Assembly (NCBI GenBank): GCA_026005095.1
Contig: BPKK01000007.1
Location: forward strand, 60,837-124,836
Direction: 5' to 3'
Length of the DNA stretch: 64,000 nucleotides
Source: Silanimonas sp.
GTDB taxonomy: Bacteria > Pseudomonadota > Gammaproteobacteria > Xanthomonadales > Xanthomonadaceae
This document shows, one piece after another, positions 1-64,000 of this stretch; position 1 is the stretch's first letter; the number at the start of each line of letters is the position of its first letter. The notes under the pieces are model-generated. The model worked only from the letters and a program-made list of their open reading frames with translations, had not been told where the DNA came from and did not search any database. The position numbers were made by a program, and so were the translations under genes.

Positions 1-251
1 TCTCCTCGGGCGTGCGCAGGTTGATCACCCGGGTGATGCCCCGGGCCCGGACCGCGGCGAAGTCTTCGGCGCCCGGCTGCGGGCCCAGCAGCACGTTGTC
101 GAGGCGCAGGCTGCGCTCGAGGAAGGGCGCCGGGCTGGCGGCGGCGCGTGGCCGGAGGCGTGGCGGCGGTCCTGGCGGGCTCCGGACTGCTGGCGCAGGC
201 GCCGAGCAGCAGGCTGGAGGCGAGGAGGGTGCAAAGGGCGGCGGGCTTCAT
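1..251 (-). CDS. Lipoprotein with phosphatase-like (DUF442-type) domain; C-terminus off the window, frame slip
   Basis: The ATG at 251 opens a lipoprotein signal with lipobox LLGAC at residues 15-19, so the product should be lipidated and exported. After about 35 residues the open frame turns into Arg/Pro-rich nonsense. The sensible protein continues in another frame with LDNVLLGPQPGAEDF and then RGITRVINLRTPEE, which is the start of the beta-lactamase-hydrolase-like/dual-specificity phosphatase fold (DUF442). The slip lies near 137-148, in a CGCCGCCGCC run, and corresponds to one base too many. The catalytic Cys loop would lie beyond base 1. The gene follows the LacI-family gene by two bases and may be last in that operon. 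The lipobox is clear; the family call rests on only about 35 residues. Confidence 0.55.
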   Translation of the reverse strand, partial: MKPAALCTLLASSLLLGACASSPEPARTAATPPATRRRQPGALPRAQPAPRQRAAGPAAGRRRLRRGPGPGHHPGDQPAHARG

Positions 252-253
252 GT

Positions 254-1327
254 TCATCGGGCCTGGCTGGACGTGGCGGGGCGGGAGCGGGGGAGGGCAG
301 CACCGCAGCTCTGCCGCACCACCAAGGTGGGCAGCAGCACTTCGCTCTCGACCGGCTCGCCGCGGATCTCGCGGATCAGGGTGTTCACCAGTTTCTCGCC
401 GGCGAGCTTGGTGTCCTGCATCACGGTGGTGAGCGGCGGGTTGCAGAAAGCCGCCACCGGCTGGTCGTCGAAGCCGACCACGGCCACGTCCTCGGGCACG
501 CGGCGCCCCTGTTCCAGCAGGGCGCGCAAAGCGCCGATGGCGATCAGGTCGGAGGCGCAGAACAGGGCATCGAAGGCCACGCCGCGGGCGAACAGGGCCT
601 GGGCGGCGGCGTAGCCGGCGAGCTCGGTGGAATCCACCACGTCCACCTGCAGGGCCGGCTCAGTGCTGAGCCCGGCCTCGGCGAGGCTGTCGCACAGGCC
701 GAGGTAGCGGTCGCGGAACTCCGGCGCGGTGGGGCGGTTGGCGCCCAGGAAGGCCACGCGGCGGCGGCCGAGGGCGGCGAGGTGGCGGCCCACCGCCTGT
801 CCGCCGTGGCGGTTGTCGCTGCCGATCGAGACCCCGGGCTGGTCCTCGAACACCGGTCCCCAGCGCACGAAATGCGTGCCCTGCTCCACGAGGCGCTGCA
901 GGCGGCCGCGGGTGCTGTGCCAGTCGCCGTAGCCGAGCAGGATCAGGCCGTCGGCCTTGTGCGCGTCCTGGTAGTCGGCATGCCAGTCCTCGCTGAACTG
1001 CTGGAAGCTCACCAAAAGGTCGTAGCCCTGGCGCGCGCAGGCGCGGGTGATCGAGCCCAGCATGGTGAGGAAGAAGGGGTTGATCAGGGTGTCGTTCGGG
1101 GTCGGGTCCTCGAACAGCAGCAGGGCCAGGGTGACCGCGCTCTGGCGCCGCAGGTTGGAGGCGTTCTTGTCGACCTTGTAGTTGAGCTCGCGGGCGATCT
1201 GGCGGATGCGCCGGCGGGTTTCCTCGCTCACCAGCGGGCTGTCGCGCAGGGCGCGCGAGACCGTGGCCTGCGAGACCCCGGCGCGGTAGGCGATGTCGAA
1301 GGAGGTGGGGCGGGATTTCTGGGCCAT
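254..1327 (-). CDS. LacI-family transcriptional regulator of the Entner-Doudoroff operon
   Basis: Predicted 357-residue LacI/GalR-type repressor. An N-terminal helix-turn-helix at about residues 8-29 (motif [14 protein letters not shown]) is followed by a hinge helix ending in ARELNY and a periplasmic-binding-protein-like sugar-sensing domain to about residue 345, with the usual [11 protein letters not shown] and VAVVGFDD motifs. The start is placed at the ATG just before [10 protein letters not shown], because upstream sequence in the same frame is low-complexity and not family-like. The gene lies about 64 bases after eda on the same strand, at the end of the zwf-pgl-edd-glk-eda run. It probably senses a sugar or sugar phosphate and controls that operon, possibly through the cre-like site before zwf. 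The effector cannot be read from the sequence. Confidence 0.9.
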
Positions 1328-1391
1328 CGGCCGGAGGATACCCCGGCGCGCCGGGGCGGGGCTCAAGGCGCCGTGGATGGCGGTGGCGCGC

Positions 1392-2046
1392 TCAGGCCGG
1401 GCGCAGGCCCACGGCCGCGCGTGCGAGAGCCTCGATCCGCGCCCAGTCGCCGCGGGCGATGGCGTCCTTCGGCAGCATCCACGAGCCGCCCACGGTGCCG
1501 ACGTTCGGCAGGGCGAGGAAGGCCGGGGCGCTGCCGGCATCGAGGCCGCCGGTAGGACAGAAGCGCGCCTGCGGGAAGGGGCCGGCGAAGGCCTTGAGCG
1601 TGGCCGTGCCGCCCGCGGGCATGGCGGGGAAGAACTTGAAGCGCTGGTGGCCGTGGGCAAGGCCCTGCATCACCTCGCTGGCGGTGGCCACGGCCGGCAG
1701 CCAGGCGATCGGGCTGGCCTCGGCGGCGGCATACAGGGCCGGGTGTTGCCCCGGGGCTGATGGCGAAGGTGCAGCCGGCGTTCGCCGCGGCGTCGAGGTC
1801 GGCCGGCGTGAGCACGGTGCCGGCACCGAGCACTGCCTCCGGCACCTCGGCAGCGATGCGCCGCATCGCCTCGAGCGCCACCGGCGTGCGCAGCGTGACC
1901 TCCAGCACCGGCAGTCCCCCGGCCACGAGGGCGCGGGCCAGGGGGACGGCCTGATCGATGGTTTCGATGACGATCACCGGCAGTACCGGCGCCCTGGCGA
2001 ATACGGCATCGATCGCCGCATTGCGCTTCTCCGTCGTCCAGTTCAT
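1392..2046 (-). CDS. eda: KDPG aldolase (2-keto-3-deoxy-6-phosphogluconate aldolase), frame slip
   Basis: Class I aldolase that splits 2-keto-3-deoxy-6-phosphogluconate into pyruvate and glyceraldehyde 3-phosphate, the last step of the Entner-Doudoroff pathway. The N-terminal half reads [18 protein letters not shown] and [12 protein letters not shown], carrying the conserved Glu of the family. The C-terminal half reads [12 protein letters not shown], whose Lys forms the Schiff base, and RFCPTGG. The two halves lie in different frames. The slip is near 1738-1745 just after SPGATP, and removing one C on the coding strand restores a 217-residue protein of normal length. All key residues are present, so a consensus error is more likely than a dead gene. 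It is separated from glk by a 100-base gap that holds a tandem repeat. Confidence 0.88.
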
Positions 2047-2090
2047 CGCCCCGATGCTCCCCTGCCTGTCGATGCCCGCTTCACTGTTCC

Positions 2091-2125
2091 CTCTTTCCTC
2101 TTTCCTCTTTCCTCTTTCCTCTTTC
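2091..2125. repeat. Five tandem copies of a 7-bp repeat between glk and eda
   Basis: Five perfect head-to-tail copies of CTCTTTC (GAAAGAG on the transcribed strand) lie in the gap between the glk stop and the eda start. On the mRNA each junction gives a purine-rich GAGG-like string resembling a Shine-Dalgarno sequence. The block sits about 45 bases before the eda start codon. Perfect short tandem repeats are prone to length change. Confidence 0.9.
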
Positions 2126-2145
2126 CCCGCTTCCCCACTCGCTGC

Positions 2146-3171
2146 TCATTCTGCCGCCCGCAGCGCACAGGCAGCGCCCAGCAGGCCCGGCTGCGGATGG
2201 GTGATGACATGCAGGCTGACCTTCTCGAGATAGGCGGCGAAACGGCCCTTGGCGAGGAAGCGCTCGCGGAAGGCGCTGGCCTGCAGGAAGGGGATGAAGC
2301 GCGGCACGATGCCGCCGGCGATCATCACGCTCTTCGCCCCATGGATCAGCGCGGTATCGCCGGCCACGCTGCCGAGCACGGCGCAGAAGCGGGCGAGGGT
2401 GCGGCGGGCGTCGAGGTCATGGCCTTCCAGGGCGGCCTCGACGATGGCGGCGGGGTCGCGCAGCACGCTGGCGCGCTCGCCCAGGGGGCCGGGGCCGGTG
2501 CCGGGGTCGCGCAGGGCGGCCTCGATGTGCGAGAGCCCGGCGCCGCAGAGCAGGCGCTCGTTGCTGGTGCGGCCGAAGCGCTGGTTCATCCAGCGCTGGA
2601 TCTTCTGCTCCTCCTCGCCGATGGGCGCGAAGCTGACGTGCCCGCCTTCGGTTTCCACCACCTGCCAGCCGCGCCGGGCATCGCCTACCAGCAGGGCCAC
2701 GCCGAGGCCGGTGCCGGGGCCGAGCACGCTCACCGGGCCGCGCGTGGGCAGGGCAGGGTCGCCATGCAGCGGCACCACGTCGCCGGGCGCGAGCGCCGGC
2801 ACCGACCAGGCCACGGCGCCGAAATCGTTCAGTACTTCGAGGCGCTCGAAGCCGAGCACGGCCTGCAGTTCGCGGCGGGAGAAGGCCCAGGCGCGGTTGG
2901 TGAGGCGGATGGCATCACCATCGACCGGGCAGGCCACGGCGATCGCGGCCTGCGTTGGCGCCACGCCGATGCCGGCGAGGTAGGCCTCGGCGGCGTGCTG
3001 CAGGCTGGCGTATCCGCCGCAGGGCAGGTTCTGCACCGCGTGCAGGGACGGGCGCGGCGCGGCGAGATCGGTGAGGGCGAAGCGGGCATTGGTGCCGCCG
3101 ATGTCGGCGACCAGGGCGGGGCGCTGCAGTGCCGGGGCCGCAGTGGGGGCGGTGACGGGGTGCGGGGTCAT
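2146..3171 (-). CDS. glk: Glucokinase
   Basis: Bacterial glucokinase of the Glk (ROK/hexokinase-like) family, 341 residues, phosphorylating cytoplasmic glucose with ATP and so feeding zwf in the same operon. The phosphate-binding motif [16 protein letters not shown] lies near residues 20-35. [14 protein letters not shown] and [11 protein letters not shown] in the middle and [19 protein letters not shown] further on are family hallmarks. The ATG overlaps the edd stop in an ATGA, indicating translational coupling. A 16-residue Pro/Ala-rich stretch precedes the conserved core, so a later start is possible, but the ATGA overlap favours this one. Confidence 0.93.
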
Positions 3172-4994
3172 GGGCCCTGGTTTCCGAACAGGGCGCAGGC
3201 CCCCTCCTCGGCGTTGCCGGCGGCGGCGCGGAACACCGCGAACAGCTCGCGGCCGGTGCCGTACTGGTTGCCCGAAACCTCCACGGGGACGGGCGGGCGG
3301 GCCGCCCATTCGGCCTCCGGCACGGCCACCTCGAGGGTCGCGGCCTCGGCGTCGATGGTGACGAGGTCGCCGTCGCGCAGTTTCGCGACCGGTCCTCCGG
3401 CCGCGGCCTCCGGCACGAGGTGGATGGCGGCCAGCACCTTGCCCGAGGCTCCGCTCATGCGCCCGTCGGTGAGCAGGGCCACGCGCTGGCCACGGTCCTG
3501 CAGCAGGCCGAGCGTCGGCGTGAGCTTGTGCAGCTCCGGCATGCCATTGGCCCTGGGGCCCTGGCCGCGCACCACGGCCACGAAATCGCCTTCGAGCCGG
3601 TCCGCCCTGAAGGCGGCGAGCAGGGCGTCCTGGTCCTCGAACACCCGGGCCGGCGCAGTGATGCGCCGGTGCTCCGGGGCCACCGCCGAGACCTTCACCA
3701 CGGCACGGCCGAGGCGACCGGTGAGGAGGCGAAGGCCGCCTTCGGCATCGAAGGGCCGGGCCACCGGGCGCAGCACATCGGGATCGCCGCTGGCGCGTGG
3801 CGGCTCGTGCCAGACGAGCCGCGTGCCCTCGAGCCGCGGCTCGAGCGCCTGCCGGGAAAGATCGCCGCCATGCACGCATTTGATGTCGCCATGCAGCAGG
3901 CCGGCTTCCAGCAGCTCGCGGATCACGAAGCCAAGGCCGCCGGCGGCATGGAAGTGGTTCACGTCGGCCTGGCCGTTCGGATAGACGCGGGCCAGCAGCG
4001 GCGTGGCCCGCGACAGTTCATCGAGATCGCCCCAGTCGATGCGCAGGCCGGCGGCACGGGCGATGGCGACGAGATGGATGGCGTGGTTGGTGGAGCCGCC
4101 GGTGGCGGCCAGCCCGACCATGGCATTCACGATGGCCTTCTCGTCGACGACATGCCCGACGGGCCGCCAGTCCGGCCCGAGCGCGGTGATGCGCAGGGCC
4201 TGCTCGGTGGCGGCCACGGTGAGGGCGTCGCGCAGCGCGGTGCCCGGGTTGACGAAAGCCGCTCCCGGCAGGTGCAGGCCCATCACCTCCATCAGCATCT
4301 GGTTGGAGTTGGCGGTGCCGTAGAAGGTGCAGGTACCGGGAGCGTGATAGCTCGCCGATTCGGCCGCCAGCAGTTCCTCGCGGCTGGCCTTGCCCTCGGC
4401 ATAGCGCTGGCGCACCGCCGCCTTCTCCTTGTTGGGCAGGCCGGAGGGCATGGGGCCGGCCGGCACGAAGATCACCGGCAGGTGGCCGAAGGCGAGCGCG
4501 CCCATCAGCATACCGGGCACGATCTTGTCGCAGACGCCCAGCATCAGCGCGGCATCGAACATGTCGTGCGAGAGGGCGATGGCGGTGGCCTGGGCGATGG
4601 TGTCGCGCGACCACAGCGAGAGTTCCATCCCGGTGCGGCCCTGGGTCACGCCGTCGCACATCGCCGGCACGCCGCCGGCCACCTGCGCGGTGCCGCCGGC
4701 ATTGCGCGCGGCCATCCGGATCAGCTCGGGATAGGTGGCGAAGGGCTGGTGCGCCGAGAGCATGTCGTTGTACGCGGTGACGATGCCGAGGTTCGGCTTC
4801 ACCTGCCGCTTCAGCGCGTCCTTGTCTTCGCCCGAGGCGGCGAAGCCATGGGCCAGGTTGCCGCAGGAGAGGCGGGCGCGGGCGGTGCCCCCGAGGCGCG
4901 CGGCCTCGATGCGGGCGAGGTAGGCACGGCGGCTCTCCGCGCTGCGCTCGCGGATGCGCCCGGTGACGCGCTCGACGACGGGATGCAGGGACAT
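3168..4994 (-). CDS. edd: Phosphogluconate dehydratase
   Basis: Iron-sulfur dehydratase of the IlvD/Edd family, 608 residues, the normal length. It converts 6-phosphogluconate to 2-keto-3-deoxy-6-phosphogluconate, the committing step of the Entner-Doudoroff pathway. The cluster-binding regions [19 protein letters not shown] and [18 protein letters not shown] are intact, as are [15 protein letters not shown] in the middle and [19 protein letters not shown] near the C-terminus. The start codon immediately follows the pgl stop with no gap, and its stop overlaps the glk ATG, so pgl, edd and glk should be translated from one message. Confidence 0.96.
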
Positions 4995-5717
4995 TCAGGG
5001 GCTCCAGTGGATCGCCAGGTCCGGCGCGGCGGCCAGCAGGGCGTGGATCGGGGCCTCGCTGGCCGGGCGGGTACGCGCCGATTCCAGCACCGTGCGCTTG
5101 GCCTCGCCGGTGATCATCAGCAGCAGGGCATGCGTGGCGACCAGGCGGGAGAGCGTGAGCGAGACGCGCGGGTAGGGGGCCTCGGGCGGCAGCGGGTCGG
5201 GGACGAGTGCCACCAGCGGCCTGCGCTCACTGGCATCGAGGGCGTGGGCAGGGGTTCCTCGCGGGAACAGCGAGGCGAAATGGGCATCGGCACCCATGCC
5301 GAGCAGCACGGCGTCGAAGGCGCGCGGATGCAGGGGCGCGAGGCTGGCCTCGGCGGTGGCAAGGGTGGCGGCATGGTCCGGCGCGAAGGCGGCGGGATCG
5401 GCATCGGCCGGCACCAGCGGGTGCAGCCGGACACCGGAGGCCGCGGCGAAGGCTTCGGTCAGCGCACGCTCGTTGCGCCGCGCATGCCCGGCAGGCACCC
5501 AGCGCTCGTCGCTGGCCACGAGGTGCACCCGTGGCCAGGGCAGGTCCATGGCCGCCAGTCGGCGATAGGCCGCGAAGGGCGTGCTGCCGCCGGCCAGGGC
5601 CAGCCAGGCCTCGCCTTGTGCGGCCACGCCGCGGCGGATCGCCTCGGCCAGGGCCGCGGCCACCGCGCCGGCGAGGGCCTCGGCATCGGCATGCACGGTG
5701 AGGGGCAGGGGGCTCAT
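4995..5717 (-). CDS. pgl: 6-phosphogluconolactonase
   Basis: Pgl/DevB-type lactonase of 240 residues that hydrolyses 6-phosphogluconolactone, made by the zwf product just upstream, to 6-phosphogluconate for edd. Family motifs in order are LALAGGSTPFAAYR near residue 40, VHLVASDERWVP near 65 and VLLGMGADAHFASLFP near 140. The ATG was chosen because MSPLPLTVHADAEAL starts the conserved region; the frame runs on upstream but overlaps zwf with unrelated residues. The 19-base gap to zwf and the zero gap to edd place it inside the operon. Confidence 0.94.
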   Translation of the reverse strand: MSPLPLTVHADAEALAGAVAAALAEAIRRGVAAQGEAWLALAGGSTPFAAYRRLAAMDLPWPRVHLVASDERWVPAGHARRNERALTEAFAAASGVRLHPLVPADADPAAFAPDHAATLATAEASLAPLHPRAFDAVLLGMGADAHFASLFPRGTPAHALDASERRPLVALVPDPLPPEAPYPRVSLTLSRLVATHALLLMITGEAKRTVLESARTRPASEAPIHALLAAAPDLAIHWSP

Positions 5718-5736
5718 GCCGCGGCACTCCGGAGGC

Positions 5737-7221
5737 TCATTCGCGCCAGCTGTGGCCATGGCGTTCGGGCAGGGCCAGTGCCGCCGTCGGCCCCCAGGTG
5801 CCGGCGGGATAGGGCTTCGGCTCCTGGCCGCGTGCGGTCCAGCCGCCGAGGATCTGGTCCACCCAGGTCCAGGCCGCCTCGATCTCGTCGCGGCGCACGA
5901 ACAGGGTGCCGTTGCCCTGCAGGGCGTCGAGGTAGAGCCGTTCGTAGGCGATGCGCCGCCGCTCGTGGGCGAAGGCATCGTGCAGGTCGAGGTCCAGCGC
6001 CACCTGCGAGAGCCTGAGGCCGCCGCGGTCGAGGCCGGGGGTCTTGCTCATCAGCATCATCGAGATGCGCTCCTCCGGCTGCAGGCGGATCAGCAGGGCG
6101 TTCGGCTCCGGCCGCGCGCCCTCGCCATCGAAGATCGAGTGCGGCACGGCGCGCAGCTTCACGAAGATCTCGGTGGCACGGCGCGGCAGGCGCTTGCCGG
6201 TGCGCAGGTAGAAGGGCACGCCGCTCCAGCGCCAGTTGTCGATGTGGGCGCGGATGGCCACGAAGCTCTCGGTGCGGCTCTTCCGGCCCAGCTCGTCGGC
6301 ATAGCCCGGCACCGCCCGGCCGTCGATGGCGCCGGCGGTGTACTGGCCGGCCACGGTGTGGGTGGCCACGTCCTCGCCTTCGATGGGCCGCAGCGAGCGC
6401 AGCACCTTCAGCTTCTCGTTGCGCACCGCCGAGGGTTCGAAGTGGGAAGGGGGCTCCATGGCCGTCAGGGTGAGCAGCTGCAGCAGGTGGTTCTGCACCA
6501 TGTCGCGCATGGCGCCGCTCTCGTCGTAGTAGTCGCCGCGGCCCTCGAGGCCCACCGTCTCGGCCACCGTGATCTGTACCTGCTCGACGAAGCGCGAGTT
6601 CCACAGCGGCTCGAACAGGGCATTGCCGAAGCGCAGGGCCAGCAGGTTCTGCACACCCTCCTTGCCGAGGTAGTGATCGACGCGGAACACCTGTGCTTCG
6701 CGGAATGCCTGCGCCACCGCCTCGTTGATGGCGATGGAGCTTCCGAGATCGTGGCCGATGGGTTTTTCCAGCATCACCCGCATGCGGGTATCGGCCACGC
6801 CGCCGGCCGAGAGCGCCTGGCAGATCGGGCCGTAGAACTTCGGCGCGGTGGAGAGGTGCACCAGGGTGTCGCCCTCGCCGCGCAGGGCGGCGATGCGGGC
6901 GGAGAGGGCGCAGAGCGCGGCGGGATCGTCCACCGAGGCGGACTGGTAGTCGCAGCGCGCGAGAAGCCGGAACAGCGCCTCCTCCTGCAGTTCGCCCCCC
7001 GGTACGGCACGGCGCACCGATTCCGCGACATGGGCGCGGAAGGCCTCACCGTCCATGGGGCTGCGCGCCGTGCCCAGCAGCCGCAGCGGTCCTGGCAGCA
7101 GGCCGTCGCGCTCCAGCGCATAGAGCGAAGGCAGCAGCATGCGCTGGGCAAGATCGCCGGTGGCGCCGAAGAGCACGAAGAGGGAGGCGTCCTGGGTCAT
7201 CGGAAGCAAGGCGCGGGGCAT
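5737..7221 (-). CDS. zwf: Glucose-6-phosphate 1-dehydrogenase
   Basis: NADP-dependent dehydrogenase of 494 residues that oxidises glucose 6-phosphate to 6-phosphogluconolactone. The dinucleotide-binding motif [18 protein letters not shown] is at about residues 16-33, the active-site signature [14 protein letters not shown] in the first half, and the conserved [11 protein letters not shown] near residue 340. An alternative ATG seven codons in (base 7200, [12 protein letters not shown]) gives a more usual N-terminus. It is first in a six-gene minus-strand operon and divergent from lptM, so the 150-base gap must hold both promoters. A LacI-family-type operator lies in that gap. Confidence 0.96.
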
Positions 7222-7286
7222 CGGTGATGCCGTGACCCGCCAGCCTAATCCTTCGCATGAGCGGCTGCCCGTGCCGATTGGCGAGA

Positions 7287-7300
7287 CGCAAACGTATTCA
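7287..7300. promoter_or_regulatory. Candidate LacI/CcpA-type (cre-like) operator upstream of zwf
   Basis: The 14-mer CGCAAACGTATTCA matches the LacI-family operator pattern TGNAANCGNTNNCA at all but two fixed positions, with the central CG intact. It lies 66-79 bases before the zwf start, in the only sizeable gap of the operon that also encodes a LacI-family regulator. The match is seen directly; its use by the linked regulator is inferred. Confidence 0.4.
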
Positions 7301-7321
7301 TCGCCGGCGCCATGCCGTGGC

Positions 7322-7327
7322 TATACT
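7322..7327 (+). promoter_or_regulatory. Candidate -10 box for lptM-dapF
   Basis: TATACT lies 45 bases before the lptM ATG. No good -35 element was found at the right spacing. The hexamer fits a TANACT pattern that recurs before several other genes here. Confidence 0.4.
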
Positions 7328-7372
7328 CCGAAAGTATTTCCCGATCGGCCCTTACCCGGCCCGCCTGCTGCC

Positions 7373-7489
7373 ATGAAGCGCCCCTGTCTCGCCCTGGTCC
7401 TCATCGCCGCCACGCTGCTGCTTGCTGCCTGCGGCAACAAGGGCGATCTCGTGCGCCCTTCGCCGAAGGCCGAGGTCGCGTTGGCATGA
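7373..7489 (+). CDS. lptM: LptM (YifL-like) small LPS-translocon lipoprotein
   Basis: A 38-residue lipoprotein. A hydrophobic signal segment ends in the lipobox LLAAC, with the lipidated Cys at residue 20, followed by [10 protein letters not shown], the family signature (usually CGxKGPLxxP). In Escherichia coli the homologue assists disulfide maturation of the LptDE lipopolysaccharide translocon at the outer membrane. Position supports the call: as in E. coli it lies directly before dapF, and its stop overlaps the dapF ATG in an ATGA. Asp replaces the usual Pro in the signature. Confidence 0.85.
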
Positions 7490-8337
7490 GCGTTGCGGCG
7501 TCGCGGCGCCGGCGCTTCAGCAAGATGCAGGGGGCCGGCAATGATTTCGTGCTGCTCGATCTGCGCGATGGCAGCCTGCCGCCTGGTGCCGGCGAGGTGG
7601 CGCGCATGGCCGACCGCCATTTCGGCATCGGCTTCGACCAGCTGCTCACCATCGAGCCGCCCTCGGCTCCTGGCCTGGTGGCCGATTACCGGATCTGGAA
7701 TGCCGACGGCAGCGCTGCCGGTCAGTGCGGTAATGGCGCCCGTTGCGTGGCGGCCTGGTTGCGCCGCGACGGGGCCGCGGCCGGCGCGCGCTTCGCGATG
7801 GGCAGTCCCACCGGGCGCATCGAGGTGGAATGCCTGGACGATGGCACGGTGCGTCTTGCCATGTCGGTGCCCGATTTCCGGCCCGGGGCGATCCCGCTCG
7901 CCGTGCCGGATGCGCGGCTGCGCTACGTGGCACGTACCGCCGCCGGCGAGCTTGCCTTCGGTGCGGTGTCGATGGGCAACCCGCATGCCGTGCTCGAGGT
8001 GCAGGACCTCGCCGCCATCGATGTGACCCGGCTCGGCTCGGCCCTGCAGGCCAGCGGCCTATTCCCCGAGGGCGTGAACGTGGGCTTCGCCAAAGTGCAT
8101 GGTCCCGATCACCTCGGTCTTCGGGTCTTCGAGCGCGGGGTGGGTGAAACCCTGGCCTGCGGCAGCGGTGCCTGTGCCGCGGTAGCGGTGCTGGCGCGGC
8201 AGGATCGGGTCGGGTCTTCGGTGCGCGTCGATCTGCCCGGCGGCAGCCTGCACATCGATTGGGCTGGCGAGGGCCACCCGGTGTTCATGCGCGGCCCGGC
8301 CGCGTTCGTCTTCGAAGGAGAGTGGATCGATGGCTGA
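7486..8337 (+). CDS. dapF: Diaminopimelate epimerase
   Basis: Cofactor-free racemase of 283 residues that interconverts LL- and meso-diaminopimelate for lysine and peptidoglycan synthesis. The two catalytic cysteines are both present: Cys81 in [10 protein letters not shown] and Cys225 in [12 protein letters not shown]. The N-terminal [15 protein letters not shown] and the central SMGNPHAV motifs are typical. The start overlaps lptM by four bases and the end overlaps the DUF484 gene by eight, so the cluster is tightly coupled. Confidence 0.96.
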
Positions 8338-9004
8338 GGAACGCAGTGCGCGGCTCGAAGCTGCGGAAGTCGCCAATTGGCTGCGTCGCCATCCGCGCTT
8401 CCTCGAGCAGCACCCCGATCTCGCCCTTCTCCTGGTGGTACCGAAGGACCAGGGGGGCAGCGCCTCGCTGGCTGGCTACCAGCTCGAGGTGCTGCGCGAG
8501 AAGAACCGTGAGCTCACCCGGCGCTTGCACGAGCTGTCGCTGAATGCGCAGGAAAACGAGCGGCTCGCGGTGCGCACCCATCAGCTCACCCTGGCCCTGA
8601 TGCGCGCCCGCAGTGTGCCCGATACCCTGCGCACCCTGGTGGCGGTGCTCAGCGAGGATTTCGCCGGCGAGCAAGTGCGGGTGCTGCTGCATGCCGCGCC
8701 CGCCGGACTCGAGACGGCCCCCTGGCTGCAGGTGCTGCCGGAGGCCGATCCGCGCTTTGCCGCCCTTCGCCCGCTGGTGGCCGGGGGCGAGCCCTACTGC
8801 GGCCGGCCTGATCCGGAGCGTGGCGCCCTGCTGTTCGGCGAGGCGGCTGCCGGCGTGGCCTCCTGCGTGCTGCTGCCCTTGCCCGGCCGGGGGCTGGTGG
8901 CCGTGGGCAGTTCCGATGCCAACCGCTTCTACCCCGGCATGGGCACTCTGTTTCTGCGGATGATGGCCGAGGCTCTGGCCACCGCTCTTGAGCGCGCGGA
9001 CTGA
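8330..9004 (+). CDS. DUF484 family protein (YigA-like)
   Basis: 224-residue cytoplasmic protein of the DUF484 family, with a GAF-like fold predicted for the family. Features are [20 protein letters not shown] near the N-terminus, a coiled-coil segment ([18 protein letters not shown]) at about residues 48-75 and the C-terminal [19 protein letters not shown] block typical of the family. Position between dapF and xerC matches E. coli yigA. Its function is unknown; linkage to xerC is conserved widely enough to suggest a role connected with chromosome-dimer resolution or its timing, which is inference. Confidence 0.9.
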
Positions 9005-9009
9005 GTGCC

Positions 9010-9921
9010 ATGGCGCCGGGCGAGGCGATCGCGGCCTTCCTCGAGCATCTCGCGGTGGAGAAACAGGCCTCACCGCATACCCTCGATGCCTACCGCCGCG
9101 ACCTTGCGGCTTTCGCGGCCTGGCTGGAAGCGCAGGGCCTCGGCGTGGTGGCCGCCATCGATGGCCTCGCCCTGCGCCGCTTCGTTGCCGACGAGCATGC
9201 CCGTGGCCTTGCCCCGGCCAGTGTGCAACGCCGGCTCTCGGCCTGCCGCGCCCTGTTCCGCTGGCTTCTGAAACATGGCTATCTCGCCGCCGATCCCGCC
9301 GCCGGCCTGCGCGGCCCCAGAGCGCCGCGCAAGCTGCCGCAGGTGCTGGATGTCGATGAGATGAGCCAGCTCGTCGAAGTGCCGACGGCGGCGCCGCTCG
9401 GAGTGCGTGACCGGGCGATGCTGGAACTCTTCTACTCCTCGGGGCTGCGTGTCTCGGAGCTCTGCGCTCTGCGCTGGAGCGACCTCGACCTCGACGGCGG
9501 CGAAGTGCGGGTGCTGGGCAAGGGCCGCAAGACCCGCATCGTGCCGGTGGGCCGCCACGCACGCGCGGCCCTGGCCGCCTGGCGGGCCGAGGCCCTGGCG
9601 GCGGTGCCCGCTCCCGAGGCCGCGGCATGTCCGGTGTTCCCGGGCCGCGGCGGTGCGCCGATCAGCCCGCGTGCCGTGCAGAAGCGGGTGCGCGAGCTGG
9701 CGATGCGCCAAGGCGTATGGAAGTGCGTACATCCGCACCTGCTGCGCCACAGCTTCGCCAGCCACGTGCTGGAGAGTTCCGGTGACCTGCGCGGCGTGCA
9801 GGAACTGCTGGGCCACGCCAACATCGCCACTACGCAGATCTACACCCACCTCGACTTCCAGCATCTTGCGAAGGTGTACGACAGCGCCCATCCGCGGGCG
9901 CGACGCAAGCCCAGCGGTTGA
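9010..9921 (+). CDS. xerC: Tyrosine recombinase XerC
   Basis: Site-specific recombinase of 303 residues that, with XerD, resolves chromosome dimers at dif. The N-terminal SAM-like domain (residues 1-105) reads FLEHLAVEKQASPHTLDAYRRD. The catalytic domain carries Arg147 (SGLRVSEL), Lys171 (GKGRKT), His243 and Arg246 (HPHLLRHSFA), His269 (LLGHANI) and the nucleophile Tyr278 (IYTHLD), so it should be active. It lies five bases after the DUF484 gene. This is the housekeeping recombinase and not an integrase: no attachment site or phage gene is seen nearby. Confidence 0.94.
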   Translation: MAPGEAIAAFLEHLAVEKQASPHTLDAYRRDLAAFAAWLEAQGLGVVAAIDGLALRRFVADEHARGLAPASVQRRLSACRALFRWLLKHGYLAADPAAGLRGPRAPRKLPQVLDVDEMSQLVEVPTAAPLGVRDRAMLELFYSSGLRVSELCALRWSDLDLDGGEVRVLGKGRKTRIVPVGRHARAALAAWRAEALAAVPAPEAAACPVFPGRGGAPISPRAVQKRVRELAMRQGVWKCVHPHLLRHSFASHVLESSGDLRGVQELLGHANIATTQIYTHLDFQHLAKVYDSAHPRARRKPSG

Positions 9922-9945
9922 TATAGTCAGGACAGAGGGAGAATC

Positions 9946-10884
9946 GTGTTGGTCACACGCCGCGTCATGCTCATGGACATGCGCCGGCCCCTGCCTCTCA
10001 GCCAAGGAATGTCGATCGTGGAATTCGCCAGACTGACTGCAAGGACAGCCTTCTTCCTGCTCGGCGCCCTTCTGCCCCATCTGGTGCTATCTCAGGTTGA
10101 CTTGGCGCGGGCCATGTCCTGTGACGGGTGTACGGAGCAGGAGCGGGCCGAAATCGTCACCTCGCTTGCCAGGGTGCCGGGGGAAAGCCAGGTGCTCATC
10201 GTTGATGCCTACAGCCGGAGACTGCACCTCTACGAAGTGTGGGTCGACAAGGAACCCGGCCTTTTTCAGGTGACCATGGAGGAGCGTGCCGCTCCAGCTG
10301 AAGCCGTGGCCGCGTTCGAACAGCTGCTGGCGCTGTTCCCCGCGCGTAAGGAACTCGATCTTGCAGCCGGGGTGCCTTCTTTCTGCCAAGGCGAAGGTTC
10401 GAGCGTTGGCGCGAACTATCTCTCGGACGGAACCTGCCGCGGCTGGATCAATGCGCTCGTCAGGAATTCCTATTCCAATACCTTAAGGGCGACCGTCGTC
10501 GGACCATGGACCGTTCAGGTTCTGACGGCGTTCACGAGGACGGTTCAGGGGCCGAGGCAGATCAGGGTTCATGTCCGTGCCCCGGACGGCTCATTGATCG
10601 AGATCGAGGCCAAGGTGATGGTCACCATCGACTTCGAAACGATCGTGACCGACCTGGTCGTCAAAAGTGTGATCGCGAATGGGATCGAGCTTCCCCTCAA
10701 TGCCGAGGCACTGCGGGGGCAGACGTTCTCCACCTCGCACCGTGGAATCTACAACGATTTCCGCCGCCTGTTTGGAAACTGGAGTATCGATCTTCGCCAG
10801 GTTTGCGGCAGCCAGCAGCGGATCGTATGCCCACCGGATCCGTCTCCGACCAATCCCTGCGTTAGTCAAATCACCTGCAAGTGA
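9946..10884 (+). CDS. Exported Cys-rich protein of unknown function
   Basis: I do not recognise this 312-residue protein. The GTG start at 9946 is supported by a purine-rich AGAGGGAG ending five bases before it. A hydrophobic stretch at about residues 33-50 (TAFFLLGALLPHLVLSQ) looks like a signal peptide or a single membrane anchor, which makes a later start at the ATG of MSIVEFARL (residue 22) possible. The mature part holds eight cysteines, including SCDGC at its start and a Cys/Pro-rich tail ending SQITCK, suggesting disulfides outside the cytoplasm. Codon use is less G+C-rich than in its neighbours, with many A/T third positions, which hints at horizontal origin or weak selection. It sits just after xerC but is not part of that family cluster elsewhere. 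Confidence 0.7.
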   Translation: MLVTRRVMLMDMRRPLPLSQGMSIVEFARLTARTAFFLLGALLPHLVLSQVDLARAMSCDGCTEQERAEIVTSLARVPGESQVLIVDAYSRRLHLYEVWVDKEPGLFQVTMEERAAPAEAVAAFEQLLALFPARKELDLAAGVPSFCQGEGSSVGANYLSDGTCRGWINALVRNSYSNTLRATVVGPWTVQVLTAFTRTVQGPRQIRVHVRAPDGSLIEIEAKVMVTIDFETIVTDLVVKSVIANGIELPLNAEALRGQTFSTSHRGIYNDFRRLFGNWSIDLRQVCGSQQRIVCPPDPSPTNPCVSQITCK

Positions 10885-10895
10885 GATGGCTATCT

Positions 10896-10976
10896 CCGGC
10901 CACCGGACAAGAGGCGCGGGATTGTCGGCCTCTGCCGATCGAAATGCGGTGGCCGGGTTGAGGGCGCTCAGCGCCC
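10896..10976. terminator. Hairpins between convergent genes
   Basis: A 10-bp inverted repeat (CCGGCCACCG at 10896-10905 pairing with 10947-10956) encloses a smaller GAGGC/GCCTC pair. A second hairpin, GGGCGC-TCA-GCGCCC at 10962-10976, overlaps the stop codon of the minus-strand gene. No clear T-tract follows, so intrinsic termination in either direction is only probable. Confidence 0.4.
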
Positions 10977-11552
10977 GGCGGTGCGCGGCTGCGCTACCCA
11001 GGCCGGCAGCCGGCGCGACCACTGCGAGAAGGCGCGGTCGGCATCCTGCCAGATGCCGATGCGCGGGGTGCCGTCGCTGAAGCTGCCCATGTAGCGGTCT
11101 TCCAGCACGGCCACTTCCTCGCCGTCGCGTTCCAGGCGGAAGCGCACGGCGGCGCCGCCGGCATAGACGGACTCGAAGCCGAGACCAGGTTCGCGCTGGT
11201 AGTCGGCCATGGTCGGCCGACTGGAATCGAGGCGGGTGAGGGTGGGCTCTACCACCAGCACGCCAGGGCCGGGCGCATCGACCACGGTGAAGTGGCGGCC
11301 GAAGCCGCGGCGCAGGGCGGCGACGAGATCGGCGGCCCGGGCCTCGGCATCGCGTTCCAGCACCGGACGCGGGCTGTCGCCGCGGCGGTCGAAGCGCTTG
11401 GCCTCCGGCAGTTCGAGCGTGGCAGGAGCGATGTAGACCTGCTGTACCTGGGCGAGGGCGGCGGGCAGCTTCACCTCGACCTGCTGGAAGCCGAATGCCG
11501 GCAGGGTGGCGAGCAGGATGGGCAGGGCGGCAATGAGCGGCAAGCGGCGCAT
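10968..11552 (-). CDS. DUF3313-family exported protein
   Basis: 194-residue protein with an N-terminal signal peptide (MRRLPLIAALPILLATLPAFGF). The mature part matches the DUF3313 pattern: QQVYIAPATLELP at about residue 40, a central GPGVLVVEPTLTRLD, AAVRFRLERDGEEVAVLEDR, and a C-terminal DADRAFSQWSRRL. Family members are usually periplasmic or lipoproteins of unknown role. No lipobox Cys is present here, so it is predicted to be free periplasmic. It stands alone and converges with the gene to its left. Confidence 0.65.
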   Translation of the reverse strand: MRRLPLIAALPILLATLPAFGFQQVEVKLPAALAQVQQVYIAPATLELPEAKRFDRRGDSPRPVLERDAEARAADLVAALRRGFGRHFTVVDAPGPGVLVVEPTLTRLDSSRPTMADYQREPGLGFESVYAGGAAVRFRLERDGEEVAVLEDRYMGSFSDGTPRIGIWQDADRAFSQWSRRLPAWVAQPRTAGR

Positions 11553-11743
11553 GGCAGGCTCCTCGTGCAGCGGATGCTCGTGAGCATAGACCCGCCACGG
11601 GTGCTGGCAAGGCCGGCTGCCATGCCCGTTCAGCCGGCCGTCGCCCGGCGTTCAGCCCGGTCTTCACGGCGCGGGGCTCGCGACAGGCCACCCTTTCCGG
11701 CCATGCTTCGCGTGTCACCGATGCCCTTGGCCCCGTTGTGCCG

Positions 11744-12097
11744 ATGAATGCCCATCCAACCGCGATCACCCTGCACCGCGTCTCCCGGCTGCTGGAAGTG
11801 GCCTTCGACGATGGCCAGACCTTCTGCCTGCCGGCGGAGTACCTGCGGGTGGAATCGCCCAGCGCCGAGGTGCAGGGCCATGCACCGGACCAGAAAGTGC
11901 TGGTGGCGGGCAAGCGTGGGGTGGCCATCGAGGCGGTGGAGCCGGTGGGTCATTACGCCGTGCTGCTGCGCTTCAGCGATGGCCATGCCACCGGGATCTA
12001 CACCTGGGATTACCTTCACCGGCTGGGACGCGAACAGACCGAGCGTTGGGCCGCTTACGAGCAGGCCCTGGCGGCGGCCGGGCTCGAGCGCGGCTGA
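11744..12097 (+). CDS. DUF971 protein (gamma-butyrobetaine hydroxylase-like N-terminal domain)
   Basis: 117-residue stand-alone DUF971 domain. Motifs are [21 protein letters not shown] at about residues 18-38, [22 protein letters not shown] in the middle and [13 protein letters not shown] near the end, where the family's Asp-Gly-His stretch and Tyr-Leu-His segment lie. In BBOX1-like enzymes this fold binds a zinc ion next to the catalytic domain; here the catalytic domain is absent and the role is unknown. It lies 53 bases before ubiE on the same strand, a pairing that suggests a shared transcript. A GTG two codons upstream is an alternative start. Confidence 0.88.
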
Positions 12098-12150
12098 GCC
12101 TGGTTGCTGACTCCGGCCCGGAGCGGGAGCGGCTCCGGCATAATCGGCGG

Positions 12151-12912
12151 ATGGACGAGACGAACCGCCCCGAGGGCACCACCCATTTCGGTTTCCGCGA
12201 CGTACCGGTGGCCGAGAAGGCCCGCCTGGTGCGTGGTGTTTTCACCTCGGTGGCCGGCAAGTACGACCTGATGAACGACCTGATGAGCCTGGGCGTGCAC
12301 CGGCTCTGGAAGCGGCATTTCGTCGCCACCTCGGGGGTGGCCAAGGGCGACCGGGTCCTCGATCTCGCCGGCGGCACCGGCGACATCGCGGCCTTGCTGC
12401 ACGAGCGGGTGGGCGAGAGTGGCGAGGTGGTGGTGGGCGACATCAATGCCGCCATGCTTGGCGTGGGTCGTGACCGGCTCACCGACCGGGGGCTCGTGCG
12501 CGGCCTGCGCTGGGTACAGTTGAATGCCGAGGCCCTGCCCTTTCCAGAGGCCAGCTTCGATCTCGTCACCATCGCCTTCGGCCTGCGCAATGTCACCGAC
12601 CAGGCCCGCGCCCTGCGCGAGATGCACCGGGTGCTGAAGCCCGGCGGCAAGGCCCTGGTGCTGGAGTTCTCCGAAGTGAAGCCAGAGTGGTTGCGGCCGC
12701 TCTACGACTTCCACAGCTTCCAGGTGCTGCCGCGCCTGGGCCGCCTGTTCGCCAACGATGCCGGCAGCTACCAGTACCTTGCCGAGAGCATCCGCAAGCA
12801 CCCGCCGCAGGAGGCGCTGAAGGCGATGATGGCCGAGGCGGGTTTCGAGCGCTGCGACTATCGCAATCTCTCGGCCGGCATCTGCGCCATCCACTCCGGC
12901 TGCAAGGCCTGA
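12151..12912 (+). CDS. ubiE: Ubiquinone/menaquinone biosynthesis C-methyltransferase UbiE
   Basis: Class I SAM-dependent methyltransferase of 253 residues that methylates the benzoquinol ring during ubiquinone synthesis. The N-terminal [17 protein letters not shown] and [19 protein letters not shown] are UbiE signatures. The SAM-binding motif [17 protein letters not shown] is at about residues 65-81, followed by [13 protein letters not shown] and [22 protein letters not shown] hexamer ends six bases before the ATG, which may mean a nearly leaderless transcript or chance. Confidence 0.95.
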
Positions 12913-12938
12913 TCCGCCGGCCCGGCCGGGGGCTTGGG

Positions 12939-12944
12939 TACACT
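12939..12944 (+). promoter_or_regulatory. Candidate -10 box for the M1 aminopeptidase gene
   Basis: TACACT lies 33 bases before the ATG, in the 65-base gap after ubiE. No convincing -35 hexamer precedes it. Confidence 0.35.
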
Positions 12945-12977
12945 CAGCGCCTCAGGATCGCCTGCCTGGACATCCCG

Positions 12978-14846
12978 ATGCGCCTGCTCTTTGCCCTTGC
13001 CCTCTCTGCCCTCGCCACCGTGACCCTGGCCAGTTCCCGGGCCGATGATGAACACAGCTATGCCCAGCCGCAGCGGGTGCGGATCACCGACATGGCGCTC
13101 GACCTGCGGGTGGACTTCGCCAGCCGCACTCTGCAGGGCGAGGTGGTGCACACCCTGGCCTGGGCCGATCCGAAAGCCAACGGTCCGGCAGAGCTGGTGC
13201 TCGATACCCGCGACCTCGCCATCGAGCGGGTGCAAGCCCGGGTGGGCGAGGGCCGCTGGCAGCGCGCTGCATTCACCCTCGGCGAGCCGGACGAGATCCT
13301 CGGCCGCCGCCTCGTGATCTCCCTGCCGGGGCGGGTGGAGGCGGTGCGCATCCGCTACCGCACCTCGCCCGAGGCCTCGGGCCTGCAGTGGATGCCGCCC
13401 GCGCTCACTGCCACCGGCAGGCAGCCGCTGCTGTTCAGCCAGTCGCAGGCCATCCATGCGCGCAGCTGGGTGCCGCTGCAGGACACGCCATCGGTGCGCT
13501 TCACCTACAGCGCGCGGGTGCGTACCCCGGCCGGACTGATGGCGCTGATGAGTGCCGACAACCGCCCGGATGCCCAGCCCACCGGCGACTACCGCTTCCG
13601 CATGCCGCAGCCGATTCCAAGCTATCTGCTTGCGATCGCGGTGGGCGATTTCCGCTTCAAGCCGCTCTCGCCGCGCGCCGGTATCTGGGCCGAGGCTCCG
13701 ATGCTCGACAAGGCCGTGGCCGAGTTCGCCGACACCGAGGCCATGATCGCGGCCACCGAGGCGCTCTATGGCGAGTACCGATGGGAGCGCTACGACCTCT
13801 TGATCCTGCCTGCCAGCTTCCCCTACGGCGGCATGGAGAACCCGCGGCTCTCCTTCATCACCCCCACCGTGATCGTCGGCGACAAGTCGCTGGTCTCGCT
13901 GATCGCCCACGAGCTGGCGCATTCCTGGTCAGGCAACCTCGTCACCAATGCCAGCTGGAAGGATTTCTGGCTGAACGAGGGCTTCACCAGCTACGTCGAG
14001 AACCGCATCGTCGAGCAGGTATTCGGCACCGAGCAGGCCGAGATGGAGAACGTGGTGGCCCAGGCCGGGCTGCGCGAGACACTGCGCAGCCTGCCCCCCG
14101 AGCGCCAGGCGTTGGCCCTGCCGGCCACGCCGGGCGGCGACCCGGAGGACGCCACCAACGACGTGGCCTACATCAAGGGCCAGTGGTTCCTGATCTTCCT
14201 CGAGCAGCGCTTCGGCCGCGAGGTGTTCGACCCCTTCCTGCGCAAGTGGTTCGACGAGCACGCCTTCAAGAGCGTGACCACTGACGATTTCCTCGCCTTC
14301 CTGCGCCGTGAACTGCTGGCAAAGTATCCGGGCAAGGTCAGTGATGCGGAGGTGGCGGCGTGGATCGCCGGCCCCGGCCTTCCCGATACCGCAGTGCCGG
14401 CCACCTCGGCCCGGCTCGAGGCCGTGGACGCGGCGCGTACGCGCTGGCTCGAAGGCCAGACCACGGCCCGTGATATCGATACCTCGCGCTGGATCACCCA
14501 GGAGTGGGTGCACTTCCTCGAGGGGCTGCCGGCCGACATCAGCGCCCAGCAGCTGCTGGAGATCGACGGCGCCTTCCGCCTCACCGGCACCGCCAATGGC
14601 GAGATCGCCCAGCGCTGGTACCCGATCACGGTGCGCGCCGGCTACTTCGAGGCACGCCCGGCGCTGGCGCAGTTCCTGCGCAAGGTCGGGCGGCGCAAGC
14701 TGATCCTGCCGATCTACCGGGCGCTCATCGAGCAGTCGGAGGGCGACCGCGCCTTCGCCCGCCAGGTCTTCCAGCAGGCCGCGCCGGGCTACCACCCGAT
14801 CACCCGCGCCAGCGTGCAGGCCCTGCTCGACGCCAAGGCCCCCTGA
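12978..14846 (+). CDS. M1-family zinc aminopeptidase (leukotriene A4 hydrolase-like), exported
   Basis: 622-residue metallopeptidase with an N-terminal signal peptide (MRLLFALALSALATVTLASS), so periplasmic or secreted. Residues 30-220 form the beta-sandwich N-terminal domain. GGMENP provides the aminopeptidase exopeptidase motif, and HELAHSW with the downstream NEGFTSYVE gives the HExxH-(18)-E zinc site. The C-terminal helical domain (about residue 470 onward) matches the leukotriene A4 hydrolase C-terminal repeat. It removes N-terminal amino acids from peptides; any epoxide hydrolase activity is not predictable. The alpha/beta hydrolase gene begins three bases after its stop. Confidence 0.92.
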   Translation: MRLLFALALSALATVTLASSRADDEHSYAQPQRVRITDMALDLRVDFASRTLQGEVVHTLAWADPKANGPAELVLDTRDLAIERVQARVGEGRWQRAAFTLGEPDEILGRRLVISLPGRVEAVRIRYRTSPEASGLQWMPPALTATGRQPLLFSQSQAIHARSWVPLQDTPSVRFTYSARVRTPAGLMALMSADNRPDAQPTGDYRFRMPQPIPSYLLAIAVGDFRFKPLSPRAGIWAEAPMLDKAVAEFADTEAMIAATEALYGEYRWERYDLLILPASFPYGGMENPRLSFITPTVIVGDKSLVSLIAHELAHSWSGNLVTNASWKDFWLNEGFTSYVENRIVEQVFGTEQAEMENVVAQAGLRETLRSLPPERQALALPATPGGDPEDATNDVAYIKGQWFLIFLEQRFGREVFDPFLRKWFDEHAFKSVTTDDFLAFLRRELLAKYPGKVSDAEVAAWIAGPGLPDTAVPATSARLEAVDAARTRWLEGQTTARDIDTSRWITQEWVHFLEGLPADISAQQLLEIDGAFRLTGTANGEIAQRWYPITVRAGYFEARPALAQFLRKVGRRKLILPIYRALIEQSEGDRAFARQVFQQAAPGYHPITRASVQALLDAKAP

Positions 14847-14849
14847 GCC

Positions 14850-15830
14850 GTGGCCGCGGCGCTTCGCCCGGCGGTGGAGCCGCATAGCCATGCACGCCGC
14901 GCGCGCTGGCGGCGGATCGTGTGGCTGTCGCTGGGCCTCGACCTGCTGCTGGTGATCGGCCTTCTCGCCTGGAAGCCGGAGTGGGCGCTGGCGGCCTACG
15001 TAGCGGTGCAGCGCTGGCAGGCCGGGGCCAGCGAGCGGGCGGTCGAGGTGGACGGCCAGCGCCTCGTGCAGCTCGAGGCCGGGCCGGAGTCGGCGCCGCT
15101 GGTGGTGCTGCTGCACGGCTTCACCGGCAGCAAGGAGAACTGGCTGCCGTTGATGGCGGCACTCTCCGGCGAGTACCGCCTCGTCGCTCCGGACCTGCCC
15201 GGCTGGGGTGAGAGCCAGCGCCTGCCGGGCGCCGATTACGGCGTGCGCGCCCAGGCCGGGCGCATCGCCGCCTGGCTCGACACCCTGCCGCGCCCGCCCG
15301 ACCTGCTCGTCGGCCATTCGATGGGCGGGCACATCGCCGCCCTGGTGGCCGCCACCCGGCCGGAGCAGGTGCGGCACCTCGCCCTCGTCTCCGCCGCCGG
15401 CGTGCCCTTCGAGGAGAACGCCTTCGGCCGCGCCGTGCTCGCAGGCGGGCATCCCTTCGCGGTGGACGACCGCGCCAGCCTCGAGCGCTACCTCGGCCTC
15501 GTCTTCGCCAACCCGCCCTTCGTGCCCTGGCCGGTGGACCGCGCCTTCATCCGCCGCCGTATCGCCGACCGCGACTTCGAACTCTCGGTGCTGGCGAGCC
15601 TGCGCGGCGAGGAGCGCTTCGCCGTGCAGCCCCTACTGGGACAGATCCGCGCCCCCACCCTGCTGCTGTGGTGCGAGGGCGACCAAGTGATCGACCCGAG
15701 CGCCGCCGCTACCTACGCCGCTGGCCTTGCCGACTCGCGCACCGTGCTGCTTCCAGGCTGCGGGCACATGCCGATGATGGAGGACGTGGCGGGCACGGCG
15801 GCGGCGCTGCGGGAGGCACTGGGGCGGTAG
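14850..15830 (+). CDS. Alpha/beta-fold hydrolase with N-terminal membrane anchor
   Basis: 326-residue serine hydrolase. A hydrophobic segment at about residues 23-45 (IVWLSLGLDLLLVIGLLAW) probably anchors it in the inner membrane with the catalytic domain outside. The domain has LVVLLHGFTGSKENW (oxyanion loop), the nucleophile elbow GHSMGGH, an acidic residue in CEGDQVID and the terminal His in GCGHMPMMED, so the triad is complete. Substrate is unknown; similar proteins are esterases or lipases. It starts with GTG three bases after the aminopeptidase stop, implying co-transcription. Confidence 0.88.
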   Translation: MAAALRPAVEPHSHARRARWRRIVWLSLGLDLLLVIGLLAWKPEWALAAYVAVQRWQAGASERAVEVDGQRLVQLEAGPESAPLVVLLHGFTGSKENWLPLMAALSGEYRLVAPDLPGWGESQRLPGADYGVRAQAGRIAAWLDTLPRPPDLLVGHSMGGHIAALVAATRPEQVRHLALVSAAGVPFEENAFGRAVLAGGHPFAVDDRASLERYLGLVFANPPFVPWPVDRAFIRRRIADRDFELSVLASLRGEERFAVQPLLGQIRAPTLLLWCEGDQVIDPSAAATYAAGLADSRTVLLPGCGHMPMMEDVAGTAAALREALGR

Positions 15831-15889
15831 CGTCGCGGGCAAGCCTGCCTGCCGCGACGTGCGGCCCTTCCCGAGGCCGCCTGGCCTCG
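15831..15889. terminator. Paired hairpins in a convergent gap
   Basis: CGTCGCGG at 15831-15838 pairs with CCGCGACG at 15852-15859, and CGAGGCC at 15872-15878 pairs with GGCCTCG at 15883-15889 around a 4-base loop. They lie just after the hydrolase stop, in the 227-base gap between convergent genes. No T-tract is evident. Nothing else was recognised in the gap. Confidence 0.4.
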
Positions 15890-16057
15890 TGCGGACGGCG
15901 GTCGCGGGCGCCTCAGATTCCGCCTCCCGCTGCATATTCGGCGACGCAGGCCATCCCTGGCCTGCTCCCGCTGACCGCCATCCGCACAGGCGCGGCGCGG
16001 GAGGTTCGTCGCGGTGATGTCGGGAAAAGCACGGCGCTCCCCGACCCGCTGCCGCGC

Positions 16058-17723
16058 TCAGAACCGCCCGCGCTGCTCCGTCTTGCGGAAGGCATTGCCC
16101 TCCACGTAGTTCGGCCAGGCATCACTGGTGGCCAGCGTGTGGCCCACCGCGAACAGCAGCTGCAGGTCCTGCACCACGCCGCGCAGGTCCCAAGCAGGAT
16201 CGAAGTTGTCGCCCACTTTGTGGTAGCGGTTCGCCACGTAGTCGGCCTGCCAGGCAAGACCGTACTCGCTGCCCTTCTCCACATGGTCCACGCCGCCCTT
16301 GGCATACAGCGCCGGTACGCCGGCCTTGGCGAAGTTGAAATGGTCGGAGCGGAAGAAGTAGCCGTTCTGCGGGGCGCTCTCCTCCACCAGCACGCGGCCC
16401 TGGGTCTCGGCGAAGCGGCGGGCGAGGTCGTCGAGTTCGGAGTTGCCAAGGCCGATCACCACGAGGTCGCGGCTAGGACCGATCACGCTCATGGCATCGA
16501 GGTTGATCGCCGCCACCGTCTTCTCCAGCGGCACCAGCGGGTGGGCGGCGTAGTACTTCGAGCCGAGCAGGCCGGATTCCTCGAGGGTCACGAATAGGAA
16601 CACCACGCTGCGCTCGGGCGGAGTTTTGAGGGTGGTGAACAGCTCGGCGATCTCCAGCACGCCGGCCACGCCGGTGGCATTGTCCACTGCGCCGTTGAAG
16701 ATGCGGTCGCCCACGCCCGGAGAAGTTGCGGCCGAGGTGGTCCCAGTGGGCGAGGTAGACGATGGCCTCGTCCGGCCGGCTGCTGCCGGGCAGCACCGCC
16801 ACCACGTTCTGCGAGCTGCCGCTGCGGGTGCTGCTCTCGAGCGTGAGCGAGAGGCGGGCCTGCAGTGGTACGGCGCGGAAGCCGGGACGGCTGGCGGCGG
16901 CGCGCAGGGCCTCGAAGTCGAGGCCGGCGTCGGCGAACAGGGCGCGGGCGGTGGTGTCGTTGATCCAGCCCTGGGCCGGCAGGCGCGGCTCCGGATCCTC
17001 GGAGGGCGGCAGGTCGAACTGCGGGCCGCCCCAGCTGTTCTGCACCACCTCCCACGGGTAGGCGGCACCGGCGTCGTCGTGGATGATCAGCGCCGCGGCG
17101 GCGCCCTGGCGGGCCGCTTCCTCGTACTTGTAGGTCCAGCGGCCGTAGTAGGTCATGCGTTTGCCGCCGAACAGGGTCTCGTCGCCGACATGGAAGCCCG
17201 GGTCGTTGATCAGCATGACCACGGTCTTGCCCTTCACGTCGAGGCCCTCGTAGTCGTTCCAGCCGAGTTCCGGCGCGTTCACGCCGTAGCCGACGAACAC
17301 GAGCTCGCTGTCCTCGATCGAGACCGAAGGATTTCCGCTGCGGGTACCCACCACGGCCTCCGGACCAAGGGCTGGGGCGAGGCTGCGCTTCGGCGTGATG
17401 AGCGAGAGCCGGCTGGCCGCGAAGTCGGCCTTGGTCTCCACCATCGGCACGTCCTGGGTATAGGCCTCGCCGTTGCCGGGCTTGAGGCCGAGGCGCTTCA
17501 GCTGCTCGACGAGGTAGGCCACCGTTTTGGTTTCCCCCACGCTGCCGGGGGCGCGGCCGGCGAACTCGTCGCTGGCCAGCACCTCGACATGGGCGCGGAA
17601 GTCCTCGGCCGAGATTTCGGGGCCGAAACCGTGGCGGTGGGTGCTGTCATCCACCGGCGGTACCGGTGCTGCCAGCGTGGCGGCGGAGAGCAGGACGAGT
17701 CCTGCGAAGGGAATCAGGCGCAT
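16058..17723 (-). CDS. M28-family zinc peptidase with PA domain, exported; frame slip
   Basis: About 554 residues if the frame is restored. A signal peptide (MRLIPFAGLVLLSAATLAAP) is followed by a protease-associated domain (roughly residues 130-260, with ELVFVGYGVNAPELGWNDY). The M28 catalytic domain has its zinc ligands in order: His-Asp in AHWDHLGR, Asp in GAVDNATGVAG, the Glu pair in EESGLLGSKYY, Asp in INLDAMSV and His in YHKVGDNFD. The frame breaks between HLGRNFSG and GVGDRIFNGAV near 16712-16720; dropping one G on the coding strand repairs it. Every catalytic residue is intact on both sides, so the break is probably a sequence error. It is an aminopeptidase or carboxypeptidase acting outside the cytoplasm; substrate unknown. 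Confidence 0.86.
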
Positions 17724-17803
17724 CTCGGGCCATCCTTCAAGGAACGTGGCCCGATTGTAGGCGGCGCGGCGCCGTTTGCCCTGCCGCAGCGCCGCATGGG
17801 GGC

Positions 17804-18559
17804 TCAGAGTGGGGCTTCCTCGCCCTCGTAGCGTACCGGCGTGGCGCCCTGCACCTCGCCGATCGTGGCGCTGGCGTGCACGAACAGGCGCACCTCGCGC
17901 TCGAACACCATCGGTCCGTGCACCTTGGCATCGCGGCCGATCACCACTCGCGGCAGGGTCTCGGTGCCCCAGTTCCACCAGCCGCGGTTCGGTTTCTCGA
18001 CCTGGATCGAACCGGCCTCGGCGCCCTTGTCGAGGAGGATGTCGCCGTTCACCGTGCGCACCCGGCCGCGCACCACCGCGCCTTCGAGGCTGATGGCGCC
18101 ATTCACCGTGTCGGCATTGCGGCCCACGCGGCTGCCCTGGCCGATGCGGATGCCGCCGTTCACCGTCTCCACCGAGCCGTCGATCTCGCAGGCCTCGCCG
18201 ATGCGGATGCCGCCGTTCACCGTCTCGGCCTGGCCGAGGCGTACGCGGTTGGCCAGGGTGATGCCGCCGTTCACCGTCTCGGCCTTGCCCACCTCGGCGC
18301 CCTCGCCGAGGCTGATGCCGCCGTTCACCGTCTCGACGCCGCGCACCCGCGCTCCGGCCTGCACGGTGATGCCGCCGTTCACGGTGGACAGGCTGCCGTA
18401 TTCCACCCCGGCCTCGGCATTGAGGGCCCCGAAGACCTTCGATTCGCTGCGCGGGGCTTCGGCCAGGGCGAGGCCGGCGGCCAGCAGGAGGCCGAGCGCC
18501 GGAGCGAGGCGCAGGCTGCGGCGGGAGCGTGGATACGGGTGGCAGGACAGGACAGGCAT
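17804..18559 (-). CDS. Exported TVNGG-repeat protein of unknown function
   Basis: 251-residue protein with a signal peptide (LRLAPALGLLLAAGLALAEA). Residues from about 58 to 190 are seven near-identical 18-19-residue repeats of the form ETVNGGIRIGEGAEVGKA: TVNGG five times, then TVNGA and TVNGD. Such repeats, each with a short turn and alternating hydrophobic residues, suggest a parallel beta-solenoid like that of bactofilin-type or DUF4097-type proteins; this is inference from pattern alone. A Trp-rich patch (RGWWNWG) and a C-terminal non-repeat region follow. The start is the ATG before PVLSCHPYPRSRRSL, which gives a proper signal peptide. It lies 80 bases upstream of the M28 peptidase gene on the same strand and divergent from gpmI. 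Confidence 0.75.
   Translation of the reverse strand: MPVLSCHPYPRSRRSLRLAPALGLLLAAGLALAEAPRSESKVFGALNAEAGVEYGSLSTVNGGITVQAGARVRGVETVNGGISLGEGAEVGKAETVNGGITLANRVRLGQAETVNGGIRIGEACEIDGSVETVNGGIRIGQGSRVGRNADTVNGAISLEGAVVRGRVRTVNGDILLDKGAEAGSIQVEKPNRGWWNWGTETLPRVVIGRDAKVHGPMVFEREVRLFVHASATIGEVQGATPVRYEGEEAPL
18044..18390. repeat. Intragenic tandem repeats encoding TVNGG units
   Basis: Seven copies, or near copies, of a 54-57-bp unit built around GCCGCCGTTCACCGT (plus-strand reading) lie inside the TVNGG protein gene. The core is almost invariant at DNA level, which suggests recent duplication or conversion among units. Confidence 0.8.
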
Positions 18560-18613
18560 GGCGGTGCTCCGGGCATTCGGGGGGCGTTGGGCGCCATCCT
18601 GCGCCCTGGCCGC

Positions 18614-18619
18614 TAGACT
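18614..18619 (+). promoter_or_regulatory. Candidate -10 box for gpmI
   Basis: TAGACT lies 34 bases before the gpmI ATG in the 94-base divergent gap. No well-spaced -35 box was found. Confidence 0.35.
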
Positions 18620-18653
18620 TGTCGTCTCCCGTTCGTCACTGGTGCCTTTAGTC

Positions 18654-20189
18654 ATGGCCGTGCCGCCCAAGCCCGTTCTGCTGCTGATCCTCGATGGCTG
18701 GGGCCATCGCGAGGATCCGGAAGACAATGCCATCGCTCTTGCCGAGCTGCCGCACTGGCGGCGCCTGCTGGCCGACTGCCCGCATACCCTCGTCCACACC
18801 GAGGGCCGCCATGTCGGCCTGCCGGACGGGCAGATGGGCAATTCCGAGGTCGGGCACATGAACATCGGCGCCGGCCGCATCGTCTACCAGGACTTGACGC
18901 GGGTGGATGCTGCCATCGAGGACGGCAGCTTCTTCACCAACGCCGAGCTCTTGGCCGCTTGCCATGCCGCCCGCGAGGCCGGCGGCACCCTGCACCTGAT
19001 GGGCCTGCTCTCGCCGGGCGGCGTGCATTCGCACGAGGCGCACCTGTTCGCCCTAATCGAACTGGCAAGGCGCGAGGGCTTGCCGCGGGTGGCGGTGCAT
19101 GCCTTCCTCGACGGCCGCGACATGCCGCCGAAGTCGGCCGAGTCCTCGCTGCGGGCCTTGGCGGATGCCTGCGCCAGGGCGGGCAATGCCCGGCTCGCCA
19201 GCGTCTGTGGCCGCTACTACGCGATGGACCGCGATCAGCGTTGGGAGCGGATCGAGGCCGCCTACCGCGCCATCACCGATGCCCATGCCCCGTTCGCGGC
19301 GCCCGACGGCCTCGCGGCCCTCGAGGCGGCCTACGCCCGTGGCGAGAGCGACGAGTTCGTGAAGCCCACGGTCATCGAGGGCGCCCAGCCGATGCGCGAC
19401 GGCGATGCCGTGGTGTTCTTCAATTTCCGCGCCGACCGCGCCCGCCAGCTCACCACCGCCTTCACCGTGCCCGGCTTCGAGGGTTTCGTCCGCCCGCGGC
19501 CGATCGCGCTTTCGCGCTTCGTTGGCATGGCCGAGTACGCCGCCGGCCTGCCGGCCGGGGTGGCCTTCCCGCCCGAGGACCTGCGCGACACCCTGGGGGA
19601 GGTGGTGTCTGCCGCGGGGCTTACCCAGCTGCGCATCGCCGAGACCGAGAAGTACGCCCACGTCACCTTCTTCTTCAGCGGCGGGCGCGAGCAGGAATAC
19701 CCTGGCGAGACGCGCATCCTGGTGCCTTCGCCGAAGGTGGCCACCTACGACTTGAAGCCGGAGATGAGCTGCCCTGAGGTGACCGACCGCCTCGTCGAGG
19801 CGATCCGGCATGGCGGCTATGCCTTCATCGCCTGCAACATCGCCAACCCGGACATGGTGGGCCATACCGGCGACCTCGTTGCCGCGATCAAAGCGGCCGA
19901 GGCGGTGGATGCGGCCTTGGGCCGGCTGCGCGAGGTGATCGAGTCCGTGGGCGGGGCCATGCTGGTCACTGCCGACCATGGCAACCTCGAGCTCATGCGC
20001 GACCCGGAGACCGGCCAGCCGCACACCGCGCATACCGTGGGTCCGGTGCCTTTCGTCTACCTTGGCGGCCCCGAGCGGCGCCTGCGCGAAGGCGGCGCCC
20101 TGCGCGACATCGCGCCCACCGTGCTCGAACTGCTCGGCCTGCCCAAGCCGGCGGCGATGAGCGGCCAGAGCCTGCTGCTGCCCGCCTGA
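18654..20189 (+). CDS. gpmI: 2,3-bisphosphoglycerate-independent phosphoglycerate mutase
   Basis: Manganese-dependent alkaline-phosphatase-superfamily enzyme of 511 residues that interconverts 3- and 2-phosphoglycerate. LLLILDGWGHRE opens the metal site, and the phosphorylated nucleophile is Ser64 in QMGNSEVGHMNIGAGR. HAFLDGRDMPP, NFRADRARQLT and the C-terminal VTADHGNLELM plus PHTAHTVGPVPF supply the rest of the two-metal site. It lies in the lower shared part of glycolysis, downstream of the Entner-Doudoroff genes in this window. It overlaps envC by one base. Confidence 0.96.
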   Translation: MAVPPKPVLLLILDGWGHREDPEDNAIALAELPHWRRLLADCPHTLVHTEGRHVGLPDGQMGNSEVGHMNIGAGRIVYQDLTRVDAAIEDGSFFTNAELLAACHAAREAGGTLHLMGLLSPGGVHSHEAHLFALIELARREGLPRVAVHAFLDGRDMPPKSAESSLRALADACARAGNARLASVCGRYYAMDRDQRWERIEAAYRAITDAHAPFAAPDGLAALEAAYARGESDEFVKPTVIEGAQPMRDGDAVVFFNFRADRARQLTTAFTVPGFEGFVRPRPIALSRFVGMAEYAAGLPAGVAFPPEDLRDTLGEVVSAAGLTQLRIAETEKYAHVTFFFSGGREQEYPGETRILVPSPKVATYDLKPEMSCPEVTDRLVEAIRHGGYAFIACNIANPDMVGHTGDLVAAIKAAEAVDAALGRLREVIESVGGAMLVTADHGNLELMRDPETGQPHTAHTVGPVPFVYLGGPERRLREGGALRDIAPTVLELLGLPKPAAMSGQSLLLPA

Positions 20190-21361
20190 TGGCGGTGCCG
20201 TTGCGGCCGGCGGCGGTACTGGCCCTGCTGGCGGCGCTGCTTGCCGCCCCGGCCTTCACCCAACCGGCCGATCCGGCCCGCGCCGCCCGCGAAGCCGAAC
20301 TGGAACGCCAGCTCGCCGAGCTGAAGCGTCGGGTCGTGGCCTTGGCTGCCGAGCAGCGCCGTGCCGAGGCCGAGCGTAGCGAGGCCCTGGCCGCTCTGCG
20401 CGAGGCCGACACCGCCGTGGCCCGCGCCGATGCCGCGCTCACCGCGGCCGAGGCCGAGCAGCGGACCCGGGAGGCCGAGCTGGCGGCGAAGGAAGCCGAG
20501 CAGGCCGCCGTGGCCGCGTCGCTGGCCACCCAGCGCGAGGCGCTGGCCCGCCTGGTGCGGGCGGCCTATGCCGCCGGCCGGCACGAGCAGCTCAAGCTGC
20601 TGCTGGCCCAGGACCAGGTGGGGGCGATGGTGCGCGCGCTGGCCTACCACCGCTACGTGCAGGCCGACCGCGAGCGCCGGGTGCGCGCCCTGCTCGCCGA
20701 GATGGAGGCCCTGGCCCTGCTGGCGGCCGAGGTGCGCGGGCGCCGCGCCGAGGCCGCGGCCGCCGCCGCCGCTGCTGCCGAGGCCAGCCGGGCCCTCGCC
20801 GCCGAGCGTGATGCCCGGCGCGCCACCCTGGCCGGGCTCGAGGCCCGGTTCCGCGATGGCGAGGCACGGCTGGCCGCCCTGGGGCGCGACCAGCGCGCCG
20901 TCGAGGCCCTGCTCGCCGAACTGCGCGATGCCCTGTCCGACATCCCCAGGCAGCTCGGCGACGACCGTCCCTTCGTCACCCGCCGCGGGCAGTTGCCGCT
21001 GCCGGTGGCCGGCGCCCGCGTGCTCCAGCGCTTCGGCAGCCCGCAGCCCGGTGGCCAGGCCAGCGAGGGCCTGCGCTTTTCCGTGCCGCGCGGCAGCCCG
21101 GTGCGTGCCGTGGCTCCGGGCCGGGTGGCCTATGCCGACTGGCTGCGCGGCTACGGCCTGCTGCTGATCCTCGACCACGGCGGCGGCTGGATGAGCCTAT
21201 ATGCCAACAACGACGCCCTGGTGCGCGGAGTGGGCGACTGGGTGCAGCAGGGCGAGGTGCTGGCCCGCGCCGGCAGCTCGGGCGGGCAGGGCGAGCCCTC
21301 GCTCTACTTCGAGCTGCGCCGCGACGGCAGGCCCGTCGATCCGCGCGGCTGGTGGCGCTGA
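20189..21361 (+). CDS. envC: EnvC-like murein hydrolase activator (degenerate LytM domain)
   Basis: 390-residue periplasmic protein. A signal peptide (residues 1-25) precedes a very Ala/Glu/Arg-rich coiled coil (about 28-260) and a C-terminal LytM/M23 domain (about 275-390). The zinc ligands of active M23 enzymes are missing: the HxxxD position reads EGLRF and the HxH position reads LYFELR. That is how EnvC and NlpD act as activators of cell-division amidases rather than as peptidases. The gpmI-envC-ctp order is common in gammaproteobacteria and supports the call. Confidence 0.9.
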   Translation: MAVPLRPAAVLALLAALLAAPAFTQPADPARAAREAELERQLAELKRRVVALAAEQRRAEAERSEALAALREADTAVARADAALTAAEAEQRTREAELAAKEAEQAAVAASLATQREALARLVRAAYAAGRHEQLKLLLAQDQVGAMVRALAYHRYVQADRERRVRALLAEMEALALLAAEVRGRRAEAAAAAAAAAEASRALAAERDARRATLAGLEARFRDGEARLAALGRDQRAVEALLAELRDALSDIPRQLGDDRPFVTRRGQLPLPVAGARVLQRFGSPQPGGQASEGLRFSVPRGSPVRAVAPGRVAYADWLRGYGLLLILDHGGGWMSLYANNDALVRGVGDWVQQGEVLARAGSSGGQGEPSLYFELRRDGRPVDPRGWWR

Positions 21362-21414
21362 ACGGCAGCCCCTGCGGCGAGACGCGGCCTGCACACCGCG
21401 GCCCGGGACGGCGG

Positions 21415-21420
21415 GATAAT
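21415..21420 (+). promoter_or_regulatory. Candidate -10 box for the C-terminal processing protease
   Basis: GATAAT lies 22 bases before the ATG at 21443 and overlaps an earlier in-frame ATG at 21419. If it is the promoter, the earlier ATG cannot be the start. Confidence 0.35.
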
Positions 21421-21442
21421 GGCCCGCCCACCCGGGCCCGCC

Positions 21443-22756
21443 ATGCGCCTCTCCCCCCTCGCCCACCTCCCGCCCCTGATCGCCGCCGCCGGCCTCGCGG
21501 CGGCCCTGCCCGTGGCCGCCACGCCGCCGGTCGATCCCGAGCCGCCGCTCGCCGTGCCGGCCTCGCCGGCCGTGCCGCTGGAGGAGATCCGTCGCTTCGT
21601 CGAGGTGTTCCGCACCATCCAGCAGGGCTATGTCGATCCGATCGACGATGCCCGCCTGATGCGCTCGGCGATCCGCGCCCTGCTCGCCGACCTCGACCCG
21701 CACAGCGCCTACCTGCCCGCCACCAGCGCCGGTGCCCTGCGCGAGGAGATCGAAGGCGTGTACGACGGCATCGGCGTCGAGGTGGACGTGCGGCCCGACC
21801 GTAGCCTGCGCGTGGTGGGGGCCATCGAGGGCGGCCCGGCGCATCAGGCCGGCCTGCGCACCGGCGATGTCATCGTGGCCATCGACGGCCGCCCGGTGGG
21901 CAGCCGCCGCGACGAGGCGCCGGCCCAGGCCTTGCGCGGCACCGCTGGCACCAGCGTGCGCCTCTCGGTGCTGCGCCCCGGCGAGGCCCAGCCGCGCGAC
22001 TACACACTGATACGGCGGCGCATCGCCGCCGGCAGCGTGGATGCCCGCCTGCTCGAACCCGGCTACGGCTACCTGCGCATCCGCTACTTCGAGGGCGACA
22101 CCGCCGACGAGACGCGCCGCGCCATCGAGCGCCTGGCGCGCGAGGCCGGCGGCCCGCTCGCCGGCCTCGTGCTCGATCTGCGCAACAACCCCGGCGGCCT
22201 GCTCACCACCGCCGTGGCCACCGCCGATCTCTTCCTCGAGGAAGGCCCCATCGTCAGCACCCGCGGCCGTACTCCGGTGGCGAACACCCTCTACCGCGCC
22301 ACCCCCGGCGACCTGCTCGGCGGTGCCCCGATGGCGGTACTGCTCGACGTGGGCACAGCGAGCTCGGCGGAAGTGGTGGCCGGCGCCCTGCGCGACCAGC
22401 GCCGCGCCCTGCTGCTCGGCGCCCGCAGCTTCGGCAAGGGCTCGGTGCAGACCGTGGTCGACCTCGGCAATGGCGATGCGGTGAAGCTCACCACCGCCCG
22501 TTACTTCACCCCCGCCGGCCGCTCCATCCAGGCCGTGGGCATCGCCCCCGACGTGCGCCTGCCCGGCACCCCGGTGCGTGGCCTGCGCGAGCAGGACCTG
22601 CCGAGCCATCTGCAGGGCGAGGGCGAGGTGGCCGACGGCTATGCCACCGGCACCATCATCGAGGGCGAGTCGGCGGTGGCCGAGGCCTTGCGCCGGGTGA
22701 AGCAGGCCGCCGCCAGCCGGCAAGTCAGCGCCCGGCGCCCCGGCGGCGCGGGCTGA
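21443..22756 (+). CDS. ctpA: S41-family C-terminal processing protease
   Basis: Periplasmic serine peptidase of 437 residues. A signal peptide (MRLSPLAHLPPLIAAAGLAA) is followed by an N-terminal helical part with DLDPHSAYL, a PDZ domain at about 105-185 (GIGVEV, GLRTGDVIVAIDG) and the catalytic domain. The Ser-Lys dyad is visible: Ser307 in GTASSAEVVAGAL and Lys332, 25 residues on, in ARSFGKGSVQT. These enzymes trim C-termini of envelope proteins and, with partner lipoproteins, degrade peptidoglycan hydrolases, which fits the envC neighbour. The second ATG was chosen because it starts a clean signal peptide and the first lies inside a -10-like hexamer. The symbol is by family and not by orthology. 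Confidence 0.92.
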   Translation: MRLSPLAHLPPLIAAAGLAAALPVAATPPVDPEPPLAVPASPAVPLEEIRRFVEVFRTIQQGYVDPIDDARLMRSAIRALLADLDPHSAYLPATSAGALREEIEGVYDGIGVEVDVRPDRSLRVVGAIEGGPAHQAGLRTGDVIVAIDGRPVGSRRDEAPAQALRGTAGTSVRLSVLRPGEAQPRDYTLIRRRIAAGSVDARLLEPGYGYLRIRYFEGDTADETRRAIERLAREAGGPLAGLVLDLRNNPGGLLTTAVATADLFLEEGPIVSTRGRTPVANTLYRATPGDLLGGAPMAVLLDVGTASSAEVVAGALRDQRRALLLGARSFGKGSVQTVVDLGNGDAVKLTTARYFTPAGRSIQAVGIAPDVRLPGTPVRGLREQDLPSHLQGEGEVADGYATGTIIEGESAVAEALRRVKQAAASRQVSARRPGGAG

Positions 22757-22778
22757 GGCGGCGTTCTCAACCTGCCGC

Positions 22779-23096
22779 CTAGCGCTTCGACGGCATCGGG
22801 AACGGGGTCACCACCTTCTCGCCGCTGCCAGCGTCGCGGATGGCCGAGCTGCCCTTCCGCTCCACCTCCTCGATGCGGACGATGCTCTGCATCGGCAGGA
22901 ACAGGCGCCTGGTCTGGCCGAACTCGTCCTTCAGCCGCTCCTCGGTGGGGTCGAGCACCAGGCCCTCGTTCACGTCGAACAGCAGCTCCGAGACCTCGGT
23001 GAAGCCCCAAAGGGCGCTGGACTGCACGTCGCGGGCGTAGAGCTCGTAGATGCGCCCGGCGTTGAGGAAGGTGATTTTGTAGATCGCTTTCGCCAT
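22779..23096 (-). CDS. DUF1820 family protein
   Basis: 105-residue cytoplasmic protein of the DUF1820 family: AKAIYKITFLNAGRIYELYAR at the start, SALWGFTEVSELLFD, and LFLPMQSIVRIEEVERKG near the end. Its function is unknown; the family is confined mostly to gammaproteobacteria. It converges with the ctp gene 22 bases away and lies 29 bases after the rhomboid gene on the same strand. Confidence 0.9.
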   Translation of the reverse strand: MAKAIYKITFLNAGRIYELYARDVQSSALWGFTEVSELLFDVNEGLVLDPTEERLKDEFGQTRRLFLPMQSIVRIEEVERKGSSAIRDAGSGEKVVTPFPMPSKR

Positions 23097-23125
23097 GGCT
23101 GGGAGTATAGGCCGCCCGGCGGCCC

Positions 23126-23808
23126 TCAGCCGTGCAGCCGCGAGCGCCGGGCCAGGCCCTCGCGCAGCAGCAGGGCGGCACGAGGAAACCGAAGGCGAAG
23201 CCGGAGAGGTGCGCCCACCAGGCCACGGCGCCGAAGCTGGGGCCGGCAAAGGTGAAGAGCAACTGCATCACCCCCCACAGGGTGATCAGCACCACTGCCG
23301 GCATGCGCACGAACTGCAGCCACAGCCCGAGCGGCAGCACCACGCCGAGCCGGGCGTTCGGGAACAGGGCGAGGTAGGCGCCGATCAGGGTGGAGACCGC
23401 GCCGGAGGCACCGATGATCACGCGGTCGGGGCGGTCGAGCGAGAGTGCGGCCACGAAGTTCGACACCGCGCCGCCCAGCACGAACAGCAGCAACAGGCGC
23501 CAGGGGCCGAGGGCGCGCTCGGCGGGCAGGCCGAACACCAGCAGGAAGAGCATGTTGCCGGCGAGGTGGGTCCCGTTGCCATGCAGGCCGAGGGTGGTGA
23601 CGAGACCGGCGGCACGCTCCGGCTGCAGCAGGGCATGCCAGTCGCCGACCTCGGCCGAGAGCGCCCCCCAGCGCACGATCAGGGCCTCGCGGGTAGCGGC
23701 ATCCGCCGTGGCGAGCCCGAGGAAGGCGCCGACGCAGAGCATCAGGATCAGCGGCGTGGCCCAGCGCCGCTGCCGTCGCCGCCGCCCCGGTGCATCCACG
23801 AGCAGCAT
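23126..23808 (-). CDS. Rhomboid-family intramembrane serine protease, frame slip
   Basis: About 227 residues with six predicted membrane segments. The family motifs are GNGTHLAGNMLFLLVFG (the HxxxN of the second segment), VIIGASGAVSTLIGAYLALFP with the catalytic Ser in GASG, and WWAHLSGFAFGFLV with the catalytic His in AHLSGF. The frame breaks just after FGFLV near 23172-23186: one base appears to be missing, after which AALLLREGLARRSRLHG finishes the last helix and ends at 23126. The ATG overlaps the gspB stop in an ATGA. These enzymes cleave membrane proteins within the bilayer; the substrate here is unknown. Confidence 0.85.
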
Positions 23809-24557
23809 CAGCGCGGCACCCAGAGCACGCGCCCGTTCCAGGCGAGGCGCAGGCCGTCGCGGCGGATCTCCAGCACCTGCAGGCCGCCCTCCAGGGACTC
23901 GCCTTCGCGTATCCGCACGCCGTCGAGGATGGCGAAGCGGCGTGCCGGGTCTTCGGCATAGACGTGCATGCTCAGGCGCAGCGGTGGCAGGGCGGCGCCG
24001 GCTGCCAGCGCGGCGGCGAGCGGCAGGTCACCCTCGGCGGGGCCGCGGGCCATGGCTTGCGGAGCCCTCGGTGGGCCCGGCAGCCGTGGGGCCGTCTGCG
24101 GCCGGCGACATGGGGGCTGCTGCGAGCGTGCCGAGCTTCGGCGGGCATCCCGGACGGGGCCGGCGCAGGGGGCGCGGCGGGCCGGACCGGGCGGGCTTCG
24201 GCCGGCGTGTGCGCGCGCGGGTGTTGGCAGGGCGACCGGAGCGGGCGGCAGGGGCGCGGGCCTGGCCGTACCGACGTGAAGCGAGCCGGCATCGACCATG
24301 GTGGCGGGGGGCGGCAGGGGGGGCGCGGCGGTGGGCATGCCTGGGGGGGGCGGGGCCGGGCCGTTGCGGAACCACCAGCCAGCCACGCCCGCGCCCACCA
24401 GGGCTGCGCCGAGGAGCGCTCCGCCCAGGGCCGGCAGCCAGGGGGGCGAGCCGCGGCGGCGCGGCGGCGGAGCTGGGTCGGCATCGAACAGGCCGGGGCG
24501 CTGGCCACGCCGGCGCTCGGCTTCGGATCGTCGCAGGGCCTCGAGGATCAGGGACAT
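23808..24557 (-). CDS. gspB: General secretion pathway protein GspB
   Basis: 249-residue inner-membrane protein. MSLILEALRRSEAERRRGQ is the typical GspB N-terminus in the cytoplasm, followed by one membrane segment at about residues 42-62 and a long Pro/Ala/Arg linker. The periplasmic C-terminal domain (about 190-249) reads LSMHVYAEDPARRFAILDG, RIREGESLEGGLQVLEI and RDGLRLAWNGRVLWVP, the GspB/PulB signature. With GspA it helps carry and insert the type II secretin ring into the outer membrane through peptidoglycan. It begins four bases after the gspA stop and overlaps the rhomboid start. Confidence 0.88.
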   Translation of the reverse strand: MSLILEALRRSEAERRRGQRPGLFDADPAPPPRRRGSPPWLPALGGALLGAALVGAGVAGWWFRNGPAPPPPGMPTAAPPLPPPATMVDAGSLHVGTARPAPLPPAPVALPTPARAHAGRSPPGPARRAPCAGPVRDARRSSARSQQPPCRRPQTAPRLPGPPRAPQAMARGPAEGDLPLAAALAAGAALPPLRLSMHVYAEDPARRFAILDGVRIREGESLEGGLQVLEIRRDGLRLAWNGRVLWVPR

Positions 24558-24561
24558 CGGC

Positions 24562-26173
24562 TCAATCCAGGGCACGCCGCAGGGCCGGCCCGTCCTCGCG
24601 CTCCGCGCCCAGGGCCCGCAGGGTGGCCGGGCCGGGCACCCCGTCCACCCGCAGGCCATGAGCCCGTTGCAGTTCACGGATGGCGGCCTGCAGGGCCGGG
24701 TCCAACTCGGCCGGCCCGACCGGAGTCGGCTGGCCTCGGGCGGCGGCCACGCGCGCCGCCAGCCAGTCGATGTCGGGCCCGGTATCGCCCGGCGTGGGGA
24801 TGCGCCACAGCAGGTCCGGTCCGCGCCAGGCCTGCAGGTGGCGACCGCGGAAATGGCGGGCGAAGTCGATGCGCGGCACATCCACCACCACATCGCCCAG
24901 CCAGAGCCGCACGCGCAGGGCATCGACGCCGAGCAGTACCGCCCAGACTGCGGCACTGCGGCCGCCGGGCCGGGGTTCCAGCGCAACCAGGGCCGGCCGC
25001 CGGCTGGCCACCAGGGCATCCAGGCTCGCCGTGCCTGACTGGCAGAACAGGCCCGGCGCCAGCACCGGCGGGCAGGCCAGCAGGCGGGCCGGCGTGGCCT
25101 CCTCGGCCCGGACGGCCCACAGCTTCATCAACTCGCCGGCGGCGTCTTCGGCGCCGGGGTCGAGCGTGGCCAGGCGCTCGACGAAGGCCGGGCCGGCCAG
25201 CAGGGGCGGGGGCAGGGCGGGGGCGAGCAGGGCTGGTCGCCAGGCTGGGCATGGGGGGCGTTGCCGGCTGTTTTGGCCGCAGGGCGAAGGCGAGGATGGC
25301 CAGCGCCAGCAGCGTGCCCACCACCACCGGCATCGAAGGTCGGGGCAGGCGCGAGAGCGGGCGGGCCAGCACCTCGCGGGCGGCAAGATCCACCAGCCGC
25401 TCGCCCACCGGCTGTTCGTCGCGGGCGTAGCCAGCGAGCAGGGCGCGTTCGGCGATCACGTTGATCAGCCGCGGCACCCCGCCGGAGTGCTGGTGCAGGC
25501 GCTTCACGGCGAGCCGGGTGAAGGGGAAGCGCGTGGCTCCTGCCACCGCCACGCGGTGGCGCAAATAGGCCTCGGTTTCTTCGGCATCCAGCGGCGTGAG
25601 GTGGTAGCGGGCGGTGATGCGCTGGGCGAGCTGGCGCAGCTCCGGGCGCTCGAGCAGGGCGCGCAGCTCCGGCTGGCCGAGCAGCACCATCTGCAGCAGC
25701 TTTTGCGTCGGCGTCTCGAGGTTGGTGAGCAGGCGCACCTGCTCCAGCGCCTCCCTCGAGAGGTTCTGCGCCTCGTCGATGATCACCACCACCCGCAGGC
25801 CCTGCGCGTAGGCGTCGATCAGGAAGGCGTTGAGGCGGTCGTACAGGCCCTTCAGGCTGCCACGCACGCCGGTGAGGTCGAGCCGCAGTTCCTCGGCGAT
25901 GGTCTCGAGCAGCTCCACCGGCGAGAGCAGGGGATTCAGCACCAGGGCCACGCGCACCGTCTCCGGCAGCTGTTCTAGCAGCAGGCGGCAGAGCGTGGTC
26001 TTGCCCGTGCCCACCTCGCCGGTGAGTTGCACGAAGCCGCCGCCGCCGCCCTGGGTGATGCCGTAATGCAGGTGCGCCAGGGCGTCGCGGTGGCGCTCGC
26101 CGAGGAAGACGAAGCGCGGGTCCGGCGTGATCGAGAACGGCGGTTCGGAAAAGCCGTAGTACTCGAGGAGCAT
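24562..26173 (-). CDS. gspA: GspA/ExeA-type AAA+ ATPase of type II secretion, frame slip
   Basis: About 536 residues when repaired. MLLEYYGFSEPPFSITPDPRF starts the ExeA ATPase domain, with Walker A GEVGTGKTT near residue 52 and Walker B VVVIIDEAQNL near 133. One membrane helix lies at about 297-315 (VVVGTLLALAILAFAL). The periplasmic part has a transglutaminase/C39-like region and ends in a peptidoglycan-binding domain (LQAAIRELQRAHGLRVDGVPG). The frame changes inside a Pro/Ala/Gly linker between 25195 and 25260, near a run of six G; one extra base explains it. ExeA uses ATP to place the secretin in the cell wall. The other gsp genes are not in this window. Confidence 0.87.
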
Positions 26174-26280
26174 GGCGGCGCGCGGTACGGGAAGTCCTCA
26201 GGGTGCCACAGTCGTAGCGCGCTGAGGTCCTGCGGGGCAGCGGCCCGGCCGCGGCCGGCCTGCCGCCCCGTTCCCGGTAA

Positions 26281-29200
26281 TCATTCCGCCAGCGTCAGCA
26301 GGCTGGCATTGCCGCCGGCGGCGGTGGTGTTGATGGTGAGGGTGCGCTCGGTGGCGAAGCGGGCGAGGTAGTGCGGGCCGCCGGCCTTCGGGCCGGTGCC
26401 GGAGAGGCCCTCGCCGCCGAAGGGCTGCACGCCCACCACGGCGCCGATCTGGTTGCGGTTGACGTAGCAGTTGCCGACGCGCACGTGCCGGGCGATGTGC
26501 TCCACCGTGGCGTCGATGCGGGAATGGATGCCGAGTGTGAGGCCGAAGCCGGTGCCGTTGATGTCGGCGATCACCTGGTCCAGCTGATCGGCCTTCCAGC
26601 GCACCACGTGCAGGATCGGGCCGAACACCTCGCGCTCGAGCTGCCGGATCGAGGCGATCTCGTAGGCGCGGGGCGCCACGAAGCAGCCATGGGCGCAGGC
26701 CTCGGGCAGGGCCACCTGGCAGATCAGCCGGGCCTCCTTGTCCATGCGCGCGGCATGTGCCTCGAGGCCGCGCTTGGCCTCCTCGTCGATCACCGGGCCG
26801 ACGTCGGTGCTGGGCAGGCCAGGATCGCCCACCACCAGCTCCTCCATCGCCCCGGCCAGCATCTGCACCACCTTGTCGGCGATGTCGTCCTGGACGAACA
26901 GCACCCGCGCCGCCGAGCAGCGCTGGCCGGCGGAATCGAAGGCCGAGGCGATGGCGTCCTTCACCACCTGCTCGGGCAACGAGGAGGAATCGGCGATCAG
27001 CGCGTTCTGGCCGCCGGTCTCGGCGATCAGGGCGGCGATCGGCGCATTGCGCGCGGCCAGGGTGCGGTTGATGGCCCAGGCGGTCTCGTTCGAGCCGGTG
27101 AAGGCCACGCCAGCCACGCGTGGGTCGCGGGTCAGGCCGGCGCCCACGGTGGCACCGTCGCCGGGCAGGAACTGCAATACATCCTCGGGGATACCGGCCT
27201 CGTGCAGCAGCCGGGTCGCGGCGAAGGCCACCAGCGTGGTCTGCTCGGCGGGCTTGGCGATCACGGCATTGCCGGCGGCGAGCGCGGCGGCCACCTGGCC
27301 AAGGTAGATGGCGAGCGGGAAGTTCCACGGGCTGATGCAGACGAATACGCCGCGGCCGTGCAGGCTGAGCTGGTTCGACTCGCCGGTGGGGCCGGGCAGC
27401 TTCACCGGGGCAGCGAAGAGCTGGCGCGCCTGCAGGGCGTAATAGCGAAGGAAGTCCACTGCCTCGCGCACTTCGGCCACCGAAGCCGCAAGGCTCTTGC
27501 CAGCCTCCTTCACGCACATTGCCATGAACTCGGGCGTGCGCGCTTCGAGCAGGTCGGCCGCCTTCTCGAGGATGACGGCGCGGCTGGCGGCGGGCAGGGC
27601 ATCCCAGCCCGGCTGCGCCTTCACGGCATTGGCCAGAGCCTGCTGCACGTTCGCCTCGGAGGCGGCGTGGTACTCGCCCACCGCCTCGCGGCGGTCGGCC
27701 GGATTCGTCACCTTCACCGATCCGCCGAAGGCCACCGCGCCCGGCACCAGGGGATGCGCCGTCCACGGTTTCACGGCGGCGTTGATGGCGTCGGCGAGCT
27801 CGCGCAGCTGCGCGTCGTTGGCGAGATTGATGCCCATGGAATTGGTCCGGGGTTCGTTCTGCGAGCGGAAGAGGTCGCGGGGTTGCGGAATGCGGGGGTG
27901 GGGCGAGAGGGCGTTACGGCGCACCGTGGCCACCGGGTCGGCCACCAGCTCGGCGGCGGGCACGCGGGCATCGGTGATGCGGTTGACGAAGCTGGAGTTG
28001 GCGCCGTTTTCCAGCAGGCGGCGCACCAGGTAGGGCAGCAGGTCCTCGTGCGAGCCCACCGGGGCGTAGACGCGGCAGGGCACGCCGAGGCGGTCGGCGC
28101 CGATCACCTCGGCGTAGAGGTCTTCGCCCATGCCATGCAGGCGCTGGTATTCGTACTCGCGGCGCGTGCCGCCCTCGTTCGCCATGGCGTGGATGGCGGC
28201 GATGGTGTGGGCATTGTGGGTGGCGAACATCGGGTAGAGCGCGTCGGTCGCCGCGAACATCCGCCGCGCGCAGGCAAGATAGCTCACGTCGGTGTTCACC
28301 TTGCGGGTGAACACCGGATAGCCCGGGTGGCCCTCCACCTGCGCCTTCTTGATCTCGGAATCCCAGTAGGCGCCCTTGACGAGGCGCATCGGCATCCGGC
28401 GGCCCACCTGCCGCGCCAGCGCGGCCAGCTCGTCGATCACGAACGGCGCGCGCTTCTGGTAGGCCTGCACGGCCAGGCCGTAGCCCTCCCAGCCGTCGAG
28501 GCTGCGATCGGCGAAAGCGGCGCCGATCACGTCGAGCGAGAGTTCGAGCCGCTCGCTCTCCTCGGCATCGATGGTAAAGCCGATGCCCTGTGCCTTCGCG
28601 TGCTGGGCGAGCTCCAGCACCCGCGGCACCAGCTCGGCCATCACCCGCGCACGCTTGCCCACCTCGTAGCGCGGGTGCAGGGCCGAGAGTTTCACCGAGA
28701 TGCTGGGGGCGGCGAACACGCTGGAGCGCGCCGCCGGCGGCCTTCAGCGAGGCGCCGATGGCGCCGATGGCGTCCTTGTAGGCCTGGAAGTAGCGGGCCG
28801 CGTCGCGGCGGGTGAGCGCGCCTTCGCCCAGCATGTCGAAGCTGTAGCGGTAGCGGGCGTTCTCGCCCTTGCGGCTGCGCTCGAGCGCCTCGGAAATCGT
28901 GCGCCCCATCACGAACTGGTGCCCCATGATCTTCATCGCCTGGCGCACCGCCAGCCGCACCACCGGCTCGCCGGTGCGGGCAACGAGGCGCCTGAAGGCG
29001 CCGGCTACGTCGCGGCGGGTGTCCTCGGCCAGGGTGACGAGGCGGCCGGTGAGCATCAGCCCCCAGGTGGAGGCATTCACCAGCACCGAGGAAGAGCCGC
29101 CGAGGTGCTTTTCCCAGGCTGCGTCGCCGAGCTTGTCGCGGATCAGCTTGTCGGCGGTGTGCGGGTCGGGGATGCGCAGCAGGGCCTCGGCCACGCACAT

Positions 29201-29461
29201 CAGCAGCACGCCTTCCTCCGAGCTCAGGTCGTATTGGCGCATGAAGGCCTCGACCAGCTCCGGGTCGGCGGCGCGCACCCGGGTGCGCTCCACCAGGGCC
29301 TCGGCGGTGGCCTGCACCTGGGCCTGCAGGGGGTCGGGAAGGGTGGCGAAGGGCAGGAGCTCCGCGAGGTGTTCGGCTTCGTCGCGGGCGTAGGCGGCGG
29401 TGACGCGTTCACGGGCCGGCGAGGGGGCGCCGGGCAGTTCGGGGCGGAGGATCGGCTTCAC
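26281..29461 (-). CDS. putA: Bifunctional proline dehydrogenase / delta-1-pyrroline-5-carboxylate dehydrogenase, frame slip
   Basis: About 1,059 residues after repair. It oxidises proline to glutamate in two steps with substrate channelling. The N-terminal FAD domain has ISVKLSALHPRYE, RLVKGAYWDSEIK, ATHNAHTIAAIHAMA and YEYQRLHGMGEDLY. The aldehyde dehydrogenase domain starts near residue 540 and has CISPWNFPLAIYLGQ, the Glu in ETGGQNALIADSSS and the catalytic Cys in DSAGQRCSAARVL. It lacks the ribbon-helix-helix DNA-binding domain and the long C-terminal extension of E. coli PutA (1,320 residues), so it should not repress its own gene. The frame breaks near 28725-28745; dropping one base joins SLKAA to SVFAAPSIS. 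The start is a GTG preceded by a hairpin. Confidence 0.92.
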
Positions 29462-29471
29462 GCGGCGGCGG

Positions 29472-29492
29472 GGCGGCTTGGGACAAGCCGCC
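29472..29492 (-). promoter_or_regulatory. Hairpin just upstream of the putA start
   Basis: A perfect 9-bp inverted repeat, GGCGGCTTG at 29472-29480 and CAAGCCGCC at 29484-29492 with a 3-base loop, lies 11 bases before the putA GTG. In the mRNA it would sit where the ribosome lands. No Shine-Dalgarno sequence is seen between it and the start. Regulation is inference. Confidence 0.45.
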
Positions 29493-29580
29493 AGTGTGCC
29501 CGGGCGCCCGGGCGCGCGTCAGCCCCACCCGGGGCGGATGTGAAGACGGCGCTGCAACGCCTCCCCTCACGTGGCTTTGC

Positions 29581-29610
29581 TTGCCCCTGCTCCGGGGCGG
29601 GCCGTAAACT
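29581..29610 (+). promoter_or_regulatory. Candidate sigma-70 promoter for DUF2244 and the ctaC cluster
   Basis: TTGCCC at 29581-29586 and TAAACT at 29605-29610 are 18 bases apart, and the -10 is 34 bases before the GTG start of the DUF2244 gene. It is the only promoter-like element seen ahead of the long oxidase gene cluster. Confidence 0.4.
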
Positions 29611-29644
29611 GCGTCACCCTGTCGCAGGTCTTGGCACGTCCCAC

Positions 29645-30145
29645 GTGATCGACGAACTGCCGCCGTCGGTGACCGGTTCCGAGGCGCAGCTGCTGCTGCG
29701 CCCGAGACGGATCCTGACGCCGCGGCAATTCGTCGTCCTGTTCGTCCTGATCGCGGTTCCGGTCTCGGTGGTGGCGGGCTACAGCTTCGCCATGGGCAAT
29801 GCCTTCGCGCCCGCCTTCGCCGTGCTGGACCTCGCCATCGTCGCGGTGGCGTTGCGCTGGGTGTGGCGGTCAGGCGACCGCTACGAGCGGATCGTGGTGG
29901 GCGGGCAGCGCCTCGAGGTGCGCCGCTCGCCCGACGATGCCGCGGTGTTCAGCGCGCATCCCTACTGGGTGCGCCTGCGCCGGGCGTCCGGCCGCGGCGG
30001 GTCCGGGGCGGTGTGTCTCGGCTCGCAGGGCCGGGAAGTGGAGATCGGCAGTTTCCTGCCGCCCGACGAGCGCGACGAGCTGCTCGGTCGGTTGCGGTCG
30101 ATGCTGGCGGCGGCCTCGGGCCGGGCGCCGGTGGAAGAATCCTGA
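29645..30145 (+). CDS. DUF2244 domain membrane protein
   Basis: 166-residue protein with two adjacent membrane helices at about residues 29-75 (FVVLFVLIAVPVSVVAGYSF and FAVLDLAIVAVALRW) and a cytoplasmic C-terminal beta domain (YERIVVGGQRLEV, WVRLRRA, EVEIGSFLPPDERDELL). This matches the DUF2244 family, often found directly ahead of cytochrome c oxidase genes. Its role is unknown, but position suggests a part in oxidase assembly. The GTG start follows the candidate promoter and gives the family's usual N-terminus. The gap to ctaC is 15 bases. Confidence 0.82.
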   Translation: MIDELPPSVTGSEAQLLLRPRRILTPRQFVVLFVLIAVPVSVVAGYSFAMGNAFAPAFAVLDLAIVAVALRWVWRSGDRYERIVVGGQRLEVRRSPDDAAVFSAHPYWVRLRRASGRGGSGAVCLGSQGREVEIGSFLPPDERDELLGRLRSMLAAASGRAPVEES

Positions 30146-30160
30146 GGTGAGGTCATCGGC

Positions 30161-31036
30161 ATGAAGAAGTTCCGACCCCAACACGCGATCGCCGGCCTGC
30201 TGGCCAGCCTGGGCGCCACGCTGGCGGCCGCGGCGGGCCAGCCGGAGCGTTGGCAGCTCAACATGACCCCGGGCGTGACCGAGACCGCCCAGCGCGCCTA
30301 CGACATGCACATGATCATGCTGTGGATCTGCGTGGTCATCGGTGTGGTGGTGTTCGGCGCCATGGCCATCGCCATCCTCCGCTTCCGCAAGTCGAAGGGC
30401 GCGGTGGCCGACAAGAGCTTCGTGCACAGCACGAGGCTCGAGGCGATCTGGACGGCCATCCCGACCCTGATCCTCGTGGTCATGGCCTACCCGGCCACCA
30501 TCAAGGTGATCGAGGCCTACAACACCCAGGGCCACGAGATGACGGTGAAGATCGTCGGTCAGCAGTGGCTGTGGTCGTATGAGTACGTGGGCGAGGGGGT
30601 GCGCTTCACCAGCCGCCTCGACCGTCACTCCGACCGCCTGCGCCAGAGCCGCGTCGTGGTCGACAAGCACGATCCGGAGAACGCCCACTACCTGCTCGAC
30701 GTCGATAACCGCCTGGTGCTGCCCACCAATACCAAGGTGCGCTTCGTGCTGACCGCCGACGACGTGATCCACGCCTGGTGGGTGCCGGCGCTCGGCTGGA
30801 AGATGGACGCCATCCCGGGTCTCGTGAACGAAGCCTGGACTGAGATCCGCGAGCCCGGCATCTACCGCGGCCAGTGCGCCGAGCTGTGCGGCAAGGACCA
30901 CGGCTTCATGCCGATCGTGGTCGAGGCCGTGCCGCGCGAAGAGTTCCAGGCCCGCCTCGCTGCCATGAAGGCGGCGAACGACACCACTGCCCGCACCGCA
31001 TCCACCGAACCGGCCCTCGCCGGTCCGCAGGGTTGA
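30161..31036 (+). CDS. ctaC: Cytochrome c oxidase subunit II
   Basis: 291 residues. A signal peptide is followed by two membrane helices (about 47-70 and 90-112) and a periplasmic cupredoxin domain that accepts electrons from cytochrome c. The binuclear CuA site is complete: His in DDVIHAWWVPALG and the CAELCGKDHGFM motif, with two Cys, Glu, His and Met. The aromatic patch QQWLWSYEY is the cytochrome c docking and electron-entry region. There is no fused C-terminal cytochrome c domain, so this is the simple aa3 type. The gene follows DUF2244 and precedes ctaD by 17 bases. Confidence 0.96.
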   Translation: MKKFRPQHAIAGLLASLGATLAAAAGQPERWQLNMTPGVTETAQRAYDMHMIMLWICVVIGVVVFGAMAIAILRFRKSKGAVADKSFVHSTRLEAIWTAIPTLILVVMAYPATIKVIEAYNTQGHEMTVKIVGQQWLWSYEYVGEGVRFTSRLDRHSDRLRQSRVVVDKHDPENAHYLLDVDNRLVLPTNTKVRFVLTADDVIHAWWVPALGWKMDAIPGLVNEAWTEIREPGIYRGQCAELCGKDHGFMPIVVEAVPREEFQARLAAMKAANDTTARTASTEPALAGPQG

Positions 31037-31053
31037 GCTAGAGAGGTCATCCC

Positions 31054-32682
31054 ATGGCTAACGCCCACGCCGCCACGCATCACGACGACCACGGCCACCA
31101 GCAGAGCTTCTTCGAGCGCTGGTTCTTGTCCACCAACCACAAGGACATCGGCACGCTCTATCTCCTCTTCTCGCTGGTGATGTTCCTCATCGGCGGGTCG
31201 ATGGCGCTGGTGATCCGCGCCGAGCTGTTCCAGCCCGGCCTGCAGCTGGTCGATCCGGCCTTCTTCAATCAGATGACCACGATGCATGCGCTGGTCATGA
31301 TCTTCGGCGCGGTGATGCCGGCCTTCGTCGGTCTGGCGAACTGGATGATCCCGCTGATGATCGGTGCGCCCGACATGGCGCTGCCGCGCATGAACAACTG
31401 GTCCTTCTGGATCATGCCCTTCGCTTTCCTGCTGTTGCTGATGCCGCTGATCCTGCAGGCCTTCGGCATCGGCTCGGGCGGCCCGGCGGGCGGCTGGACG
31501 CTCTACCCGCCGCTGTCGCTGCAGGGAGGGTCGAATGTGGCCTTCACCATCTTCGCCATCCACCTGATGGGCATCAGCTCCATCATGGGCGCGATCAACA
31601 TCATCGCCACCGTCCTCAACATGCGCGCCCCGGGGATGGACCTGCTGAAGATGCCGATCTTCGTCTGGACCTGGCTGATCACCGCCTTCCTGCTGATTGC
31701 GGTGATGCCGGTGCTGGCCGGTGCGGTGACCATGCTGCTCACCGACCGGTTCTTCGGTACCAGCTTCTTCAATGCCGCCGGCGGCGGCGACCCGGTGCTC
31801 TACCAGCACGTGTTCTGGTTCTTCGGGCACCCCGAGGTCTATATCATGATCCTGCCGGCCTTCGGCGTCGTGTCGGAGATCATCCCGACCTTCGCCCGCA
31901 AGCCGCTGTTCGGCTACCAGGCGATGGTGTACGCCACGGCCTCGATCGCCTTCCTCAGCTTCATCGTCTGGGCGCACCACATGTTCACCGTGGGCATGCC
32001 GCTCGGCACCGAACTGTACTTCATGTACGCCACGATGCTGATCGCCATCCCCACCGGCGTGAAGGTGTTCAACTGGGTCACCACCATGTGGCGCGGCTCG
32101 ATGACTTTCGAGACCCCGATGCTGTTCGCCCTCGGCTTCGTGGTGATGTTCACCATCGGCGGCTTCTCGGGCCTGATGCTGGCGATGGTGCCGGCCGACT
32201 ACCAGTACCACGACACCTACTTCGTGGTGGCGCACTTCCACTATGTGCTGGTGACCGGCGCCGTGTTCGGCATCATGGCCGGCGTGTACTACTGGCTGCC
32301 GAAGTGGACCGGCCACATGTACAACGAGACGCTGGGCAAGTGGCACTTCTGGCTGTCCACCATCTTCGTCAACCTGCTGTTCTTCCCGCAGCACTTCCTC
32401 GGCCTTGCCGGCATGCCGCGTCGTATCCCGGACTACAACGTGGCCTTTGCCGACTTCAACCTGCTGTCCTCGATCGGCGGCTTTGGCTTCGGCCTTGCCC
32501 AGCTGCTGTTCGTGGCGGTGGTGTGGCAGTGCGCTCGCGGCGGCCGGAAGGCCGAGGCGCGTGCCTGGGAAGGCGCCCGCGGCCTGGAGTGGACGGTGCC
32601 TTCGCCGGCCCCGCACCACACGTTCACGAAGCCGCCGGTCATCCGCGACGAGGACCTGGCGCACGGCGACGTGAGCCACTGA
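31054..32682 (+). CDS. ctaD: Cytochrome c oxidase subunit I
   Basis: 542-residue catalytic subunit with 12 predicted membrane helices. It binds heme a and the heme a3-CuB centre where oxygen is reduced, and pumps protons. The CuB/active-site region [13 protein letters not shown] contains the His and the Glu that ends the D-channel plus the Tyr cross-link partner. HHMFTVG supplies the two further CuB histidines, and [10 protein letters not shown] the heme a3 and heme a ligands. These mark an A1-type heme-copper oxidase. The N-terminal [14 protein letters not shown] is typical. Confidence 0.97.
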
Positions 32683-32705
32683 TCTTCCGCACGGAGTCTT
32701 GAGAC

Positions 32706-32849
32706 GTGGACGCTCCGCGTGAGCCCCGGGACGATGCGCCCCGCCGCAGTTCGGTGCGGCGGACGGCCATGGTGCTGGGGGCCATCGCCGCTGGCTTCTA
32801 CCTCTATGCGCTGTGGATGATCGTCAGCCGCGGGGGGGCAGGGGCATGA
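32706..32849 (+). CDS. Cytochrome oxidase small assembly protein (47 residues)
   Basis: A short gene between ctaD and ctaG with a GTG start at 32706. The product has a charged N-terminal tail (about 22 residues, Arg/Asp-rich) and one membrane helix, [19 protein letters not shown]. Its stop overlaps the ctaG ATG in an ATGA, which strongly supports translation. Small one-helix proteins of this size and position are known as cytochrome oxidase small assembly proteins in beta- and gammaproteobacteria. Function in detail is unknown. Confidence 0.75.
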
Positions 32850-33442
32850 GCCGCCACGCTGCCACCGCCCGGCGCATCGCGCTCGTCTCGCTGCTGAGCT
32901 TCGGCGCCGCCTTCGGCCTGGTGCCGCTCTACGAGATCGCCTGCGAGAAGGTCTTCGGCATCAAGTTGGAGACCGGGCCGGCGGGCGAGCGCCGCCTCGC
33001 CGACATCGCCGTCGATCCCAACCGCACCGTGCGCGTCGAGTTCGACGCTAACGTGAACTCCAAGCTGCCCTGGACCTTCGAGCCCGAGCAGCTGTCGATG
33101 GAGGTGGTGCCGGGGCAGGCCTACGAAGTGAACTATGTGGCCGACAACCTCGACGCCCACCCGGTGGTCGGCAATGCCGCCCCCTCGGTGGCGCCGGTGG
33201 TGGCCGCCGGCTATTTCATCAAGACCGAATGCTTCTGCTTCACCGAGCAGCTACTCGCTCCCGGCGAGCGCAAGGTGATGCCGGTGCGTTTCATCGTCGA
33301 TCCGGCACTGCCGGCGAACGTCCGCACCATCACGCTGTCCTACACCTTCTTCAAGAACGAGCCGGCCACCGCGCGCGCGCTCGCCGCCGCCCCGGCCCCC
33401 GCGCCGGCGCTGGCGACGGCGCCGCTTGCGGTGCCGCGCTGA
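32846..33442 (+). CDS. ctaG: Cytochrome c oxidase assembly protein CtaG (Cox11)
   Basis: 198-residue copper chaperone that delivers CuB to subunit I. One N-terminal membrane helix (about residues 10-30) is followed by a periplasmic immunoglobulin-like domain. The copper-binding CFCFTEQ motif is present, with the conserved third Cys at IACEKVFG just after the helix. KLPWTFEP and [17 protein letters not shown] segments (here [12 protein letters not shown]) are typical. The Ala/Pro-rich C-terminal tail is longer than usual. Translational overlap with the small protein upstream fixes the start. Confidence 0.94.
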
Positions 33443-33473
33443 CCTTTCCACCGTTCCACCGCAGGGGACCCGC

Positions 33474-34349
33474 ATGGCCACCGCACATCACGACGCCGAC
33501 GTCTACTACGTACCGCACCACAGCAAGTGGCCCTTCGTGGGCTCGGTTTCGTTGTTCGTGCTGATGATCGGCCTCGTCACCTGGTTCAACGGCAGCGACA
33601 CCGCCTTCTGGGTCTTCATGGCCGGCGTGGCGATGATGATCTATACCCTGTTCGGCTGGTTCGGCGACGTGATCCGCGAGTCGGAGTCGGGCAAGTACAA
33701 CGGCCAGGTCGATGTCAGCTTCCGTCAGGGGATGATCTGGTTCATCTTCTCGGAAGTGATGTTCTTCGCCGCCTTCTTCGGCGCGCTGTTCTACGTCCGC
33801 CAGTTCGCCCTGCCCTGGCTCTCGGGCGAGGGCCATGGGGCGCTGGCCAACCAGTTCCTCTGGGACGGCTACGTGGCCGGCTGGCCGGCCAACGGTCCGG
33901 CCAATGTCGGCGGTGAGTTCGGCACCCTGCCGGCCTTCGGCCTGCCGCTGATCAACACCATCATCCTGCTCAGCTCGGGCCTCACCCTCACCATCGCCCA
34001 CCACGCCATGGTGGCCGGGCAGCGCGGCAAGGTGCTGACCTGGCTCGGCGCCACCATCCTGCTCGGCTTCTGCTTCTTTGGCGTGCAGGCCTACGAATAC
34101 GGCCATGCCTGGGCCGAACTCAATCTGCGCCTCAGCTCGGGCATCTACGGCGCCACTTTCTACATGCTGACCGGCTTCCATGGCCTGCACGTCTTCCTTG
34201 GCACGGTGATGCTCACCGTGGTCTGGTTCCGCGTACTGAAGGGCCACTTCACCCCGGAGAAGCACTTCGGCTTCGAGGCAGTGGCCTGGTACTGGCACTT
34301 CGTGGACGTGGTCTGGCTGGGCCTGTTCCTGTTCGTCTACGTGCTTTGA
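33474..34349 (+). CDS. ctaE: Cytochrome c oxidase subunit III
   Basis: 291-residue integral membrane subunit with seven predicted helices, which stabilises the core and the proton uptake path. Conserved segments are YYVPHHSKWPFVGS at the N-terminus, FRQGMIWFIFSEVMFFAAFF, LTIAHHAMVAGQR, GATFYMLTGFHGLHVFLGT and the C-terminal AVAWYWHFVDVVWLGLF. It ends the plus-strand core of the cluster; a strong hairpin follows 23 bases later. Confidence 0.96.
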   Translation: MATAHHDADVYYVPHHSKWPFVGSVSLFVLMIGLVTWFNGSDTAFWVFMAGVAMMIYTLFGWFGDVIRESESGKYNGQVDVSFRQGMIWFIFSEVMFFAAFFGALFYVRQFALPWLSGEGHGALANQFLWDGYVAGWPANGPANVGGEFGTLPAFGLPLINTIILLSSGLTLTIAHHAMVAGQRGKVLTWLGATILLGFCFFGVQAYEYGHAWAELNLRLSSGIYGATFYMLTGFHGLHVFLGTVMLTVVWFRVLKGHFTPEKHFGFEAVAWYWHFVDVVWLGLFLFVYVL

Positions 34350-34371
34350 TCCCGAGGCACGCCCGGAATGC

Positions 34372-34397
34372 ACGAGGCCGGCGAATGCCGGCCTCGT
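34372..34397. terminator. Bidirectional terminator between ctaE and the DUF2909 gene
   Basis: A perfect 11-bp stem with a GAAT loop: ACGAGGCCGGC at 34372-34382 pairs with GCCGGCCTCGT at 34387-34397. It lies between convergent genes. The following bases are only weakly T-rich. Confidence 0.7.
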
Positions 34398-34436
34398 CGT
34401 CTTCGCAGGACATCCGCGAGGACCGCGCGGGGCGGG

Positions 34437-34643
34437 TTACTGGCCGATGCCGTGGAAGCGCCAGAAGCCGAGGAAGTGGCCCGCCGCCATGATGGCGAGC
34501 AGGGCGATCGACAGGCCGATGCGCCAGCTCAGGGCACGCACCATGCGACCGTCGGCCTGTGGTTTCGAGACCATGTGGAAGAGGGCCGCGAAGAGGTTCC
34601 AGACGATGACGGCCATGAAGGCGATGACGATGAGCTTTTCCAC
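34437..34643 (-). CDS. DUF2909 twin-transmembrane protein
   Basis: 68-residue protein starting at a GTG, with two membrane helices: KLIVIAFMAVIVWNLFAAL at about 3-21 and IGLSIALLAIMAAGHFLGF at about 43-61. It matches the DUF2909 family of small twin-helix proteins usually found on the opposite strand between ctaE and SURF1, as here. Role unknown; the fixed position suggests oxidase assembly. It is divergent from the SURF1 gene with a 57-base gap. Confidence 0.82.
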   Translation of the reverse strand: MEKLIVIAFMAVIVWNLFAALFHMVSKPQADGRMVRALSWRIGLSIALLAIMAAGHFLGFWRFHGIGQ

Positions 34644-34700
34644 GGGGCGGCCTAAGGCGGGGTCGAAGCCCGCATTATCCGCTCGCCGCGGAGGCGCGAG

Positions 34701-35414
34701 GTGAAGCGCAGTTCCCGTCTCGTCCTGCGCTGGGTACTGGTGCTGGCCCTGGTGGCGCTGTTCCTGCGCGCCGGGGTCTGGCAGATGGGGCGCGCCGAGG
34801 AGAAGCAGGCCCGCCTCGACCGGGCCGCCGCCGTGTTGGCACGCCGCGAGCCGCTGCCCCTGTCGCAAGCGCTGGCTGCCATGCCGGCCTGGGTGGAGTT
34901 CGAGGCCGCGTTCGAGCCCCACCCGGCCCTGCGCCTCGACCAGCAGCGCCGCGGCGGACGGGTGGGCGTGCAGGTGTACCGCCTCGCCCGGCTCGCCGAC
35001 GGCCACCGGCTCTGGGTGGACATCGGCTGGCAGCCCCTGCCCGCCGACCGCACGGTGCCGATCGAGCCGGCGCTGCCCGACGGGGCGCTGCACTTGGCCG
35101 GGCTGCTGGTGCCGCCGCCGTCTGCCGGGCTGGCCATCGGCCCGGCCCTTTCGCCCTTGCCCGATCAGGGCTGGTTGGCCCTGCGCCTCGATCCCGAGGC
35201 CTTGCGCCAGGCCGCGGCACCCCACGCACAAGGCTTGCTGGAGGGCGTCGTTCTGCGCCTCGACCCCATGCTGCCCTTCGGCCACGAACGCGACCTCGAC
35301 CTGCTGCCGAATACGCTGCCGCCCGAGAAACACCGCGGCTATGCCCTGCAGTGGTTCGGCTTCGCCGCCGGCCTGCTGCTGCTCTCCCTCTACCTCCAGT
35401 TCCGACGTCCATGA
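34701..35414 (+). CDS. SURF1 family cytochrome oxidase assembly protein
   Basis: 237 residues with an N-terminal membrane helix (about 8-25, RWVLVLALVALFLRAGVWQ), a periplasmic domain and a second helix at the C-terminus (WFGFAAGLLLLSLYLQF). GVWQMGRAEEKQA at the start and LWVDIGWQPLPADR in the middle are family motifs, as is KHRGYALQWFGFAAGL at the end. SURF1 binds heme a and aids its insertion into subunit I. The GTG start follows a GGAGG-like sequence; the stop overlaps the next gene in an ATGA. Confidence 0.92.
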   Translation: MKRSSRLVLRWVLVLALVALFLRAGVWQMGRAEEKQARLDRAAAVLARREPLPLSQALAAMPAWVEFEAAFEPHPALRLDQQRRGGRVGVQVYRLARLADGHRLWVDIGWQPLPADRTVPIEPALPDGALHLAGLLVPPPSAGLAIGPALSPLPDQGWLALRLDPEALRQAAAPHAQGLLEGVVLRLDPMLPFGHERDLDLLPNTLPPEKHRGYALQWFGFAAGLLLLSLYLQFRRP

Positions 35415-35968
35415 ACCCCGTCCTGCGCTCGCGTGCCACCCTGCTGCTGGTGGTGGCGCTGTTCTTCGTGTCCTTCGGCATTGCCGTCTTCCTGATCTTC
35501 TCCGACTGGCGCCCCACGGCCACCCGCAATGCCGGCGAGCTGCTGCAGCCGCCGGTGGAACTTGGTGTCCTCGGACTTTCCCATGCGGACGGTCGGCCAT
35601 ATCCGGAATGGGAGAGTGAGCGTCGCTTATGGCGCGTGGTGGTGCTGCCGCCCCCGGACTGCGGCGAGCCCTGCCTCCAGCTCAGCGACATGCTCTACCG
35701 GGTGTGGGTGTCGGAAGGACGGTATGCCGATCGGCTGCAGGTACTGTGGTTTGGCGAGGTGCCGGCACAGGCCCCGGAGTACCGGGCCTTTCTGCCGATG
35801 ACGCCCTCCCCGGCGCTCCGTGCGAAACTGCCCGCTGCGCACGTCGAGGGAAGCCTCGCCGTGCATCTCATCGATCCGAACGGCTTCCTCGTGATGCGCT
35901 ATGAACCCGGCTTCGACCCCACCGGTCTCCGCAAGGACCTCGCCCGGCTGCTGAAGGTGACCGAATGA
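35411..35968 (+). CDS. Membrane-anchored SCO/thioredoxin-like protein in the oxidase cluster
   Basis: 185 residues: one N-terminal membrane helix (about 8-30, ATLLLVVALFFVSFGIAVFLI) and a periplasmic domain. A DCGEPC sequence at about residues 80-85 gives a Cys-x3-Cys pair like the copper site of SCO1/SenC. The C-terminal part, AVHLIDPNGFLVMRYEPG, resembles the end of the thioredoxin fold in SCO proteins. Overall similarity is low, so this is a divergent relative at best. It overlaps both SURF1 and ctaA by four bases, so it is co-translated with heme and copper assembly genes. A role in CuA maturation or thiol reduction is inference. Confidence 0.7.
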   Translation: MNPVLRSRATLLLVVALFFVSFGIAVFLIFSDWRPTATRNAGELLQPPVELGVLGLSHADGRPYPEWESERRLWRVVVLPPPDCGEPCLQLSDMLYRVWVSEGRYADRLQVLWFGEVPAQAPEYRAFLPMTPSPALRAKLPAAHVEGSLAVHLIDPNGFLVMRYEPGFDPTGLRKDLARLLKVTE

Positions 35969-37095
35969 TCCCTGTCCGCCATTTCCACCGCCTCGCCTGG
36001 GTGGCGGTCATCGTCGCCTTCGGCGTGATCTTCCTCGGCGGCTTCACCCGTCTGAACAACGCCGGTCTGAGCTGCCCGGATTGGCCCACTTGCTACGGCA
36101 AGATCACCTGGCCCACCAGTGAGGCCGACATCGCCCATGCCAATGCCACCTTCGAGCGCGCGGTGGAAGTGAACAAGGCGGTGTGGGAGCAGGTGCACCG
36201 CATCTTCGCCGCCAGCCTTGGTTTGCTGGTCTTCACGCTGGCTCTGTTGGCGGCCCGCCGCCGGCCGCAGGGCCTCGCCACCGTGGCGGCAGGCACGCTG
36301 CTGGTGGTGGCGGCGATCTTCGCCTACATCAAGGTCGACCACAGCCTCGCTCTCGGCCTTGCCGCGGCGGGGCAGGCGGTGTGGCTGTCCGGCCTGGTGC
36401 GCTGGGCCGATGGCGTGACCCGGCTTTCGATGGGCCTGCTGATGCTGGTCACCTTCCAGGCCCTGCTCGGTATGTGGACGGTGATCTGGCTGGTGAAGCC
36501 GGTGATCGTGATGAGTCATCTTCTAGGCGGACTTACCACTTTCTCGCTGCTCACCGTGCTGGCCTGGTGGACGACGCCGAACGCCATGCGCCTGCACGTG
36601 GACGCCCCGGCCCTGCGCCGCTGGCTGTGGGCCGGCCTGGTGCTGCTGGCGCTGCAGATCGCCCTGGGCGGGTGGGTGGCGGCGAACTATGCGGCCCTGG
36701 CCTGCGGGCTCGACTTCCCGACCTGCAAGGGCGAATGGTGGCCGGCCACCGATTTCGCCGAGGGCTTCGTGCTCTGGCGCGGCATCGGTGTCGATTACGA
36801 GGGCGGCGTGCTGGATGCCGCCGCCCGCGCCGCCATCCAGCTCACCCATCGCATCGGCGCGCTGGTGGTGGCGGGTTACTTCGTGCTGCTGGGGTTCCGC
36901 CTCGCCTTCACCCCGGGTTTCCGTGGTTCCGGCGTGCTGCTGTTGATACTGCTGGTGGTGCAGGTGGCGCTCGGCATCGCCAATGTGGTGATGGGCCTGC
37001 CGCTGTATGTCGCCACCGCCCACCTGCTGGTGGCGGTGCTGATGCTGTTCACCGTGGTCACTCTGCTGGCGCGCCTGCGCTCGCCCGGGGCTTAG
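35965..37095 (+). CDS. ctaA: Heme A synthase
   Basis: 376-residue Cox15/CtaA protein with eight predicted membrane helices, oxidising heme O to heme [22 protein letters not shown] carries the conserved Asn/Cys region, and [41 protein letters not shown] and [13 protein letters not shown] each hold one of the four heme-ligand histidines. A second Cys-containing loop is seen at ACGLDFPTC. It starts in an ATGA overlap and is five bases from ctaB. Confidence 0.94.
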
Positions 37096-37100
37096 AGCCG

Positions 37101-38054
37101 ATGGCCTCGCTCGCCGGCCAGTACTGGGAGCTCACCAAGCCGCGGGTGGTGGCGCTGATCGTCTTCACCGCGGTGATCGGCATGTTCCTCGCCACCCCAG
37201 AGTGGCCGGGCGCCCGCGCCCTGCTGCTGGGCAGCCTCGGCATCTGGCTGGCGGCGGCCTCGGCGGCGGCCATCAACCACCTGCTCGACCAGCGCATCGA
37301 CGCGGTGATGGCGCGCACGGCCCACCGGCCGCTGCCCACCGGTTCGCTCACCGGATCCCAGGTGCTGCTGTTCGCCGTGGGCCTCGGCGTGGTCTCGATG
37401 CTGGTGCTGGCGCTGTGGGTGAATGCGTTTACCGCAGCCCTCACCTTCGCCTCGCTGATCGGCTACGCCATCGTCTACACCGGCTACCTCAAGCGCGCCA
37501 CACCGCAGAACATCGTGATCGGCGGCCTCGCCGGCGCCGCGCCGCCACTGCTCGGCTGGGCCGCGGTGAAGGGCTGGCCGGAGGGCGTGCCCTTCGCCGC
37601 CCTGTTCGGCCCGCCCTTCGACTACCACCACGCCCTGCTGCTGGTGCTGATCATCTTCGTCTGGACGCCGCCGCACTTCTGGGCGCTGGCGATCTTCCGC
37701 AAGGAGGACTACGCCAAGGCGATGATCCCGATGCTGCCGGTGACCCATGGCGTCGAGTACACGCGCTGGCAGATCCTGTTCTACACCCTGCTGCTGGTAG
37801 CGGCCACGATCCTGCCCTTCGCCAGCGGCATGAGCGGACTCTTTTACCTCGGCGGTGCGCTGGTGCTGGGCGGGGTATTTCTCTGGTACGCGGTGCGCCT
37901 GTTCAACCCGCCCGACCCCTTGTACCCGATGCGGGTGTTCAACTACTCGGTGGTCTACCTGATGGTGCTGTTCGGTTTCCTGTTGGTGGACCACTACCTC
38001 GGCCCGGCGCCGGCTCCGCCGCCGGCCGAGCTTGGCTTCGAGCGGGTGGGCTGA
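37101..38054 (+). CDS. ctaB: Protoheme IX farnesyltransferase (heme O synthase)
   Basis: 317-residue UbiA-superfamily prenyltransferase with about nine membrane helices. It adds a farnesyl group to heme B, giving heme O for CtaA. The Asp-rich motif [21 protein letters not shown] near residue 60 binds the prenyl diphosphate, and the second loop [23 protein letters not shown] is the heme O synthase signature. It ends the oxidase cluster and converges with the S9 peptidase gene only three bases away. Confidence 0.95.
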
Positions 38055-38057
38055 GGC

Positions 38058-40015
<1,958 letters not shown>

Positions 40016-40050
40016 GGGCGAGCGTTCCAGGTCACGGGGAAGCCCGGAGC

Positions 40051-41127
40051 CTAGCAGCCCGGCGCCGCCGGAGGAGCGAAGAGCGCGTCTTGCTGCAATG
40101 CCGCATCGTCGAACTGGGCCAGGCCCACGCCGACCAGGCGATAGCGCGTACGCGGCGGCAAGTCGACGCGATCGCGCAGCGCCAGCGCGGCCTCTGCCAG
40201 GGCGCGGGCGCTTCCCGGCATCGGCACCGGGCTGCTGCTGCGGGTGAGGATCTGGAACTCGGCGGTCTTGAGCTTGAGCTGCACCGTGCGCGCCGGGCGC
40301 GCCTCGCGCTGGGCCAGGGCCCAGACCCGCTCGGCGAGCCGGGTGATGGCGGGACCGAGTTCGTCGAGATAATGGTCTTCGCTGAAGGTGTCTTCAGAGG
40401 AGATGGACTGGCGGACCCGCGTGGGCCGCACCGGTTCCTCGTCGATACCGCGCGCCAGCTCGGCGAGCCGCAGGCCCCAGGGGCCGAAGCGGTGCACGAG
40501 CAGCGGCGTGGGCACGGCCCTGAGCTCGCCCACCCGGTGGATGGCCAGCGCCGCCAGTTTCTTGGCCATCACCGGGCCCACGCCGGGCAGACGCGCCACC
40601 GGCAGCGGGGTGAGGAAGGACAGCACCCGCTCGGGCGGCACTACGTAGAGGCCGTCGGGCTTGCGGAAGTCGGAGGCGATCTTGGCCACGAACTTGTTCG
40701 GGGCCACCCCGGCCGAGGCGGTGAGGGCGAGGCGTTCGCGGATCTCGGCGCGGATGGCCTTGGCTACTGCCGTGGCGGTGGGCAGGCCCGAGGTGGTGGT
40801 GCTGACGTCGAGATAAGCCTCGTCGAGCGAAACAGGTTCGATGAGCGGCGTGTGGCGCTCGAGGATGGCGCGCACCTCGGCCGAGACCGCCTGGTAGCGG
40901 GTGAAGTCGGGCGGCACGAACACTGCCTGCGGGCAGAGCCGCGCGGCGCGCAGTGCCGGCATGGCCGAACGCACGCCGAAGGCGCGGGCCTCGTAGCTGG
41001 CGGCGCAGACCACCGAGCGTGGGCCCTTCCAGGCCACCACCACCGGGCGGCCGCGCAGGGCGGGGTCGTCGCGCTGCTCGACCGACGCATAGAAGGCGTC
41101 CATGTCGATGTGCACGATCTTGCGCAT
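40051..41127 (-). CDS. dinB: DNA polymerase IV (Y-family)
   Basis: 358-residue translesion polymerase. KIVHIDMDAFYASVEQRDDP at the N-terminus and SLDEAYLDVS near residue 100 carry the acidic catalytic residues. The helix-hairpin-helix part (LPGVGPVMAKKLAAL) lies near 180, and the little-finger domain follows. No clear C-terminal beta-clamp pentapeptide is obvious in the last residues (FAPPAAPGC). The start was placed at the ATG of RKIVHIDMD, since upstream residues are not conserved. It is divergent from the glycerophosphodiesterase gene by 58 bases; no clear LexA box was recognised in that gap. Confidence 0.94.
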   Translation of the reverse strand: MRKIVHIDMDAFYASVEQRDDPALRGRPVVVAWKGPRSVVCAASYEARAFGVRSAMPALRAARLCPQAVFVPPDFTRYQAVSAEVRAILERHTPLIEPVSLDEAYLDVSTTTSGLPTATAVAKAIRAEIRERLALTASAGVAPNKFVAKIASDFRKPDGLYVVPPERVLSFLTPLPVARLPGVGPVMAKKLAALAIHRVGELRAVPTPLLVHRFGPWGLRLAELARGIDEEPVRPTRVRQSISSEDTFSEDHYLDELGPAITRLAERVWALAQREARPARTVQLKLKTAEFQILTRSSSPVPMPGSARALAEAALALRDRVDLPPRTRYRLVGVGLAQFDDAALQQDALFAPPAAPGC

Positions 41128-41185
41128 GGCCTCAGGATAGCCGGCCGTCACCCGGCCGACATCGGCATCGGGCAGGCTTCTGCCC

Positions 41186-42404
41186 ATGCACGCCCTTCTC
41201 CGATTGCTCTGCGCCAGCCTTATGCTGGCCGCCATGCCTGCCCTCGCCACCCCGCTCACCGTCATCGCCCACCGCGGCGCCTCGGCCGAGCGCCCCGAGC
41301 ACACGCTCGAGGCCTACCGCCTCGCCATCGCCCAGGGCGCGCATTTCATCGAGCCCGATCTCGTGCCCACCCGCGACGGCGTGCTGGTGGCGCGCCACGA
41401 GAATGCGCTCTCCGGCAGCACCGACGTGGCCGGGCGCCCCGAGTTCGCCGACCGCAAGGCGCGCAAGCAGGTCGACGGGGTGTGGGTGGAGGACTGGTTC
41501 GCCGAGGATTTCACCCTGGCCGAACTGAAGACCCTGCGCGCCCGCGAGACCAAGCCGGCCGAGCGGCCGGGGAACCGCGCCTTCGACGATCGCTTCCCGA
41601 TTCCGAGCTTCGCCGAGGTCATCGCGCTCGCGAAAGGAAGAGGGCGAGCGCCTCGGGCGGCCGATCGGCCTCTATCCGGAAACCAAGCACCCCACCTATT
41701 TCCTGCACGAGGGGCGGCATCTCGATGGCCGGCCGATCGGCCTCGATACCAGCGCGCTTCTGCTCGACGAGCTCGTGGCGGCCGGGTTCACCGATCCCGG
41801 GCGCGTGTTCATCCAGAGCTTCGAGCTCGCCAACCTGCGGCGCCTGCGGCACGAGCTGATGCCGGCGCGTGGCCTCGCCCTGCCGCTGGTGTTCCTGCTC
41901 GGCGATGTCTCGGGCCGGAGCGATCCTGCCACCAGCAATTTCGGCCAGCCCTACGACGTGGTCTGGCATGCCCGGCGCGGCGACGATCTCGCGGCTCTCT
42001 ACGGCCCGCTCGCCGGGGCGCTGGGCCTGCATGCGGGCAGCCACTACGGCGAGTTCCTCGGGCCCGCGGCGCTCGCCGCCCTGCGCCGCGAGGTCGATGG
42101 CCTCGGCCCCTGGATCCCGAGCCTGGTGCAGGCCGTGCCCGCGCCCGAAGGCGCGGCCGATCCGCGCCCGCGCCTCGGCCCGGCGATGGCGCCCTGGCTG
42201 GCCGAGGCCCGCCGCCTCGGCTTTGCCGTGCATGCCTACACCCTGCGGCCGGAGCCGCCCTTCCGGCTCCTCGATGCCGGAGGGCGCGAGCTGTCCTCCG
42301 CCGAACTCCTGCGGCATCTGGTGGCGGGTGGCATCACCGGCATCTTCGCCGATGCCCCGGGCGAGGCGGCGGCGCTCGGCCTCCCGGTGCGCGCCTGCCC
42401 CTGA
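41186..42404 (+). CDS. glpQ: Glycerophosphodiester phosphodiesterase, exported; frame slip
   Basis: About 405 residues after repair. A signal peptide ([18 protein letters not shown]) leads into the GDPD barrel: [19 protein letters not shown] has the catalytic His-Arg and Glu, [19 protein letters not shown] the metal-binding acid and second His, then [10 protein letters not shown] and a long C-terminal part with VHAYTLRPE. It is the periplasmic GlpQ form that cleaves deacylated phospholipids to glycerol 3-phosphate. The frame slips near 41632-41645: dropping one G changes GRGRAP to the expected [12 protein letters not shown]. It ends one base before the next gene. Confidence 0.87.
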
Positions 42405-42405
42405 G

Positions 42406-43197
42406 ATGTGCCTGATCGCGTTTGCCATCGGGGCCCATCCGCGCTGGCGCTTCGTGCTGGCCGGCAACCGCGACGAGTTCCATGCCCGGCCCTCGGCCGC
42501 CGCGGATTGGCTGGATCCGGCCCATGTCCGCTTCGGCGGCCGCGACCTCGAGGCCGGAGGCGGCTGGCTGCAGGCCGCGGCCGATGGCCGGGTGGCGGCG
42601 GTGACCAATGTGCGGCTGGGTCGCCGCGAGTCGGCCCCGCGCTCGCGCGGCGAGCTGGTGGCAGGCTTCATCGCCGGCACCGCGCGGGCGGCCGACTGGC
42701 TTGCCCGGGTGATGCCGCAGGCCGGCGAGTACGGCCCCTTCAACCTGCTGCTCTGGGATGGCGCGGCGCATTACGCCAGCAATCATCCAGCGCCACGACA
42801 GCGGCGGGTAGCGCCGGGAGTGCATGCGCTATCGAATGCCGATCTCGACACGCCCTGGCCGAAGACCGAGGCCCTGCGCGCCGCCCTGGCCGGCTGGCTG
42901 GCGCTGGCAGATGTCCGTGACCCTGATGCCCATCCGGGGCTGACAGCGCCACTGTTCGCCGCCCTGGCCGATCCGCGCGAGGCGCCGGAGGCCGCCCTGC
43001 CGCGCACGGGCGTGCCGCTCGACTGGGAGCGGCGGCTCTCCGCCGCTTTCATCCGTGGTGAGGACTACGGCACCCGCGCCAGCAGCGTATTGCTGGCCGA
43101 CGATACCGGCCTGTGGTTCGAGGAACGGCGCTTCGGCCCCGGCGGCGTGCCGACGGGGCGCAGCACCGCCTGGCTGCCGCGCCGCTCAGTCGCCTGA
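42406..43197 (+). CDS. NRDE family protein (TANGO2-like)
   Basis: 263-residue protein starting with the family's exposed MCLI; the Cys2 after Met removal makes an N-terminal nucleophile possible. The name motif is [11 protein letters not shown] near residue 21. [20 protein letters not shown] and [10 protein letters not shown] match the family, as does the C-terminal [26 protein letters not shown]2/NRDE proteins are implicated in heme trafficking in other organisms; the bacterial role is unsettled. The C-terminal 12 bases overlap the end of the convergent glycosyltransferase gene. Confidence 0.9.
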
Positions 43198-44694
43198 ATC
43201 GCCCGGGCGGGCCAGGGCATACACCACCCGGTCGCGCACCATGCCAAGGCGCTGCGGAGCCCAGCCGGCGGCGCGCGCCTCGGCCTCGAAGCGCGGTACC
43301 GAGGCCTTGCGCATCACGAAGATCCGCCCCGTGGGTTCCGGGGTTTCGCGCAACTCGTTGCTCAGTACGTCGTCGAAGGGTGCATCGGAGAGCGGCTTCG
43401 AGGCCAGATCGCCATCGAAGTCAACCTTCTCCACCGGCGCCCGCAGGTAGAGGTGTAGCCCGAGGCGGGCCATGTCGTTCACGAACACCACCTCTTCGAT
43501 CCGGAAGGGGGCCAGGGCCTCGAGGGCCCGCGCCCAGTCGGCTGTGTTTTTGTGCAGGGGCACGCGGGCGGCCTGCTTCTCTGGCAGCCAGCTGGCGATC
43601 ACCTCGAGATGGGTGGTGGCCAGCCTGAGGCCGAGCGCCAGGCCCAGCACTGCGGTCACGGCGAGCACCCGCGGCGGGCCGAAGCGGGCCTCCTGCAGGG
43701 CACGCCCCAAGAGCAGAGCGAGCAGGGGGAAGAGCGGCAGCAGATAGAGCGGCAGCCGCGAGCGGGCCAGCAGGAAGACGGCGAGGCCGAGTACCAGCGG
43801 TAGCAGCAGTTGCCGTGTCTCCGGGGCAGCCTGGCGCCAGCCCAGGCCGGCACGCCGCCAGGCGGCGAGTGCCCAGGGCCACCAGGGCAGGGTGCCGAGG
43901 CCCAGGGTCAGGCCATAGACATAGAGCCCGCCCCACCATTGCGGATGGCGCTGATGGGTATCGGTGGCGATGCGGGCATAGACCTCATAGCCGAGGAAAT
44001 AGTCGAGCAGTCCCTCGTGCCGGGCCACCACCACGGCATACCAGGCCAGGCCCACCAGGGCGAAGAGCAGCAGGCCGGCCGGATGCCAGAAGCGCAGCCC
44101 GTCGCCATCGCGGTGATGCACGAGGGCGAGGCCGGCCAGCAGCACCAGGGCCGGTGGGCCCTTGGTGAGGAAGGCGAGGCCGAAGGCCGCCCACATGCCC
44201 AGCACGAAGCCCGGCCGTCCTTCGAAGCGGGCGATGCTGTAGCAGGCGAAGGCGAGGGTGGTGGCGAAGGTCAGCAAGGTGTCGGTGGTCACCACGAAGG
44301 CGGCCAGCACCGGCACCGGCAGGCAGGCATAGACGAGGGCCGGCAGCCAGGGCCGGCGCGGGGCGAAGTGGCGGCCGATGCGCAGCAGCAGGGCGACGAT
44401 GCCGAGATGTGCCAGCGCGCCGGGGAGCCGCACTGCCCATTCGTTCCAGCCCAGGGTGGCGACGCTGGCGGCAATGGCCCAGTAGGTCACCGGCGGTTTG
44501 GTGAAATGCAGGCTCTCCGGGTGGCGGTACAGGCTGATGAACTCGCCACTTTCCAGCATCTGCAGGGCGACGTTGGTGAAGCGGCCCTCGTCCGGTTCCC
44601 AGAGCGGGCGGCTGCCGAGCAGGAAGAAGGCGCTGGCGGCGGCCAGCAGGAGCACGGCAAGGGCGGGCGGGAACGACCGGCGGGTGGACGTCAT
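43186..44694 (-). CDS. ArnT-like glycosyltransferase (GT83/PMT superfamily)
   Basis: 502-residue membrane glycosyltransferase with about 11 predicted helices. The first periplasmic loop carries the acidic catalytic motif PLWEPDEGRFTNVALQM, followed by HFTKPPVTYWAIA, as in ArnT and related undecaprenyl-phosphate-sugar transferases. A soluble C-terminal domain starts near residue 400. ArnT adds aminoarabinose to lipid A; whether this one does is unknown, since no arn genes are near. The ATG of TSTRRSFPPALAV was chosen because upstream residues are low-complexity. Confidence 0.85.
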   Translation of the reverse strand: MTSTRRSFPPALAVLLLAAASAFFLLGSRPLWEPDEGRFTNVALQMLESGEFISLYRHPESLHFTKPPVTYWAIAASVATLGWNEWAVRLPGALAHLGIVALLLRIGRHFAPRRPWLPALVYACLPVPVLAAFVVTTDTLLTFATTLAFACYSIARFEGRPGFVLGMWAAFGLAFLTKGPPALVLLAGLALVHHRDGDGLRFWHPAGLLLFALVGLAWYAVVVARHEGLLDYFLGYEVYARIATDTHQRHPQWWGGLYVYGLTLGLGTLPWWPWALAAWRRAGLGWRQAAPETRQLLLPLVLGLAVFLLARSRLPLYLLPLFPLLALLLGRALQEARFGPPRVLAVTAVLGLALGLRLATTHLEVIASWLPEKQAARVPLHKNTADWARALEALAPFRIEEVVFVNDMARLGLHLYLRAPVEKVDFDGDLASKPLSDAPFDDVLSNELRETPEPTGRIFVMRKASVPRFEAEARAAGWAPQRLGMVRDRVVYALARPGDSGD

Positions 44695-44774
44695 ACGAGC
44701 GACAGGGGATGGTGGCGTGCCGGGCATTTTCCCCGCCGTACGTGGCGAATGCATCGGGCGCCGCGGAAAAATGA

Positions 44775-44803
44775 CGACGCCGCGGCACGGGGCCGCGGCG
44801 TCG
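44775..44803 (-). terminator. Rho-independent terminator of ompW
   Basis: A perfect 12-bp GC-rich stem with a 5-base loop: CGACGCCGCGGC at 44775-44786 and its complement at 44792-44803. In the minus-strand direction it is followed by a TTTTT run. It lies 21 bases after the ompW stop. Confidence 0.85.
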
Positions 44804-44824
44804 GAGCGGCAGGAGCCGAAAACC

Positions 44825-45433
44825 TCAGAAGCGGAAGCCCACCGAGAGCGAGAGCATCCACGGATCGACGTTGGCGGTGCCGATGTCGGCGCCGCCCAGC
44901 GTCACCTTGCTGTCGAAATCGATGTAGCGGGCCTCGCCACGGAGATAGGCGCTCTCACCCAGCTTGAAGTCGGCGCCGAGCGAGGCAGCCAATCCGTCGC
45001 TGTTCTTCACGTCCACCGGAGCGCCGTCCAGGGCGTTGATGCCGCGGACACTGGAGAGCGAGGTCCAGTTGTAGCCGAGGCCGGCATAGGGGCTGAAGCT
45101 GGCGTCGTTGCCGAGGAAGTGCCAGTTGACACCCACGGTGACCGGCTGGTGCTTGAGCGAGACCACCGGGCCCAGGCCCTCGAGGGTGACGGTGTGAGAG
45201 AACTTCGAGCCGGGGAAGTCCACTGCCAGCTCGAGGCCGTTGTCGAAATGATAAGAGGCACCGAGCAGCAGCTTGGTGTTGTCGTCGATCGAGGCGCGGG
45301 CCCCGGCGATGGTGCCGTTGTTGGACTTCGGATCGACATTGGCGATGCCACCGCGCACCGAGAAGCCCTCGGCGAAGGCGGGGGTGGCGAGCGAGGCGGC
45401 GACGAGGGCGGCGAGCATCGGGGTCAGGCGCAT
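44825..45433 (-). CDS. ompW: OmpW family outer-membrane protein
   Basis: 202 residues with a signal peptide cleaved after AFA (residue 21) and an eight-stranded barrel typical of OmpW: FSVRGGIANVDP at the start, LLLGASYHFDNGLELAVDFP, NWHFLGNDASFSPYAGLGYNW and the C-terminal MLSLSVGFRF ending in Phe, the outer-membrane targeting residue. OmpW forms a narrow hydrophobic channel for small non-polar compounds. It is monocistronic, with a clear terminator behind and a divergent gap of 261 bases to aceF. Confidence 0.92.
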   Translation of the reverse strand: MRLTPMLAALVAASLATPAFAEGFSVRGGIANVDPKSNNGTIAGARASIDDNTKLLLGASYHFDNGLELAVDFPGSKFSHTVTLEGLGPVVSLKHQPVTVGVNWHFLGNDASFSPYAGLGYNWTSLSSVRGINALDGAPVDVKNSDGLAASLGADFKLGESAYLRGEARYIDFDSKVTLGGADIGTANVDPWMLSLSVGFRF

Positions 45434-45526
45434 GGGGGTCTCCTTGGTTTCTTGTCTGGCGTGGGGATTCCACGGCGCGCAGTGTGGTCACGCCGCGGTG
45501 CAGCACGCGCCAAGGTGGCGTGCAGG

Positions 45527-45559
45527 CCTTGCCAATGGCGCATCGACGGCATGGCAAGG
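45527..45559. promoter_or_regulatory. Inverted repeat in the ompW-aceF divergent region
   Basis: CCTTGCCA at 45527-45534 and TGGCAAGG at 45552-45559 form an 8-bp inverted repeat with a 17-base spacer, in the 261-base gap between ompW and aceF. It could be an operator; no matching regulator is in the window. No convincing -35/-10 pair was recognised elsewhere in the gap. Confidence 0.3.
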
Positions 45560-45694
45560 GCGCGTCCGCATGGTGTGAAGCGCGTCGTACCGCGGCGCAC
45601 GGTGGGCATGGATACGTATGCGCCCGCCCGGGGATGGCGCCCCGCCGGGCGCAAGGCGAGAATGTCGGCTTGTCTTTCGTCCCTCGGAGTGGAC

Positions 45695-47074
45695 ATGGCC
45701 GATATCCGCGAAGCCCGGGTGCCCGACCTCGGCGGCAGCCGCGAGGTGCCCGTGATCGAACTGCTGGTGGCGGTGGGCGACCGCGTCGCCAAGGATCAGG
45801 GGCTCGTCACCCTGGAGTCCGACAAGGCGACCATGGAGGTGCCCTCGCCCTTCGCCGGCATCGTGCGCGAACTGAAAGTGACGCTCGGCGACGAGCTCAG
45901 CGAAGGCGATGTAGTGGCCCTGATCGAGGTGGACGCGGCGGCGTCCGCCCCCGCCCCCGCCCCTGCCCCTGCTCCCGCGCCCTCCACGCCGGCCCCCCGT
46001 CCTGCGCCGGCCCCCGCTCCCGTCACGTCGCCCGCGCCTGCCGAGGTCCAGGCGCCGGCCACTCCGGCCGCCCTGGTGCTGGCGACGACGCCGGGGATCG
46101 ACCCGGAGGCCCTGCCGCCCCGTACCCCGCCGATTGCCTTCACCGCCGAAGCCCTGCTGCCCGGTACGGTGCCGCATGCCTCGCCGGCGGTGCGCGTGTT
46201 CGCCCGCGAGTTGGGGGTGGACCTTGCGAAGGTGCAGGGCAGCGGCCGCGCCGGCCGCATCTCGAAAGAGGACGTGCAGGCCTTCGTCAAGAAGGTGATG
46301 ACGGAAGGCCTGCCGGTGGCCGCGCCGGCGGGTGGTGGCGGCACGGGCCTGAACCTGATTCCCTGGCCGAAGGTCGATTTCGCTAAGTTCGGCCCCATCG
46401 AGACGCAGCCGCTCTCGCGCATCCAGAAGCTCAGCGGCCAGAACCTCGCCCGCAACTGGGCGATGATCCCGCACGTCACCCAGTTCGACGAGGCCGACAT
46501 CACCGAGATGGAGGCGTTCCGCAGGCAGCTCGGTGAAGAGCACAAGGACACCAAGATCACGCCGCTGGTGTTCCTGATCAAGGCCGCCGTGGCCGCGCTC
46601 AAGGCCTTCCCGAAGTTCAATGCCTCGCTCGACGGCGAACAGCTGGTGCTCAAGCGCTACTTCCACATCGGCATCGCCGTGGATACGCCGGACGGGCTCG
46701 TGGTGCCGGTGATCCGCGACTGCGACCAGAAGGGCCTGCTCGATCTCGCCCGTGAGTTGGGGGAGATCAGCAAGAAGGCGCGCGAGAAGAAGCTCGGCCC
46801 GGCCGACATGCAGGGCGGCTGCTTCTCGATCAGTTCGCTGGGCGGTATCGGCGGCACGGCGTTCACGCCGATCATCAATGCGCCGGAAGTGGCCATCCTC
46901 GGCGTCTCGCGCAGCAGCATGAAGCCGGTGTGGAACGGCCGCGAGTTCGCGCCGCGGCTGATGCTGCCGCTCTCCCTGAGCTATGACCACCGGGTGATCG
47001 ACGGCGCCGATGCCGCGCGCTTCACCAGCTTCCTCGCCAGGACGCTCGGCGACCTGCGCCGCCTGTTGCTCTGA
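45695..47074 (+). CDS. aceF: Pyruvate dehydrogenase E2 (dihydrolipoamide acetyltransferase)
   Basis: 459 residues. One N-terminal lipoyl domain (residues 1-75) has the lipoylated Lys in TLESDKATMEVPSP. A long Ala/Pro linker (about 85-130) follows, then the peripheral-subunit-binding domain (ASPAVRVFARELGVDLAKVQG) and the catalytic acetyltransferase domain with the active His in LSYDHRVIDGADAARF. It passes acetyl groups to CoA. E1 (aceE) is not in the window. The downstream nitrilase-like gene starts one base after the stop. Confidence 0.95.
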   Translation: MADIREARVPDLGGSREVPVIELLVAVGDRVAKDQGLVTLESDKATMEVPSPFAGIVRELKVTLGDELSEGDVVALIEVDAAASAPAPAPAPAPAPSTPAPRPAPAPAPVTSPAPAEVQAPATPAALVLATTPGIDPEALPPRTPPIAFTAEALLPGTVPHASPAVRVFARELGVDLAKVQGSGRAGRISKEDVQAFVKKVMTEGLPVAAPAGGGGTGLNLIPWPKVDFAKFGPIETQPLSRIQKLSGQNLARNWAMIPHVTQFDEADITEMEAFRRQLGEEHKDTKITPLVFLIKAAVAALKAFPKFNASLDGEQLVLKRYFHIGIAVDTPDGLVVPVIRDCDQKGLLDLARELGEISKKAREKKLGPADMQGGCFSISSLGGIGGTAFTPIINAPEVAILGVSRSSMKPVWNGREFAPRLMLPLSLSYDHRVIDGADAARFTSFLARTLGDLRRLLL

Positions 47075-47075
47075 A

Positions 47076-48005
47076 GTGCCCGCGGTGAGCACGCCCCTTC
47101 CGCCCTGGGACGAAGCTCTGCCGGCGCGCGCCGTGGTCGGCGCCCTGCAGTGGGCGCAGCGCCGGGTCTCCGGCTTCGAAGATTTCGCCGCTGCCTTCGC
47201 CGAGTGGGTGCGGGTGGCGGCAGACTACGGCGTCGAGCTGTTGGTGGTGCCGGAGCTGATCACCTGCCAGCTGCTGAGCGCCGAGCCTGCGCGGCTCGGC
47301 CCTGCCGAGGCGCTGGACCGGCTTTCGGCGCATACCCCGGCGTGGAAGGGGCTGTTGTCGGATCTGGCGAAGCGGTATCGCCTCACCCTCGTCGGCGGCA
47401 CGCACCTGACCTGGATCGAGGGCCGCCCGCGCAATGTCTGCTGGGTGGCCACGCCGGACGGCGCCCTGCAGCGCCGCGACAAACTGCACATCACCCCGAG
47501 CGAAGCCGGAAGCTGGGCGGTGGAGGGCGGAGAGGCCGGCGACGTCGCGCCGGTCGATACCCCGCTTGGCAAGGTGGGCGTGCAGATCTGCTACGACAGC
47601 GAGTTTCCGGAACTCGGCCGGGCGCAAGTGGAGGCCGGGGCCTGGCTGTTCGCCATTCCCTACTGCACCGACCTGCGCGGCGGCCACCTGCGTGTGCGCT
47701 ACAGCGCGCAGGCGCGTGCCGTCGAGAACCAGGTCTATGTCGTCACCGCCGGCAATGCCGGGTTCTGTCCGGGAGTGGCGAACTTCGACCAGCAGTACGC
47801 CGAATCCGCCGTGCTCACGCCCTGTGACGACGCCATCGCTGCCTTCGCCGCCGATGGCGTGGCGCGGGCCGCGACACCCAACGTAGAACAGCTGGTGGTG
47901 GCCGAGCTCGACCTCGCTGCCCTCCGCCGCGCCCGCGAACGTGGCAGCGTGCGCAATCTCATCGACCGCCGTCCCGAACTTTATGCCGCCCTGCGCGGCC
48001 AGTGA
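47076..48005 (+). CDS. Nitrilase-superfamily carbon-nitrogen hydrolase
   Basis: 309 residues with GTG start (a second GTG three codons on is possible). The Glu-Lys-Cys catalytic triad of the superfamily is complete: Glu in LLVVPELITCQ, Lys in QRRDKLHITPSE and Cys in VGVQICYDSEFPE. The C-terminal part reads RYSAQARAVENQVYVVTAGNAG. Members hydrolyse amides, nitriles or N-carbamyl compounds; similar proteins are called omega-amidase-like or hydratase, but the substrate cannot be set. It lies one base after aceF and 16 bases before lpdA, so it should be expressed with pyruvate dehydrogenase. Confidence 0.88.
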   Translation: MPAVSTPLPPWDEALPARAVVGALQWAQRRVSGFEDFAAAFAEWVRVAADYGVELLVVPELITCQLLSAEPARLGPAEALDRLSAHTPAWKGLLSDLAKRYRLTLVGGTHLTWIEGRPRNVCWVATPDGALQRRDKLHITPSEAGSWAVEGGEAGDVAPVDTPLGKVGVQICYDSEFPELGRAQVEAGAWLFAIPYCTDLRGGHLRVRYSAQARAVENQVYVVTAGNAGFCPGVANFDQQYAESAVLTPCDDAIAAFAADGVARAATPNVEQLVVAELDLAALRRARERGSVRNLIDRRPELYAALRGQ

Positions 48006-48021
48006 TTCTGAGAGAACCTCC

Positions 48022-49824
48022 ATGGCCATCATCGACGTGAAAGTGCCTGACATCGGCGGCCACGCCGGCGTCCCCGTCATCGAACTGCTGGTGAAGCCCG
48101 GCGATACGGTGAAGAAGGACCAGGGGCTCGTCACCCTGGAGAGCGACAAGGCGACGATGGAGGTGCCCGCGCCGGCCGCCGGCGTGATCACCGCCTTGAA
48201 GGTGAAGCTTGGCGACGAAGTATCGGAAGGCCATGTGATCGCGACGCTAGAGGTCGCTGAAGCCGGTGCCACCGCTGCGCCGGCCGCATCGAAGTCCGTT
48301 GCCGCACCTGCCCCCGCCACGCCCGTATCGGCGCCCAGTGCGGCTGCGCCGCCGGCTCCTGCCGCCGCTGTCGCCACTGCTCCGAAGGCCGCGGCCAGCG
48401 ACGGCAAGGCCGCCGACCACCGCTGCCATTTGGTCGTCATCGGTGCCGGTCCCGGCGGCTACACCGCGGCCTTCCGTGCCGCCGACCTCGGTCTCGACGT
48501 GGTGCTGATCGAGCGCTACCCCACGCTCGGCGGCGTCTGCCTCAATGTCGGCTGCATTCCCTCGAAGGCCCTGCTGCACACCGCCGCCGTCATCCAGGAA
48601 GCCAAGCACATGGACGCCGTGGGCGTGAGTTTCGGCGCGCCGATCATCGACGTGGACAAGTTGCGCGGCTACAAGGAGAAGGTGATCGGCACGCTCACCA
48701 AAGGGCTCGCCGGCATGGCCAAGCAGCGCAAGGTGCGCGTGATCCAGGGCACGGCGAGCTTCGTCTCGCCGAACGAGCTCGATATCGCCACGGCAGAGGG
48801 CACGCAGCGCCTCGCCTTCGAGAAGGCCATCATCGCGGCCGGCTCGCAGCCGGTGAAGCTGCCCGGCTTCCCCTGGGGCGATCCGCGGGTGATGGATTCC
48901 ACCGATGCGCTAGAGCTCGCCGACATTCCCCAGCGGCTTCTCGTCGTCGGTGGCGGCATCATCGGTCTTGAGATGGCCTGCGTGTATGCCGGCCTCGGCA
49001 GCGCGGTCACGGTGGTAGAACTGGGCCCGCAGCTGATGCCGGGCGCTGACCCCGATCTCGTCAAGCCACTGGCCGAGCTGCTCAAGAGCCGTGGCGTGGC
49101 GGTGCACCTCAATACCAAGGTGCCGGAAGTGATTGCGAAACCGGATGGCCTGCACGCGCGCTTCGAAGGCGAGAAGGCACCGAGCAGCGCGGTGTTCGAC
49201 CGCGTGCTGGTCTCGGTGGGCCGCAGTCCGAACGGCGGCAAGCTCGCCGCCGAGAAGGCCGGCGTGCAGGTGACCGAGCGCGGCTTCATTCCGGTCGACC
49301 GGCAGATGCGCACCAATGTGCCGCACATCTTCGCCATCGGTGACCTCGTGGGGCAGCCGATGCTCGCCCACAAGGCCACGCACGAGGGCAAGCTCGCGGC
49401 CGAAGTGGCCGCCGGCGAGAAGCGCGAGTGGGTGGCACGGGTGATCCCGTCGGTGGCCTATACCGATCCGGAAGTGGCGTGGGTGGGGGTGACGGAAACC
49501 GAGGCGAAGGCCAAGGGTCTGGCTATCGAGGTTGGCAAGTTCCCGTGGGCGGCCTCGGGCCGCGCCATCGGCAATGGGCGCACCGAGGGCTTCACCAAGC
49601 TTATCCTCGATGCCGAGACGCACCGCGTCATCGGCGGCGGCATCGTCGGCACCAATGCGGGCGACCTCATCGGCGAGATCGCGCTGGCCATCGAGATGGG
49701 GGCGGAGGTGGGCGACATCGGCCACACCATCCATCCGCACCCGACGCTGATCGAGACGGTGGCGATGGCGGCCGAGGTGGCCGAAGGCACCATCACCGAT
49801 CTCTACCTCCCGAAGAAGAAGTAA
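48022..49824 (+). CDS. lpdA: Dihydrolipoyl dehydrogenase (E3) with N-terminal lipoyl domain
   Basis: 600 residues. A lipoyl domain (residues 1-78, TLESDKATMEVPAP nearly identical to that of the E2) and an Ala/Pro linker precede the flavoprotein. The FAD motif VVIGAGPGGYTAAFRAADLG is followed by the redox disulfide GGVCLNVGCIPSKAL, the NAD motif VVGGGIIGLEMACVYAGLGS and the C-terminal His-Glu pair HTIHPHPTLIETV. It reoxidises dihydrolipoyl groups of E2 with NAD. Lipoyl-bearing E3 of this size (P64k type) is known in Neisseria and xanthomonads. Confidence 0.96.
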   Translation: MAIIDVKVPDIGGHAGVPVIELLVKPGDTVKKDQGLVTLESDKATMEVPAPAAGVITALKVKLGDEVSEGHVIATLEVAEAGATAAPAASKSVAAPAPATPVSAPSAAAPPAPAAAVATAPKAAASDGKAADHRCHLVVIGAGPGGYTAAFRAADLGLDVVLIERYPTLGGVCLNVGCIPSKALLHTAAVIQEAKHMDAVGVSFGAPIIDVDKLRGYKEKVIGTLTKGLAGMAKQRKVRVIQGTASFVSPNELDIATAEGTQRLAFEKAIIAAGSQPVKLPGFPWGDPRVMDSTDALELADIPQRLLVVGGGIIGLEMACVYAGLGSAVTVVELGPQLMPGADPDLVKPLAELLKSRGVAVHLNTKVPEVIAKPDGLHARFEGEKAPSSAVFDRVLVSVGRSPNGGKLAAEKAGVQVTERGFIPVDRQMRTNVPHIFAIGDLVGQPMLAHKATHEGKLAAEVAAGEKREWVARVIPSVAYTDPEVAWVGVTETEAKAKGLAIEVGKFPWAASGRAIGNGRTEGFTKLILDAETHRVIGGGIVGTNAGDLIGEIALAIEMGAEVGDIGHTIHPHPTLIETVAMAAEVAEGTITDLYLPKKK

Positions 49825-49846
49825 GCTCCGGCGCGGAGTCGAGTCC

Positions 49847-50653
49847 ATGGAGTTCCTCTACGCCCTGGGCGGCGTGATCGCCCTGCTGCTCGGCACCGAT
49901 TCGGCCACCAAGGGCCTTTCGGGAGCGCTGCAACAGGCCGGGGCCACGCCGCTCGCCGCCGCCCTGGTACTGGTCTTCGCGGGCTACGCTCTGCCGGGCC
50001 TCGCCCTCGGGCTCGGTGCCTGGGTCTGGCAGGACGCCCAGGCCGCCGCCACCGCGCTGCACGGGGCCAGCCTTGGCACGCTCGGCCTCGGGACCGGCGG
50101 CCTGCTGCTCGGCACCGGCGTGGTGCTCCGGGGGCGGCCGTGGCGCATGCTCGACGGCGATCGCGCGCAGGCCGAGCTCGTGGAGTTCGCGGTGAGCCGG
50201 CCCGGCTGGGGGCTCAATGGCATTCGCCTCGTTTTCGGCGCCCTGCTGCTGGCGCTCGGCGCGCGCGGCGTGCTCGCCGCCGCGCCGGCCCTCACGGGCG
50301 TCGCCGGCCTCGATGCCGGTACGGCTCTGCTCGTCACCGCCGCCCTGTGCAGCGGTTTCGTCGTCGCGGTGGTCGCCAGTTTCAACGCCCGCTTCGGCGA
50401 TGCCGCCGCGGCCTTCGCCGCCACCGGCGGGGCGGGCTTCGTGCTCATCGTGCTGGCGGGTGCGGCTGCGCTCCTGCTCGCCCTGCCATCGCTCGAGCTG
50501 CGGCTGCTTGCGCATCCGCTCGTGCAGGGTCTGGCGCTGCTTGCACTCTGGGCCGGGCTGGCGAAGCCGGCGCGCGCCATCGGCCGTCCCGCGGGCACCG
50601 CGCTGCTGCTCGCGATGGGAGCCTTGCTGGTCGCTGCCGCGCTGCTGCGCTGA
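49847..50653 (+). CDS. Multi-pass membrane protein of unknown function
   Basis: 268 residues, strongly Ala/Leu/Gly-rich, with about seven or eight predicted membrane helices in two halves (about 1-95 and 120-268). Motifs that stand out are LLGTDSATKGLSG in the first helix pair and SFNARFGDAAAAFAATGG between later helices. A similarity to cation/calcium exchangers was considered, but their conserved acidic repeat is not evident, so no function is assigned. It lies 22 bases after lpdA on the same strand and could be read through from it. It converges with the DASS transporter gene. Confidence 0.72.
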   Translation: MEFLYALGGVIALLLGTDSATKGLSGALQQAGATPLAAALVLVFAGYALPGLALGLGAWVWQDAQAAATALHGASLGTLGLGTGGLLLGTGVVLRGRPWRMLDGDRAQAELVEFAVSRPGWGLNGIRLVFGALLLALGARGVLAAAPALTGVAGLDAGTALLVTAALCSGFVVAVVASFNARFGDAAAAFAATGGAGFVLIVLAGAAALLLALPSLELRLLAHPLVQGLALLALWAGLAKPARAIGRPAGTALLLAMGALLVAAALLR

Positions 50654-50671
50654 TCGCCGGCGCGGTCCGCC

Positions 50672-52057
50672 TCAGCGGAACATCGCGTAGCACACCGCGC
50701 AGGCGACGAGCACGCCCAGCACATTCATCATCGCGCCCTCGCGGAACATGCGCTGCGCCGGCACCCGGCCCGAGCCGTAGACGATGGCATTCGGCGCCGT
50801 GGCCACGGGCAGCATGAAGGCCATGCTGGCGGCCAGCACCGCCGGGAACATCAGCAGAGCGGGGTCCACCCCGATCGCTACCGCCACCGAGGCCATGATC
50901 GGCATCAGCAGCACGGCGGTGGCGGTGTTGCTCACGATCTCGGAGAGCAGCACCACGCCGGTGACCACTAGCACCAGCATGGGCAACAGGGGCAGGCTGG
51001 CCAGGGCACGGAGCTGCTCGGCGATCACCGTGCTCAGGCCCGAGGCCTGGAAGGCCGAGGACAGCGCGATGCCGCCGCCGAACAGCACCAGCACGCCCCA
51101 GGGCAGGCGCTCAGCCTCCTTCCAGTCGAGCAGGCGCCCGCCCTTACCGTCGCCGAGCAGCAGCATGGCGAGCGCCCCGGTCAGCGCCACCGAGGTGTCG
51201 CTGGCATTGGGCAGGCCGAGCAGGCCGCTCCAGCCGCCGAAGGGCATCTCACGGAATATCCAGGCGAGGGCGGTGAGGGCGAACACGCCGAGCACCCGGC
51301 GCTCCGCCGCCGACCACGCCGGCAGCGCGGGCAGGGTGGCGCGTGGCGTGCCGCTCAGGTGCCGACCCAGCCACAGTGCCATCAGCGGGATGAGCAGCAG
51401 CACCACCGGCACGCCTACCTGCATCCAGTCGAGGAAGCCGAAGCGCTGGCCGGTGGTCTCCTGGTACACGCCCATGAAGACGAGGTTGGGCGGCGTGCCG
51501 ATGGGCGTGCCAAGGCCGCCCATGCTGGCAGCGTAGGCGATGCCGAGCAGCAGCGGTGCGGCGAGGCGCTGGTCGGGATAGTCCTCGAGCACCGCCAGCG
51601 CCACCGGCAGCAGCAGCAGGGTGGTGGCACTGTTCGAGATCCACATGCTCAGCGCCGCCGAGGCGATCATGAAGCCCCAGAGCACCGCGCGGCCGCTGCC
51701 CCCGCCCACCGCCCGCACCATGCCGAGCGCCAGCCGCCGGTGCGCGCCGCTGCGCTCCACCGCCAGCGAAAGTATGAAGCCGCCGAGCAGCAGCAGGATC
51801 AGCTCGTTGCCATAGGCCTGCGCGACCTGCTGTGGCGTGAGCACGCCCGCGGCCGGCAGCAGGGTGAGGGGTAGCAGGGCGGTCACCGCTGGGGCCACCG
51901 GTTCGAACGCCCACCAGCCCGCCACCCAGAGCGTGAGCGCGGCGGTGAAGGCCAGCTCTGGTGTGCTGCCGCCCGCACGCAGCTCGAGGTAGAGCAGCGC
52001 GGCCAGTCCCGGTACCACCCACAGCGCAGGGCCGCGGTGCCGGCGTGCTTCCTCCAT
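50672..52057 (-). CDS. DASS/SLC13-family sodium-coupled anion transporter
   Basis: 461 residues with about 11-12 membrane helices and an inverted repeat. The two Ser-Asn-Thr motifs that bind substrate and sodium are present in divergent form: WISNSATTLLLLP in the first half and IVSNTATAVLLMPI in the second. GGLGTPIGTPPNLVFMGVY follows the first. Members carry C4-dicarboxylates, citrate or sulfate; substrate is not fixed by sequence. A strong ribosome site (AGGAGGT, 8 bases before the ATG) supports the start. Divergent from the SDR-like gene. Confidence 0.9.
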   Translation of the reverse strand: MEEARRHRGPALWVVPGLAALLYLELRAGGSTPELAFTAALTLWVAGWWAFEPVAPAVTALLPLTLLPAAGVLTPQQVAQAYGNELILLLLGGFILSLAVERSGAHRRLALGMVRAVGGGSGRAVLWGFMIASAALSMWISNSATTLLLLPVALAVLEDYPDQRLAAPLLLGIAYAASMGGLGTPIGTPPNLVFMGVYQETTGQRFGFLDWMQVGVPVVLLLIPLMALWLGRHLSGTPRATLPALPAWSAAERRVLGVFALTALAWIFREMPFGGWSGLLGLPNASDTSVALTGALAMLLLGDGKGGRLLDWKEAERLPWGVLVLFGGGIALSSAFQASGLSTVIAEQLRALASLPLLPMLVLVVTGVVLLSEIVSNTATAVLLMPIMASVAVAIGVDPALLMFPAVLAASMAFMLPVATAPNAIVYGSGRVPAQRMFREGAMMNVLGVLVACAVCYAMFR

Positions 52058-52069
52058 CTAAAGGCACCT

Positions 52070-52089
52070 CCTCATTCGTTCGAATGAGG
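52070..52089. promoter_or_regulatory. Perfect inverted repeat between divergent genes
   Basis: CCTCATTCG at 52070-52078 and CGAATGAGG at 52081-52089 are separated by TT, a perfect 9-bp dyad. It covers three bases of the AGGAGGT ribosome site of the DASS transporter (52066-52072) and lies 40 bases before the SDR-like gene. It may be a repressor operator or a hairpin that hides the ribosome site. Confidence 0.5.
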
Positions 52090-52128
52090 CGCGAGCATGG
52101 CATGCTGCGCCGCCTCGGGGAGGGCGGC

Positions 52129-53007
52129 ATGGAACAGGTTGGGGGAGTGCTGCGGGTGTTTGGCCTGAGCGGGCAGCTTGGCGAGGCCCTGCGTCGCCTC
52201 GGTCTGCCCGGGCCGGTGCAGGCCTGGTCGCGTCGGCCTCCCGGCGCCGAAATGGCGACACGCGATCTCGCTGCCGGCATCCACTGGCAGGCCGGCGATC
52301 TTGGCAGCCTGGTGCTTGCGCCGGCCGATCTTCCGGTGCTGAGCCTCGGCCCGCTCGATGCCTTCGCCGCCGCCGTCGCCGAAGGCCGTATCGAGGCGCC
52401 GCGGATCATCGCCTTCGGTTCCACCAGCCGGCATGCCAAGGCCACCTCCCCCGATCCGCGGGAGCGGGCCCTGGCCGGGCGGCTTGCCCGGGCCGAGGAA
52501 CTGCTCTTCGAGGCCGGCGCGCGGCGCGGCAGCCTGGTGTTCTTGCTCCGGCCCACCCTGGTCTGGGGCATGGGTCGCGATGCCACCCTGAGCCGGGTGG
52601 TGGCGAAGGCGCGTCGGCAGCCGCGCCTGCCCTTGCCGCTGGATGCGCCGGGCCGGCGCCAGCCGGTGCATGCCCTCGATCTCGCCGCCCTGGCCCTGCG
52701 CCTGCTCCGGGCTCCGGCCTCGGTGGCCGGGGCCTACGACCTGCCGGGGGGAGAGACCCTGGCCTTTGGCGAGATGTTGGGCCGCGCCCTGCGGGCCGGC
52801 GCTCCGGGGGCGCGGCCCCTGCCGCTGCCTTGGTGGCTGCTACGGCCCGGCGCCCTGCTGCCCGGTCCCTGGCGTGGGCCGCTGTCGCGTCTGGCCCAGG
52901 ATCTGGTCTTCGACGATACCCCGGCCCGAGCCCTGCTCGGCTGGTCGCCGCGCGGTTTCCGGCCAGTGCCAGAAGATTTCCCGGAGCGCCTGGAGGCCCC
53001 CGTCTGA
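52129..53007 (+). CDS. Atypical SDR / NAD(P)-binding epimerase-like protein
   Basis: 292 residues. GLSGQLGEALRRLGLPG near the N-terminus is a GxxGxxG nucleotide-binding loop, and FLLRPTLVWGMGRDATL plus QPVHALDLAALALRLL and GAYDLPGGETLAFGEM are extended-SDR features. The catalytic Tyr-x3-Lys is missing where it should follow FGSTSRHAK, so it may bind a nucleotide without normal epimerase chemistry. The ATG at 52129 has a GGGGAGGG ribosome site; an earlier ATG at 52084 lies inside the dyad. Position alone in a divergent pair gives no pathway hint. Confidence 0.75.
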   Translation: MEQVGGVLRVFGLSGQLGEALRRLGLPGPVQAWSRRPPGAEMATRDLAAGIHWQAGDLGSLVLAPADLPVLSLGPLDAFAAAVAEGRIEAPRIIAFGSTSRHAKATSPDPRERALAGRLARAEELLFEAGARRGSLVFLLRPTLVWGMGRDATLSRVVAKARRQPRLPLPLDAPGRRQPVHALDLAALALRLLRAPASVAGAYDLPGGETLAFGEMLGRALRAGAPGARPLPLPWWLLRPGALLPGPWRGPLSRLAQDLVFDDTPARALLGWSPRGFRPVPEDFPERLEAPV

Positions 53008-53058
53008 GGCCCTGCGGCGGCGCTGCAGTGCGGGGTTTGGCCGCCATACGCCGGAGCA

Positions 53059-53088
53059 TTGCGTTTCCGCGTAACGGACTCTTAAGAT
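53059..53088 (+). promoter_or_regulatory. Candidate sigma-70 promoter for the DUF1302 operon
   Basis: TTGCGT at 53059-53064 and TAAGAT at 53083-53088 are 18 bases apart, leaving a leader of about 135 bases before the DUF1302 start. This is the best two-box match in the 223-base gap. Confidence 0.4.
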
Positions 53089-53230
53089 CGGGAGGCCATC
53101 ACGTTAGAGCTTTCCTTCTACACGCCCCGATGTGCCCCTGCCTGCCTGCCAGCGCCAGTGGTTTCCGATCCGGCCCCCTGCCGGTGGCCCGCCTCTTTCC
53201 CGTCCCCGTTCCCGTTCCGAGGAAGTCCTG

Positions 53231-55276
53231 ATGAAGTCCATCCACCCCCTGCGCGGTGGTTTCGCGCTCGCCCCGTTGGCCGCGGCCGTCGGCTTCGCCC
53301 TGCTGGCTCCTGCCGCCCATGCCTTCGAGTTCGGTAGCGGCGAGTTCACCGGCAGCATCGACACCACCGTCTCCTACGGCTACTCGTGGCGTACCGAGCG
53401 CCAGGACCCGAACCTGATCGGCAAGGCTTACTTCAATCCGCTGATCTGCGCCCAGAACCGCGCAGTGCTGCCGATCCCGCCGGCTTCCATGACCAACCCC
53501 TTCCCGGCCTGCTCCTCGGGCTTCCCGGGCTCGGCCGCGCAGATCGCCGCTCCCGGTCGCTTCTCGGTCAACCGCGACGACGGCAACCTGAAGTACGACA
53601 AGGGCGATGCCATCGCCAACACGGCGAAGATCACCTCGGAGATGAAGCTGGCCTGGCGCAACTGGGGGGCCTTCACCCGCGCCACCTACTTCTATGACTT
53701 CGAAAACGCCGACCGCGCCGACCTCACCCGCGAGGCCAAGGACCGCATCGGCGAGCGCTTCCGCCTGCTCGACGCCTTCGTCTTCCACAACTTCAACGTC
53801 GGCGAGCAGAGCGGCACCTGGCGCCTCGGCCGCCAGGTGATCAGCTGGGGCGAGAGCACCTTCATCCAGAACGGCATCAATGTCATCAACCCGGTCGATC
53901 TCTCGGCCCTGCGTGTCGCTGGCGCCGAGCTGAAGGAGGCCTTCCTGCCGGTCGATTCTCTCTGGGCCAGCTTCAATCTCACCGAGAACCTCGCCGTCGA
54001 GGGCTTCTACCAGTTCGAGTTCGAGGAAATCGAGGTCGATGCCGCCGGCACCTACTTCAGCTCCAACGACTTCGCCACCCCGGGCGGCACCTACGTGATG
54101 CTCGGCTTCGGCACCGTGCCGCAGCCGGTGAACAACCCCGAGCGCTTCTTCTCCACCTGCTTCGGCGGCCCGGCGGGCTTCCTCAACACCGACCTCAACT
54201 ACACCAACCTGCCGCCGGGCGTGACCAACGCCACCATCGCCAGCATCGGCTGTAATGGCGCAGTGGCCCGCGCGCCCAACCGCAATGCCCGTGACAGCGG
54301 CCAGTACGGTGCGGCCCTGCGCTGGTTCTCCTCGGCGCTTGGCGATACCGAGTTCGGCTTCTACTTCATCAACTACCACAGCCGCCTGCCGCTGCTCTCC
54401 GGTCGTGCCGTCACCGGCAGCTCGCCCAGCACTGGCCGTTTCTTCGTCGAATACCCGGAAGACATTCAGCTCTACGGCCTGTCTTGGAACACCAATCTCC
54501 CGGGCGGTGTGGCCTGGCAGGGCGAGCTGAGCTACCGCCCGAATGCGCCCTTCCAGCTCGACGATGTGGAACTGTTGTTCGCCGCCCTGACCCCGCTGAA
54601 CCCGCTGATCCGCGCCCAGTTCATCGGCCAGGGCCTGCCGCCGATCCCGGCTTACGAATTCCGCAGCCAGCTCGGCCAGGCGGTGTTCGGCCAGGAGATC
54701 CGCGGCTGGCGCGAGCACAAGGCCACGCAGGTGCAGATGACCTTCACCAAGGTCTTCGGCCAGACCCTCGGCGCCGACCAGATCGCCACCGTGGCCGAAC
54801 TGGGCTGGACCCAGGTCGATCTCGATTCCAACCTCCGCTACGAGGGCGAGGGCACCGATACCGGCGGCGGCTGTTCGCTGGCCGATGTGCCGGTGTTCAA
54901 CGGCACCAACATCGCTGCGGTGGCCAACCCGGCCCTGGCCGGCTGCGCCCGCAACCCGGTCACCTTGCGCGGTGGTTTCCCCACCAAGTTCTCTTGGGGC
55001 TACCGTCTCGCCGCCCGCGCCGATTACAACAGCTTCCTCGGCACGGCTTTCACCTTCTCGCCGCGCATCGCCTTCAACCATGACGTGGACGGCACCACCC
55101 CGGGCCCGGGCGGCAACTTCCTCGAGGGGCGCAAGTCGCTCACCGTGGGCGCCGAGCTGAACTACCTCAATACCTGGGTGTTCGACATCGCCTGGACCCG
55201 CTTCAATGGCGGTGGCATCTACAACCAGATCTCCGACCGCGATTTCGCGTCGGCCAGCGTCCGCTACTCGTTCTGA
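53231..55276 (+). CDS. DUF1302 family outer-membrane protein
   Basis: 681 residues with a signal peptide (residues 1-31, ending AAHA). FEFGSGEFTGSIDTTVSYGYSW begins the mature protein and resembles the first strand of a porin-like barrel. RLGRQVISWGESTFIQNGINVINPVD is the family hallmark, and the end is ASASVRYSF with terminal Phe, as in outer-membrane barrels. Size and composition fit a large outer-membrane channel. Six or more cysteines sit in putative loops. It is followed 20 bases later by DUF1329, its usual partner. No transport substrate is established for the family. Confidence 0.9.
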   Translation: MKSIHPLRGGFALAPLAAAVGFALLAPAAHAFEFGSGEFTGSIDTTVSYGYSWRTERQDPNLIGKAYFNPLICAQNRAVLPIPPASMTNPFPACSSGFPGSAAQIAAPGRFSVNRDDGNLKYDKGDAIANTAKITSEMKLAWRNWGAFTRATYFYDFENADRADLTREAKDRIGERFRLLDAFVFHNFNVGEQSGTWRLGRQVISWGESTFIQNGINVINPVDLSALRVAGAELKEAFLPVDSLWASFNLTENLAVEGFYQFEFEEIEVDAAGTYFSSNDFATPGGTYVMLGFGTVPQPVNNPERFFSTCFGGPAGFLNTDLNYTNLPPGVTNATIASIGCNGAVARAPNRNARDSGQYGAALRWFSSALGDTEFGFYFINYHSRLPLLSGRAVTGSSPSTGRFFVEYPEDIQLYGLSWNTNLPGGVAWQGELSYRPNAPFQLDDVELLFAALTPLNPLIRAQFIGQGLPPIPAYEFRSQLGQAVFGQEIRGWREHKATQVQMTFTKVFGQTLGADQIATVAELGWTQVDLDSNLRYEGEGTDTGGGCSLADVPVFNGTNIAAVANPALAGCARNPVTLRGGFPTKFSWGYRLAARADYNSFLGTAFTFSPRIAFNHDVDGTTPGPGGNFLEGRKSLTVGAELNYLNTWVFDIAWTRFNGGGIYNQISDRDFASASVRYSF

Positions 55277-55295
55277 TGCTCTCGGGAGGGAACAC

Positions 55296-56663
55296 ATGAC
55301 TCTGAAGACGAAGGCTGCCCTCGCAGCCACCCTCGGCACGCTGGCCCTCTCGGCCAGCGTCGCCAGCGCCGCGGTGGATGCCGCCAGGGCGGCCCAACTG
55401 GGCCAGACCCTGACCCCGATGGGCTCGGAGAAGGCCGGCAACGCCGCCGGCACCATTCCGGCCTGGGAGGGCGGCATCACCCGCCCGCCGGCGAACTACC
55501 GCAACGGCATGTTCCACCCGGATCCCTTTGCCGCCGACCGGCCGAAGTTCCAGATCACCCGCGCCAATGTCTCGCAGTACGCGAACAACCTGACGGCGGG
55601 CCAAAAGGCGATGTTCCAGCGCTATCCCACGTTCCGCATGGACGTGTATCCGACCCGCCGCTCGGCCTCCTTCCCGCAGCGCATCTACGAGTACACCAAG
55701 CGCAATGCCACGCAGTGCCGCCTCGTGGCCAATGGCGAGGGCGTGCAGAACTGCGCCGAGGGCTTCCCCTTCCCGATCACCGAGAACGCCTATGAGCTGA
55801 TGTGGAACCACAAGCTCAAGTACAAGGGCGTGGCCGGCCGCCGCTGGGCCAACCGCGTGGCGCCCACGGCCAATGGCCAGTACACGGTGATCCGCCTGCA
55901 GGAGCGCCTGCTCGGCCTGTACTACAAGCCGGGCAATACCTCGGAGAACATCAACAACATCCTCGTGTACTTCCTGCAGGACGTGCTCGGCCCGGCCCGC
56001 CTCGCTGGCCAGGTGCTGCTGGTGCACGAAACCCTGAACGCCGCCGCTGCGCCGCGCCAGGCCTGGATCTACAACCCCGGCCAGCGCCGCGTGCGCCGCG
56101 CCCCGAACGTGGCCTACGACAACCCGGCCACCGCCTCGGACGGCCTCTCCACCAATGACATGACCGACATGTTCAACGGTGCGATGGACCGCTTCGAGTG
56201 GACCACGGTGGGTAAGAAGGAGCTGTACGTGCCGTACAACTCCTACAAGGCCCACAGCGACAGCGCGAAGATTGCCGATCTCGTGCGCCCGGGCCACCTC
56301 AACCCCGACTACATGCGCTATGAGCTGCACCGCGTGTGGGTGATCGAGGCCAAGCTGAAACCCGGCCAGCGTCATATCAACAGCCGCCGCACCTTCTACC
56401 TCGACGAGGACAGCTACCAGATCCTCGCCATCGACCATTACGACGGCCAGGGCAACATCTGGCGCGTCTCCGAGGCGCCCTCGATCAACTACTACGAGGT
56501 ACCCACCTTCTGGTCGACCATCGAGGCCCACTACGACCTGAAGTCCGGGCGCTACCTCGCCGGCCTGCTCGACAACGAGGAAGACCGCCCCTACGACTTC
56601 GGCTTCCAGGCCTCGCCGGCCGACTTCTCGCCGCAGAACCTGCGTTCCGCGGGCGTCCGTTGA
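55296..56663 (+). CDS. DUF1329 family periplasmic (LolA-like) protein
   Basis: 455 residues with a signal peptide (residues 1-25, ASVASA). LGQTLTPMGSEKAGNAAGTIP, then PAWEGGITRPPANY are typical of the N-terminus; LVHETLNAAAAPRQAWIYNPGQRRVRRAPNVAYD spans the core (given here by its key parts LVHETLN and WIYNPGQRRVRRAP), and RTFYLDEDSYQILAIDHYD lies near the end. The family is related to LolA-like lipid carriers by fold, which suggests it ferries a hydrophobic molecule across the periplasm (inference). A GGGAGG ribosome site lies before the ATG. A tandem pair of hairpins follows its stop. Confidence 0.88.
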   Translation: MTLKTKAALAATLGTLALSASVASAAVDAARAAQLGQTLTPMGSEKAGNAAGTIPAWEGGITRPPANYRNGMFHPDPFAADRPKFQITRANVSQYANNLTAGQKAMFQRYPTFRMDVYPTRRSASFPQRIYEYTKRNATQCRLVANGEGVQNCAEGFPFPITENAYELMWNHKLKYKGVAGRRWANRVAPTANGQYTVIRLQERLLGLYYKPGNTSENINNILVYFLQDVLGPARLAGQVLLVHETLNAAAAPRQAWIYNPGQRRVRRAPNVAYDNPATASDGLSTNDMTDMFNGAMDRFEWTTVGKKELYVPYNSYKAHSDSAKIADLVRPGHLNPDYMRYELHRVWVIEAKLKPGQRHINSRRTFYLDEDSYQILAIDHYDGQGNIWRVSEAPSINYYEVPTFWSTIEAHYDLKSGRYLAGLLDNEEDRPYDFGFQASPADFSPQNLRSAGVR

Positions 56664-56668
56664 TCCGC

Positions 56669-56730
56669 CGCGCCACGAAACCGTTTCGTGGCGCGTTCTT
56701 CCCGCGGGCGGCGCCTTCCGGCGCCGCCCG
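56669..56730 (+). terminator. Tandem perfect hairpins between DUF1329 and the YCF48-like gene
   Basis: Hairpin one: CGCGCCACGAAA at 56669-56680 pairs with 56684-56695 around CCG, followed by TTCTT. Hairpin two: CGGGCGGCGCC at 56705-56715 pairs with 56720-56730 around TTCC, followed by TTCTTCTT. They sit in the 84-base gap inside an otherwise tight gene set, so they more likely cause partial termination or mRNA processing than a full stop. Confidence 0.7.
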
Positions 56731-56747
56731 TTCTTCTTGAGGGCCGC

Positions 56748-57833
56748 ATGCCTCCCACTTCCCGCCTCGCCCGGCGATCCCTGCTCGCCGTTGCCGTGCT
56801 CGCCGTTGCCGGCCTTGCTGCCGGCATGGCCAGTGACCTGCCCGCGGACGATCCCGCCCTGCTTTCCTCCGAACTGAAACCGCTTGCGCCCAGGGCCCTG
56901 CTGCTCGACCTGGCCCGTACCAGTGCTGGCATCTTCGCCGTGGGTGAGCGCGGGATCCTGCTGCGCTCCACCGACGAGGGGGCGACCTGGCAACAGCTTC
57001 CCCTGCCGACGCGCCTGCTGATGACCAGCATTGCGGCTGCCGACGGCGATCTGTGGGTCGGCGGGCATGGGGGGCAGATCTTCCGCTCCAGCGACAATGG
57101 CGAAACCTGGGTGCGCCAGCGCATCGATGTCTGGACCCCGGACAGCAGCGATCCGATGGCCGGCGCCCCGGTGCTCGACCTGCTGTTCCTCGATGGCCAG
57201 AACGGCTTTGCCCTCGGCGCCTTCAGCCTGCTGCTGCGCACCCGCGACGGCGGCGTGAGCTGGGAGCCGGTGGAACTGCCCGAGGCCGCTCCGGCTCCCG
57301 AGGCCGCAGCGGCGACGGATGGCGACTGGACCTTCAGCGCCGAGGAACTGGAGCTCGCCGACGAAGCCGATCCGCATCTCAATGCCATGGTGGCCCTGCC
57401 CGATGGCACCCTGATCCTCGCCGGCGAGCGCGGGGCTATGTTCCGCTCGCGCGATGGCGGCGAGCAGTGGGAACGTCTCGACTTCCCCTACGACGGCTCG
57501 ATGTTCGGCCTGCTCGCCTGGGAGGATGGTCACGTACTGGCCTACGGCCTGCGTGGCAATGCCTTCGAGAGCTTCGATGGCGGCGACAGCTGGTCGCGCC
57601 TCGAGACCGGCGGCGAGATCACCCTGCAGGGTGGCGTGGCTCTGCCCGGTGGTGGCGCGCTGTTGGTGGGTAACGAGGGGCTGCTGCTGTTCCGCCCCGA
57701 TGCCGCCTCGCCGCTGGAGCGCGGCACCTTCCAGACCGAGGCCGGCGAGACGCCGGTACTCTCGGGTGCCATGGCCCTCGAGGGCCGTTTCCTGCTGATT
57801 GGAGAAAAGGGAGTAGGCCAGCATGCCTTCTGA
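56748..57833 (+). CDS. YCF48-like (BNR/Asp-box) beta-propeller, exported
   Basis: 361 residues. An N-terminal hydrophobic segment (LLAVAVLAVAGLAAGMA, about residues 12-28) directs export. The rest is a propeller with five visible Asp-box turns of the S-x-D-x-G-x-x-W type: RSTDEGATW, RSSDNGETW, RTRDGGVSW, RSRDGGEQW and ESFDGGDSW. This is the photosystem II stability factor Ycf48-like architecture. In the plant and cyanobacterial protein the propeller aids complex assembly; here it probably partners the RND protein, whose gene overlaps its end by 11 bases. There is no obvious enzyme site. Confidence 0.87.
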   Translation: MPPTSRLARRSLLAVAVLAVAGLAAGMASDLPADDPALLSSELKPLAPRALLLDLARTSAGIFAVGERGILLRSTDEGATWQQLPLPTRLLMTSIAAADGDLWVGGHGGQIFRSSDNGETWVRQRIDVWTPDSSDPMAGAPVLDLLFLDGQNGFALGAFSLLLRTRDGGVSWEPVELPEAAPAPEAAAATDGDWTFSAEELELADEADPHLNAMVALPDGTLILAGERGAMFRSRDGGEQWERLDFPYDGSMFGLLAWEDGHVLAYGLRGNAFESFDGGDSWSRLETGGEITLQGGVALPGGGALLVGNEGLLLFRPDAASPLERGTFQTEAGETPVLSGAMALEGRFLLIGEKGVGQHAF

Positions 57834-60336
57834 GTCGATGCCGCCGATGGGGGGCTTCCAGCGGGCTGCCGACCGCTTCGTCTTCGGCTTCCGCCCGGTG
57901 ATGCTGCTGCTGATCGCGGCGGTCACCGTGGCCATGGTGTTCTTCGCCTCGCAACTGCGGGTCGATGCCGGCTTCAAGAAGCAGATCCCGCTCGCGCATG
58001 AGTACATGCGCACCTACCTCGACTACGAGCAGGAGTTCGGCGGTGCCAACCGGGTGCTGATCGCGGTGATGGCGCGCGAGGGCGACATCTTCAACCAGCG
58101 CTTCATGCAGACGCTGGAGAAGGTGACCCAGCGCGCCATGGCCATCGAGGAGACCGACGACGCCCGCGTGCGCTCGCTGTTCACCCCGAATGTACGTTTC
58201 GTCGAAGTGGTGGAGGACGGCTTCGCCGGCGGCAACGTCATCCCCGACACCTTCACCCCGAACGTCGAGGGCTTCGTTGCCAGCGAGGCCGACTTCGACA
58301 CCATCCGCTCGAACATCGTCAAGGCCAACATCGTCGGCCGGCTGGTGGCAAAGGACTGGTCCGGCGCCATGGTCTGGGCCGAGCTGGTGCCCGAGACCGA
58401 GGGCAACAAGGTCGATTACCAGAAGGTGGCGCGCGAGCTGGAGGCGATCCGCACCGACTTCGAGGATGAGTACCACACGGTGCACATCATTGGCTTTGCC
58501 AAGATCGTCGGCGACATCAGCGATGGCGCGCGCTCGGTGGTGATGTTCTTCGCCATCACCGTGGCCCTCACCCTGGTGCTGCTCACCTTCTATTCGGGTT
58601 CGCCAAAACTCGCCGTGCTTGGCGTGATCTCGGCCCTGGTGGCCGTGGTATGGACGCTCGGCACCCTCCGGCTCATCGGGTTTGGCATCGATCCGATGAA
58701 CATCCTCACCCCCTTCCTCGTCTTCGCCATCGGCGTCAGCCATGGCGTGCAGATGATCAATGGCTGGGTGAACGAGCGCCTGTTCGGCGGCGAGGTGATC
58801 GATGCCGAACACGCCGGCACCGGCTTCGCTCCGCTGGAAGCGGCACGTCGCGCCTTCGGCAAGCTGCTGGTGCCCGGCACGGTGGCCCTGGCCTCCGACG
58901 TGGTGGGCTTCCTCACCATCCTGCTCATCCCGATCCAGATCATCCGCGAGCTCGCCATCACCGCCTCGATCGGCGTCGGCCTCGTGATCCTCACCAACCT
59001 GGTGCTGCTGCCGATCCTGCTTTCCTACACTGACTACCGCGACGCGGCGAAGACCCGGGCGAAGAAACTGGCCCGCCTCGACCGCTTCGATGGCGTATGG
59101 CGTGGCCTGACCCACCTCACCGCCCGCGGCCCAGCCCTCGCCATGGTGCTGGTGGCGCTCGGCCTTGGCGCCTATGGCTACATCGAGGGCCAGGGGTTGC
59201 AGGTGGGCGACAGCGAGGCCGGCGTGCCGGAGTTGCGGCCGGAGGCCCGCTTCAACCAGGACGCGGTGCGCATCTCCGAACGCTTCGCGCTCGGCGTGGA
59301 TGCCATCACCATCATCGCCGAGGCCCGCCCTGATGCCTGCACCCTAAGCTATCCGGCCATGGAACTGATCGACCGCTTCGGCTGGCACCTGCAGAACATC
59401 GAGGGCGTGCAGCAGGTGGTCACTCTGCCCACCGCGGCGAAGATCGTGAACGCCGGCTGGAACGAGGGCCTGCTGCGCTGGCGCGAGCTGCCGCGCAACC
59501 CCGACGATCTGCGCGTCGCCACCCAGGGTTTCGAGACCGACACCGGGCTGCTGAACAACGACTGCTCGGCGATGACCGTCACGGCCTTCCTCTCCGACCA
59601 CAAGGCCAGCACCATCGACCGCATCGTCAGTGCGGTGAAGGCCTTCCGCGAGGAGAACGATGCCTTCGCCGGGCCGGGCGTGAACCTGCGCCTACAACTC
59701 GCCGAGCAGGCTGCCGCCGCGGCCGAGGCCGGCGAGGAGTTCCACAGCGACCAGGTGAACCTGCGGCTCGCCACCGGTAGCGTTGGCGTGATGGCCGCGG
59801 TGAACGAGCGAGTGAAGGAAGCGCAGATGCCGATGATGCTGTATGTGTACGGCGCGGTGATCCTGCTCTGTCTGTTCACCTACCGCTCGCTCGGCGCCAC
59901 CACGGCCATCATCCTGCCGCTGGTGATGGTCTCCCTGCTGGCCAACGCCCTGATGGCCGAGCTCGGCATCGGCCTCAAGGTCAACACCCTGCCGGTGGCG
60001 GCCCTTGGTGTCGGCATCGGCGTGGACTACGCGATCTATATCTACAGCCGCATGAAGGAGTTCCTCGACCGCGGCATGGTGTTGCAGGACGCCTACTTCC
60101 GTGCCCTCAAGCTCACCGGCACCGCCGTGCTGTTCACCGGCATGACCCTGGCCGTGGGGGTGGGCACCTGGATCTTCTCGGAACTGAAGTTCCAGGCCGA
60201 CATGGGCGTGCTGCTGAGCTTCTTCTTCCTGATGAACATGCTTGGCGCCGTGCTGCTGCTGCCGGCCGTGCTGCGCTGGTTGCACCGCGATCGCCCGGCG
60301 GCGGGCGGCGAGGTGGCGCACAAGGCTGCGGCCTGA
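57823..60336 (+). CDS. RND/MMPL-superfamily exporter
   Basis: 837 residues with two RND halves: TM1 (about 26-46), a periplasmic loop, TM2-6 (about 235-400); then TM7 near 430, a second loop and TM8-12 (about 665-820). The second half has the family motif GVGIGVDYAIYIYSRMKE with its conserved Asp in TM8-9. The matching place in the first half reads FAIGVSHGVQMINGW, with His rather than Asp. It belongs with COG1033-type predicted exporters and not with the AcrB drug pumps. A start at the second Met (57838) is possible. A hairpin terminator follows 30 bases after the stop. Confidence 0.9.
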   Translation: MPSESMPPMGGFQRAADRFVFGFRPVMLLLIAAVTVAMVFFASQLRVDAGFKKQIPLAHEYMRTYLDYEQEFGGANRVLIAVMAREGDIFNQRFMQTLEKVTQRAMAIEETDDARVRSLFTPNVRFVEVVEDGFAGGNVIPDTFTPNVEGFVASEADFDTIRSNIVKANIVGRLVAKDWSGAMVWAELVPETEGNKVDYQKVARELEAIRTDFEDEYHTVHIIGFAKIVGDISDGARSVVMFFAITVALTLVLLTFYSGSPKLAVLGVISALVAVVWTLGTLRLIGFGIDPMNILTPFLVFAIGVSHGVQMINGWVNERLFGGEVIDAEHAGTGFAPLEAARRAFGKLLVPGTVALASDVVGFLTILLIPIQIIRELAITASIGVGLVILTNLVLLPILLSYTDYRDAAKTRAKKLARLDRFDGVWRGLTHLTARGPALAMVLVALGLGAYGYIEGQGLQVGDSEAGVPELRPEARFNQDAVRISERFALGVDAITIIAEARPDACTLSYPAMELIDRFGWHLQNIEGVQQVVTLPTAAKIVNAGWNEGLLRWRELPRNPDDLRVATQGFETDTGLLNNDCSAMTVTAFLSDHKASTIDRIVSAVKAFREENDAFAGPGVNLRLQLAEQAAAAAEAGEEFHSDQVNLRLATGSVGVMAAVNERVKEAQMPMMLYVYGAVILLCLFTYRSLGATTAIILPLVMVSLLANALMAELGIGLKVNTLPVAALGVGIGVDYAIYIYSRMKEFLDRGMVLQDAYFRALKLTGTAVLFTGMTLAVGVGTWIFSELKFQADMGVLLSFFFLMNMLGAVLLLPAVLRWLHRDRPAAGGEVAHKAAA

Positions 60337-60366
60337 GCCCACGCGTTTCGCATCGTTGCAAACGAC

Positions 60367-60388
60367 GAAGGGGCCGTGAGGCCCCTTC
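60367..60388. terminator. Terminator between convergent RND and TerC genes
   Basis: A perfect 9-bp stem, GAAGGGGCC at 60367-60375 and GGCCCCTTC at 60380-60388, with a GTGA tetraloop. Little T-tract follows on either strand. Confidence 0.65.
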
Positions 60389-60420
60389 ATCGTTCCGGCT
60401 CGAGGCGGCGTATGTCCGGT

Positions 60421-61461
60421 TCAGCCCCTCGCCTTGCCCCGCGAGACCCAGAGCGACGCCATCACGCCGCCCAGCAGCAGGCCCACGGTGACACCGAGGC
60501 TGAGCATGGCCGGCACCTGCAGGCCGAGCAGGCCGTGGCCGACGAGGATCTTGAGGCCGATGAAGACCAGCACCAGGGCCAGCGCATACTTGAGGTAGTG
60601 GAAGCGGTGCACCATCGCCGCCAGCGCGAAGTACAGAGCGCGCAGGCCGAGGATGGCGAAGATGTTCGAGGTGTAGACGATGAACGGGTCTGGGGTGATG
60701 GCGAAGATCGCCGGCACCGAGTCGATGGCGAACACCACATCGGCCAGCTCCACCAGCACGAGGCAGAGGAACAGCGGGGTGGCGTGCAGCAGGGCAGGGC
60801 TGCCGGGTACGGCGGGCTGGCGCACGAAGAAGCGCTGGCCGTGCAGCTCGCTGGTGAGCCGCAGGCGTTCTTTCAGAACACGCAGTACCGGGTTGTCCTC
60901 GATCGAGGGCAGGGCATCGGCATCTTTGAACATCTTCAGGCCGGTGAGCAGCAGCACGCCGGCAAAGACGTAGAGGATCCAGGCCATGTTGAGCACCAGC
61001 GCGGCGCCGAGGCCGATCATCAGGCCGCGCAGCAGGATCACGCCGAGGATGCCCCAGAACAGTACCCGGTGCTGGTAGATCCGCGGCACCGCAAAGTAGC
61101 TGAAGATCATGGCGATGACGAACACGTTGTCCATCGCCAGCGCCTTTTCCAGCAGGTAGCCGGTGAGGTAGAGCTTCACCGCCTCGGCGGCCCGGCTGTC
61201 GGCATCGGGCAGGGCGGCGATGCGCGGGTCGAGGGCCTCGCTGCCGGCGTAGCGGGCGTAGATCCAACACACCGCAACGGCCCAGAGCAGGCCAAGCCCG
61301 ATGTAGAAGGCCGAGAGCCAGAGGCTCTCCCGCAGCTCGATCTCGTGCGCCTCGCGGTGCAGCACGCCGAGGTCGAAGGCGAGGATGGCAAGGACGACGG
61401 CGAGGAAGCCCAGCCATACCCAGATGGGCATGCCGAGCCAGAGGTCGGACAACAGGTCCAT
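60421..61461 (-). CDS. TerC/Alx family membrane protein
   Basis: 346 residues with nine or so membrane helices. VVLAILAFDLGVLHREAHEI at the start, YLLEKALAMDNVFVIAMIF with the conserved Asp-Asn, and the mirror motif LVELADVVFAIDSVPAIFAIT in the second half define the family. Alx and related proteins export manganese; TerC names derive from tellurite resistance plasmids. Which metal applies here is inference. No Mn riboswitch was recognised in its 155-base leader. It converges with the RND gene. Confidence 0.92.
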   Translation of the reverse strand: MDLLSDLWLGMPIWVWLGFLAVVLAILAFDLGVLHREAHEIELRESLWLSAFYIGLGLLWAVAVCWIYARYAGSEALDPRIAALPDADSRAAEAVKLYLTGYLLEKALAMDNVFVIAMIFSYFAVPRIYQHRVLFWGILGVILLRGLMIGLGAALVLNMAWILYVFAGVLLLTGLKMFKDADALPSIEDNPVLRVLKERLRLTSELHGQRFFVRQPAVPGSPALLHATPLFLCLVLVELADVVFAIDSVPAIFAITPDPFIVYTSNIFAILGLRALYFALAAMVHRFHYLKYALALVLVFIGLKILVGHGLLGLQVPAMLSLGVTVGLLLGGVMASLWVSRGKARG

Positions 61462-61617
61462 GAGGAACTCCGAAGGCAGGTCGATGGATCATCGATGCCT
61501 TGCCCCGGCATGAGACGTGGCGCATCCCCGCGGCGGGCCGGTGGATCGATGAACGACTCCGACATCGCCGTGCCTTGCGCACGACCAGAGGGGCCCGCAG
61601 TCGCGGGGCGAAGCATC

Positions 61618-62523
61618 TCAGGTCGGGGTGAACGGCGCTTGAACGCGGGCCCGCTGTTTCTGCCAGCTGCGCAGGGCGATGGCGAGCACCCCGCCCAGCA
61701 CCATGGCGCCGCCCAGCAGCAGGCGCGGGCCGGGGCGATCGCCCCAGAAGGCGATGCCAAGCCCAATGGCCATCACCGGCGCCATCAGCAGGTAGGGGGT
61801 GACCAGGGCCACGGGATGCCGCTGCAGCAGGGTGTAATACAGGCCGTGGCCGAGCAGGGAGGAGACCAGGGCCGAGTAGGCCACGCCCCCCCAGCCGATC
61901 CAGCTGCCAAGGCCGAGGTTGGCGACGGGCGGTCCCTCGAAGGCCGCACTCAGGGCGAGAAGCGGCCCCACGCTGAGCAGGGAGAGCCAGGCCTGCTGGC
62001 TCCAGAGCGTCTGGCCCTTGAGCCCGCGCATCAGCACGCTGACCGCGGCGAGGAAGAAGGCCGAGCACAGCATCAGCAGCAGCGAGGCCGGATGGTCGAG
62101 CACCAGCGGATCGAAGCCCAACACCATCACGCCGAGGAAGCTCACTGCGATGGCGAGCCCGGTACGCCAGGCGAAGCGTTCGCCGAGCAGGGCCCAGGCC
62201 AGCAGGGCCGACATCGGCACGTAGCTCTGCATCACGATGGCCACCGAAGAAAGATCACCGGCCAACTTCAGCGCCCAGAAGCTCAGGCCGAAATGCAGCA
62301 CGCCAAGGCCGAGGCTGATCGCGAGCAGGCGCGGCCACTGTCCGGGGACCGGCGGTGTCAGGAAGGGCCAGAGCAGCAGGGCCAACAGCGCCATGCGCAG
62401 GCCGGTGAACAACAGCGGCGGGAACTCCTCGAGCGCGAAGGCCGAAGTGAGGAAGTTGATGGCCCAGACGATGCAGACCAGCGTGACCAGACCGAGGTCA
62501 CGCACAGGCAGGGTGGCGTTCAA
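61618..62523 (-). CDS. EamA-domain DMT-superfamily transporter
   Basis: 301 residues with ten predicted membrane helices in two EamA repeats (about 5-135 and 145-285). VTLVCIVWAINFLTSAFALEE starts the first and QQAWLSLLSVGPLLALSAAFE the second; WSQQAW, GLYYTLLQRHPVALVTPYLLM are typical of RhaT/YdcZ-like members. Substrate unknown, often an amino-acid or metabolite exporter. No ATG fits: a TTG at 62523 overlaps the DUF962 stop as TTGA, and a GTG at 62505 is the alternative. Confidence 0.85.
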   Translation of the reverse strand: MNATLPVRDLGLVTLVCIVWAINFLTSAFALEEFPPLLFTGLRMALLALLLWPFLTPPVPGQWPRLLAISLGLGVLHFGLSFWALKLAGDLSSVAIVMQSYVPMSALLAWALLGERFAWRTGLAIAVSFLGVMVLGFDPLVLDHPASLLLMLCSAFFLAAVSVLMRGLKGQTLWSQQAWLSLLSVGPLLALSAAFEGPPVANLGLGSWIGWGGVAYSALVSSLLGHGLYYTLLQRHPVALVTPYLLMAPVMAIGLGIAFWGDRPGPRLLLGGAMVLGGVLAIALRSWQKQRARVQAPFTPT

Positions 62524-62984
62524 TAGGCGATGCCGAGGCGGCGGTAGAGCTTGGAGAGCGTCCAGGCCGGTCCGACGAGGAGATAGACGAGATCGGTGAA
62601 GAAACTCGGGCGCTTGCCCTCGATACGGTGGCCGATGAACTGGCCGATCCAGGCCAGCACGAACACGGCGATGGCGATGAAAAGCAGGCCGCGCATGCCC
62701 ACCTGCCCCGCCAGCCACCAGCAGCTGGCGCCGGCCAGCACGAAGGCGAGGGTGATGCCGAGGCCCAGCGGCCGCGACTGGCGGAAGTACCAGGCCGCAG
62801 CCGCGGCCATTACCAGGCCGGCGAAGGCGCCCGGCTGCAGGAGGCTGCCGGGCACCGGCACCGTCCACAGCGCGGCGATCACCGACCAGACGATGGCCGG
62901 CACGCAGACGAGGTGGATGGCCTGGTTGGTGGCATTGACATGATCGGCGCTATAGCTCTCGAGCAGGGCGTGCAGGCGGCGCAT
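62520..62984 (-). CDS. DUF962/Mpo1-like membrane protein
   Basis: 154 residues with four predicted membrane helices. YSADHVNATNQAIHLVCVPAI at the start and FIGHRIEGKRPSFFTDLVYLLVGP near the end hold the conserved His residues that bind iron in yeast Mpo1, a 2-hydroxy fatty acid dioxygenase. Bacterial members are presumed to act on lipids; this is by homology only. It overlaps the DMT gene start by two bases and lies 13 bases after purC. Confidence 0.85.
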   Translation of the reverse strand: MRRLHALLESYSADHVNATNQAIHLVCVPAIVWSVIAALWTVPVPGSLLQPGAFAGLVMAAAAAWYFRQSRPLGLGITLAFVLAGASCWWLAGQVGMRGLLFIAIAVFVLAWIGQFIGHRIEGKRPSFFTDLVYLLVGPAWTLSKLYRRLGIAY

Positions 62985-62997
62985 GGCAGGCTCCGGA

Positions 62998-63906
62998 TCA
63001 ATCGACGGTGAGGCCGGCGAGGCGCTGCAGCGCCTCGGCGTACTTGGCGCGGGTCACGGCGATGACCTCGGCCGGCAGGGCCGGGCCGGGCGCCGTCTTG
63101 TTCCAGGGCAGGGTCTCGAGGTAGTCGCGGACGTACTGCTTGTCGTAGCTCGGCGGGCTCGTGCCTACGGCGTACTGGTCGGCAGGCCAGAAGCGCGAGG
63201 AATCCGGGGTCAGCATCTCGTCCATCACCACCAGCGTGCCGTCGGCATCGAGGCCGAACTCGAGCTTGGTATCGGCGATGATGATGCCGCGCTCCAGCGC
63301 ATAGGCGGCGGCGAAGCGGTAGATCGCCAGCGTGGCGGCGCGCACACGCTCGGCCAGCTCGCCGCCGATGGCGGCCACCACGGCATCGAAGCTCACGTTC
63401 TCGTCGTGGTCGCCCACCGCCGCCTTGGTGCTCGGGGTGAAGATCGGCTCCGGCAGCTGTTCTGCTTGGCGCAGGCCGGCAGGCAGGGGAATGCCGCAGA
63501 CCTGCCCGGTCTTCTGGTAGTCCTTCCAGCCGCTGCCGATGAGGTAGCCGCGGGCGATGGCTTCCACTGGCAGCGGTTTCAGTGCCTTCGTCACCACGGC
63601 GCGCTTGGTGTAGAGCGCAGCCTCGGTGCCGGGCGGCAGCACGGTCGCCACGTCCTCGCCGGTGAGGTGGTTCGGCATCAGATGGGCGGTCTTGCCGAAC
63701 CAGAAGTTGGAGATCTGGCAGAGCATCTCGCCCTTGCCGGGGATCGGGTCGGGCAGCACCACGTCGAAGGCCGAGAGTCGGTCGCTGGCCACCATCAGCA
63801 GGCGCGGGAGGCCATCGGCTCCAGGCGGCAGGTCGTAGACATCGCGCACCTTGCCGCGATGGCGCAGGGGCAGGGCGAGGTTCGAGGTGTGCAGGGTGGT
63901 GGCCAC
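62998..63906 (-). CDS. purC: SAICAR synthase (phosphoribosylaminoimidazole-succinocarboxamide synthase)
   Basis: 302 residues from the GTG at 63906. It joins aspartate to CAIR in purine synthesis using [21 protein letters not shown] near the start, [34 protein letters not shown] and [21 protein letters not shown] are family motifs. An ATG ten codons upstream (63936) adds residues not typical of PurC and lies in a TACAAT -10-like hexamer, so the GTG, giving [18 protein letters not shown], is preferred. The 94 bases before it to the window end hold no other gene that I can support. Confidence 0.93.
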
Positions 63907-63934
63907 GGGAGCGGGGCGGGCGGGTGAAACCAGC

Positions 63935-63940
63935 ATTGTA
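63935..63940 (-). promoter_or_regulatory. Candidate -10 box for purC
   Basis: TACAAT on the minus strand lies 28 bases before the purC GTG and overlaps the earlier in-frame ATG. No clear -35 box precedes it. Confidence 0.35.
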
Positions 63941-64000
63941 GCGGGCGGACCGGGTGGCGGCCGGAAGGCTCGCCCGCGACTGCCATCCGCACGAGGCGCG

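Follow-up and report, generated by a model that had tools for sequence, protein, structure and literature searches.

In the passages of the literature cited here, the closest described counterpart of our locus is AmeABCD of Castellaniella defragrans: AmeA is a DUF1302 protein, AmeB a DUF1329 protein, AmeC a COG4447 protein and AmeD an RND transporter of the HAE3 type, and such cassettes are treated as one lineage within HAE3 (PMC6394551). AmeABCD sits in a monoterpene island and its deletion lowers monoterpene tolerance; without ameABCD the cells tolerated limonene less well and their uptake of Nile Red under CCCP was higher, and the authors proposed an exporter (PMC6394551). In Pseudomonas putida the genes PP_0765, PP_0766, PP_2018 and PP_2019 are linked by a common need on Tween 20, and co-folding, which predicted contacts, suggested a transport system (PMC10866462). 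A third case is the 'nanopod' cluster of a benzene-degrading consortium, which is expressed and for which the direction of transport was left open; the same source cites work in Delftia where deletion of a DUF1329 gene impaired growth on phenanthrene (PMC13101534). The four families are also predicted in aromatic regulons of betaproteobacteria, with a suggested role in solvent stress. FadL, for its part, has been described as the only known protein for the passage of fatty acids through the outer membrane.

The gene set and its predicted products

The window, a stretch of 64,000 nucleotides from Silanimonas sp., belongs to contig C7 of a 2.45-Mb assembly that is 83% complete. It carries four adjacent genes, all on the + strand and in the order of AmeABCD: a DUF1302 gene (53231..55276; 681 aa, predicted outer-membrane barrel, AmeA type), a DUF1329 gene (55296..56663; 455 aa, predicted periplasmic LolA-like carrier, AmeB type), a gene for a YCF48-type Asp-box propeller (56748..57833; 361 aa, predicted to be exported, AmeC type), and an RND/MMPL permease gene (57823..60336; 837 aa, AmeD type). 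The Pfam scores all exceed their cut-offs, with 577 bits for DUF1302, 510 for DUF1329, 68.6 for PSII_BNR/YCF48 (PF14870, cut-off 27), and 94.7 for MMPL (PF03176), the last match being split in two stretches. A preliminary description had already read four genes in one direction, with spacings of 20 and 84 bases and an 11-base overlap; the genes, the 84 bases and the overlap stand, but the first gap is 19 bases. It was fair in calling DUF1302 and DUF1329 families without a settled function, but what it presented as an unnamed candidate set matches the published AmeABCD in families and order (PMC6394551). The gene set is thus already known, and what is new here is evidence on its direction. The likeness to the other two systems is by family only: in P. 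putida an efflux transporter and a periplasmic protein are the partners of the DUF1302 and DUF1329 proteins, but the genes form two separate pairs (PMC10866462), and the 'nanopod' cluster shares DUF1329, YCF48, MMPL and a porin-like protein with the window, but has extra genes inside (PMC13101534).

Between the DUF1329 and propeller genes, the gap of 84 bases (56664..56747) folds into two hairpins, as had been described beforehand (minimum free energy -51.6 kcal/mol; z -4.5 against 100 shuffles). The second (56704-56731) was scored terminator-like by a terminator scan, a call that is weak taken alone because 52900-60500 holds 3 such calls against 3.0 expected. The hairpin gap may damp transcription. 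Among 20 measurable cassettes of non-Silanimonas relatives 18 have 57-534 bases at the corresponding place and the other two 10 and 13; this gap is usually the widest of the cassette and so sets the barrel and carrier genes, as one pair, apart from those of propeller and permease. Upstream of the cassette lie a CitMHS-type carrier gene and an epimerase-like gene (so named from our reading of its sequence, with no Pfam match at E 1e-4); downstream, on the opposite strand, are TerC, EamA and SAICAR-synthetase genes. At 60370-60385, 3' of the permease gene, a short inverted repeat rich in G+C was seen by eye; the terminator scan did not call it.

The DUF1302 product is predicted to be an Occ/AlgE-like outer-membrane barrel, its model resembling the Occ uptake porins and also the exporter AlgE in fold searches. 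FadL does not appear among the best 50 matches of either fold list, which excludes nothing, and PF03349 (Toluene_X, FadL) has no match in the protein, PF06980 being the sole Pfam match at E up to 0.01. For the DUF1329 product the fold search returned a LolA-type half barrel, in line with the LolA-like exported protein of the preliminary description. Solved Ycf48 chains match the propeller at E 2e-16; its 70 bits with the profile of the Photosystem II factor Ycf48 (NF010237) lie below the curated cut-off of 326, and its export is predicted from the N-terminus only. The preliminary description made the propeller a possible assembly or adaptor factor. A protein recorded under the name Silanimonas lenta shares 98% identity with the permease. 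The hydropathy scan of the permease gives 11 segments, which agrees with the 12 helices proposed earlier but is no proof of them, and the permease scores below the curated cut-offs of both the HAE3 profile TIGR00921 (155.6 against 351.9 bits) and the HpnN profile TIGR03480 (59.8 bits, far below 751.85). The family has remote profile matches to HpnN, MmpL3/5 and NPC1-type RND proteins (a yeast NPC1 relative at E 4e-6), for which we know of no barrel, carrier and propeller partners. An HAE1 tripartite pump is not indicated by Pfam, which found no AcrB-type permease and no membrane-fusion or TolC-type partner in the four proteins and ten neighbouring ORFs. We judge right the earlier view of a four-part set that would, from these predictions, span the envelope.

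Co-occurrence of the four families

Of 40 genomes of relatives, the own genome included, 29 have DUF1302 and as many DUF1329, 28 have the permease and 27 the propeller. All four families occur together in 27 genomes and three of them in the fragmented G038, while G008 has DUF1302 alone and G019 a weak DUF1329 match only. The DUF1302 gene of G008 (G008:C23:298777-300633, locus L048) stands in a genome without DUF1329, propeller or AmeD-like permease that has a strong FadL match. A further 140 genomes, drawn at class level and almost all from different families, were searched for DUF1302, DUF1329 and the permease: 20 carry all three and 114 none; G174 has DUF1302 and DUF1329, and five genomes a weaker DUF1302 match only. 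Some class genomes hold many copies of the cassette families (G061, G116, G134, G141, G171); in the 3.5-Mb genome of G061, for instance, DUF1329 is matched nine times, DUF1302 seven times and the permease four times.

A contig scan listed 581 relatives, 80 of which make up the named loci considered below; their titles include Verrucomicrobia, Desulfuromonadales, Nitrospirota and Alphaproteobacteria, and no Castellaniella or P. putida locus is among these 80 of the 581. All four genes lie on one strand and in the same order in 62 of the 80 (two of these with a doubled DUF1329). The other 18 are mostly contigs that end early; L153, L164, L176 and L188 have full flanks, yet a partner went undetected. 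Tandem DUF1329 pairs between DUF1302 and propeller were seen at L060:6850-10044, L118 and L120. The pairwise distances of the four proteins correlate over 29 loci (Spearman 0.79-0.85, uncontrolled). The co-occurrence for which the preliminary description had proposed a phylogenetic survey thus holds in the 40-genome, class-level and named-locus sets, and rules out a chance arrangement of the four genes (27 of 40 and 20 of 140 genomes).

The permease also matched on 39 plasmid records, nine of which, chosen for being annotated, were inspected. The order DUF1302-DUF1329-YCF48-RND is found in four, DUF1329-DUF1302-RND-YCF48 in three and DUF1329-DUF1302-YCF48-RND in one, while the L036 plasmid has only part of a propeller gene next to the permease. 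Degradation-type genes, judged by name and uncontrolled, lie near most of these nine cassettes. On a P. aeruginosa plasmid (L037:2157-3540) the DUF1329 gene seems interrupted (two overlapping frames) and adjoins acyl-CoA dehydrogenase and CoA-transferase genes.

This distribution bears on the idea that the set shifts endogenous lipid between the membranes in the upkeep of the outer membrane. The LolA fold, the permease's remote likeness to HpnN and the synteny with housekeeping genes in Silanimonas speak for such a role, but the cassette is missing from 12 of the 40 close relatives and DUF1329 from 119 of the 140 class genomes, and cassettes are found on plasmids; we regard this explanation as improbable.

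A phospholipase gene beside the cassette

In most relatives examined a phospholipase gene is part of the operon, as judged from gene order and domains. It precedes 17 of the 18 main cassettes of non-Silanimonas relatives with readable upstream DNA (G005, G028 and G038 could not be judged and are left out of the count); the exception is G015, and the second cassette of G026 has no such gene beside it. In the named loci (80 of 581 listed), clustering of the neighbours showed that in 12 the gene immediately 5' of DUF1302 encodes a Lipase_bact_N protein of ca. 720 aa; the other 68 have no such lipase beside the cassette. Together the phospholipase loci number 29, three of them in both sets, hence 26 distinct. 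The phospholipase and DUF1302 genes lie on the same strand at a distance of 4-50 bases in 28 of the 29, and at L126 the called frames overlap. Most of the 29 lipases carry a G-x-S-x-G motif and 22 a lipobox-like motif, three of the remaining ones being cut at the 5' end. When six neighbour lipases were tested against TIGR03502 (VolA/Pla-1, cut-off 383.9 bits) five passed, and the sixth (L131) reached 354.3 bits.

The window itself has no lipase gene, and the 223-base junction between the epimerase-like gene and DUF1302 (53008..53230) stands at its syntenic place. By tblastn synteny, a VolA/Pla-1-type phospholipase gene lies between the same two genes in two relatives, with the order carrier gene, epimerase, lipase, cassette at L066 and epimerase, lipase, cassette at L053, whereas the window and six other Silanimonas loci pass from the epimerase to the cassette with no lipase between. 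From this comparison the window cassette is most simply read as the orthologue of the five-gene lipase operon, here without its lipase.

A pairing of this sort has a parallel in Vibrio cholerae, where VolA frees fatty acids that are then taken up by FadL transporters, and where vca0863 (VolA) neighbours, by number, the FadL homologue vca0862 (PMC9496633, PMC12208996). It resembles the lipase and cassette of the relatives, but FadL belongs to another Pfam family than DUF1302, and in the cited passages no carrier or RND partner is mentioned for V. cholerae (PMC9496633, PMC12208996). In the portions of the open-licence PMC literature consulted, the only link between a lipase and DUF1302 comes from one paper, which lists an esterase/lipase gene among operons whose predicted regulator is also that of the four families.

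The lipase might also be the cargo: a LolA-like carrier and a barrel could deliver a co-encoded lipoprotein phospholipase to the cell surface, and the LolA fold, the lipobox-like motifs and the growth need on Tween 20, an ester (PMC10866462), would suit such a task. Since no lipase stands beside the cassette in the window and in 68 of the 80 named loci, we think this very improbable.

FadL, the direction of transport and the permease

As a strong FadL match we took PF03349 at E up to 1e-40, a cut-off chosen after seeing the matches. All 12 relatives without the cassette have such a match; of the 28 that carry it, 6 have a strong PF03349 match, 8 a weak one and 14 none. One strong match, in G009, is divided over two contigs. 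The 14 without a match include the own genome and G001, which is 99% complete. Within the family alone, and with one Silanimonas genome kept, the proportions are 12/12 and 2/5 (p 0.015, kinship ignored). The class set gives 61/120 without and 3/20 with the cassette (p 0.003), and likewise 59/120 and 3/20 at E 1e-50 (p 0.006), 68/120 and 3/20 at 1e-30 (p 0.0006), and, for carriers of the FadE C-terminal domain, 44/72 and 2/14 (p 0.002), kinship being ignored throughout. When weak PF03349 matches are counted the difference is gone (78/120 and 11/20, p 0.45), and the cassette is not tied to FadE, which occurs in 14 of 20 class genomes with it and 72 of 120 without it (p 0.46). A strict rule that no genome lacks both FadL and the cassette is true in the 40 relatives and false in the class set, where PF03349 at E 1e-10 finds nothing in 42 of the 120 genomes without cassette; the FadE domain is present in 18 of these 42, so that 18 of 72 FadE carriers have neither the cassette nor any FadL match. 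The pattern fits a partial replacement of FadL.

We propose, with a probability of roughly 0.5, that the cassette imports long-chain fatty acids or similar hydrophobic nutrients, standing in for FadL. Import of acyl chains would account for the phospholipase and the carrier, for the distribution of FadL, for the need on Tween 20 and for the catabolic neighbours; beta-oxidation-type genes lie in the flanks of 11 of the 80 named loci (80 of 581 listed; uncontrolled count). The predicted Occ-like barrel, the LolA-like carrier and the RND-LolA fusions of relatives also favour it. Against import stand the loss of the FadL difference with weak matches, the 18 FadE carriers with neither cassette nor FadL match, the want of a tie to FadE and the missing lipase in the window and beside the cassette of 68 of the 80 named loci.

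The published alternative, that the RND pump takes toxic hydrophobics (terpenes, aromatics, free fatty acids) out of the inner membrane and drives them by way of carrier and barrel to the exterior, as proposed for AmeABCD, best explains the tolerance data. The deletion phenotype and Nile Red results in C. defragrans (PMC6394551) argue for it and count against import, as do the mostly outward direction of RND pumps and the barrel's resemblance to AlgE; the predicted aromatic regulons with their suggested role in solvent stress also speak for export. In the same study, however, real-time efflux was almost identical in wild type and ameABCD mutant, and acetate partly rescued the mutant (PMC6394551); the phospholipase operon, the spread of FadL and the need on Tween 20 in P. 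putida (PMC10866462) likewise fit export poorly. We favour fatty-acid import and consider export possible but rather doubtful. With its "export or exchange" the preliminary description is in line with what has been published; the phospholipase operon of relatives, the FadL spread and the catabolic neighbours point rather to uptake.

Import demands that the RND protein accept its cargo from a soluble carrier and pass it on inward. The DUF1302 barrel would admit the acyl chain; the DUF1329 carrier, by its predicted fold, could take the chain in the periplasm and dock on the permease-propeller unit, which would unload it into the inner membrane at the expense of the proton motive force, much as NPC1 receives sterol from soluble NPC2 in lysosomes. 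Formation of acyl-CoA and beta-oxidation would follow, the own genome having a FadE-type domain. The fatty acids would come, in most of the relatives examined, from the predicted surface phospholipase encoded in the operon, whose gene is missing at that place from the Silanimonas loci examined.

More tentatively than for import as such, we envisage a proton-driven second route for long-chain fatty acids across the outer membrane (a barrel, a LolA-like shuttle and an NPC1-like RND receiver, paired with a surface phospholipase). This route would take the place of FadL in many Proteobacteria and would, on plasmids, have been turned to terpenes, aromatics and further hydrophobic substrates. If so, an RND system with Ser-His in TM4 and its only relay Asp in TM10 would serve outer-membrane import. 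If the cassette can replace FadL, many bacteria have an energised alternative to it; DUF1302 and DUF1329, widespread families of unknown function, would gain a task, and the direction of AmeABCD-type systems would become testable.

The permeases of the cassettes share a signature in these helices. Ser-His in TM4 (S306-H307 here, codons 58738..58743, + strand) is found in 37 of 37 aligned cassette permeases, and Asp-Tyr in TM10 (D735-Y736, codons 60025..60030, + strand) in all 36 that reach that site. The TM4 pair recurs in 81 of 82 permeases of the named loci among the matches listed, a count that is not quite independent, as one of the two search patterns abuts the motif. Eight other RND proteins of the relatives were compared near the H307 site: five have Asp aligned with H307, one Asn and two Ser-Tyr, so that loss of the TM4 acid is not unique to the cassette; the fixed Ser-His is the cassette permeases' own mark in the sample compared. 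The Asp of HpnN lies in the first half of the protein, with none in the second, whereas the cassette permeases have theirs in the second. By analogy with known RND pumps, protons would pass at the TM4/TM10 site. A related system, in which pump and carrier are fused in one protein, is represented by RND/MMPL proteins of ca. 1060-1090 aa (L102:5524-8802, L104:4582-7791, L103:6187-9357) with an additional hydrophobic segment and, at the C-terminus, a domain that is LolA-like or a weak DUF1329 match; the one at L102 adjoins a weak DUF1302-like barrel.
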